From assembly GCA_019117305.1 (NCBI GenBank), contig DWZZ01000017.1, forward strand, positions 1 through 34,279: 34,279 nucleotides of DNA, given 5' to 3'. The position numbers were made by a program, and so were the translations under genes. The notes beneath the pieces were generated by a model. It did no database searches and had not been told where the DNA came from. It worked only from the letters and a program-made list of their open reading frames with translations. Shown one piece after another: positions 1 to 34,279 of the stretch. This DNA comes from Candidatus Mediterraneibacter merdigallinarum (GTDB lineage Bacteria > Bacillota > Clostridia > Lachnospirales > Lachnospiraceae). The number at the start of each line of letters is the position of its first letter. Position 1 is the stretch's first letter.

Positions 1-1151
1 GGCTGGCCCTTTATCCTACCACACGGGCGGACTTAAACGGATGCTTCTCCGGCAGCGCCATTGAAGAAGGCGGAAAGCTGTATCTGGTTTACACGGGGGT
101 ACGCTACGAAGTCGTCAATCCCGACGATCCCCACACCTGTCTCAACGAACAGTTCGAATCATCTCAGCTTATGATTTCCTCGGACGATGGTTTCCGGTTT
201 GACAATGAGCATGGGAAAGAAGTCATCATTCCTCCTGTCACTGATCCTTCCATCGGAGACCGCACCCACACGCGGGACCCGAAAATCTGGAGGGGGAAAG
301 ACGCCTGGTATCTGATCCTTGGAAGTACAATGGGTGAAAAATACGGCGAAGTCCTTTTCTACCGCAGCGAAGATCTTCATGCATGGACTTATGTAAATAA
401 GGCGTGGAAAGGACCGGAATACGGATGGATGTGGGAATGTCCGGATTATTTTGAGACAGAGGGCGGAGGTGTTCTGCTTCTGTCGGCCATGGGCTTTCTG
501 AAAAATGATGAAAAAGAGAAAAACCAGTCTCTCTGTTTTCCAGTGGCTTTTGATGAATCAGAATGCCGGCTGCAGATTCCGGATCAGTACCAGTATCTGG
601 ACTATGGCCTGGACCTGTACGCGCCCCAGACGGCCCTGGATAAAGACGGAAGAAGAATCATGACAGCCTGGCTGCGAATGCCGAAAGTAACCGCAGAAGG
701 ATGGATCGGCATGTTCTGTTCGCCCCGGGTGGTAGAACGAAAAGACAGACATATTTATTTCCGCATGCATCCGAATATCCGCAGTGCTTACTCCAGAATA
801 ATCCGGGATACCGCCGAGGCTTCCGAAGACGGCTACATGGCTGCTTTCGAGCTGGAAGACGGCGAAACAATCAATATCGGAGGATTTCTTATCACAAGAA
901 AAGGAAACCGGATCATCACTGACCGCACAAAAGTCTATCCCGCTAATGTTGAAGGCGCCCATCTGATTTCCGAAACGCCTGAAATCCGAGACGGCTTCCG
1001 GCTGGAAGTCCTGGTGGACTCCAATCTTATTGAAGTGTATATAAATGACGGTGAATATGTGATCAGCAATGCCGTCTATGACCTTGAGGATAAGATCAGC
1101 TGCAGTACGGATAAAGCCCTCCGGCTGTCCACAACAGGAAATAAAGAATAA
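1..1151 (+). CDS. Glycoside hydrolase family 32 (sucrose/fructan hydrolase), 5' end cut by window edge
   Basis: The reading frame is open from base 3 to the TAA at 1149-1151, giving about 382 residues of the C-terminal part. GH32 enzymes hydrolyse sucrose, sucrose-6-phosphate or fructans through a five-bladed propeller followed by a beta-sandwich. Visible family motifs are NGCFSGSA near the window start, RDPKIW (the RDP motif whose Asp stabilises the transition state) and WECPDYF (the EC motif whose Glu is the acid/base). The N-terminal WMNDPNG nucleophile motif lies upstream of the window. The tail after about residue 230 fits the beta-sandwich module. I see no signal peptide, but the N-terminus is missing. 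Whether the substrate is sucrose-6-phosphate or a fructan cannot be decided here; a cytoplasmic sucrose-6-P hydrolase is the usual role in this lineage. Confidence 0.9.
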   Translation, partial: LALYPTTRADLNGCFSGSAIEEGGKLYLVYTGVRYEVVNPDDPHTCLNEQFESSQLMISSDDGFRFDNEHGKEVIIPPVTDPSIGDRTHTRDPKIWRGKDAWYLILGSTMGEKYGEVLFYRSEDLHAWTYVNKAWKGPEYGWMWECPDYFETEGGGVLLLSAMGFLKNDEKEKNQSLCFPVAFDESECRLQIPDQYQYLDYGLDLYAPQTALDKDGRRIMTAWLRMPKVTAEGWIGMFCSPRVVERKDRHIYFRMHPNIRSAYSRIIRDTAEASEDGYMAAFELEDGETINIGGFLITRKGNRIITDRTKVYPANVEGAHLISETPEIRDGFRLEVLVDSNLIEVYINDGEYVISNAVYDLEDKISCSTDKALRLSTTGNKE

Positions 1152-1186
1152 AAGCTGTTCACAGATATCAAAAAGAATGAATCTTG

Positions 1187-1236
1187 CGCCTCTCTTCCAA
1201 TCGTAGTAAGATTGAACTACGAATGGAAGGGAGGCG
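1187..1236 (+). promoter_or_regulatory. 21-bp hairpin enclosing the ribosome site of the next gene
   Basis: Arms 1187-1207 and 1216-1236 are complementary at 19 of 21 positions, with one further G-U pair, around an 8-nt loop. The 3' arm contains the GGAAGGGAGG ribosome site (1225-1234) for the ATG at 1244. The hairpin starts 35 nt after the GH32 stop codon and is followed by only a short T-rich stretch. It could attenuate read-through from the GH32 gene, mask translation initiation, or both. Confidence 0.75.
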
Positions 1237-1243
1237 TTTCTGT

Positions 1244-3010
1244 ATGGAATGGACACCATTGCCGGTCGGAGTGGAAAATTTTGAGGAAATTATTACAAAA
1301 GGCTATTATTATGTTGACAAAACATTATTGATAAGAGATCTGATTGATCTGCGTGGAAAAGTTAACCTCTTCACCCGGCCGCGCCGTTTCGGCAAAACAC
1401 TGAATATGAGCATGCTCCGGTATTTTTTTGAAAAATCTCAGGAGGACCGTTCCCGTCTGTTTGCAGGAACAAAGATCATGGAAGCCGGCGAAAAATATCT
1501 GAAGGAATTCGGACAGTATCCTGTAATTTCGTTGTCCCTGAAATCTATGAAACAAGGGAGCTATGAATCAGCATTCCACTGTCTGAAAGAGGATATAGCG
1601 CGGGAATTCAAAAAACATCCGGAGATTTCCCAGAACCTGGACAGCAATGATGACCGCACAAAATATGATCTTTTGATGAACCGAAAAGCGGACGATGATG
1701 AATACCTGACGTCATTGAAATTCCTCTCCGAGTGTCTGTACGCTTTCTACGGAAGAAAGACGATCATCCTCATCGACGAATATGACGTTCCTCTGGAGAA
1801 TGCGTATTTCAGCGGTTTCTATGATAAGATGGTCCGTCTGATCCGCTCATTGTTCGAGTCTGCTCTCAAGACAAACGATGCCCTGGAATTTGCAGTAGTC
1901 ACAGGGTGTCTGCGCATAGACATGGATGCGCCATCGCCACTAGACTCGAAAGGACCTCGCCAAGTGGACGAGGCGGGCTTTCCTGCTAAGCTCGAAAAAA
2001 CCTCGCTAAGCAGTCAATGCCAATCGATCTTTACCGGATTGAATAACCTGAATATCATTTCAATCATGGATACAACTTATGCCGAGCACTTCGGTTTTAC
2101 TCAGAATGAAGTAGATGAGATGCTTGCGCACTATGGACTCGAGGGAAATCGAGACGCAGTCAGAACATGGTATGACGGATATCGGTTTGGCAGTACTGAG
2201 GTGTACAATCCGTGGAGCGTCATCAATTATGTAAATTCCTGCTATAACGACAAAAAAGCTCTGTTGAAACCCTACTGGTCCAATACCAGTTCCAACAGCA
2301 TTGTCCGCACTCTCGTGGAACGGGCAGATATCTCGGTAAAGCAGGAAATCGAAGCTCTGATCGAGGGAAAGACAATCACAAAACCGATTCACGAAGATAT
2401 TACTTACGACGATATGGACTCCACACAGGACAACCTCTGGAACTTCCTGTTCTTTACAGGTTATCTGAAGAAGATCAGCGAACGGCAGGACGGCGAGGAT
2501 ATCCTTGTCGAGATGGCGATACCGAACAGCGAAGTCCGTTACATTTATAAAAACACTGTACTGCGGTGGTTTGAGGAGAGGACAAAGGAAAAAGAGCTTT
2601 CCCCTCTCTATGAAAGTATCTTAAGCGGCAACTGCAATACTATGGCGCAGATCCTCTCCGACAATCTGATGGAAACAATCAGTTTTTATGACTATCAGGA
2701 GAGCTATTATCACGGTTTCCTTGCAGGGATGCTTAAAAATATCGGAAACTATATTGTACTCTCCAACCGGGAATCCGGGAACGGGCGTCCCGATATCCTG
2801 CTGAAATACCCGAGCGTCAGAGGGAAAGCTGTAATCATGGAGATCAAAATTGCCCGGACATATCAGGAACTGGAACGCAGATGTGATGAGGCGCTTAAGC
2901 AGATCGAAGACCAGAAGTATGAAGAAGCTCTGAGGCAGGAAGGCTATTCTGATATCCTGAAATATGGAATCGCATTTTACAGAAAGGAATGTATGGTAAA
3001 GCAGCCATGA
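1244..3010 (+). CDS. AAA-ATPase-like / PD-(D/E)XK nuclease-domain protein (PF09820 + PF08011 type)
   Basis: This 588-residue protein opens with the family signature PLPVGVENFEEI and has a P-loop-like RPRRFGKTLN at about residues 44-53 and a Walker B-like IILIDEYD at about 173-181. The C-terminus has GRPDILLK followed by VIMEIKI near residue 531, the D...ExK pattern of PD-(D/E)XK nucleases. Such proteins are multicopy in gut Clostridia and Bacteroidetes; their function is not established. The start at 1244 is chosen because GGAAGGGAGG lies 9 nt upstream; an in-frame TTG at 1184 lies at the hairpin base. The conserved CLRISKESIFTG segment is interrupted by about 35 residues (see 1919-2023), making the protein longer than usual. 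The stop overlaps the mazG start as ATGA. Confidence 0.85.
   Translation: MEWTPLPVGVENFEEIITKGYYYVDKTLLIRDLIDLRGKVNLFTRPRRFGKTLNMSMLRYFFEKSQEDRSRLFAGTKIMEAGEKYLKEFGQYPVISLSLKSMKQGSYESAFHCLKEDIAREFKKHPEISQNLDSNDDRTKYDLLMNRKADDDEYLTSLKFLSECLYAFYGRKTIILIDEYDVPLENAYFSGFYDKMVRLIRSLFESALKTNDALEFAVVTGCLRIDMDAPSPLDSKGPRQVDEAGFPAKLEKTSLSSQCQSIFTGLNNLNIISIMDTTYAEHFGFTQNEVDEMLAHYGLEGNRDAVRTWYDGYRFGSTEVYNPWSVINYVNSCYNDKKALLKPYWSNTSSNSIVRTLVERADISVKQEIEALIEGKTITKPIHEDITYDDMDSTQDNLWNFLFFTGYLKKISERQDGEDILVEMAIPNSEVRYIYKNTVLRWFEERTKEKELSPLYESILSGNCNTMAQILSDNLMETISFYDYQESYYHGFLAGMLKNIGNYIVLSNRESGNGRPDILLKYPSVRGKAVIMEIKIARTYQELERRCDEALKQIEDQKYEEALRQEGYSDILKYGIAFYRKECMVKQP
1919..2023 (+). repeat. In-frame ~100-bp insertion with imperfect internal direct repeat
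   Basis: In relatives the text runs CLRI-SKE-SIFTGLNN. Here CLRI and SIFTGLNN are separated by 35 codons with no stop. The inserted DNA holds two 20-nt direct repeats, 1945-1964 and 1991-2010, identical at 17 of 20 positions and 46 nt apart, plus a CCTCG...CGAGG inverted repeat between them. A 6-bp inverted repeat (GCGCAT 1912-1917, ATGCGC 1926-1931) sits at the left edge. Size, repeats and maintained frame resemble a small coding palindromic element. The family comparison is from memory, not an alignment. Confidence 0.6.
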
Positions 3011-3489
3011 CAAAGTTTGAAGAATTTGAAGAAGTAATCGCCCGTCTCCGGGCTCCGGACGGCTGTCCCTGGGATCGGGCCCAGACCCATATAAGCCTGA
3101 AAAAGCCTTGTATTGAGGAGGCCGCGGAAGTCATCTGCGGCATCAATATTCTGGAGCAGACCGGGGATCCCGACAATCTGAAAGAAGAGCTGGGCGACCT
3201 GCTCATGCAGGTAGTATTTCACGCGCAGATTGCCGAGGAGGAAGGTCTGTTTACCATGGACGATGTAATCCAGACCGTAATCGACAAAATGGTCCGCCGG
3301 CATCCCCATGTTTTCGGAGAAGCAACGGTTTCCGATACCGGCGAAATCCTGACGAAATGGGAAGACATCAAGAAGCAGGAAAAACAGGGAAAAGAGTGGG
3401 CAGACGAATATCTGCCCGGAGCCTTTGAGGAAGCGAAAGAACTGATCGAAGCGGCGAAAGAGCGGAAAGGGTTCAATAAACGTGAATAA
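3007..3489 (+). CDS. mazG: MazG-family nucleoside triphosphate pyrophosphohydrolase
   Basis: This 160-residue protein hydrolyses (d)NTPs to NMP and pyrophosphate, a housecleaning activity in the cytoplasm. The sequence shows the family opening RLRAPDGCPWDRAQTH, the metal-binding EEAAEV helix and EELGDLLMQVVFHAQ, and the conserved RRHPHVFGE and KWEDIKKQEK. E. coli MazG has about 263 residues and two domains; this is a one-domain form like many clostridial homologues. The ATG at 3007 gives an ATGA overlap with the upstream stop, so translation is probably coupled. An in-frame ATG at 2989 lacks a spaced ribosome site, and family members begin near FEEF. There is no toxin-antitoxin partner, so a MazEF link is not implied. 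Confidence 0.93.
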   Translation: MTKFEEFEEVIARLRAPDGCPWDRAQTHISLKKPCIEEAAEVICGINILEQTGDPDNLKEELGDLLMQVVFHAQIAEEEGLFTMDDVIQTVIDKMVRRHPHVFGEATVSDTGEILTKWEDIKKQEKQGKEWADEYLPGAFEEAKELIEAAKERKGFNKRE

Positions 3490-3505
3490 TTTTCTTTCTT
3501 AATAC

Positions 3506-4234
3506 CTACAGCACTCCGAATAATGTCCCCAGGTCGCCGTCATCCAGCACCCGGCTGCTTTTTCTGTCCATATTCGCAAGCAAGGCTTCCACACGATTTT
3601 CAAGGGCAACGTCAATAAATCTCCCCACATCAATTCCCCGCAGCTCAAAAAACAGGAGCGGATTTTCATCAAGCCTTGCGCCCACGCCGTACAGGGCTGC
3701 GGCAACATGCTTGCACATCAGAGCCCAGTCCGGACAGCTGCAGTTAAAGCTGATCTCTCTCGGTTCTGGAAACAATCCTCCTTTTCCCTGAAAAAGCTCC
3801 TTCATTTCATCCGGAAAATCCCCTCCAAGCAGCGCCTCCAGATTTTCCAGTTTCTTTCCGCATCTTGAAAGGATATCCTGACACTTTTCCTCAGACAGCG
3901 GACTGATCCGTATCTCGACTTTATATGGGGTCTTACGGGTCCCCTGCACTCTTGCAAGGATTTTTCCCTTCTGGATCTTCAGATCTATAACTGAGCCGTT
4001 CCGCACATATCTCTTTCCTCTGCCCAGACGGCTCTCATAATCTGCGTATCGTTCCAGATTGTCGCACCACGCCTTTCCCCACCATGTCTTCGCAATATTT
4101 CTCCCCTGAACCTGGACAGGCTCAAGGATCTTTCCTCTGCTCTGGGCCTTCTTTTTGCTGGCGTCGGATTTTCTTCGAAGTTCTCCTGCATCCGGCTGTT
4201 CATATCGTGGAAATTCATTCCAATACCTGCTCAT
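3506..4234 (-). CDS. SWIM zinc-finger protein
   Basis: This 242-residue protein has a SWIM motif, CxC followed by CxH, in NCSCPDWALMCKHVAAALYG at about residues 163-182. Bacterial SWIM proteins are repeatedly encoded next to SNF2 helicases and are thought to act with them on DNA or DNA-bound complexes; the exact role is unknown. A basic, tryptophan-rich stretch (KTWWGKAWCDNLE) at about 48-60 is typical of this family. The start at 4234 has GGAGGA about 9 nt upstream. The gene follows the SNF2 gene by 55 nt on the same strand and is probably co-transcribed with it. It converges with mazG, leaving a 16-nt gap with no clear terminator. Confidence 0.88.
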   Translation of the reverse strand: MSRYWNEFPRYEQPDAGELRRKSDASKKKAQSRGKILEPVQVQGRNIAKTWWGKAWCDNLERYADYESRLGRGKRYVRNGSVIDLKIQKGKILARVQGTRKTPYKVEIRISPLSEEKCQDILSRCGKKLENLEALLGGDFPDEMKELFQGKGGLFPEPREISFNCSCPDWALMCKHVAAALYGVGARLDENPLLFFELRGIDVGRFIDVALENRVEALLANMDRKSSRVLDDGDLGTLFGVL

Positions 4235-4289
4235 ACATCTTTCCTCCGTCCATTTTTACCGTCTGTTCCGTTTATTTGACCGTACTCAA

Positions 4290-6893
4290 CTATCTGCGTT
4301 CCAGCCGCAGCAGTGACATAAGCTCCTCGTTTCCAAGCTCAGTAATCCATTTTTCTCCGCCGGAGCCGATCACATTTTCCGCAAGCTCCTTTTTCGACTC
4401 TATAAGCGCGTTGATCTTTTCCTCTATCGTCCCTCTGCACGCCAGCTTATGCACCATAACATTCTTTGTCTGTCCGATTCTGAAGGCACGGTCTGTAGCC
4501 TGATTTTCTACGGCAGGATTCCACCACCGGTCAAAATGAATTACATGATTTGCTTTCGTCAGATTCAGTCCTGTTCCTCCCGCCTTCACTGACAAGACAA
4601 TAAATGGGACATATGAATCTCCCTGAAATGCATCCACAATCTCTCCTCGATTTGCTACCGGAGTGCCGCCGTGGAGCACATATCCGTCCGCATGGAAGAT
4701 TTCTTTTAAGAAAGAGGCGAGATATTCCGTGATCTCCCTGAACTGCGTGAACACGAGCACACGCTCTCGTTTTTCATAAATTGTCTCACACAGAGATTTC
4801 AGCATCTGAAACTTCCCGCTGTCCGCCTCTGAAAATGCCTGCTGCCCCAGATACTGATCCGGATGGTTGCAGATCTGTTTCAGCTTCATAAGAACCGCGA
4901 GAACAAGCCCTCTTCTTTCTATTCCGTCTGAATTCAGAATTCTGTCTTCCATATCGGCGACAACCTTTCGGTAGAGAACAACCTGCTTTTTCGACATTTC
5001 TACATAATCAACCGTCTCAAGCTTCTCCGGAAGATCAGCTATAATACGTTTGTCTGTCTTTACTCTGCGCAGCATAAAGGGCGCCACCATCGATTTAAGG
5101 CGCGCATACTGCTCCGGATGCACGCTGAGCCCTTTCATAAACTCCCTGAATTCTTTTGATGTGCCCAGAAGGCCTTTGTCCAGGAAATCAAACAAAGACC
5201 ACAGATTTGACAGATCGTTTTCAATCGGGGTACCTGTCATAGCAATCTTCATGCGGCTTTTAATCAGCTTTACTGCTTTGGTCTGATTTGTCAGGGGATT
5301 TTTGATCGCCTGCGCCTCATCAAGTATCACACATTCCCACTGAATGTCCCGAAGCTCTTTTATTCTTGCGGCCATCCCGTAAGTGGTGACCGTAAGAAAC
5401 GCAGACTCTTCCTTTACCTCCTGCCCCAATACAGCTGCGCCTCTGCCATGAAGAATCCTGATATCCATCCGCGGCACAAATTTTTCCGCTTCTTTTTCCC
5501 AGTTTCCGAGAAGTGACGCCGGAACGATAAGCAGTACCCGGGCATCCTTTTTCGTTTTTCTCATACGCTCCAGATATGCGAGCACCTGAAGAGTCTTTCC
5601 GAGTCCCATATCATCGGCCAGGCATGCTCCGAACCCCAGCCGGTCCATATAATTAAGCCAGATATATCCGTCCTTCTGATATGGCCGCAGCTCCGCATGT
5701 ACAGTAGACGGAACTTTTATCCTGCGGATTTTCCCCGGATCTCTTAAATTTCTCAGAAGTCCGGAAAGCCATTTCCCGTTTGTGACAAGAGGGCTCACAT
5801 CAGCATTTTTATCCTGACTGCCCATATTCATGCGCAGGGCATCCATCAAAGTAATTTCGCCGTGGTTTTCCTCCATCTGCTTCAGCAGCTTTCTCAGCCG
5901 TTCATGATCGACTTCCACCCATTTCCCTTTCAGAAAAGCCAGTCCTTCCGTCTCTGACAAAAGCCTTTGGATATCTGCCTGAGTCAGCGGTATTCCGTCA
6001 ACTACCAGCCTGGGCTGCATTGAAACGATGCTGTCGAATCCCAGTACGGACGGCCTGTCCTCTCCCAGGCTTACCGACATGGAAACTACCGACGCGCGCT
6101 TTCTCCACCAGTTCGGTATTCTGCACAGAATACCTGTCTTTTCTATATCTTCTATCTGCCGCAAAAATGTGTATGCCTCCTGCGTCGTCAATCGCAGAGG
6201 ATGGAACAGTTCTCCCGATTCCATAAATCCGGCAATCAGTCCCGACACCTCGGCAGCTTTATTCAGACAGGATAAATGTTCAAGCAATTTATCTCTTTTC
6301 CCTTTATATTCAGTCAATGCATACCGCAGCGGAACATGATGTACTTTTCCGTCATCGCTTTTTGTCGCATAAGTCGCAAGAAAAGCAAACGGAAAGTCGG
6401 CATCGTCCTTATTCTCCACCAGATGGAAGAAAATGCGCTCCGGCACATGGAGATTCTGATTTTTTTCTGTCAGATACAGTTCTACTGTGCCGCTGTAGCC
6501 TGCAATCTCTCTGCGGAATATCCGGGTCAGCCCCTCAAATATATTTCTGATCCATCCTTCTGTTATATATTCTGCTCCGATAGCAAAAGGAACACTTAAC
6601 AGCAATTCTTCACACATTTCTTCAGGAACCGGCACCTGCACCTGTTCCCGCGCAAGTTCCAGTTCCGGAAGTTCAGTGAGCTGACGGAAAAATGCCGCCG
6701 CCGTTTGATAGAGGAAGCGGACGGACTGCGTCATTTCTTTCGGAGCAGTTTTCAGCCCTGTATCATAAAGAGCGGGCAGTCCGCTTTCCTTCGTCCATCT
6801 TGTAATATCTTCCTGTTTCCATCCTCCGGCCGCTTCAGATATATCCGGGCGGAAACCGTCCGGCGTAAATATAAATGATAGATTTTTATCCAT
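4290..6893 (-). CDS. SNF2-family DEAD/H helicase-like ATPase
   Basis: This protein of about 867 residues has an N-terminal bacterial SNF2-associated region and a C-terminal SNF2 ATPase. Motifs in order: LRPYQKDGYIWL, DDMGLGKT (motif I, about residue 428), DEAQAIKN (motif II, about 526), MTGTPIEN (motif III), VLVFTQF, LSVKAGGTGLNLT and DRWWNPAVENQATDRAFRIGQ (motifs V and VI). Such enzymes translocate on DNA and remodel protein-DNA complexes. Start choice: a TTG at 6956 is part of the -35 box of the promoter at 6928-6956 and so is excluded. The ATG at 6914 would have a leader of about 7 nt. The ATG at 6893 has AGGA 10 nt upstream and is preferred. The SWIM gene follows. Confidence 0.9.
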   Translation of the reverse strand: MDKNLSFIFTPDGFRPDISEAAGGWKQEDITRWTKESGLPALYDTGLKTAPKEMTQSVRFLYQTAAAFFRQLTELPELELAREQVQVPVPEEMCEELLLSVPFAIGAEYITEGWIRNIFEGLTRIFRREIAGYSGTVELYLTEKNQNLHVPERIFFHLVENKDDADFPFAFLATYATKSDDGKVHHVPLRYALTEYKGKRDKLLEHLSCLNKAAEVSGLIAGFMESGELFHPLRLTTQEAYTFLRQIEDIEKTGILCRIPNWWRKRASVVSMSVSLGEDRPSVLGFDSIVSMQPRLVVDGIPLTQADIQRLLSETEGLAFLKGKWVEVDHERLRKLLKQMEENHGEITLMDALRMNMGSQDKNADVSPLVTNGKWLSGLLRNLRDPGKIRRIKVPSTVHAELRPYQKDGYIWLNYMDRLGFGACLADDMGLGKTLQVLAYLERMRKTKKDARVLLIVPASLLGNWEKEAEKFVPRMDIRILHGRGAAVLGQEVKEESAFLTVTTYGMAARIKELRDIQWECVILDEAQAIKNPLTNQTKAVKLIKSRMKIAMTGTPIENDLSNLWSLFDFLDKGLLGTSKEFREFMKGLSVHPEQYARLKSMVAPFMLRRVKTDKRIIADLPEKLETVDYVEMSKKQVVLYRKVVADMEDRILNSDGIERRGLVLAVLMKLKQICNHPDQYLGQQAFSEADSGKFQMLKSLCETIYEKRERVLVFTQFREITEYLASFLKEIFHADGYVLHGGTPVANRGEIVDAFQGDSYVPFIVLSVKAGGTGLNLTKANHVIHFDRWWNPAVENQATDRAFRIGQTKNVMVHKLACRGTIEEKINALIESKKELAENVIGSGGEKWITELGNEELMSLLRLERR

Positions 6894-6927
6894 ATAACTG
6901 TCATCCTGTTCCATATATGATGAAACT

Positions 6928-6956
6928 ATTATACTAAAGACTCCGTAGTTTCTCAA
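6928..6956 (-). promoter_or_regulatory. Sigma-A-type promoter for the SNF2-SWIM pair
   Basis: TTGAGA (6956-6951), a 17-nt spacer and TATAAT (6933-6928) on the minus strand. The -35 box overlaps the glgB stop codon (6955-6953). The predicted start of transcription is near 6921. It lets the SNF2-SWIM pair be transcribed independently of glgB. Confidence 0.75.
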
Positions 6957-8761
6957 TCATTTATGACAACCTCATCATTTATGACAGCATAGTATTCCGC
7001 CGAAAACGGTTTCAGCCGGAATAAGCAGCAGCCCTCCTTTATCTTTACAGCATTGTTCTGCTTCTCTTCCATTCCTCCATATTCTTTCCATTCGCTGCAA
7101 AATACTTTTTTCAACGCTGTAATTCCGCCGGCTTCTATTTCGAGTTCCTGCTCTTTCTCCGACAAATTAAACACTGCTGTAATCCGTTCTTTCCCACTTC
7201 TCCGCTCAAAAGCGTATACACATTTGCTTTCCGCGCCGCACTCCAGCCACTCAAACCCTTCCGTATCATAATCCATTTCCGACAACGCCGGATGCTCCAG
7301 ATAGAAGCGGTTCAGATCCTGCATAAACCGATGGAAATCCTGATGGGCCGGATATTCCAGAAGATTCCAGTCCATTTCCCGCTTCTCATCCCACTCCCGG
7401 AAATGTCCGATCTCATTTCCCATAAAATTCAGCTTCTTCCCCGGATGGGCATACATATACATATAGAACGCCCTTGCCTGTGGAAACTTCATCTCATAAT
7501 CCCCGTACATTTTCTGAAGAATCGTAGCCTTTCCGTGGACAACTTCATCATGGGACAGAGGCAGCAGATACCTTTCGTCGTAGTAATAAGACATGGAGAA
7601 TGTCAGTTTATGGTAATCCTGTGTCCGGTACCCGGGAGCCGTCCGGAAATAGTCCAGTGTATCATTCATCCAGCCCATATCCCACTTATAGTCAAATCCC
7701 AGCCCGCCTTCTTCCACTGATTTTGTCACGCCCGGAAACGACGTAGAGTCTTCCGCTGCCAGAATTACAGACGGATGCCGTTCTTTCAGCCCGTGATTCA
7801 TATACCGGAGAAATTCTACTGCATTGGAATTTACGCCCCGCTCCGGCATGCCCTGCCAGTAGATGGCTCTGCTGACGGCGTCCATGCGCAGTCCGTCCAT
7901 ATGGTATTCGCTCAGCCAGTATTCTGCCGCGGACTGCAGAAAACTTCTCACTTCACCACGGGAGTGCATGAAGTTCCTGCTGCCCCATTCGCTGTCTCCC
8001 ACATCTGAATGAGGATATTCGTACAGCGCCGTCCCGTCATAATTTACCAGGGCATAATCATCCACGGCAAAATGTACCGGAACAAAATCCAAAATAACTC
8101 CGATTTCATTTTTATGACAGGCATCCACAAAGATCTTCAGCTGATCCGCTGTTCCGTATCTTGATGTGGGACTGAAGAAGCCGGTGCTCTGATATCCCCA
8201 TGATTCATCGCAGGGATACTCATTCAGCGGCATGAGCTCCAGATAATTGTATCCGTTCTCTTTCAGGTACGGAATCAGAATATCTGCCATTTCTTCATAG
8301 TTATACCATGCGTCCGCCTCTTCCGACGGCTTCCTGAAAGAACCAAACTGCAGTTCGTAAATATTCAGCGGCAGTTTTCTGCGATCCGATCTGTTCTTCA
8401 TCCATTTTCCGTCATGAAACCGGTATGCGTCCATTTTACAGATAATAGACGCTGTATTCGGACGCAACTCCATTCCGTACCCGTATGGATCACAGTGATC
8501 AATCCATTTCCCCGACTTGTCATAAATGCGGTACTTATACATCATGCCCGGCTTCGCTTCATCCACCGCAAATTCCCAGAAATTGCCGTCATGGATTTTC
8601 TCCATAGGGCTCTCCGTCCACTGGTTAAACTCTCCGATTACAGAAATCCGGGACGCCGATGGAGCAAATGTGCGGAATACTGTTTTCTTCCCTTCGACAT
8701 GCGCTCCCAGATATTTGTACGCATCAAAAATTTTCCCTGTATAAAATCCGTAAAAATCCAT
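6953..8761 (-). CDS. glgB: 1,4-alpha-glucan branching enzyme (GH13)
   Basis: This 602-residue enzyme creates alpha-1,6 branches in glycogen. An N-terminal CBM48-like module (VFRTFAPSASRISVIGEFNQ) precedes the GH13 barrel. The catalytic residues are visible: D294 in GLRMDAV, E337 in AAEDS and D405 in SHDEVVHGK, with the branching-enzyme hallmark WGYQSTGFFSPTSRYG. The start at 8761 has GGAGGGG (8767-8773) 5 nt upstream. Length fits clostridial GlgB without the extra N1 domain. No glgA, glgC, glgD or glgP is adjacent, so the gene stands alone beside a divergent TetR-type regulator. A short duplication adds a second VIND at the C-terminus. Confidence 0.96.
   Translation of the reverse strand: MDFYGFYTGKIFDAYKYLGAHVEGKKTVFRTFAPSASRISVIGEFNQWTESPMEKIHDGNFWEFAVDEAKPGMMYKYRIYDKSGKWIDHCDPYGYGMELRPNTASIICKMDAYRFHDGKWMKNRSDRRKLPLNIYELQFGSFRKPSEEADAWYNYEEMADILIPYLKENGYNYLELMPLNEYPCDESWGYQSTGFFSPTSRYGTADQLKIFVDACHKNEIGVILDFVPVHFAVDDYALVNYDGTALYEYPHSDVGDSEWGSRNFMHSRGEVRSFLQSAAEYWLSEYHMDGLRMDAVSRAIYWQGMPERGVNSNAVEFLRYMNHGLKERHPSVILAAEDSTSFPGVTKSVEEGGLGFDYKWDMGWMNDTLDYFRTAPGYRTQDYHKLTFSMSYYYDERYLLPLSHDEVVHGKATILQKMYGDYEMKFPQARAFYMYMYAHPGKKLNFMGNEIGHFREWDEKREMDWNLLEYPAHQDFHRFMQDLNRFYLEHPALSEMDYDTEGFEWLECGAESKCVYAFERRSGKERITAVFNLSEKEQELEIEAGGITALKKVFCSEWKEYGGMEEKQNNAVKIKEGCCLFRLKPFSAEYYAVINDEVVIND
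6956..6985. repeat. 12-bp direct repeat at the 3' end of glgB
   Basis: ATCATTTATGAC occurs at 6956-6967 and again at 6974-6985, an 18-nt period. In glgB it encodes a doubled VIND at the extreme C-terminus (VIND-EV-VIND-stop). It looks like a recent short tandem duplication. Confidence 0.8.
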
Positions 8762-8779
8762 AATTTCCCCTCCGGTTAA

Positions 8780-8808
8780 TCGACAACAGTTGTTTTTTGT
8801 TCTATAAT
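8780..8808 (+). promoter_or_regulatory. Promoter of the TetR-type gene with overlapping palindrome
   Basis: TCGACA (8780-8785), a 17-nt spacer and TATAAT (8803-8808). A perfect 5-1-5 palindrome, ACAAC-A-GTTGT, at 8783-8793 overlaps the -35 box and spacer. It lies in the glgB leader region and could be an operator for the regulator itself. The predicted RNA start near 8815 lies downstream of an in-frame ATG at 8797, supporting the internal start at 8944 for the gene. Confidence 0.6.
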
Positions 8809-8943
8809 CAGATTATCTGCAGAATAAAGAAAAATCCACCAGCAATCCCGGATATCTGTCGGAAAACCAACTTATACGGAAAATTGTCGATTATACAGCA
8901 TGCCGGCGCAGCTGCCGGTATACGGCCAGACTGGAGAGCAGAA

Positions 8944-9498
8944 ATGATTCAAAAAAATAAAAAAAACGATCTGAGAATTCAAAAAACAGAACAGGCAATC
9001 AGAAATGCTTTTATCGAACTGCGGGCAAAGAAACCCCTTGAAAAAATTACAGTAAAAGAGCTGTGTGAACTGGCTCTCATCAACAAATCCACATTTTATA
9101 CGCACTACGAAGATATTTATGCACTGTCAGAGGCGATAGAGCAGGAGACTGTCTCCTCGATTATCGGCGGCATTGACCATCTGAAGGACTACACTCCTGA
9201 CAATTCCGATGCATTTACGCGTGAACTCTGCCTCGCATTTATGTCCCAGATCTCGCTCATCAAAATTCTGTTCTCCGGGAGAGGACAAAGCCATCTGGGC
9301 AGCCGTCTGGATTATGCGCTCAAAGAAGTGATCTTCCGGAAATATCCGGAATATAAAGAGGATCCGTCAAAACAGATCCTCCTCTCCTACTGTATACAGG
9401 GAACATACCATGCCTATCTGAGTAACCCCCGGGCGGACACAGATACATTTGTGGAAACCGTGGAAAATATTGTAAGGTGCTTAAGGCCTTTATTGTAA
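8944..9498 (+). CDS. TetR/AcrR-family transcriptional regulator
   Basis: This 184-residue protein has the N-terminal helix-turn-helix of the family, TVKELCELALINKSTFYTHY at about residues 36-55, and a ligand-binding C-terminal half resembling the short TetR_C types of Firmicutes. The ligand is unknown. The ATG at 8944 has GGAGAG (8933-8938) upstream; the longer frame from 8797 would begin before the predicted transcription start. That leaves an untranslated leader of about 130 nt. It is divergent from glgB, and the palindrome between them suggests autoregulation or control of glgB. It converges with the next gene at a gap of only 4 nt. Confidence 0.88.
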   Translation: MIQKNKKNDLRIQKTEQAIRNAFIELRAKKPLEKITVKELCELALINKSTFYTHYEDIYALSEAIEQETVSSIIGGIDHLKDYTPDNSDAFTRELCLAFMSQISLIKILFSGRGQSHLGSRLDYALKEVIFRKYPEYKEDPSKQILLSYCIQGTYHAYLSNPRADTDTFVETVENIVRCLRPLL

Positions 9499-9502
9499 AA
9501 AA

Positions 9503-10270
9503 TCAGTTTTCACCGATCAGAAAGAGACGTCTGAACGGGAACAGAACTTTTCCATTTTTCTCAACCGGATATACGCCGCGGATATTTTCCAGCACTGTAT
9601 TCAGAAACTGTTCTCTGTCTGTCCTGCCTGTCAGCAGCTCCAGATGCGGACGCAGGGCGGCGCCTTTTAAGAAATTCAGAAGTTCTCCGTAATCTTTCAT
9701 CTCATGTACATATTCTGTAATCCAGACCGTTGTCTTGTCTGTAAACGAAGTAATCATGTCATAATATTCTGAGGCCGTATGGAGGACAAATCTGCTTTTC
9801 TCTATCCCCTTTATTTTATCAGCGAACAGCTCTTCCGCTTTTACTATGCAGTTATTTGCCGGCATCTCCCCGAACAGTGGTATCTGGGCCGCAAAAACTC
9901 CTCCTTCACTGAGCATCCGGAACGAATCTTCCATGAATTCTTTCTGATCCGGCAGCCATTGTATAAACGCATTGGAAAATATCAGATCAAACTTGCCCAG
10001 ATCAGATAAGGGCTGTGAGCAGTCCCGCCTGATAAATATAGCCTGCGATATATTTTTTCTGGCTTTCGCAAGCATTTCTTCTGACAAGTCCACCCCGATA
10101 ATTTCTGAATCTCCAAAGGCTGACACAAGGGCTGCCGTACTCATGCCCGTTCCGCAGCCTGCGTCCAGTATTCTTTCAAACTTCCTGTCCGTCAGCCGCG
10201 ACACCAGATCTATAGACGGCTGAAGACGTTCTTTACCGAATTTTTCATATATTTCTGCGTTCCACATCAT
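9503..10270 (-). CDS. Trans-aconitate 2-methyltransferase-like SAM methyltransferase
   Basis: This class I SAM methyltransferase of about 255 residues has motif I ILDAGCGTGMSTAAL, the acidic motif II end IIGVDLSEEML and the post-I region FDLIFSNAFIQWLPD. The opening MWNAEIYEKFGKERLQPSID and SNAFIQWLPD match the trans-aconitate methyltransferase (Tam) family, which methylates aconitate isomers to limit inhibition of aconitase. Substrate assignment in Clostridia is uncertain. AGGAG at 10281-10277 places initiation at 10270 (6 nt) or 10267 (9 nt) rather than at the ATG at 10276, which abuts it. The nearest promoter signal is an extended -10 at 10313-10305. Confidence 0.8.
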   Translation of the reverse strand: MMWNAEIYEKFGKERLQPSIDLVSRLTDRKFERILDAGCGTGMSTAALVSAFGDSEIIGVDLSEEMLAKARKNISQAIFIRRDCSQPLSDLGKFDLIFSNAFIQWLPDQKEFMEDSFRMLSEGGVFAAQIPLFGEMPANNCIVKAEELFADKIKGIEKSRFVLHTASEYYDMITSFTDKTTVWITEYVHEMKDYGELLNFLKGAALRPHLELLTGRTDREQFLNTVLENIRGVYPVEKNGKVLFPFRRLFLIGEN

Positions 10271-10304
10271 GTCCATCTCCTGTTCAGATAAAATTTTATT
10301 TGAA

Positions 10305-10313
10305 ATTATATCA
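10305..10313 (-). promoter_or_regulatory. Extended -10 promoter for the methyltransferase
   Basis: TGATATAAT on the minus strand (TGn plus TATAAT, 10313-10305), about 24 nt upstream of the AGGAG ribosome site. No good -35 hexamer is visible, which extended -10 promoters can tolerate. Confidence 0.45.
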
Positions 10314-10591
10314 TCTCAATATAAGCAATGTACATGGACTTTATTATTCTCTTGAACCAGAACAGAAATCTGCTGTTTCTGATTTGTGCATTTTACCATC
10401 TTGTATTTTGTCTCACGGTGATCTATACTGGACAGACCATCGGCGGGAGCTTCTCTTTCCCGCATACTGTTCCAGAGACAGTATCCGGTACAAACAACCA
10501 TATCCGACGGTTTCCGTCAAAGATTCCTTTTGTCTGAGCTCACAGAAGGTTGCAGCCACTTATTTTTTTTCTTATAATGGAGGTGTAATTA
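10314..10591. other. Gene-free divergent region with several short hairpins
   Basis: About 280 nt without a credible gene. Read on the plus strand it holds three consecutive perfect hairpins: GCGGGA/TCCCGC (10443-10448, 10458-10463), ATACTGT/ACAGTAT (10464-10470, 10478-10484) and GACGG/CCGTC (10506-10510, 10514-10518). A T-run and TATAAT (10573-10578) come just before the ribosome site of the Rpn gene. No known riboswitch core is recognised. Confidence 0.5.
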
Positions 10592-11533
10592 TTGGTAAAA
10601 CAACTTAATAATCAGGATTTTCCTGCGGCAAACAGGACATACAAAGACGGACTTTTCCGTCTCGTATTTCAGAAAAAAGAAGATCTGCTCTCGCTTTATA
10701 ATGCGATCAACGGCAGTAATTACAGTAATCCGGACGAGCTGGAGATTAATACGCTTGACAATGTCCTGTATTTATCAATGAAGAATGATCTGGCTTTCCT
10801 GATCAGCGGTACTATGAATCTATATGAACATCAGAGCACATTTAATCCGAATATGCCGGTGAGAGGCTTAATGTATTTTTCGAAATTATATGAGAAATAT
10901 ATTGCTGCTAACGAGATCGATATCTATACCTCGTCTCCCAAAAAACTGCCTTTCCCACAATATATCGTATTTTATAATGGCACTGAAAATGAACCCGACC
11001 GGTCAGTATTAAAACTGACAGACTTGTTTAATATGCCGTCATCACCTAAAACACCGTGTCTTGAGTGCATTGCAATAATGCTGAATATAAATTACGGGCA
11101 CAATATGGTTTTGATGGAAAAGTGCAGACGTCTGAAAGAATATGCAATCTTTGTAGATACTGTCCGGAAAGAGCTCCTGTCCGGTTCACCACTGGAAGAG
11201 TCCCTTTCTTACGCTGTAGATTCATGTATCGGCAATGATATTTTAAAGGATGTCCTGATAAAACAAAAAGCTGAGGTGATCCAGATGATTTTGGAAACAT
11301 ATGATAAAGAACTGCACGATAAAACTCTGCGGCGCGAGGGGTATGAGGATGGATACAGCAAGGGAAAATCTACGGGCTATCTTGAAGGGATTAATGACGG
11401 CATCCGCCAGCTCATCTCCGCTCTTCAGGAAGTTAATATTTCCCGTGAATCCACTCTTCTGAAACTTCAGGAAAAGTATGATCTTTCGCAGGAAGATGCG
11501 GAAAAATATATGGCAGAATACTGGAAAGAATAA
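10592..11533 (+). CDS. Rpn-type PD-(D/E)XK nuclease / transposase-like protein
   Basis: This 313-residue protein belongs to the recombination-promoting nuclease (Rpn, YhgA-like/PF12784) group. Features seen are YKDGLFRLVF near residue 17, a YLSMKNDLAFLI strand pair, the catalytic-type YEHQSTFNPNMPVRGL at about 78-93, and PQYIVFYNGTE. Rpn proteins of E. coli raise RecA-independent recombination and some are nucleases; their role in Clostridia is unknown. The C-terminus is a charged helical region with a GYEDGYSKGKSTGYLEG stretch typical of the family. Initiation is at TTG 10592, 8 nt after a strong GGAGG (10579-10583). A large hairpin follows the stop. Such genes occur in many scattered copies and behave like selfish or defensive islands. 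Confidence 0.85.
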   Translation: MVKQLNNQDFPAANRTYKDGLFRLVFQKKEDLLSLYNAINGSNYSNPDELEINTLDNVLYLSMKNDLAFLISGTMNLYEHQSTFNPNMPVRGLMYFSKLYEKYIAANEIDIYTSSPKKLPFPQYIVFYNGTENEPDRSVLKLTDLFNMPSSPKTPCLECIAIMLNINYGHNMVLMEKCRRLKEYAIFVDTVRKELLSGSPLEESLSYAVDSCIGNDILKDVLIKQKAEVIQMILETYDKELHDKTLRREGYEDGYSKGKSTGYLEGINDGIRQLISALQEVNISRESTLLKLQEKYDLSQEDAEKYMAEYWKE

Positions 11534-11558
11534 GAAATATTTCTCTGATATCTCCGGT

Positions 11559-11602
11559 CCGTAATCACCGGAAGTGCCAAAAAGCGCATTCCGGGATTAC
11601 GG
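11559..11602. terminator. 18-bp hairpin between convergent genes
   Basis: The arms pair as CCGTAATC, CCGGAA and GTGC with GCGC, TTCCGG and GATTACGG around the loop CAAAAA, with two single-base bulges and one G-U pair. It begins 25 nt after the Rpn stop and lies 58 nt beyond the end of the convergent acetyltransferase gene. Neither strand has a proper T-run after it, so a bidirectional terminator role is plausible but unproved; a REP-like element is the alternative. Confidence 0.55.
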
Positions 11603-11660
11603 GCGGCCGTCATCTCAGATAAGGGCTGCTGTCATATTCGTATTTCTTCCATCCGGGATT

Positions 11661-12290
11661 TTATCTTTCTGCACGGCTGCCGATATCCTCGTCGGCAAAA
11701 TATTCTTCTGCCTGCCGCGTCCAGTAATCCTTATCTTCCTGCGTGATCTTTCTTAATACTCTGCACGGATTCCCAGCCGCAATCACTCCGTCCGGAATGT
11801 TCTTCGTAACTACGGAACCGGATCCGATCACTACATTGCTGCCGATATTCACACCGGGATTGATCACTGCATTTCCGCCGATCCAGACGTCATTTCCTAT
11901 CGTTACGCCCTTTGCATACTCAAGATCCAGTCTGCGGATATCCGCGTCAATGGGATGTCCCGCTGTATAGATACATACACGGGGAGCGATAAATACATGA
12001 TCGCCGATCCGCACGTCAGCCTCGTCCAGTATGAGCAGACCGGTATTTGCATAAAAATGCTTTCCGATATAGATCTGGGTGCCTTTATCGCAGTAAAACG
12101 GCGGCACGATTACGGCGTCCTCTTCCAGATGTCCGAAAATACTCCTTAACAGCTCCATGCGCTCTTTTTCTTTCTGCCAGGGCATGGAGTTAAACTGTTC
12201 CAGAACTTCCCGGCTCTTTTCCCAGGTATTATCCCCCACATTAAAAGGGCAGTAGATTTTTCCTGCCAGCATCCGTTCTTTTTCTGTCAT
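11661..12290 (-). CDS. Hexapeptide-repeat sugar O-acetyltransferase (maltose/galactoside type)
   Basis: This 209-residue trimeric left-handed beta-helix enzyme transfers acetyl from acetyl-CoA to a sugar hydroxyl. The N-terminal Mac domain (MTEKERMLAGKIYCPF) and the repeats VRIGDHVFIAPRV, VTIGNDVWIGGNAVINPGV and IGSNVVIGSGSVV are clear, with the catalytic His in YTAGHP. Length equals LacA/Maa enzymes. Its ATG overlaps the stop of the DUF6483 gene (ATGA, 12290-12287), indicating translational coupling. Which sugar it acetylates is unknown; detoxifying overflow sugars is the usual proposal. Confidence 0.92.
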   Translation of the reverse strand: MTEKERMLAGKIYCPFNVGDNTWEKSREVLEQFNSMPWQKEKERMELLRSIFGHLEEDAVIVPPFYCDKGTQIYIGKHFYANTGLLILDEADVRIGDHVFIAPRVCIYTAGHPIDADIRRLDLEYAKGVTIGNDVWIGGNAVINPGVNIGSNVVIGSGSVVTKNIPDGVIAAGNPCRVLRKITQEDKDYWTRQAEEYFADEDIGSRAER

Positions 12291-12676
12291 ATCTCGATGT
12301 CCTCCGTAAATGCGTCCAGCAGGCTGCCGTATCCGTAAAAGTTCACGACATATTTCAGGCCGTCCACTACTTCTTCTCTGGAATAGTCATGCTCTGCCAG
12401 AAATTCATCTGTCTTTCCGCTCAGTTTCTCATAGAACAGAAGAGCCATCTCAAAGTATGCCCTGTCGCCTTCTTTCAGACCGTCAATCAGAATATTCTCC
12501 GCCTCATTGATTTCCCCGTCATCAATCATGGACAGCAGTTTTTTATACTGCTCTATTACTTCAAGGGATACTGGTTCTTCATCATCTTTATCAATATCTT
12601 TGTTAAAGATCAGCTTAATCAGTGTACGGATCCATTCATGTACGATCCGCATAATATAATCTTTATCTTCCAGCAT
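12287..12676 (-). CDS. DUF6483-family protein
   Basis: A 129-residue acidic, helical protein with the opening DKDYIMRIVHEWIRTLIKLI and a core with TPR-like character (DDGEINEAENILIDGLKEGD, YFEMALLFYEKL). I place it with the small Firmicute family DUF6483; function unknown. GGAGG lies 9 nt before the start. It sits between a methyltransferase gene 28 nt upstream and an acetyltransferase gene that it overlaps, so the three are likely one transcript. Confidence 0.75.
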   Translation of the reverse strand: MLEDKDYIMRIVHEWIRTLIKLIFNKDIDKDDEEPVSLEVIEQYKKLLSMIDDGEINEAENILIDGLKEGDRAYFEMALLFYEKLSGKTDEFLAEHDYSREEVVDGLKYVVNFYGYGSLLDAFTEDIEI

Positions 12677-12704
12677 GTCTTAAGTCCTCCGCATTTCTAC
12701 TTTT

Positions 12705-13433
12705 TTACTGCTTTCCGGCCCGGATCATCAGCATCATAGGACGGCGCATCTCGTCTTTCATTCCCGGAACGTCCATCATCTCTCCGGATGGCCGGGCCTC
12801 TTCCAGCATATCAATCACAAATCCGCATTCCAGAAGCCCGTTTATAATCTGGGTCAGTGTGTGATGATATTTTATCACTTCACATCCGAGGAAATGTGTT
12901 TTCCTCTCCCCTGGATAAAAATAGTCATCCACCGGCCAGTACACAGGTCTGCCGCTTTCATCATAAATCCAGTCCTGTCCCACCCCTGCGGTAAAGACAG
13001 GATGTTCAATATTGAAAAGAAAATATCCGCCTTTTTTCAAAGTATGGTGTACCCGTTGAAAAACGGCTGAAATATCCGGGATATAGTGGAGCGCCAGATT
13101 TGACACCACGCAGTCCCATGCTTTCTCCGGATAGTCATACTCCTCAAGGGAAAGGGCTTCATACGTGATGCGCTCATCCTGGTTTCTCTTTTCTGCCTCG
13201 CAGATCATCCGCCGGCTCACATCAATTCCCAGAACTTTCTCTGCGCCCTGCTCCACAGCATATTTGCAGTGCCAGCCGTAGCCGCAGCCCAGATCCAATA
13301 CGCGGCTGCCTTCCAGAGGCGGAAACATCCTGCGGAACTGATGCCATTCTCCCGCTCCCGCAAGCCCCTCTCTGCTTCGTGTCATCTGCGCATATTCATT
13401 GAAAAAATGCTCGTCATCATATTCGTTTTTCAT
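12705..13433 (-). CDS. Class I SAM-dependent methyltransferase
   Basis: This 242-residue protein has motif I RVLDLGCGYGWHCKYA, motif II VLGIDVSRRMICEAEKR and post-I WDCVVSNLALHYIPD. The pattern is that of the UbiE/Methyltransf_11 group. The substrate is unknown; a cobalamin-pathway role is not supported because it lacks the CobA/CbiL tetrapyrrole methylase fold. It begins 18 nt after the cobA/hemD stop, so it probably shares the tetrapyrrole transcript, with AGGTAGGCAGG as ribosome site. Confidence 0.85.
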   Translation of the reverse strand: MKNEYDDEHFFNEYAQMTRSREGLAGAGEWHQFRRMFPPLEGSRVLDLGCGYGWHCKYAVEQGAEKVLGIDVSRRMICEAEKRNQDERITYEALSLEEYDYPEKAWDCVVSNLALHYIPDISAVFQRVHHTLKKGGYFLFNIEHPVFTAGVGQDWIYDESGRPVYWPVDDYFYPGERKTHFLGCEVIKYHHTLTQIINGLLECGFVIDMLEEARPSGEMMDVPGMKDEMRRPMMLMIRAGKQ

Positions 13434-13451
13434 ATCCTGCCTACCTGTACC

Positions 13452-15038
13452 TTATCTGCAATTTCCGTATAACTCCACAATCTTTTCCGTCATAGCGTCC
13501 ATAGACGCCTGTGCCGCAGTTTCTGTCTGCATCCCGTACTCAGCTGCCGCGCGGGCAGTCTGTTCCCCGATGCACACGGCCCGGATCCGGCTGTAATCCA
13601 TCTCTCCCATAGCCCGTACAAATCCGCGGACTGTGGACGCGCTGGTAAATGTCACTGCGTCGATCTCCCCGCTCTCCAGCATATCCGTCACGGTTTCTTT
13701 CAGAACCGGATTCACCTCATACACCGTCCGGTACAGAGGAATATCCTCTGCGGTAAGTCCTGCCTCTGTAAGGGGCGGAATCAGATCTTCCGATCCTTTC
13801 TCTGCCCGGGCAATCAGCACGTGTTCTCCCGGCTGTGACAATTCTGCCAGCTCTTTTCCCAGTTCTCCGGCGCTGTATGTTTCGGGAACTGCGTCGGGAA
13901 ACAGACCATGTGCTTCAAGGACGGAAGCGGTTGCCGAACCGATCGCCCCGATCCGGACCGTTCCCTTCCCTCCCAGGACATTTCTCAGGTCTGCCTTCAT
14001 TTCTTTTAATGCGTCAAAAAAGACTGCCACACCAATGGGACTGGTGAATACAAGCCATTTTCCGCAGTCTCTCTCCCTGAACTGCGCAAGCGCACATCTC
14101 AGCAGTTCATTCGGAGAAATGGGTTCCGTATGGATGGCCGGCATTTCAATCACCTGAGCGCCCAGCTCTCTCAGGCGTTTTGCAAGTGCGGAGAGGTTCT
14201 GCCTGGGCCGGGTCAGCAGGAACTGACGGCCTCCTAAAATCCGATCTTCCGCCCAGTGAAGTTCTTCAGCCAGCGCACAGACTTTGCCCACGAGGATAAT
14301 TGCCGGGGTGCAGATCTCCGCCCGGTCCGCTGCTTCCTTCAGAGTCCTCACTGTGGCGGTTACTCTTCTCTGCTGTGCCGTCGTTCCCCGCTCCAATACC
14401 GCCGCCGGCATATCCGGATCCATCCCGGCATCCAGCAGTCCTTTAAGGATCATTTCCATAGAGGACACACTCATCAGAAATACAAGAGTACCATTGAGAC
14501 GCACCAGAGAAGCAAAATCAATGTTCAGTTTGCCGTCCTTTCTGGCATGCCCGGTAATTACATGAAAAGAGGACGTATAATCTCTGTGGGTTACCGGTAT
14601 GCCCGCGTAGGCCGGAACCGCCACGGAAGACGTAATACCCGGCACTACTTCAAAGGGAATGTCTGCCTGTACAAGCATCTCCAGTTCCTCTCCCCCTCGG
14701 CCGAAAACAAAGGGATCTCCGCCTTTCAGACGAAGTACGTTTTTCCCTTTTTCCGCTTCCCGCACAAGAATCTGATTGATCTCTTTCTGGGGCACCGGGT
14801 GCTTTCCCGCATGTTTGCCCACATAGATTGTCTCTGTATCCCGTGGAATACGGCTCAGCAGTTCCGCGCTGATCAGGGCGTCGTAAACAATTACATCCGC
14901 CCGTTCAATCAGTTCAGCAGCCTTTACTGTCAGAAGTTCGGCGTCCCCCGGACCTGCGCCGGCAAGCCATACTTTTCCGGTTCTGCCGCTGTTACCTTTT
15001 TTTCTCTTCTTTTCTGACCCGTTCTGATTTACTGTCAT
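13452..15038 (-). CDS. cobA-hemD: Fused uroporphyrinogen-III C-methyltransferase / uroporphyrinogen-III synthase
   Basis: A 528-residue fusion. Residues of about 22-265 form the SAM-dependent methylase that makes precorrin-2: VWLAGAGPGDAELLTVKA, YVGKHAGKHPVPQKEIN, RLKGGDPFVFGRGGEE and VPGITSSVAVPAYAGIPVTH. Residues of about 268-525 form uroporphyrinogen-III synthase (HemD), which closes hydroxymethylbilane; weakly conserved but with GGRQFLLTRP, WLVFTSPIGV and FTSASTVRGF. The fusion couples ring closure to methylation, channelling flux to cobalamin or siroheme. GGAAGG is 9 nt before the start. hemC lies 23 nt upstream and supplies the substrate. The N-terminal 20 residues are basic, polar and probably disordered. 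Confidence 0.96.
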   Translation of the reverse strand: MTVNQNGSEKKRKKGNSGRTGKVWLAGAGPGDAELLTVKAAELIERADVIVYDALISAELLSRIPRDTETIYVGKHAGKHPVPQKEINQILVREAEKGKNVLRLKGGDPFVFGRGGEELEMLVQADIPFEVVPGITSSVAVPAYAGIPVTHRDYTSSFHVITGHARKDGKLNIDFASLVRLNGTLVFLMSVSSMEMILKGLLDAGMDPDMPAAVLERGTTAQQRRVTATVRTLKEAADRAEICTPAIILVGKVCALAEELHWAEDRILGGRQFLLTRPRQNLSALAKRLRELGAQVIEMPAIHTEPISPNELLRCALAQFRERDCGKWLVFTSPIGVAVFFDALKEMKADLRNVLGGKGTVRIGAIGSATASVLEAHGLFPDAVPETYSAGELGKELAELSQPGEHVLIARAEKGSEDLIPPLTEAGLTAEDIPLYRTVYEVNPVLKETVTDMLESGEIDAVTFTSASTVRGFVRAMGEMDYSRIRAVCIGEQTARAAAEYGMQTETAAQASMDAMTEKIVELYGNCR

Positions 15039-15061
15039 TTCGCTGTTCCTTCCTGGATTAT

Positions 15062-15943
15062 TTATCCCTGTTCCATCATCCGCAGCGCCAGCGTCTCTCC
15101 TGCCTGCCGCGCTTCAGATATGTCAGTCACAAAGGTGTTCACCGAGTACTCCCGGGAGTCCTCCTTATAATAGAGTCCTGTCAGTTTCAGTTCACTGCCG
15201 CTTATCTGCGCATGGGCGGCACAGGGTGAAGTACAGTCTCCTCCGGTCACCCGGATAAACTGCCGTTCCGCCTGCGCTGCGGCCCGGCTCTCCGGCGCGT
15301 CTATCCGGGCCGCCCAGCCGTAATTATCTCCTTTTCTTCCCTGTACGGCCAGAATGCCCTGGCCTGCCGCCGGGATCATTTCATCCACTGACAGATAACG
15401 GCTGATTACATGTTCCATTCCCAGACGCTTCAGTCCCGCCGCCGCAAGCAGAGTTGCGTCGTAGCCCTCTGTCTCCAGTTTTTTCATTCTTGTCTGCACA
15501 TTTCCCCGGATTCCCCGGAAGCTGCAGTCCGGCACCAGTTTTTCCATCTGTATCATTCTCCGCCTGCTGGACGTACCGATCAGAGGATGTTCCGGAAGAT
15601 TGTCCAGATCCGGCCGGTACAGAAGCACGTCCCTGGGGTCTTCTCTTTTCCCATATGCCAGGATTGGCAGCTCCGGATTCTCTTCCATAGGCATATCCTT
15701 CAGGCTGTGCACGGCAATATCAATCCGCCCGTCCAGAAGCGCCCGGTCCAGCTCTTTTACAAACAGCCCTTTTCCGCCGATCTTCGCCAGGCTTTTATCC
15801 AGGATCTTATCTCCTGTTGTTTTCATTGTAATGATCTCAACCTTCACTTCCGGATCGCACCTTAAAATCTGATCCCGGATGATCTCTGCCTGTCTTACCG
15901 CAAGCAGGCTCTCCCTGCTGCCGATTCTGATTACAGACTGCAT
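15062..15943 (-). CDS. hemC: Hydroxymethylbilane synthase (porphobilinogen deaminase)
   Basis: A 293-residue enzyme that joins four porphobilinogens into hydroxymethylbilane in the cytoplasm. Motifs are IGSRESLLAVRQAE at the N-terminus, AVHSLKDMP, IGTSSRRR and FRGIRGNVQTRMKKLE. The dipyrromethane cofactor Cys lies in GGDCTSPCAAHA (C237, with a second Cys at 241). The usual form is GGCxxP, so an extra Asp stands between the Gly pair and Cys. The length is slightly short of the usual 300-315. The start overlaps the cobQ stop by 13 nt. Confidence 0.96.
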   Translation of the reverse strand: MQSVIRIGSRESLLAVRQAEIIRDQILRCDPEVKVEIITMKTTGDKILDKSLAKIGGKGLFVKELDRALLDGRIDIAVHSLKDMPMEENPELPILAYGKREDPRDVLLYRPDLDNLPEHPLIGTSSRRRMIQMEKLVPDCSFRGIRGNVQTRMKKLETEGYDATLLAAAGLKRLGMEHVISRYLSVDEMIPAAGQGILAVQGRKGDNYGWAARIDAPESRAAAQAERQFIRVTGGDCTSPCAAHAQISGSELKLTGLYYKEDSREYSVNTFVTDISEARQAGETLALRMMEQG

Positions 15944-17502
15944 GGCGCATCATTTCCTTTCTCTATAATCTGATAGATTCGTTCCATATCCAGGCTCTCC
16001 CGGATAATATCCGCAAGCCTGTCATACTGTTCTTCCTTATATGCTTTCCAGTCCCTCGCCTGAATCTGTGACGGGTCGTATCCTTTGCGCTTCAGAAGCG
16101 CGCTTATAAATCCTTCGGCACAGCCCGGAGCATCAAAGATGCCATGGACATAACATCCGTAAACATTGCCCCGCTGCGCCCCGTCCGGGCGGAGCCGGCC
16201 TGCTCCGGATATATTTTCTGCCTCTGTTATATCAGTAAATTCCACAAGTGATCCGGCATGGGAACTTCCCACGGGATCTTCTCCCTGCAGAGGCGAACTT
16301 TCTCCCATATGGATCTCATATCCTTCAAATTCCATGCCGGACAGATCTTTCAGTATTCCCCGGAGTTCAAGGAAATGTCCCTGTATTCTTGTCCGTCGCT
16401 TTTCCATGGTAAATCTGGTCCGGACCGGAAGCAGCCCCATCCCTCTGACCGTTCCTTTCTGCTCCACGCCCTCAGGGTCGGAAATCTCTGCTCCCAGCAT
16501 CTGATACCCGCCGCAGATGCCGAACACAATGCCTCCTTCTGACGCGTACCGCAGTATTTTCGCTTCCAGGCCGTTCTGCCTCATCCAGAGCAGATCCCGG
16601 ATCGTATTCTTGCTGCCCGGCAGGATCACAGCGTCCGGCTCTCCGAGCTCTGCCGGAGAACTGACATATCTGACCCCTGCTTCCTCACGGGCTTCCAGCG
16701 GAGCAATATCCGTAAAGTTGGAAATTCTGGGCAGCCGGATCACGGCCACATCCACAAGCCCTGTACTCTGCTTTTTCTGAAGCCGTTCCGTCAGACTGTC
16801 CTCTTCGTCGATATCCAGATAAAAATAGGGCACCACTCCCAGCACGGGAATCCCGGCCCGCTCCTCCAGCATGGCAAGTCCCGGCTTCAGGATCGACACA
16901 TCCCCACGGAATTTATTGATGATCAGTCCCTTGATCCGCTGCCGTTCTTTTTCTTCAAGAAGCAGAACCGTACCGATCAGCTGGGCGAACACACCGCCTC
17001 TGTCTATGTCCCCGGCAAGAAGGACCGGCGCGTCAACCAGCTCCGCCAGCCCCATATTTACGATATCATCCTTTTTAAGATTGATCTCGGCAGGACTTCC
17101 CGCTCCTTCGATCACAATCACATCATACCTTTGTTTCAGTTTCTCATATGCTTCCATTATACAGGGAATATATTCTTTTTTACGGCGGTAGTATTCCACC
17201 GCTGACATTATCCCTGTCGGTTTTCCGTTTATGATTACCTGAGATCCTGTATCGTTGGTCGGCTTTAACAGAATCGGATTCATAGCTGCCGAGGGTTCAA
17301 TTCCCGCTGCCTCTGCCTGCATCACCTGAGCCCGCCCCATTTCAAGGCCCTCTTTTGTAATAAAGGAGTTGAGGGCCATATTCTGGGATTTAAAAGGCGC
17401 CACACGATAGCCGTCCTGCTTCAGGACACGGCACAGTCCGCCTGCCAGGATGCTTTTCCCCGCATTTGACATAGTTCCCTGTATCATAATTGAGCCTTTC
17501 AT
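15931..17502 (-). CDS. cobQ: Cobyric acid synthase
   Basis: A 523-residue glutamine-dependent amidotransferase that amidates adenosylcobyrinate a,c-diamide four times, using ATP. The N-terminal P-loop-like GTMSNAGKSILAGGLCR and KSQNMALNSF are followed by VIEGAGSPAEINL and APVLLAGDIDRGGVFAQL. The C-terminal class I glutaminase has its Cys at C330 in GICGGYQMLG and its His in YGCYVHGIFD. Length is typical. Initiation is set by GGAGG 8 nt before 17502, and the ATGA overlap with cobD indicates coupling. Confidence 0.97.
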   Translation of the reverse strand: MKGSIMIQGTMSNAGKSILAGGLCRVLKQDGYRVAPFKSQNMALNSFITKEGLEMGRAQVMQAEAAGIEPSAAMNPILLKPTNDTGSQVIINGKPTGIMSAVEYYRRKKEYIPCIMEAYEKLKQRYDVIVIEGAGSPAEINLKKDDIVNMGLAELVDAPVLLAGDIDRGGVFAQLIGTVLLLEEKERQRIKGLIINKFRGDVSILKPGLAMLEERAGIPVLGVVPYFYLDIDEEDSLTERLQKKQSTGLVDVAVIRLPRISNFTDIAPLEAREEAGVRYVSSPAELGEPDAVILPGSKNTIRDLLWMRQNGLEAKILRYASEGGIVFGICGGYQMLGAEISDPEGVEQKGTVRGMGLLPVRTRFTMEKRRTRIQGHFLELRGILKDLSGMEFEGYEIHMGESSPLQGEDPVGSSHAGSLVEFTDITEAENISGAGRLRPDGAQRGNVYGCYVHGIFDAPGCAEGFISALLKRKGYDPSQIQARDWKAYKEEQYDRLADIIRESLDMERIYQIIEKGNDAPCSL

Positions 17503-18548
17503 CTGCCGGCCTCCTTTATTATCTTCTCAAGCGCCTGGACAAGGATCTGATTTTCCCTTCGTCTCCGGACTGCAGTCCGGTACCATCCCTTCTCCAGTCC
17601 TCTGTAATCCGAACAGTCACGGATCAGAATATTATGCTTCTTCAGCTCACGAAACAGATCGATCCCGCTGTGCATCAGAATATAATTTGCATCCGAAGGA
17701 ACATATTCAATCCCCAGCCGCTGCAGCTGCTCTTCCAGAAAACTTCTCTCCTCAGAAATAAGCCTGCCCGCTTCTCTTACCCGCGTTTCCTCGTCCAGCG
17801 CCGCAATCCCCGCTTCCTGGGCCGGAATGGACACGCTCCAGGGCTGACGCATCTGCTCCATCTTCTCTGTCAGACCAGCGTCCGACGTAATCCCGTATCC
17901 CAGCCTGAGTCCCGGCATTGCAAAGGTTTTTGTAAATGCCCGCACAACAGTAAGATGAGGACAGCTGGCCGTCTCTTCCATTATGGAATGCTTCTCCGGT
18001 TCTTCCAGAAGCCCGGCGAAACATTCGTCCACTACAAGGCGTATCTGAAACTTTTCGCAGAGCCGGATCACTTTGAGAAGAAGCCCTCTGTCGATTACAG
18101 CTCCCGAAGGGTTGCCGGGTGAACATAAAAAAATAATATCTGTCTCTTCATTCAGTTCAGACAGAAATCTTTCGTCAATACAGAAAGAATCCTTTCTCTC
18201 TGTCTCATAATATTTTATTCTGCACCCCACCGTATTCAACGCCCGCTCATACTCGGAAAAAGCCGGCACGGGAAGAAGAGCCTGCTTCGGCTTTTCCGCC
18301 AGTACCAGCGTATAGAAAATTTCTGCCGCTCCGTTTCCGAATACATAACAGGCTTCCGGCAGTCCCTGACGCCGGGCCAGTTTTTTCCGCAGTTCTCTGC
18401 ACTGACAGTCTGGATAGGCTCCCGCCTTCTCTATTCCCCGCTTTGCCGCCTCCGCCACATACTCTGACATTCCCAGAGGATTGACATTTACTGAAAAATC
18501 CACTACTTCTCCATATGTATATATATCTCCGCCATGACTGTATCTCAT
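17499..18548 (-). CDS. cobD: Threonine-phosphate decarboxylase (cobalamin synthesis, PLP class)
   Basis: A 349-residue class-II-aminotransferase-fold enzyme that makes (R)-1-amino-2-propanol phosphate, the linker of the nucleotide loop. Seen: RYSHGGDIYTYG and DFSVNVNPLG at the N-terminus, YPDCQCRELRKKLA, FGNGAAEIFY, a VVDECFAGL strand, and the PLP lysine in RAFTKTFAMPGLRLGYG. Histidinol-phosphate aminotransferase is the close alternative; the cob neighbours favour CobD. The frame extends upstream to 18593, but the ATG at 18548 has GGAGG 6 nt upstream and makes an ATGA overlap with cbiB. Confidence 0.93.
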   Translation of the reverse strand: MRYSHGGDIYTYGEVVDFSVNVNPLGMSEYVAEAAKRGIEKAGAYPDCQCRELRKKLARRQGLPEACYVFGNGAAEIFYTLVLAEKPKQALLPVPAFSEYERALNTVGCRIKYYETERKDSFCIDERFLSELNEETDIIFLCSPGNPSGAVIDRGLLLKVIRLCEKFQIRLVVDECFAGLLEEPEKHSIMEETASCPHLTVVRAFTKTFAMPGLRLGYGITSDAGLTEKMEQMRQPWSVSIPAQEAGIAALDEETRVREAGRLISEERSFLEEQLQRLGIEYVPSDANYILMHSGIDLFRELKKHNILIRDCSDYRGLEKGWYRTAVRRRRENQILVQALEKIIKEAGR

Positions 18549-19537
18549 GCTGCTCCTCCCAGAAAAATCAGAGCGGCCTTTATGCCCCCGCACAGGAACA
18601 GGACCAGAAGCGCCGTCACATACATCAGTCTCTGTGTCCGCCGGATATCCTGCGGTTCAATCGGACGCAGACTGTCCCCGATAAATTCTTTTTTATATAA
18701 TTTCCCAAAATACACTGCATCCCCGGCAAGCTGCACCCGGAGAGCGCCCGCGCAGACGGATTCCGTCTGGGCCGCATTTGGACTTGCGTGTTTTTTCCGG
18801 TCTCTTCTGTATATCTTCCACGCGTTTTTCCCGTCCAGCCCGGTCAGATATGCCGCTGCGATCATAAGAAGAGCAGTAAGCCGCGCGGGAATATAATTAA
18901 AAATATCATCCATTCCGGCCGGAACGCGTCCGAAGTACAGATATCTGTCATTCTTATATCCCAGCATGGAATCCATTGTATTGACTGCCTTATAGAGGAA
19001 TCCCAGCGGCGCGCCGCCGATCATCAGATAAATCAGAGGCGCTGTCACACCGTCGGAAGTATTTTCCGCCACCGTCTCCACCGCCGCTTTGGTTACGCCC
19101 TCCTCTGTCAGGCTCTCCGTATCCCTTCCCACAATCATGGAAACAGCCCGGCGGGCTCCGGGCAGATCATTCTCCTGAAGCCGGTCATATACTTTTCCGC
19201 TCTCCCTGCACAGGCTCCTGGCTGCCAGAATCTGAAAACACCAGAAGGACTCCAGGGCAAAACAAAGTCCCGGATGAATTTTCCGCGCCAGCAGAAGAAT
19301 CCCCAGGGGAAACAGAAAAGACAGTCCGGCAATCATCAGCCAGAGAACCGCTCCTGCAGCCGTCAGATGCTTTCCTCCGGATATCCTGCGCAGGATCCGC
19401 TCTCCCAGCTCGATCCCTTTTCCGATTATCCGGACCGGATGATAGATCCATGCCGGGTCTCCGAAGATAAAGTCTAAAATAAAGCCTGTCACGCAGGCCG
19501 CAAGTGAAATCATCAGTTGTGTCACATTTCTTTCCAT
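18545..19537 (-). CDS. cbiB: Adenosylcobinamide-phosphate synthase CbiB (membrane)
   Basis: A 330-residue inner-membrane protein that attaches aminopropanol phosphate to adenosylcobyric acid. The family signature FIFGDPAWIYHPVRIIGKGI is near the N-terminus, followed by AVETVAENTSDGVTAPLIY and NTMDSMLGYKNDRYLYFG. Hydrophobic stretches lie at about residues 7-24, 62-85, 200-220 and 300-320. It is first in the tetrapyrrole/cobalamin run, behind the promoter at 19579-19607. AAAGG abuts the chosen ATG, and an ATG eight codons in is a possible alternative start. Confidence 0.95.
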   Translation of the reverse strand: MERNVTQLMISLAACVTGFILDFIFGDPAWIYHPVRIIGKGIELGERILRRISGGKHLTAAGAVLWLMIAGLSFLFPLGILLLARKIHPGLCFALESFWCFQILAARSLCRESGKVYDRLQENDLPGARRAVSMIVGRDTESLTEEGVTKAAVETVAENTSDGVTAPLIYLMIGGAPLGFLYKAVNTMDSMLGYKNDRYLYFGRVPAGMDDIFNYIPARLTALLMIAAAYLTGLDGKNAWKIYRRDRKKHASPNAAQTESVCAGALRVQLAGDAVYFGKLYKKEFIGDSLRPIEPQDIRRTQRLMYVTALLVLFLCGGIKAALIFLGGAA

Positions 19538-19578
19538 CCTTTATTGTCCGTCGTCCGGATTTTCCGGCTATGCTGTCT

Positions 19579-19607
19579 ATCATAACACATTGTACACGGC
19601 CTGTGAA
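19579..19607 (-). promoter_or_regulatory. Promoter for the cbiB-cobD-cobQ-hemC-cobA/hemD run
   Basis: TTCACA (19607-19602), 17-nt spacer, TATGAT (19584-19579) on the minus strand, 42 nt before the cbiB start. A small CCGGA-AAA-TCCGG hairpin lies in the short leader. No cobalamin riboswitch fits in the 107-nt gap. Confidence 0.6.
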
Positions 19608-19644
19608 ATGAAAGTCGGACGGATACGCAAAAACCGTTCTGCAC

Positions 19645-20457
19645 TTAAAATTCGATTTCCAGTCCCACGCGCAGCTGATGGACCATGCCGCCCAGCTCCC
19701 GGGAAAGAATCCGGAACCCGTTATCACCGGTGCAGTGTCCGGTATAGATCTGCTCCACGCCTGTCCGGCGGATTTTCTCCGCAAATTCCTGAATATAACC
19801 GTCTGTTTTATTGTGCAGATGGAATCCTCCTATCATGGCCAGAATTCTTCTGCCCGGGTACTGTTCTGCTGTTTCCCTGATAATATTGTCAGCGCCGCCG
19901 TGAGAACAGCTGTTAAGTATTACAATACCATCGGCGCACTCCAGCACCAGGCTCTGTTCATGTGCAAAACAGTCTGTCGCCCAGCTCTCTCCCTCTTTCA
20001 GGAACATTTTTTCTCTCTTTCCGGCCTTCTCCAGCCCCGGCGTATGATGTCCGATCAGACGGATTCCTTTGTCCAGCGTCTCATCGCCATGCACACAGGC
20101 AAGCCGGTTTCTGTATTTTTCCAGCATGCCTTTCTGAATCCCTATGTATTTCATATGATCATCTTTTATCCGGTAGCAGTTCTCCCTGCAGGATTCCTGC
20201 AGCCAGAGCTTTGCCCTGCTGTTTCTGTCAAGGAAAACAGACATCCCGTCTGCATGATCATAATGGGCGTGGGAAAGGACCGCAAAATCCACATCCGCCA
20301 GGCTTAAACCCAGTTTTTCCGCATTTTCCGCGAATACTCCCGACTGACCCGCATCCAGGAGCAGCTTCCGCCCGTGATATTCGATATAAAAACTCAGGCC
20401 CCACTCGCCCGTAAGTCCATTGCTTCCGATATTGTCCGTCAATACTGTAATTCTCAT
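19645..20457 (-). CDS. MBL-fold metallohydrolase (COG1237-like)
   Basis: A 270-residue metallo-beta-lactamase-fold protein. The metal motif HxHxDH is in VLSHAHYDHADGM at about residues 66-78. A further His occurs in IIGGFHLHNK and the C-terminal YTGHCTGDNGFRIL is the GHCTG signature of the COG1237 group, related to the archaeal dihydropterin/methanopterin-synthesis annotation. The true substrate is unknown. The start at 20457 is fixed by GGAG 6 nt upstream; the frame continues upstream to 20568 inside the OLD gene. It follows the OLD-family gene by 16 nt, so the two are probably co-transcribed. Confidence 0.88.
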   Translation of the reverse strand: MRITVLTDNIGSNGLTGEWGLSFYIEYHGRKLLLDAGQSGVFAENAEKLGLSLADVDFAVLSHAHYDHADGMSVFLDRNSRAKLWLQESCRENCYRIKDDHMKYIGIQKGMLEKYRNRLACVHGDETLDKGIRLIGHHTPGLEKAGKREKMFLKEGESWATDCFAHEQSLVLECADGIVILNSCSHGGADNIIRETAEQYPGRRILAMIGGFHLHNKTDGYIQEFAEKIRRTGVEQIYTGHCTGDNGFRILSRELGGMVHQLRVGLEIEF

Positions 20458-20473
20458 TTTTTCTCCGGCACAG

Positions 20474-22351
20474 TCAGTCTGTGCTCTCTTTCTTCCTGCT
20501 CTCAAAATAGATAAACCGGTCAATCGAATCCAGAATATCAGCGAAATCTTCTCTCGGCGCCTGGTCAATATACCGGCTTAATATCTCCTGTTCCTGCTCT
20601 TTGTACCGGCCGTAATAAATATCATACAGATTGTGTCCCCGCAGATAAATCCGGATCTCTTCCATATGAGCTTTTACATCCTCAGCCGTCTCAAAATCCC
20701 GGCCCAGCACTTCCAGCAGTTTCTGTCCGCTTCTCAGACGATGGAGATACTCTTTCCATTTTTCAAGAAAGATCTCATAAAACTGCTCCTCCGACTCTAT
20801 AATCCCGATCCGGACCATCACTTTCGGATCAAGAAAATAATTTTCAAAAGAATAATATTTCAGAATCAGCACATTCTTTTCCGTAACCCGGGGCAGACGG
20901 TCCACATCCTCCTCATTTCTCCGGGCATAATACTTACAGAGCTGAGATTTCAGTTCCCCGCTGTTCTTTCCGTCGCCGTCGCGGATCATAAGAAAATTAT
21001 CCCGGATATAAATCTGATTCATATATTTCAGATTGGCATAGGTCTTGATATTGGTGCAGCTGTTTGTCGTAATAATCGCAATCCGGGAGAGTTTCCCCTC
21101 ACTGTCATATGTCTCTGAATAATATTTCCGGATCAGAAGCGGAAGCCGGCTCTTGTCCTGCTTGCCTTCTACAATAAACACGAAATTTACATTCATCAGG
21201 TCATTGGCTGAATATCCCAGATCATCCAGAACAGCGCTGATATCTGTTTTCTCCCGCACCTCCGACAGACCATCGTCATTTAAAAACACCTGCCGGATCT
21301 GCCTGCTGTTAAAATCGGACAGAAGATTCGGCGAATGGGTGGAAAACATGACCTGATTCTTTCTGGACAGCCGGTACAGAATATCCCCGGATACTTTCTG
21401 AAGCTTCGGATGGAGAAAAATTTCCGGGTCCTCCACCATAATAATGTCCGCGTTCTGCATCCCCTCTTCTTCATAAGCTTCCAGAAGAGACAGCATATAA
21501 ATACTGCGCATTCCTTTTCCCATGCTCCCTGCCGGGCGTTTCTCCTGATATCCCGCCTTCCTCACTTCCGCCGTTACAGCCAGCGTCTGTTCAATATCCA
21601 GATTCATGGAGTAGACGATCTCATCTCTGCCGCCGTTTCTGCGGAAATTTTCATTGACTCTCCGGGAAAACGCGTCCAGACTCAGATTGTACAGCTTATA
21701 TTCCAGCAGTTTTGCCGCCTCAAATGCATTCAGCTCTTCCGTTTTCTTCTTATGAATCAGACCGATACAGGAAAAGCAGTGATTACATTCCTTTGCCATA
21801 TCAAACATACAGCACCCGGAGCGCATCTGCTTGAGCAGATCATCCTCCTGCATCATCAGAAGGTCGGCCTGAAACTTCTCCAGATTCCTCTGGGTATCCA
21901 TAAAATAAATATGGGGAAAGATCTGTGGAATGTAGCTGTTGTTTTTCTGATATCCGTCACTGTAACGGATCCGTCCCTCCCTGTTGACGGAAAACTCAAA
22001 AGCCAGCATGCCGCCAGACGCTTCTCCCGGTTCAAAGGAAGGCAGCTTCCTGCAGAAATCCCGGTACCATGCCTCATATCTGCGGTAGGAGCTGACCAGT
22101 CCGAATCGGTGAAACCGCTTCAGGTCTTCATCTGTAATCTGAAGTACTGCCTGAATTTCCACATTCGGAAAATTTTCCCTGAAGTCCTCTTCCTGCACAG
22201 TATAGTCCCCGCCCACGGCCCGCACAGCGTCCAGGACAGCTGTTTTGCCCGTGTCGTTTTTTCCCACCAGTATAAGCGCATTTTCAATGTCCCGGATATG
22301 CATGTCTCTGATGGACTTGAAATTCCGGATTCTCAGATCTGTAATCTGCAT
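20474..22351 (-). CDS. OLD-family ATP-dependent nuclease (AAA ATPase + TOPRIM)
   Basis: A 625-residue protein. The ABC-type ATPase has Walker A at G30-T37 (GKNDTGKT), Walker B in IIMVEDPEIFLHP and the H-loop in MFSTHSPNLL. A TOPRIM domain follows with E395 in FIVEGKQD and a DxD in IRDGDGKNS. OLD nucleases cut DNA and include phage P2 Old and Gabija GajA. No UvrD-like gajB is adjacent, so this is a stand-alone class 1 type. Unusual is the cysteine cluster C180, C181, C189, C192, C195 (CNHCFSC) between ATPase motifs, a likely metal or Fe-S site. The start at 22351 has GGAGG 7 nt upstream. DUF2200 is just upstream and an MBL hydrolase downstream. Confidence 0.88.
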   Translation of the reverse strand: MQITDLRIRNFKSIRDMHIRDIENALILVGKNDTGKTAVLDAVRAVGGDYTVQEEDFRENFPNVEIQAVLQITDEDLKRFHRFGLVSSYRRYEAWYRDFCRKLPSFEPGEASGGMLAFEFSVNREGRIRYSDGYQKNNSYIPQIFPHIYFMDTQRNLEKFQADLLMMQEDDLLKQMRSGCCMFDMAKECNHCFSCIGLIHKKKTEELNAFEAAKLLEYKLYNLSLDAFSRRVNENFRRNGGRDEIVYSMNLDIEQTLAVTAEVRKAGYQEKRPAGSMGKGMRSIYMLSLLEAYEEEGMQNADIIMVEDPEIFLHPKLQKVSGDILYRLSRKNQVMFSTHSPNLLSDFNSRQIRQVFLNDDGLSEVREKTDISAVLDDLGYSANDLMNVNFVFIVEGKQDKSRLPLLIRKYYSETYDSEGKLSRIAIITTNSCTNIKTYANLKYMNQIYIRDNFLMIRDGDGKNSGELKSQLCKYYARRNEEDVDRLPRVTEKNVLILKYYSFENYFLDPKVMVRIGIIESEEQFYEIFLEKWKEYLHRLRSGQKLLEVLGRDFETAEDVKAHMEEIRIYLRGHNLYDIYYGRYKEQEQEILSRYIDQAPREDFADILDSIDRFIYFESRKKESTD

Positions 22352-22405
22352 CCTTTCGCCTCCTGTCACGAATCTTCCTGCAGGCCTCTGATACAAACCT
22401 TTCTT

Positions 22406-22753
22406 TCATCTTAGTATTTTCTCCATCATTTTACCCCTGGCAAGCTCATCAACAAGTTTATCCAGATAACGTATTTCCTGCATCAGCGGCTCTTCAATCT
22501 CTTCCACCCTCACACCGCATACCACGCCTTTAATCAGCTTTCTGTTCTCGTTGAGATGCGGCGCATTCCGGAAGAAATCCCCATAACTGCAGTCTGCCCC
22601 GGCCTGCTTTTGCAGATCAGCCCCACTATATCCTGTCAGCCAGCAGATCACTTCATCCACCTCGTCTTTCGTCCTGCCTTTTCTCACTGCCTTATTGACA
22701 AGCAGGGGATATATTTTTGCAAAACTCATAGCATAGACTTTTTCATTATCCAT
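22406..22753 (-). CDS. DUF2200-family protein
   Basis: A 115-residue protein matching DUF2200: [38 protein letters not shown] and [21 protein letters not shown]. Function unknown; members are short soluble proteins. The ATG at 22753 has GGAG 9 nt upstream, whereas the ATG at 22768 overlaps that site. The gene precedes the OLD nuclease by 54 nt on the same strand. A promoter and a 13-bp hairpin lie upstream. Confidence 0.85.
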
Positions 22754-22797
22754 GATATCTTTCTCCATTCTGTAATACTGCCTGTATCTTTTCGCGG

Positions 22798-22869
22798 TCT
22801 GAAAGCAGGACTTGCATCCGCATATCCTGCTTTCAGATTATTGTAGCATTCTACACAATCCAGTGTCTA
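22798..22869 (-). promoter_or_regulatory. Promoter and 13-bp leader hairpin of the DUF2200-OLD operon
   Basis: TAGACA (22869-22864), 18-nt spacer, TACAAT (22845-22840) on the minus strand; the -35 overlaps the stop region of the DUF1905 gene. Just downstream, a perfect 13-bp inverted repeat (TCTGAAAGCAGGA, arms 22798-22810 and 22825-22837, 14-nt loop) would lie at the very 5' end of the transcript. No T-run follows on the minus strand, so it is not an ordinary terminator. Confidence 0.5.
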
Positions 22870-23154
22870 TACTCTTTCCTGTATAACAACATGAACACAA
22901 TCGCCATCTCCTTTGTTTATCTTAGTGCGGATTGCTTTTGTAATGCCGATAATATAGCAGACTGAACCGTCCTTATATTTCACGCCCATATTCACAATAC
23001 TTCCGTCATATGGCACGCCGTCAAATTCTGCGTGAACTTTTATACGCCCTCTGCCGAATTCTTCTCTGATATTCCACGGGAAAATAACATAAGCCCCTCC
23101 CCTTTCCGGAATACAGTGAATTTTTTCGTCGTATTCATATATTTTTCCGTTCAT
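22867..23154 (-). CDS. DUF1905-family protein
   Basis: A 95-residue beta-rich protein with the DUF1905 pattern: an N-terminal GKIYEYDEKI, then GGAYVIFPWNIREEFGRGRIKVHAEFDG and VKYKDGSVCYIIGITKAIRTKI. The family is linked with YdeI/OmpD-associated proteins; function unknown. The start at 23154 has GGGAG about 9 nt upstream and gives the usual family length; the frame stays open to 23259 without family similarity. Confidence 0.8.
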   Translation of the reverse strand: MNGKIYEYDEKIHCIPERGGAYVIFPWNIREEFGRGRIKVHAEFDGVPYDGSIVNMGVKYKDGSVCYIIGITKAIRTKINKGDGDCVHVVIQERV

Positions 23155-23270
23155 AGAAATTGTCTCCCTTATTACTGCGGCATAGAATAAAAATGAGTAA
23201 CTGCAGGACACAGATCCCGCTTTCATTACAGTATCTGCATACCCGTTATTCATATTCACGGCAGCTCTTC

Positions 23271-24008
23271 TCAGTATTTTATTCTGCCGACTATATCATC
23301 ATAAACAGAACTTCCGTCCAGTATGGTTCCGAATGTATCAACCCACATCGGTATATATCCGCTCCTGTGAGCAGTCCGCTGTGATCCGATATTCGTTACA
23401 GAGGCAGAGTAGAACGGCACAATATCCCGTTCCGTAAGTTCATTCGTCAGCCTGCTCACAAGATAAGTTCCCACTCCTTCTCCCCGATATTTTTCTCTGA
23501 CGTCAACGCCAACCTCCCAGAAAGAATCTACAGAAGTTCCTGACGCCCCGGCTATACCGATAATATCTTTTCCGTCTCCTGCAATGCAGACTGCTCTTGC
23601 TGCCGTGCTGCCGTCCTCTTCAAAAACCAGTGAATGGTCAAAACCTGTCAGGCCCTGCAGAGCCAGGATCTCTTCATCCAAAAGGACATCACATCTGTAC
23701 TGGAAGTGTACCGATGCATACTGACAATGTCCGTAATCCGGCACATAATGAATCGTCTGACCATAAACAAACGGCAGTTCAAATATCTCGTCTCTGCTTT
23801 TTCCCTGCAGAATCTCTCTGAGCCTGCCGGACAATTCTTCCGAAGAACAGACAACAATGCAGTTCTTATACGCCAGTATCCTGAGATATGGCTGCTTTGT
23901 ATCTGGTTTTATTGAAAAAACTGTCCGGTCTTCCCGCAGACAGTTTCTGCTCAGACAGAACTCCCGGGAAATCAGTTCTTCTACTTTATTTTCAATTAAC
24001 TGTTTCAT
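23271..24008 (-). CDS. GNAT-family N-acetyltransferase with extended N-terminus
   Basis: A 245-residue protein whose C-terminal half is a GNAT domain: acetyl-CoA motif A in VDVREKYRGEGVGTYLVSRL (R/Q-x-x-G-x-G at about residues 197-202) and a following ASVTNIGSQRTAHRSGY. The first 110 residues have no catalytic motif and resemble the N-terminal extension of the GNAT_acetyltran group in Firmicutes. The substrate is unknown. GAGG lies 7 nt before 24008; the frame continues to 24092 within the regulator gene. It follows the XRE regulator gene by 10 nt, so the regulator may control it. Confidence 0.82.
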   Translation of the reverse strand: MKQLIENKVEELISREFCLSRNCLREDRTVFSIKPDTKQPYLRILAYKNCIVVCSSEELSGRLREILQGKSRDEIFELPFVYGQTIHYVPDYGHCQYASVHFQYRCDVLLDEEILALQGLTGFDHSLVFEEDGSTAARAVCIAGDGKDIIGIAGASGTSVDSFWEVGVDVREKYRGEGVGTYLVSRLTNELTERDIVPFYSASVTNIGSQRTAHRSGYIPMWVDTFGTILDGSSVYDDIVGRIKY

Positions 24009-24018
24009 AACCTTCCTC

Positions 24019-24474
24019 TCAATATAGCCGGTCCAGCTGCCTGGATATGTGGTATCTTGCCGCAAATGCCGCAATCTCTGCACACAGTGCAAGTATGATA
24101 ACCCATCCCGGAACAGGGATTTCCAGCTGAATCCGGCATAAAATCGTCACTGCGAGAAATATCCCCGCAACAAGCTGGATAAACTCCATAAGCCGTTTCC
24201 GTTTTTCCTCCAGTTCTTTCCGTCGTTTTACAATGTCAGAATGAAACGGAAGATCATTTTTTGTAAACTCTTTCAGATCCTCATCTGATATCAGTTCGTC
24301 CAGGCTGATATCCAGTTCCACCGCAAGCTTTTTCGCCATGATAAGATCCGGACACCTGCTGCCGTTCTCCCACCGGCACACGGTCTGTCTTGATACATAC
24401 AATTTATCCGCCAGCTGCTGCTGGGTCAGTGAATGCTCCTCTCTCAGTCTTTTAATATTATCACCTAATGCCAT
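24019..24474 (-). CDS. XRE-family regulator with two membrane segments
   Basis: A 151-residue protein. Residues 1-65 form a Cro/CI-type helix-turn-helix (IKRLREEHSLTQQQLADKLY, then VSRQTVCRWENGSRCPDL). After a charged linker the C-terminus has two hydrophobic segments, FIQLVAGIFLAVTILCRI and GWVIILALCAEIAAFAA, so the protein is probably membrane-tethered. Such XRE-TM proteins are common in Firmicutes, often with a partner encoded next to them. GGAGG is 9 nt before 24474. It is upstream of, and probably co-transcribed with, the GNAT gene. Confidence 0.86.
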   Translation of the reverse strand: MALGDNIKRLREEHSLTQQQLADKLYVSRQTVCRWENGSRCPDLIMAKKLAVELDISLDELISDEDLKEFTKNDLPFHSDIVKRRKELEEKRKRLMEFIQLVAGIFLAVTILCRIQLEIPVPGWVIILALCAEIAAFAARYHISRQLDRLY

Positions 24475-24597
24475 ATTACACAGCCTCCTTTTCTTTACTC
24501 CAACTATATAACATTGCATTCTGAGTGAAAAGTTCCATTCCCGCTTCTGTGTGTTTCCATTCCGGTAACAGCATATTTCTGCCGGTCAGAGCACAGT

Positions 24598-25122
24598 CTA
24601 CAAGCCGTATCGCTCTTTAAAGCCCTCATACTGCTGTTCCCGTAATTCTTCCACTCTCTGTTCTCTTGCCTGATCGGCAAAATGAAGAGGTATGGATGCC
24701 ACAGCAAGAATGAGCACGCCTCCGATCCCCATCAGAATCAGCCAGCGGATTCCCACGCGAAGCACAGGTCCGGTCATCATCTGATTGAGCTCATTGATAT
24801 TGAGCACCTGTGCGTATCTCTTTTTCCCGCAGCAGGGACATTGGAATTTTTTTGCATAATAACTGTACTGCGGACGGTTTACAGAAGTCCCTCCCTGTAT
24901 TTTCGTTCTGGTTACACTTCTGTATTTTGACATATAGCTTTTTGTAAATTCTTCAGCACTCACTTCATACTCCGTACCGCATTTTTCACATTTCACATGT
25001 CCGATAAAATCAGCCCCCGCAACTACATCCCTGCCGTGATGTATAAACTGAATACCGCAGAAAATAACCCAGGCCAGCAAAACGAGGCCCATAATTGTCA
25101 GTATAATAATTTCGGCAAACAT
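24598..25122 (-). CDS. Membrane protein with split zinc ribbon
   Basis: A 174-residue protein of unknown function. The N-terminal hydrophobic segment (EIIILTIMGLVLLAWVIFC) is followed by two Cys pairs, CEKCG and CPCCGKKRYA, about 50 residues apart, that look like one zinc ribbon with a basic insert. A second hydrophobic segment (WLILMGIGGVLILAVASI) precedes a charged tail, EQRVEELREQQYEGF. GGAGG lies 9 nt before the ATG at 25122; the ATG at 25140 overlaps that site. The gene follows the 3-methyladenine glycosylase remnant. Confidence 0.72.
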   Translation of the reverse strand: MFAEIIILTIMGLVLLAWVIFCGIQFIHHGRDVVAGADFIGHVKCEKCGTEYEVSAEEFTKSYMSKYRSVTRTKIQGGTSVNRPQYSYYAKKFQCPCCGKKRYAQVLNINELNQMMTGPVLRVGIRWLILMGIGGVLILAVASIPLHFADQAREQRVEELREQQYEGFKERYGL

Positions 25123-25151
25123 TAGCCGATTCCTCCCCATCTATAATTTAT

Positions 25152-25301
25152 TTACCAGTTCATCCCCTCTGTTTCCAGAATCTTCTGAATCATCATCAGA
25201 AATTCAAACTGCTTCCGGTCGTCATGCACCGGAACGCCCCACTCTTCATCGTGGTAACGGATCATCTTTTCATTGCACATACACCAGGGACATCGCTCCA
25301 T
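25152..25301 (-). pseudogene. tag: Remnant of DNA-3-methyladenine glycosylase I (tag)
   Basis: A 49-codon frame that opens like Tag: MERCPWCMCNEKMIRYHDEE then WGVPVHDDRKQFEFLMM. Full-length Tag is about 190 residues. After FEFLMM the sequence jumps to IQKILETEGM, which resembles the later (D)IQRILETEGMIRSRRKIEA region, then ends NW-stop. So about 40 internal codons and the C-terminal two thirds are missing. The zinc-binding Cys and His near the N-terminus remain, but the catalytic Glu and helix-hairpin-helix do not. GGAGG 6 nt before the ATG is intact, so a short peptide may still be made. The Tag comparison is from memory of the family. Confidence 0.78.
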
Positions 25302-25338
25302 ATCTTTCCTCCATTTCCCGATCTTTCACCGGTTTTTC

Positions 25339-26013
25339 TTATTCACTGATGCGGTAATGCCCGATAATATCATCCCGGCTTTCAAGGATATCCTCCTCAT
25401 AAGACTTCTGAAACGGGCCATTATGATGAATTACATAGGACACACCGTCATCATTCCTCTTATCAGAAACAATCCCGATATGATTCTCGAAAATTACAAT
25501 ATCTCCGCCCTGCCACTGATCGATATCATAAATATCTGTTGTAAGCGGGATCGCCGTATGGGCAAAATACACTTTCAGATTGTTCACTCTCCGGAAATCA
25601 ATGTTAATGTCAGGCTTCTCTATGCCATAATCCTGAGGATGTGCATTTATATCTTCTTCCACCAGTTCCATAAGATCATAGCCGGCGCTTCGCAATGCAT
25701 TTGCCACAAGATCCGTACAGACGCCATACTCATCGTCAGGGTATCCTGTAGAATAATATTTACTTTTATAGACCGGTTTTGTGGCGATATACTCTCTTGC
25801 ACCCTGGAGAATATCCGTCTGATCGTCAATCCCGTCTCCGTCCTTATCCACAGAACTGTGGATGTCGGCTATACCGAAGTCTTTATTCTCTTTCGCCTGA
25901 ACCGGCGCACTGCTTGTTCCGATAAAAAAATAACGACAGCGCCAGGCAATACACCCGGCTGCAGTCAGCAGGATCAGAATAACTGCTGAAATAATGATTT
26001 TTTTCCTGGGCAT
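25339..26013 (-). CDS. DUF1287-family secreted/membrane-anchored protein
   Basis: A 224-residue protein with an N-terminal signal/anchor (KKIIISAVILILLTAAGCIA, possible lipobox at AAGC). A calcium-loop-like DKDGDGIDDQTD lies at about residues 56-67. The DUF1287 core has the Cys of GVCTDLVANALRSAGYDL and the His of GGDIVIFENHIGIV and IHHNG, an arrangement like NlpC/P60 Cys-His hydrolases. Family members are thought to act on the cell wall; the substrate is not known. GGAGG is 9 nt before the start. Confidence 0.86.
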   Translation of the reverse strand: MPRKKIIISAVILILLTAAGCIAWRCRYFFIGTSSAPVQAKENKDFGIADIHSSVDKDGDGIDDQTDILQGAREYIATKPVYKSKYYSTGYPDDEYGVCTDLVANALRSAGYDLMELVEEDINAHPQDYGIEKPDINIDFRRVNNLKVYFAHTAIPLTTDIYDIDQWQGGDIVIFENHIGIVSDKRNDDGVSYVIHHNGPFQKSYEEDILESRDDIIGHYRISE

Positions 26014-26071
26014 AGGTTATCGCCTCCTTTTTCACAAGTTCTGACCAGAAGTTATCTCTCTATAACAACAA

Positions 26072-26515
26072 TCAGCATATTGATCCCTTTCCTTTCCATT
26101 TCATCAGATATTCTTTCTCGTCTGTACTTTTATCTACAGTCCTGTCTATGATCTGAAATCCTTCCCGCTCATAAAATCTGACAGCGCGCTCATTCTTCCG
26201 GTATACATTCAGCGTCAGCTCCTGCTTTTTCTCCTTAACAAAATCCAGAAGCGCTTTGCCGATTCCTCCAGACCGGGCTTCTTTTCGTACAAAGATACCG
26301 GCGATATATTCCTGATCCAATCCGACAAATCCCTCAATCCTATTTTTACGTTCGTCCATATAGACGTACACTTCCGCCTGAAGCAGCATTTTCTTTACCG
26401 GAAGGAAATTATTTTCCCAATATTCTGCGGGAATAAAGTCGTGGGCGTCTCTGTTTGCATCCAGCCAGATTTGTGAAACTGTATCGATATCTGTTTTTTG
26501 TAATTCTCTTATCAT
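26072..26515 (-). CDS. GNAT-family N-acetyltransferase
   Basis: A 147-residue single-domain GNAT. It opens IRELQKTDIDTVSQIWLDAN and has AGIFVRKEARSGGIGKALLD (motif A) and LNVYRKNERAVRFYEREGFQ (motif B). The pattern resembles YjaB/RimI-like small acetyltransferases; substrate unknown. GGAG is 8 nt before the start. The gene is separated from its upstream neighbour by 220 nt with two hairpins. Confidence 0.9.
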   Translation of the reverse strand: MIRELQKTDIDTVSQIWLDANRDAHDFIPAEYWENNFLPVKKMLLQAEVYVYMDERKNRIEGFVGLDQEYIAGIFVRKEARSGGIGKALLDFVKEKKQELTLNVYRKNERAVRFYEREGFQIIDRTVDKSTDEKEYLMKWKGKGSIC

Positions 26516-26735
26516 ATTCTATACTCCACAAATGAATGACTCATAATATAATACATTTCCCGGCATTCTTTTTCCAGAATGCTTCTATATTTTCTGATTA
26601 TCTGAAATACAGAGGCATTACCTGCCCCTGTATTTCTGTTTTCATTTCCTATCTTAACACGGGCAAATATATCCGTAAAGCATAAGCGGCAGCGATTATT
26701 GCCTGTATCGCTGCCACTTATATCTTATCCTGTTT
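26516..26735. terminator. Intergenic stretch with two strong hairpins
   Basis: No gene. GAAATACAG/CTGTATTTC pairs 26604-26612 with 26628-26636. A 15-nt arm at 26682-26696 pairs with 26707-26721 with one mismatch and a 10-nt loop; its core is GGCAGCGAT/ATCGCTGCC. The second lies 14 nt after the stop of the 79-aa gene and is probably its terminator, although the T-run behind it is poor. Confidence 0.5.
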
Positions 26736-26975
26736 TTACTTTTCCTCACACGTAAAGTACAGTCCGTCTTCTGAAAAATGGACTGCAACATTTTTCTGCC
26801 TGTAATAATCCTCAATACACTTCACAGCGTTCATTTTCCTGTCATCTGTCAGACAGCACTCTCCCGGCGGTTCTATACATCCTGTATTTTCATCTTTATA
26901 AGATACATGGTATCTGGTATCTTTTCTTTTTAGTTCGGCATTCAGAAGTACAATATCGGCATAATCAATCTTCAT
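26736..26975 (-). CDS. Small uncharacterised protein (possibly RDAC-like)
   Basis: A 79-residue acidic protein without signal or membrane segment. It has VLLNAELKRKDTRYHVSYKD, GCIEPPGECC and VAVHFSEDGLYFTCEEK. The order of an LN-start helix, a K/R-D-E/A turn, IEP, Cys residues and FSEDGL...F recalls the small clostridial RDAC proteins, but the match is weak and from memory. Function unknown. AGGAGG-like AAGGAGGAATTC stands just before the ATG. Downstream is the strong hairpin at 26682-26721. Confidence 0.65.
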   Translation of the reverse strand: MKIDYADIVLLNAELKRKDTRYHVSYKDENTGCIEPPGECCLTDDRKMNAVKCIEDYYRQKNVAVHFSEDGLYFTCEEK

Positions 26976-27018
26976 AGAATTCCTCCTTTTTAACCGGAAG
27001 AAAGGGTTCAGCCCCAGG

Positions 27019-27666
27019 TTACCGGAAGAAATGATCTCCGATCTGGTAACCGCTGCCCCCTGCGCTGAAGTAAAGGCAATCTCCTACCGGATTGCTGCCG
27101 GCAAGTGCATCTTCCGCAGCCTGCATGGCGGAATCGGTATATCCTCCGCTGGCAAGCACAGAATCCAGCCACCCTGTCATTGCCGGAGTAAACTGTCCCG
27201 ACTGGTATATAACATCTGTAATTGTATCCGGATATGAACTGCTTTTTACCCGGTTCATTACGACTGCTCCGACTGCAACCTGTCCTTCATACGGCTGATT
27301 TCCCGCCTCACAGAAAATCAGCGCCGCAAGCAGTTCTTTATCCGCCTGAGCGGCGGCTTCCCGCGCCGCCTGTTCTTCGGCAAGTCGCTTCGCCTCTTCA
27401 GCTGCTTTTCTTTCTTCCTCCTGCTTCTTCAGGTAAGCGTCCTGTGCTTCTTCAGCCGCTTCTTCCGTTCTATTTAAGATTTCTGTATGGATTTCCTGCG
27501 GAATTTCTCCAAAATCCCACTCTGCATATACCGGTTCTCCTTTTCTCATCAGAAGTGATATATGGTCACTCTCCGCGGCAAAACTTGTAAACCCTGTCAG
27601 AAGTGCTGTGCTGGCAGCCGCAAGGTACAGGGTCAGGATAAATCTCCTGTTTTTATTATATTTCAT
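27019..27666 (-). CDS. Secreted cell-wall hydrolase, SleB/Hydrolase_2 type
   Basis: A 215-residue exported protein. The signal peptide spans about residues 1-30 (NKNRRFILTLYLAAASTALL, cleavage near FAA-E). Residues of about 70-110 are a Lys/Glu/Ala-rich coiled coil (QEEERKAAEEAKRLAEEQAA). The C-terminal Hydrolase_2 domain has the catalytic-type Glu in LIFCEAGNQPYEGQVAVGAV, then VMNRVKSSSYPDTITDVIYQ and GDCLYFSAGG. The family includes the spore lytic transglycosylase SleB; this copy lacks a peptidoglycan-binding repeat and may act in vegetative wall turnover or sporulation. GGAGGAG precedes the start, and a strong promoter lies at 27772-27800. Confidence 0.93.
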   Translation of the reverse strand: MKYNKNRRFILTLYLAAASTALLTGFTSFAAESDHISLLMRKGEPVYAEWDFGEIPQEIHTEILNRTEEAAEEAQDAYLKKQEEERKAAEEAKRLAEEQAAREAAAQADKELLAALIFCEAGNQPYEGQVAVGAVVMNRVKSSSYPDTITDVIYQSGQFTPAMTGWLDSVLASGGYTDSAMQAAEDALAGSNPVGDCLYFSAGGSGYQIGDHFFR

Positions 27667-27771
27667 ATACTCCTCCTCTTAACTTATTGCAATATCTTTA
27701 TGTAGTTCTTAATTAAATATATGCATTATTTTCATTTGTATTACAGATATTACAAAAATGTTACGGAGGCT

Positions 27772-27800
27772 ATTCTAATACAAAATATTTATCTTGTCAA
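27772..27800 (-). promoter_or_regulatory. Promoter of the SleB-type hydrolase gene
   Basis: TTGACA (27800-27795), 17-nt spacer, TAGAAT (27777-27772) on the minus strand. It predicts a leader of about 100 nt that is AT-rich and otherwise featureless. Confidence 0.75.
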
Positions 27801-28016
27801 CTTTTTTATTTCATTTTTATTTTCCCCTTTTATCGCACAAATTCAGTCCGTCTGTATTCAAATAAAAAAATCTGCAGAACACGCTTTGCTATGTGGAAAA
27901 AGGGAACTCTTTCTCCAAAAATCATGAAAGCTGTCGTTTTGCAGACTTTTCCGAAAAATATTTCTTCCAATGCAGATATTCTAAAAACCGTCCCGGCCCA
28001 TCCGGCACAAAATGAA
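27801..28016 (-). terminator. Gene-free stretch; weak terminator behind ribU
   Basis: Downstream of ribU on the minus strand, a GC-rich CCGG-ATGGG-CCGG segment (28004-27992) is followed by GACGG and a T5 run (27987-27983), a weak terminator-like signal. The rest, an AT-rich spacer up to the hydrolase promoter, shows nothing further. A plus-strand frame at 27721-27927 has no ribosome site and no coding character. Confidence 0.4.
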
Positions 28017-28643
28017 TTAACGCATTCTGAAAATCGGACTGATTTTTTTATAAATCAGGAATACAGTTACAGACACCAGTATACCTTTCAGAAGATTAAA
28101 TGGTGCCACCGCAAACATTACAAATGTAGAAATACCTGTAATGCCGGAGTTTACTGCCGTTCCCATCGCAACCAGTTTATCCATGGATAATCCGAGCGCC
28201 ACAGCATAAGTCGGAAGAAGGACGAAAGCATTAATAACACAACCGATCACTGTCATCAGCAATGTTCCTGTAATCATACCGATAAGCGCATTTTTTCTCG
28301 TTCTGTTTCTCCGATAAATAAGTCCTGCCGGAACACAGAGAGAGCAGCCGATTATAAAATTGGCAAGTTCTCCGACCCCAGCAGTATCTGTTCCTGTAAT
28401 CACGAAATTAAGCAGTATTTTAACCAGCTCAATCAAAGCCCCGGCCAGCGGACCCATGGCAAAACACCCCACCATAACCGGCACTTCACTAAAATCAATT
28501 TCATAGAAAGCCGGTGCAAATGGCAGAGGAATTTCGAAAATCATCAGAATTACAGCTACCGCTGCCAGCATTCCGATTTTTACAAGTGCTTTCACTCCGA
28601 ATTTTGGCTCTGTGTGAATCATTGTTTTTGTTTCTGTACTCAT
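28017..28643 (-). CDS. ribU: Riboflavin ECF transporter S component
   Basis: A 208-residue membrane protein that binds riboflavin and works with the shared EcfA/A'/T module. It has about six hydrophobic segments, with the S-component N-terminus KALVKIGMLAAVAVILMIF and the typical FYEIDFSEVPVMVGCFAMGP, LLNFVITGTDTAGVGELAN, and a central basic RRNRTRKNALIGM loop. The FMN riboswitch upstream fixes the vitamin. GGAG lies 10 nt before the ATG. The gene is monocistronic: its own promoter, riboswitch and terminator precede it, and a weak terminator follows. Confidence 0.95.
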   Translation of the reverse strand: MSTETKTMIHTEPKFGVKALVKIGMLAAVAVILMIFEIPLPFAPAFYEIDFSEVPVMVGCFAMGPLAGALIELVKILLNFVITGTDTAGVGELANFIIGCSLCVPAGLIYRRNRTRKNALIGMITGTLLMTVIGCVINAFVLLPTYAVALGLSMDKLVAMGTAVNSGITGISTFVMFAVAPFNLLKGILVSVTVFLIYKKISPIFRMR

Positions 28644-28749
28644 TTTTCATCGCTCCTTTTCTTCCTGCTCCGCAGGATATAATATTATTTGGAAAAGGAA
28701 ATCTTTCAGGAGAACCGCCTCAGGAACTTTTTCTGTGAGCTGTTGCGTC

Positions 28750-28779
28750 AAAAAACCCCGGACAATGAATGTCCGGGGT
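28750..28779 (-). terminator. Intrinsic terminator of the FMN riboswitch
   Basis: Perfect 10-bp stem ACCCCGGACA/TGTCCGGGGT with a 5-nt loop (28779-28755), followed on the minus strand by a T-run to 28750. It stands between the aptamer and ribU, so FMN binding is expected to stop transcription here. Confidence 0.93.
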
Positions 28780-28837
28780 ACTGAATCTGCTCCTTATGGC
28801 TCTGCTTACGGAATACTAAAACTCCATGTAAGTATAT

Positions 28838-28968
28838 TCTCTTCTCTCATCCAGACTATACTGTCGGTACCGGAATTCTTTCTATCACTAAAAAGTCACC
28901 GGTTCAGCCGCCTCAAGCGGGTCGCGGACTATACCGCCGGTTGGGACTCTCACCCGACCCCGAAGATC
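28838..28968 (-). promoter_or_regulatory. FMN riboswitch (RFN element)
   Basis: On the minus strand the conserved RFN blocks are all present: TCTTCGGGGTCGGGTGAGAG, CCCAACCGGCGGTATAGTCC, GCGACCC, a TTGAGG side stem, TTCCGGTACCGACAGTATAG and TCTGGATGAGAGAAGA. The P1 stem forms from TCTTC (28966-28962) and GAAGA (28844-28840). It controls ribU through the terminator at 28750-28779, repressing riboflavin uptake when FMN is plentiful. Confidence 0.97.
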
Positions 28969-28988
28969 TATTACTTTTTCCATCATTT

Positions 28989-29017
28989 AATATAATCCTT
29001 TCTGCTCCTGATTTCAA
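28989..29017 (-). promoter_or_regulatory. Promoter of the FMN riboswitch-ribU transcript
   Basis: TTGAAA (29017-29012), 17-nt spacer, TATATT (28994-28989) on the minus strand, with RNA start expected about 15 nt before the aptamer. Confidence 0.75.
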
Positions 29018-29132
29018 GTATTTTTTCTTATTATTGTACTTCCCGGCTCATTTTTTATTGCCATACCACGTTTGACTGCTTCACATTTTTTTTCACTTTT
29101 GTTCATAATCCATTCAAAACTTCATCACACTT

Positions 29133-29160
29133 TTTACACAACTAATTTATATACTATAAT
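29133..29160 (+). promoter_or_regulatory. Orphan plus-strand promoter
   Basis: TTTACA (29133-29138), 16-nt spacer, TATAAT (29155-29160). No plus-strand gene follows within 2.5 kb. A 7-bp palindrome with a 3-nt centre (TGTTCTT-AAG-AAGAACA, 29161-29177) starts right after the -10 box, followed by T5; it could be an operator or an early terminator. Confidence 0.5.
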
Positions 29161-29232
29161 TGTTCTTAAGAAGAACACTTTTTCATAAACTTTTTCCCCC
29201 TTTGAGTCACAGAAATGTGACTCTTTCCTTTT
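29161..29232 (+). ncRNA. Possible ~65-nt small RNA ending in an intrinsic terminator
   Basis: From a start near 29167 the transcript would run through a T- and C-rich stretch to a perfect hairpin, GAGTCACA-GAAA-TGTGACTC (29204-29223), followed by TTTCCTTTT. The terminator points to the plus strand, yet no plus-strand gene lies upstream. Promoter plus terminator with no frame between them is the only evidence; expression is not shown. Confidence 0.35.
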
Positions 29233-29271
29233 GCAGAAAATTATTCCAGTAATAAAATATATCCCCTCAGA

Positions 29272-29308
29272 ACAAAAACGGGCAGTTCCGAAGAACTCCC
29301 CGTTTTTC
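29272..29308. terminator. Bidirectional intrinsic terminator
   Basis: Stem ACGGG-C-AGTTC / GAACT-C-CCCGT with loop CGAA (29278-29303), flanked by an A-run on the left and a T-run on the right, so it terminates both strands. It ends the DUF5685-DnaJ-membrane protein operon on the minus strand. Confidence 0.85.
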
Positions 29309-29374
29309 TACATAATAAATAAAGCAAGCGCCTGCCGTCAGTTTTCCTTCTGTGTGTTCCACATCAGTCGATAT

Positions 29375-29908
29375 TCAGTTAATTATTCTTCCACGCATCT
29401 TTCCCCACACATGCGCCTGAACGTAATCATACGCCATGTCAAAAATAAACAGTCCGACCTGGCCACCCGCAATCACACCGGCCAGAACTATATCTGATAT
29501 AGCCTGTGCAAAAAGAAGGTTACGGAACACAAACACTATCGGGATATACATAATATTAAAAATCACATATTTCGAACCCCAGAAGAAAAGCTTTCTTTTC
29601 TTCATTTCGTGTCGTTTTTCCAGCCATCTCCACACCGCTTCAATTCCCCAGATATAGAATCCCATCGCGGCAAATGTAATTACATAAAATTTGTTCGGTG
29701 CTGTAATAAATCCAAGCAATACGGCGGCAATGTAAAAAGCTGCTCCAGCCCGCAGACCGAACTCACGTACAACAATTCCCACAAAAAAGGATGCCGCCGC
29801 AAGCAGAAACAGTGTACTTGTCTCAATAATACTGCCAAGGGCCATGAAAACTACTGACAGAGCCAGAAGCAGGCCTCCGAATGCCATCGTTTTTGCTTTT
29901 ACATGCAT
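29375..29908 (-). CDS. Uncharacterised multi-pass membrane protein
   Basis: A 177-residue protein with about five hydrophobic segments: [66 protein letters not shown] and [18 protein letters not shown] basic loop ([11 protein letters not shown]) lies between segments, and a tail GKMRGRIIN ends it. The first 60 residues recall substrate-binding (S) subunits of ECF transporters or YybS-like proteins, but I cannot assign it. The ATG at 29908 overlaps the end of the DnaJ gene (stop 29901-29899). A second ATG upstream at 29932 overlaps the GGAGGAG site and is less likely. It is the last gene before the terminator at 29272-29308. Confidence 0.75.
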
Positions 29909-30558
29909 GAACAAAGATCTCCTCCCATACATTCACATAGCTGATCCGCAATACACAGGTCACAGCACATATTTCCTGTACCGCAGGAATAACCGCCTCC
30001 GTAACCTGCCCCATAGGGACTGCTCTGATATCTTCTGCTGCTGAAGTCAAGCTGATTTAAAAGCTGTCTGTACTGAAGATTATTCGGTTCCATATTCACA
30101 GCCTGAGCCGCATGGTCTCTTGCAAGAACATTATTTCCCAGTCCCGCATTTGCACATCCGCTCAGGTAATACCACATTGCCGATCGCTCCGGTATTTGAT
30201 CCAGTGTATTAAGTGCTTCCCGGAACCGTCTGCTGTTGATATAGTTTACCGCTGCCTGAAGTCTGGGATCCGGCGCGCCGCTCTGAGAAGAACTTCCGCC
30301 ATAAGAATAACTGCCCGAACTGCCGGAAGATGAGCCTCCATAGGAATAACTGCCTGAACTGCCTGACGAGCGTTCATGCATAATCGTGTCATATGCTTCC
30401 TGCACTTCCTTAAATTTTTCCTCTGCCAGATCGGCCAGAGGATTATCTACATTGGCATCGGGATGATATTTCCGCGTAAGGTCACGGTATGCCTTTTTTA
30501 TCTCATCATCCGATGCACTGGGAGACACGCCCAGCACATCATATGGGTTTTTTGTCAT
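29899..30558 (-). CDS. DnaJ-domain protein with TPR region and Cys-rich tail
   Basis: A 219-residue J-domain protein, not the full DnaJ chaperone. The J domain (residues 1-65) has the HPD motif in [11 protein letters not shown], needed to stimulate Hsp70 ATPase. A Gly/Ser/Tyr linker follows with a 13-residue tandem repeat. Then comes a TPR-like segment, [20 protein letters not shown]. The tail is Cys-rich ([20 protein letters not shown]), ten Cys in about 30 residues, a possible metal-binding or thiol site. There is no classical DnaJ zinc domain. GAGG lies 9 nt before 30558. The start overlaps the DUF5685 gene by 20 nt, so the two are coupled. Confidence 0.88.
30296..30373. repeat. 39-bp tandem repeat within the DnaJ-domain gene
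   Basis: Two adjacent imperfect 39-bp units (starting at 30296 and 30335) encode [10 protein letters not shown]-type linkers in the J-domain protein. Such repeats often vary in copy number between strains. Confidence 0.75.
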
Positions 30559-31390
30559 TTTTCCCTTCCTCACTTTTCTTCATCTGTATCTTATTATAGC
30601 GATTCCAGACTCCATCATACAATATATTTCTCAAAATGTCCACATCTACCAGGCATGGAAGACGCTCAAATTCTGCAGTACTCTCCGCAATCATCATGCA
30701 CAGAATCTGCTGCATCCGTTCCTCATAATCTTCTTTCTCATAAATTTTCTTCAAAGGATTGTATCTGCCCTTCTCCATATCATCCGGAAGATCTTCATAA
30801 GCATCCATAATATATATATATTTTCCGAGAAAAAATCCCATCTTTCTGAGACTTCGCTCCCATGCATCTTCACGGTACACGAACAGTTCTTCCATCAGCC
30901 GCCCGAAACACCCTGCCGTACGGTCAATATCTGTACTGCCGGCTTTCTCACATTCTGCCAGAGCCTTCAGTTCACGCTGAATAGCCTGGCTCTGCCTGGG
31001 ATAAGCTTCCGCAATCTTCCGGGCTTTTTTCCGAAGCAGATTCCCTGTCATCAGACTGCTGACTTTCCTTTCATCTTCCCAGTCATCTTTCATATGATAA
31101 TATGCCAGCAGCACATTCATTGCCGCCGCATAAGATGTAATCTCATTTCTGAGCATCCGCTGCTTTTTAACGGGATGAACCTTGCAGCGATGCATCTCTG
31201 CCTTCGTCTCTGTCTCATACAGGGAAGACAGCAGGACAACCGCAAATGTCATATCATAGGTCAGGGTCATCTGTCCCATAAAACCATACTCTTCTTTCAG
31301 AGAACGGCAAAGTCCGCAGTAATATGCCTTATATCTTTTTAAATCTTTCACCTTCAATTCTGGTTCACAGATCATAACATAGCCAAACAT
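30539..31390 (-). CDS. DUF5685-family protein
   Basis: A 283-residue, mostly helical, soluble protein. It opens [20 protein letters not shown] and has a Cys pair in [14 protein letters not shown]. Two acidic motifs, [10 protein letters not shown] at about residue 100 and [20 protein letters not shown] at about 193-212, look like the paired Asp-rich metal sites of all-helical prenyl-transfer enzymes, though identity is not shown. The family is found in Firmicutes, often beside a J-domain gene, and has no established function. It is first in an operon with that DnaJ-type protein and a membrane protein. GGAAGGAAG precedes the ATG. Confidence 0.82.
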
Positions 31391-31443
31391 GGTTTTTATC
31401 TTCCTTCCCGATTACGCAGACCTTTATCCGGAGCGCTGTCTTC

Positions 31444-31456
31444 TGCTATTATAGCA
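31444..31456 (-). promoter_or_regulatory. Extended -10 promoter of the DUF5685 operon within a palindrome
   Basis: TGCTATAAT on the minus strand (31456-31448) is a TGn-extended -10 box about 60 nt before the gene. It sits in a perfect palindrome, TGCTAT-T-ATAGCA (31444-31456), which might be a regulator site. Confidence 0.5.
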
Positions 31457-31573
31457 CGCATATACCGGGCCATTCATAACATTTTTATAAAATAATCTGT
31501 AGCACTTCTTTCAATCAGGGTTATTCTTTTTACAAACTCTGCCCGGGTGCCGGTAAGCCGGCTCTACGCCAAT

Positions 31574-31626
31574 TTGTTAACCATATATATATTTCAGTTG
31601 ACAATTGGTCTGCCATGCATTATATT
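31574..31626 (+). promoter_or_regulatory. bioY promoter with BirA-like operator
   Basis: Promoter: TTGACA (31598-31603), 17-nt spacer, TATATT (31621-31626). The operator half-sites TTGTTAACC (31574-31582) and AGTTGACAA (31596-31604) match the Gram-positive BirA operator (left half perfect, right half 7 of 9). The right half covers the -35 box, the expected place for biotin-dependent repression. The spacing is 13 nt, slightly below the usual range. Another GTTAACAA half-site lies beside the ribosome site at 31695-31702. Confidence 0.65.
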
Positions 31627-31716
31627 GTCTTACAGAAAAACCGGACCATCTGAAAACACAGGCAAATTGTTCTGCCATATGTCACTGATGATCCGTTAAC
31701 AAGGAGATAAAAAACT

Positions 31717-32280
31717 ATGTCTGAATTCAGAACCGGGGGCCGCACTGCGCCATCCCGCACTAAAATGTTGACCGTTACCGGACTGATGACCGCCGTCATC
31801 TGTATCGTGGGACCTGTCTCAATCCCGATACCGGTAAGTCCTGTTCCTGTCACACTTACAAATTTTGCCGTCTGCATAGCTGTCTATGTACTCGGTCTGA
31901 AAGCCGGAACCGTAAGCTGTCTGATCTATCTCTGCCTGGGAGCTGCCGGACTCCCTGTATTTTCCGCATTCAGCGGAGGTATCGGAAAACTGGCAGGACC
32001 TACCGGCGGATATCTCGTCGGATTTCTTTTTCTTGCATTGATTCAGGGTTCCCTGATGTTTCGCTTTCCCGGGAAGAATGCCGCAGCCGTAATCGGTATG
32101 ATCCTCGGAACTGCCGTATGCTATTGCTTTGGAACCTCCTGGCTGGCCGGACAGATGCATCTGTCCTTTGGCGCTGCGCTGACTGCCGGCGTAATTCCCT
32201 ATCTGCCCGGAGACGCCGCAAAAATCATCCTCGCCGCTCTGGCCGGTCCGAAACTCAGTACAGCGGTACGAATAATATAA
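31717..32280 (+). CDS. bioY: Biotin ECF transporter S component BioY
   Basis: A 187-residue membrane protein with about six helices that imports biotin with the ECF module. The family core is visible: PVSIPIPVSPVPVTLTNFAV, GLKAGTVSCLIYLCLGAAGL, PVFSAFSGGIGKLAGPTGGY and LVGFLFLALI, then PYLPGDAAKIILAALAGPKL near the C-terminus. The start has AGGAG 10 nt upstream. The BirA-like operator over its promoter fits biotin repression. It is a single gene and converges with trxB. Confidence 0.96.
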   Translation: MSEFRTGGRTAPSRTKMLTVTGLMTAVICIVGPVSIPIPVSPVPVTLTNFAVCIAVYVLGLKAGTVSCLIYLCLGAAGLPVFSAFSGGIGKLAGPTGGYLVGFLFLALIQGSLMFRFPGKNAAAVIGMILGTAVCYCFGTSWLAGQMHLSFGAALTAGVIPYLPGDAAKIILAALAGPKLSTAVRII

Positions 32281-32299
32281 GAGAGGTTCCTCAGACACC

Positions 32300-33202
32300 T
32301 CACCCGATATACTTGCAGGCTGCCAGAGCCGCAACCGCGCCATCGGCAGCCGCCGTTGTAAGCTGGCGCACTTCCTTTGTCCGGCAGTCTCCTGCCGCAA
32401 AGATTCCCGGCGCAGACGTCATGCAGTCTTCCGCCGCAAGTATAAACCCGCTTCCGTCCAGCTTAACTACATCCGCAAAGATCTCATTCTTCGGAATCTG
32501 TCCTACAGCAATGAATACTCCGGCTACATCAAGTCTGAAATCTTTCCCTGTCTTTTTATTGGTCAGAATCAGCCCTTCCACCATATTGTCACCCAGGATG
32601 TCTTTCACTACGGTGCTCAGAACAAATTCAACATTTTCTTTGGCGGAAAGCCGTTTTACTATACTGTCCTCCCCGCGGAATTCGTCTCTCCGATGTACCA
32701 GATAAACTTTATTGCAGTAATTAGACAGAAATTCTGCATCCTGAAGAGCAGTGCTTCCTCCGCCGATCACAGCTACGTCCCGTCCGCGGAAAAACGCGCC
32801 ATCGCAGGTAGCACAGTAAGAAACTCCTGCTCCGGTCAGCCGTTCCTCATTGGCAATTCCCAGATGTCTGTGCGTCACACCTGTTGCAAGGATAACGCTT
32901 CTGCAGGGATATACTCCCCCGGTCGTCTCTACTACTTTAATTCCATCCTCACTTCGAATCCCTGTTACCTTTTCAACCACAGTCTCCGCCCCCAGCTTCA
33001 TTGCCTGATCGAGCAGATTCATGGAAAATTCACTGCCGCTTACGCTGGCAATTCCCGGATAATTTTCCACATTCGGCGACGATGTAATCTGTCCGCCGAA
33101 ATTGCCTCCTTCAATAATAATCGTTCTCTTTCCGGCCCGCTGACCGTAAATAGCGGCCGTCATCCCGGCGGTTCCGCCTCCTACAATTCCGATATCGTAC
33201 AT
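32300..33202 (-). CDS. trxB: Thioredoxin-disulfide reductase
   Basis: A 300-residue flavoprotein that passes electrons from NADPH to thioredoxin-like proteins. FAD-binding IVGGGTAGMTAAIYGQRAGK is at the N-terminus and the NADPH-binding VIGGGSTALQDAEFLS is central. The redox-active CATC motif is C130-C133 in YCATCDGAFF. The C-terminal FAD motif is PGIFAAGDCR. Length is typical. It starts 3 nt after the nrdD stop with GGAAGG inside nrdD, so it is tightly coupled to that gene, whose product ends in a thioredoxin-like domain. Confidence 0.96.
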   Translation of the reverse strand: MYDIGIVGGGTAGMTAAIYGQRAGKRTIIIEGGNFGGQITSSPNVENYPGIASVSGSEFSMNLLDQAMKLGAETVVEKVTGIRSEDGIKVVETTGGVYPCRSVILATGVTHRHLGIANEERLTGAGVSYCATCDGAFFRGRDVAVIGGGSTALQDAEFLSNYCNKVYLVHRRDEFRGEDSIVKRLSAKENVEFVLSTVVKDILGDNMVEGLILTNKKTGKDFRLDVAGVFIAVGQIPKNEIFADVVKLDGSGFILAAEDCMTSAPGIFAAGDCRTKEVRQLTTAAADGAVAALAACKYIG

Positions 33203-33205
33203 AAA

Positions 33206-34279
33206 TCAGCCTTCCTTTTCTGCATAACTTTTTATATTTGATGCATTTGCAAATTTTGAAACTTCACCGCCTTTTACCACAATCAGCGTAGGCGCCTGCA
33301 TCACTCCGTACTGTTCCACCAGTTCTCTGTTTTCTTCCGCATCTACAATCTCATAAGGAATATGTGCTTTCTCAAGAGAATTTGCAGCCACACGACAGTT
33401 CGGACATGTTCTGGTCGTAAACAGAAGGGTTCTGGTTCCTTCTGATCCCGCCTCTGCCTTTGCTTCTTCCTGGGCCGCGGCCTGGGTTCTCGGACGCATA
33501 TGGGAGTTTGTAATATCATATACCCGGCGTTCCCTGAACTCCTGTGTCTTTCCGTCATTCCAGTTTTTCACCGGACGGTAATATCCCGTAATACGGCTGT
33601 AAACTTCCGTCTCGGCTCCGCAGTACGGACATTTGTACTGTTCACCCGTAATATAGCCATGATCTTTACAAATCGAATAGGTGGGTGACATTGTATAGTA
33701 GGGAAGTTTATAGTTTTCTGCAATTTTTCTTACAAGAGCCGCCGCCGACTTCCAGTCAGGCAGTTTCTCGCCCAGGAATGTATGGAATACGGTTCCTGAT
33801 GTGTACAGAGTCTGAAGTTCATCCTGTATATCCAGAGCTTCAAATACATCGTCTGTATATCCTACGGGCAGATGAGAACTGTTGGTATAATAGGGTGTTC
33901 CATTTTTCTCCGCTGCCGTAATAATATCCGGGAACTGTTCCACATCGTGTTTCGCCAGACGGTATGTGGTTGATTCTGCCGGCGTTGCTTCCAGGTTATA
34001 GAGATCACCGTACATCTCCTGATAATCCGACAGGCGTTCACGCATATGATTCAGCACATCTTTCGTAAACTGCCGGGTCTCCGGCGAAGTCAGGTCTTTC
34101 CGGATCCATTTTGCGTTCAGACCCGCCTCATTCATGCCGATCAGGCCGATTGTGGAGAAATGGTTGTCGAATGTACCAAGATATCTTTTTGTATACGGAT
34201 AAAGCCCTTCGTTGAGAAGCTTTGTTATTACTGTACGCTTGATGTGGAGAGAACGTGCTGAAATATCCATCAGCCTGTC
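33206..34279 (-). CDS. nrdD: Anaerobic ribonucleotide reductase NrdD fused to a thioredoxin-like domain, N-terminus outside window
   Basis: The last 357 residues of a class III ribonucleoside-triphosphate reductase, open to the window edge. The glycyl-radical site is the Gly of SRITGYYRPV, and the adjacent zinc ribbon is CKDHGYITGEQYKCPYCG. After a linker rich in Ala/Glu comes an 80-residue thioredoxin/NrdH-like domain with FTTRTCPNCR (CPNC redox centre) and cis-Pro in MQAPTLIV. Class III enzymes are activated by an NrdG radical-SAM protein, not seen here. Some class III enzymes take electrons from thioredoxin or NrdH instead of formate; the fused domain suggests that route. trxB follows at once. 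Confidence 0.95.
   Translation of the reverse strand, partial: DRLMDISARSLHIKRTVITKLLNEGLYPYTKRYLGTFDNHFSTIGLIGMNEAGLNAKWIRKDLTSPETRQFTKDVLNHMRERLSDYQEMYGDLYNLEATPAESTTYRLAKHDVEQFPDIITAAEKNGTPYYTNSSHLPVGYTDDVFEALDIQDELQTLYTSGTVFHTFLGEKLPDWKSAAALVRKIAENYKLPYYTMSPTYSICKDHGYITGEQYKCPYCGAETEVYSRITGYYRPVKNWNDGKTQEFRERRVYDITNSHMRPRTQAAAQEEAKAEAGSEGTRTLLFTTRTCPNCRVAANSLEKAHIPYEIVDAEENRELVEQYGVMQAPTLIVVKGGEVSKFANASNIKSYAEKEG

Follow-up and report, generated by a model that had tools for sequence, protein, structure and literature searches.

A dispersed two-hairpin element, probably mobile, occurs in frame at one codon of PF09820 nuclease/ATPase genes in Lachnospiraceae

Introduction

How does a repeat-bearing stretch of about a hundred base pairs come to lie, with the reading frame left open, inside a gene of Candidatus Mediterraneibacter merdigallinarum? 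Rickettsia provides the best-known examples of mobile palindromic elements lying in frame, and the first-pass annotation of this locus, a 34,279-nt contig that we call the window, proposed such an element, with a lineage-specific protein loop as the alternative. Rickettsia palindromic elements (RPE) are described as palindromic, about 105-150 bp long, and present both between genes and in frame within protein genes (PMC2229807, PMC10969869). In-frame occurrence within genes is also reported for ERIC/RU repeats (PMC10969869, PMC2229807), and a 2024 review calls a similar mechanism in other prokaryotes conceivable (PMC10969869). Here we argue that the insert represents one copy of a two-hairpin, non-autonomous mobile element of about 100 bp, one lineage of which behaves in a homing-like manner at a site in PF09820/PDDEXK_9 genes, a reading to which we assign a probability of roughly 0.7.

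Results

The insert and its host gene

The interrupted gene encodes a protein with domain matches to PF09820 (residues 8-229) and to the PDDEXK_9 nuclease PF08011 (residues 486-588); it has no sequence match among solved structures at E 0.01. The features on which the analysis turns are the following.

1244-3010, + strand: host gene, PF09820 AAA-ATPase-like plus PF08011 PDDEXK_9 nuclease; start ATG at 1244 by reading
1262-1927, + strand: PF09820 domain match, stopping at 1927, the edge of the insert
1919-1927, + strand: GAC ATG GAT, where close empty homologues have codons for S-K-E (alignment with L091, L086 and L088)
1928-2023, + strand: inserted element, 96 nt net (alignment; match to model R1), reading APSPLDSKGPRQVDEAGFPAKLEKTSLSSQCQ
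1929-1975, + strand: hairpin 1, stems 1929-1936/1969-1975 and 1939-1945/1959-1965, with an A.A mismatch (covariation)
1940-1964, + strand: box 1 of the direct repeat, CTAGACTCGAAAGGACCTCGCCAAG
1976-2021, + strand: outer stem around hairpin 2, GGC at 1976-1978 with GCC at 2019-2021 (covariation)
1983-2013, + strand: hairpin 2 (covariation)
1986-2010, + strand: box 2 of the direct repeat, CTAAGCTCGAAAAAACCTCGCTAAG
2024-2047, + strand: S-I-F-T-G-L-N-N codons, 3' of the insert (alignment with homologues)
2696-3004, + strand: PDDEXK_9 nuclease domain (domain match)

The window protein has C-LRIDMD-APSPL...SSQCQ-SIFTGLNN in place of the C-LRISKE-SIFTGLNN found in close homologues, so that 38 residues instead of six separate the C from SIF, a net gain of 32 codons (96 nt) in frame. 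The repeat-bearing, in-frame insertion that the first-pass annotation placed at 1919-2023 is therefore real, and its estimate of 35 codons was close. It had placed the insertion in the ATPase domain, just before a highly conserved motif; the PF09820 match breaks off at the insert, and SIFTGLNN follows. The direct repeat with a spacing of 46 nt that it had noticed consists of the two boxes, which agree at 20 of 25 positions; the box pattern, with up to three mismatches, matches these two places and no others in the window, and nothing at all in 100 dinucleotide shuffles.

The four neighbours covered are a GH32 enzyme (window 3-1151), MazG (2989-3489), a SWIM zinc finger protein (3506-4234, a match at the cut-off) and an SNF2 helicase (4290-6956), and nothing mobile is among them. 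Over the 58 genomes of the genus PF09820 has 254 matches; the family is absent from 15 of these genomes and reaches 34 matches in a single one (G034), a strong expansion.

Two tandem hairpins

An inverted repeat inside the insert had also been claimed; there is one, in the form of two tandem imperfect hairpins rather than a single one. Both contain a fixed A.A mismatch, and an additional stem of three pairs surrounds the second. Taken by itself, window 1905-2040 folds with no unusual stability (z -1.28), so the claim of a structure rests on covariation. Across 21 full elements RNAalifold finds 22 pairs, 15 of them with compensating changes on both sides. In a defined structure of 24 pairs, examined in the same elements, 91.9% of cells are paired, compared with 74.0% for shuffles and 26-43% for slid versions, and its covariation score is 0.527 against 0.200 in shuffles. 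Sixteen of its pairs, among them all three of the outer stem, show two-sided changes, a number reached by 15 of 500 shuffles; further pair types, 28 against 31.8 in shuffles of these 21 elements, are not above chance.

Which strand would fold is less sure. Predicted folding favours the complement strand in 109 of 112 elements for RNA and in 99 of 112 for DNA. An A.C mismatch on one strand is a G.U pair on the complement. The pair cells, which are not independent of one another, comprise 2157 Watson-Crick, 48 G.U and 54 A.C in 102 unique elements, and 1313, 50 and 30, respectively, in 89 further elements. In the box stems A.C exceeds G.U (32 to 11 and 13 to 5, by manual tally), whereas in the remaining stems G.U exceeds A.C (37 to 22 and 45 to 17). 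The strand evidence from mismatches is thus mixed.

A family dispersed over Lachnospiraceae

The search of the host genome and its relatives that the first-pass annotation had recommended gave a divided answer. In the genome itself the insert is the sole match at E 1e-3, and a covariance model adds one divergent copy (G000:C158:1335-1452, L270), so that dispersal is visible across the genus and the family, not within this genome. The divergent copy apparently lies in a pgk-tpiA spacer by reading, a position to which L030 and L223 seem to correspond in other genomes.

Beyond this genome, a 116-nt query is matched in 68 of 99 genomes (its own included) at a loose E of 1. The box pattern with up to two mismatches occurs in 53 of the 58 genus genomes, against none in any of the 58 for the reversed-pattern control, and covariance model R1, which matches window 1919-2024 at 109.7 bits, has 293 matches in 54 of these 58 genomes, which we take to be Mediterraneibacter. 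A scan of named genomes returned at least 120 matching stretches; among the 80 listed, 46 are labelled Lachnospiraceae, 23 name genera or species that we place in that family (among others Butyrivibrio, Acetatifactor, Robinsoniella, Mediterraneibacter and Hungatella), and 11 carry vaguer labels (bacterium, Clostridium, Clostridiales), including one labelled Bacteroides. The element family is widespread in Lachnospiraceae. It has no match in Rfam or in phage and plasmid collections at the settings used, nor in viral contigs, where the exact box pattern alone was searched, and a narrow search of open-licence papers found no description of it.

The settings of individual copies are varied. By our reading of the genes, the rplW-rplB spacer (L019, L020, L022, L023) and the rpsH-rplF spacer (L012, L222, L224, L216) carry elements in several genomes, and other copies lie within apparent T-box leaders, ahead of antiterminator-like sequence (L009, L010, L013, L021); in the rpsH region they occur in both orientations (L007, L011). 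Rfam hits place one copy between 16S and 5S rRNA genes (L017:1493-1597). Five 99-bp units form a head-to-tail tandem array in G448 (L219:1211-1677), with a shorter array in L216, and in L134, L146, L150, L163 and L165 pairs of boxes face each other about 0.5-2 kb apart.

Evidence of mobility

One genome, G474, holds 62 element matches. Near-identical elements were compared across 40 stretches, and none of their 80 flanks (up to 200 nt each) matches the flank of another stretch at E 1e-4. The 60 nt 3' of the element fold below -8 kcal/mol in 39 of the 40 (mean z -5.9), while the 5' side has a stable hairpin in 12 of 40 (z -0.4); viewed on the complement strand, the copy comes after a terminator-like hairpin and a T-rich stretch. 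Unrelated flanks around near-identical copies, with a terminator-like hairpin beside 39 of 40, lead us to conclude that the family is mobile. The preference for one side of a hairpin is weak among Mediterraneibacter copies (3' hairpin in 37 of 53, 5' hairpin in 32 of 53) and is not seen in G146 (1 of 8), which makes it a property of a lineage and not of the family. The hairpin beside the PF09820 site is moderately stable, with a mean percentile of 0.24 in the nine genes that carry an insert against 0.51 in 78 empty homologues, a modest effect in a comparison made post hoc, after the G474 pattern had been seen.

Could the dispersed copies instead be a cis-acting RNA or a protein-binding site, kept in place by selection and not mobile? 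The strong covariation, the better folding of the complement as RNA and as DNA and the copies in ribosomal-protein spacers and T-box leaders would all suit such a site; near-identical copies in unrelated flanks in G474, the tandem arrays and the location within coding sequence speak against it, as do the mixed mismatch tallies. We consider this explanation improbable, although mobility would not preclude a function.

The position behind terminator-like hairpins also brings to mind a retroelement that inserts by reverse transcription, since group IIC introns insert after a hairpin and a T-rich stretch, just as the G474 copies do on the complement strand. However, none of the four candidates scored in G474 is a match to the reverse transcriptase family PF00078 at E 1e-3, and the element has no match to intron domains in Rfam; we regard a group IIC-like origin as very improbable and a reverse transcriptase as an unlikely mobiliser.

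A mobile element remains the reading that we prefer. Like a MITE, the family is short, without a transposase gene, dispersed and mobile. By eye, no inverted repeat joining the ends of the element was seen, the two hairpins standing in direct order, nor any target site duplication at the copies viewed in G474 and at PF09820 sites.

One codon of one gene family

Nine PF09820 genes are known to carry the insert: the window gene, four genes of G042, and one each in G049, G005, G162 and G467. This is a minimum number, at most eight or at most two candidates per genome having been scored, and the searches that found these genes worked at the DNA level and were blind to frame. The filled genes of G162 and G467 belong to another genus, four genomes of which yielded no further filled gene. 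Within the window's genus 7 of the 254 PF09820 matches are known to carry the insert, so empty sites are common. Both a unit of about 100 bp in unrelated intergenic places and empty sites, the two observations that the first-pass annotation had named as a check of its proposal, were accordingly found.

All nine inserts lie before S-[IV]-F codons and all nine are in frame, with net lengths of +81, +90, +93 or +96, each a multiple of 3. The 3' junction falls directly before the S codon in eight; the ninth keeps an extra E codon. For several inserts a close empty counterpart exists: L236 (filled) and L434 (empty) are 98.7% identical over 1287 nt, and the filled/empty pairs L232/L426, L234/L416 and L231/L427 share 94.5%, 92.7% and 89.0% nucleotide identity. 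The nearest empty relatives of the window gene have 83.5-83.7% protein identity to it. Filled genes of other subfamilies have only 36-62% protein identity to the window protein, and three filled proteins of G042 show 58-65% among themselves.

Immediately 5' of the insert, all nine show a change in the conserved R-[IV]-[SA]-[KR]-E segment. L236, L234 and L232 lack 15-18 nt that in close empty genes encode RVSKE, RVAKE or TRVSKE, while the R-I codons are kept in L231, L238 and the window gene, with different codons following in L231 and the window gene. The DNA of the site varies by subfamily, the serine being encoded by TCN or AGY, which sits oddly with sequence-specific insertion.

How general is a coding location? 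Among 180 element matches of at least 60 nt, a set with some places entered more than once, 11 fall within long open frames. Nine of these are PF09820 genes; the other two frames, L226 and L026, by reading cross non-coding DNA or lie antisense to ribosomal-protein genes. The same element thus occurs both between genes and in frame within genes, as proposed on the model of RPE; the parts of that proposal concerning intergenic copies, empty sites, palindromic structure and coding location hold, but the coding copies found occupy one codon of one gene family and not many unrelated genes.

Gene tree against element tree

A quick tree built from 88 proteins after removal of the insert requires nine gains for the nine inserts, forced by well-supported branches (shuffled labels require 8.7), and a single clade of the nine filled genes is rejected at p 3e-71; L237 and L238 are long branches of unsure placement in this tree. 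On a tree of 112 elements, by contrast, the nine inserts form one group, with one change against 8.8 in shuffles, a group whose support of 72 is not significant and which rests on few columns. It is this combination, inserts in one group and host genes scattered, that constitutes the homing pattern.

A vertically inherited, lineage-specific loop would explain why nine copies sit at one site and all in frame. It is contradicted by the nine separate gains on the gene tree and by the dispersed copies in intergenic DNA, and the structure is conserved while the peptide is not evidently so; this alternative of the first-pass annotation we practically discard. Pairwise codon differences among the nine inserts amount to 211 non-synonymous and 67 synonymous (74, 142 and 89 by codon position), a ratio that, on informal comparison, is about what would be expected without selection on the peptide, and in at least two of their stem pairs both partners have changed in concert (columns 10/32 and 54/80). 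A readable frame is common in the family, given that the + frame is open in 51 of 95 other elements.

A more serious alternative posits one or a few original insertions in PF09820 genes followed by short-tract recombination (gene conversion) among paralogues and horizontally acquired alleles, without further transposition. The single group on the element tree fits this too, and there are traces at the junctions, where L236 differs from the 98.7% identical L434 at two of the first 9 nt of the 3' flank and L231 carries three such differences. Recombination between DUF1703 paralogues is reported in Cardinium (PMC6387759). Yet over eight pairs divergence rises only slightly at the junction: the first 9 nt of the 3' flank have 0.139, compared with 0.060-0.135 at greater distance, and those of the 5' flank 0.111, compared with 0.048-0.125, so the tracts would have to be hardly longer than the element itself; moreover, low protein identities (36-62%; 58-65%) set filled genes of different subfamilies well apart. 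We take gene conversion to be a real possibility that, on balance, we doubt.

Candidates for a mobilising enzyme

If the element is mobilised in trans, what enzyme might be responsible? We examined 28 of 44 PF01797 (Y1 transposase) matches, in 15 genomes, and 27 of these 28 loci have no element in the stretch; in the exception an element lies about 0.5 kb from a Y1 frame that has a stop. For G474, 4 of 11 Y1 matches were covered. In four of eight Y1 loci read upstream (L311, L336, L313 and L337, of which two are in G044 and the others in G474 and G013) a terminator-like hairpin with a T-rich stretch stands just before the IS200-like element, and in the other four it does not; it is this position that makes the Y1 transposase a candidate. 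The loci examined hold no autonomous element with matching hairpins, and a search for a gene recurring beside the elements, over 80 named loci and using the first 80 residues, gave four clusters of three loci each, none of them mobiliser-like. An IS200-group Y1 enzyme acting on single-stranded DNA hairpins is the best candidate, albeit a weak and rather unlikely one.

Discussion

The scenario that we favor for the window gene can be formulated as follows. A single lineage of the element would have become tied to the site directly before the S-I-F codons, passing from gene to gene; it would move as DNA, mobilised in trans, for instance by a Y1 transposase acting on single-stranded DNA hairpins. 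Because the frame stays open, the ribosome should read through the insert, which would be translated as about 32 extra residues, and the function of the ATPase may be reduced through the change of the R-[IV]-[SA]-[KR]-E segment. The overall pattern looks like homing by an unspliced element. A bolder version of this scenario, which we advance tentatively and at somewhat less than even odds, is that we are dealing with a new type of homing element, a double-hairpin DNA parasite of about 100 bp that has no gene of its own, is removed neither by splicing nor from the protein, colonises one codon of one nuclease/ATPase family across genes and genera, survives because it can be read in frame, and changes a conserved stretch of the host protein.

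None of the systems compared here accommodates all these features. RPE are alike in being palindromic and both intergenic and in frame within coding sequences; they enter many unrelated genes, whereas the nine coding copies found here share one family and one codon, and the present element, set against RPE by description, has two hairpins in direct order and a Lachnospiraceae host. The enterobacterial ERIC/RU and the pneumococcal BOX/RUP/SPRITE repeats are likewise small, non-autonomous, intergenic stem-loop repeats (PMC2759123), but the present family has no terminal inverted repeats by eye and includes a lineage tied to one coding site. The likeness to RPE and ERIC is drawn from published descriptions. 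Systems of REP and RAYT (Y1) share the imperfect hairpins and the many intergenic copies (PMC3733652). In them the Y1 (PF01797) gene is flanked by the repeats, unlike what we see at 27 of the 28 Y1 loci examined. A further parallel lies in miniature derivatives of IS200/IS605. The ends of these insertion sequences are two near-identical imperfect hairpins in direct order, and the imperfect subterminal hairpins expected at both ends of a derivative are present in our element. On the other side, an autonomous partner with matching ends was not found in the loci examined, and the loss of 15-18 nt of target at three PF09820 sites is untypical of IS200-type insertion.

What, then, would the case of this insert mean? 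It adds an in-frame palindromic element from Lachnospiraceae, a major gut family. If the proposed reading is correct, nine separate entries at the same codon within a single gene family would amount to a site-specific, unspliced, coding mobile element, of which, within a narrow literature search, we know no equivalent. The process is testable because near-identical empty and filled genes exist. The element family can also serve as a marker for comparing Lachnospiraceae genomes and as a route to finding the enzyme that mobilises it.
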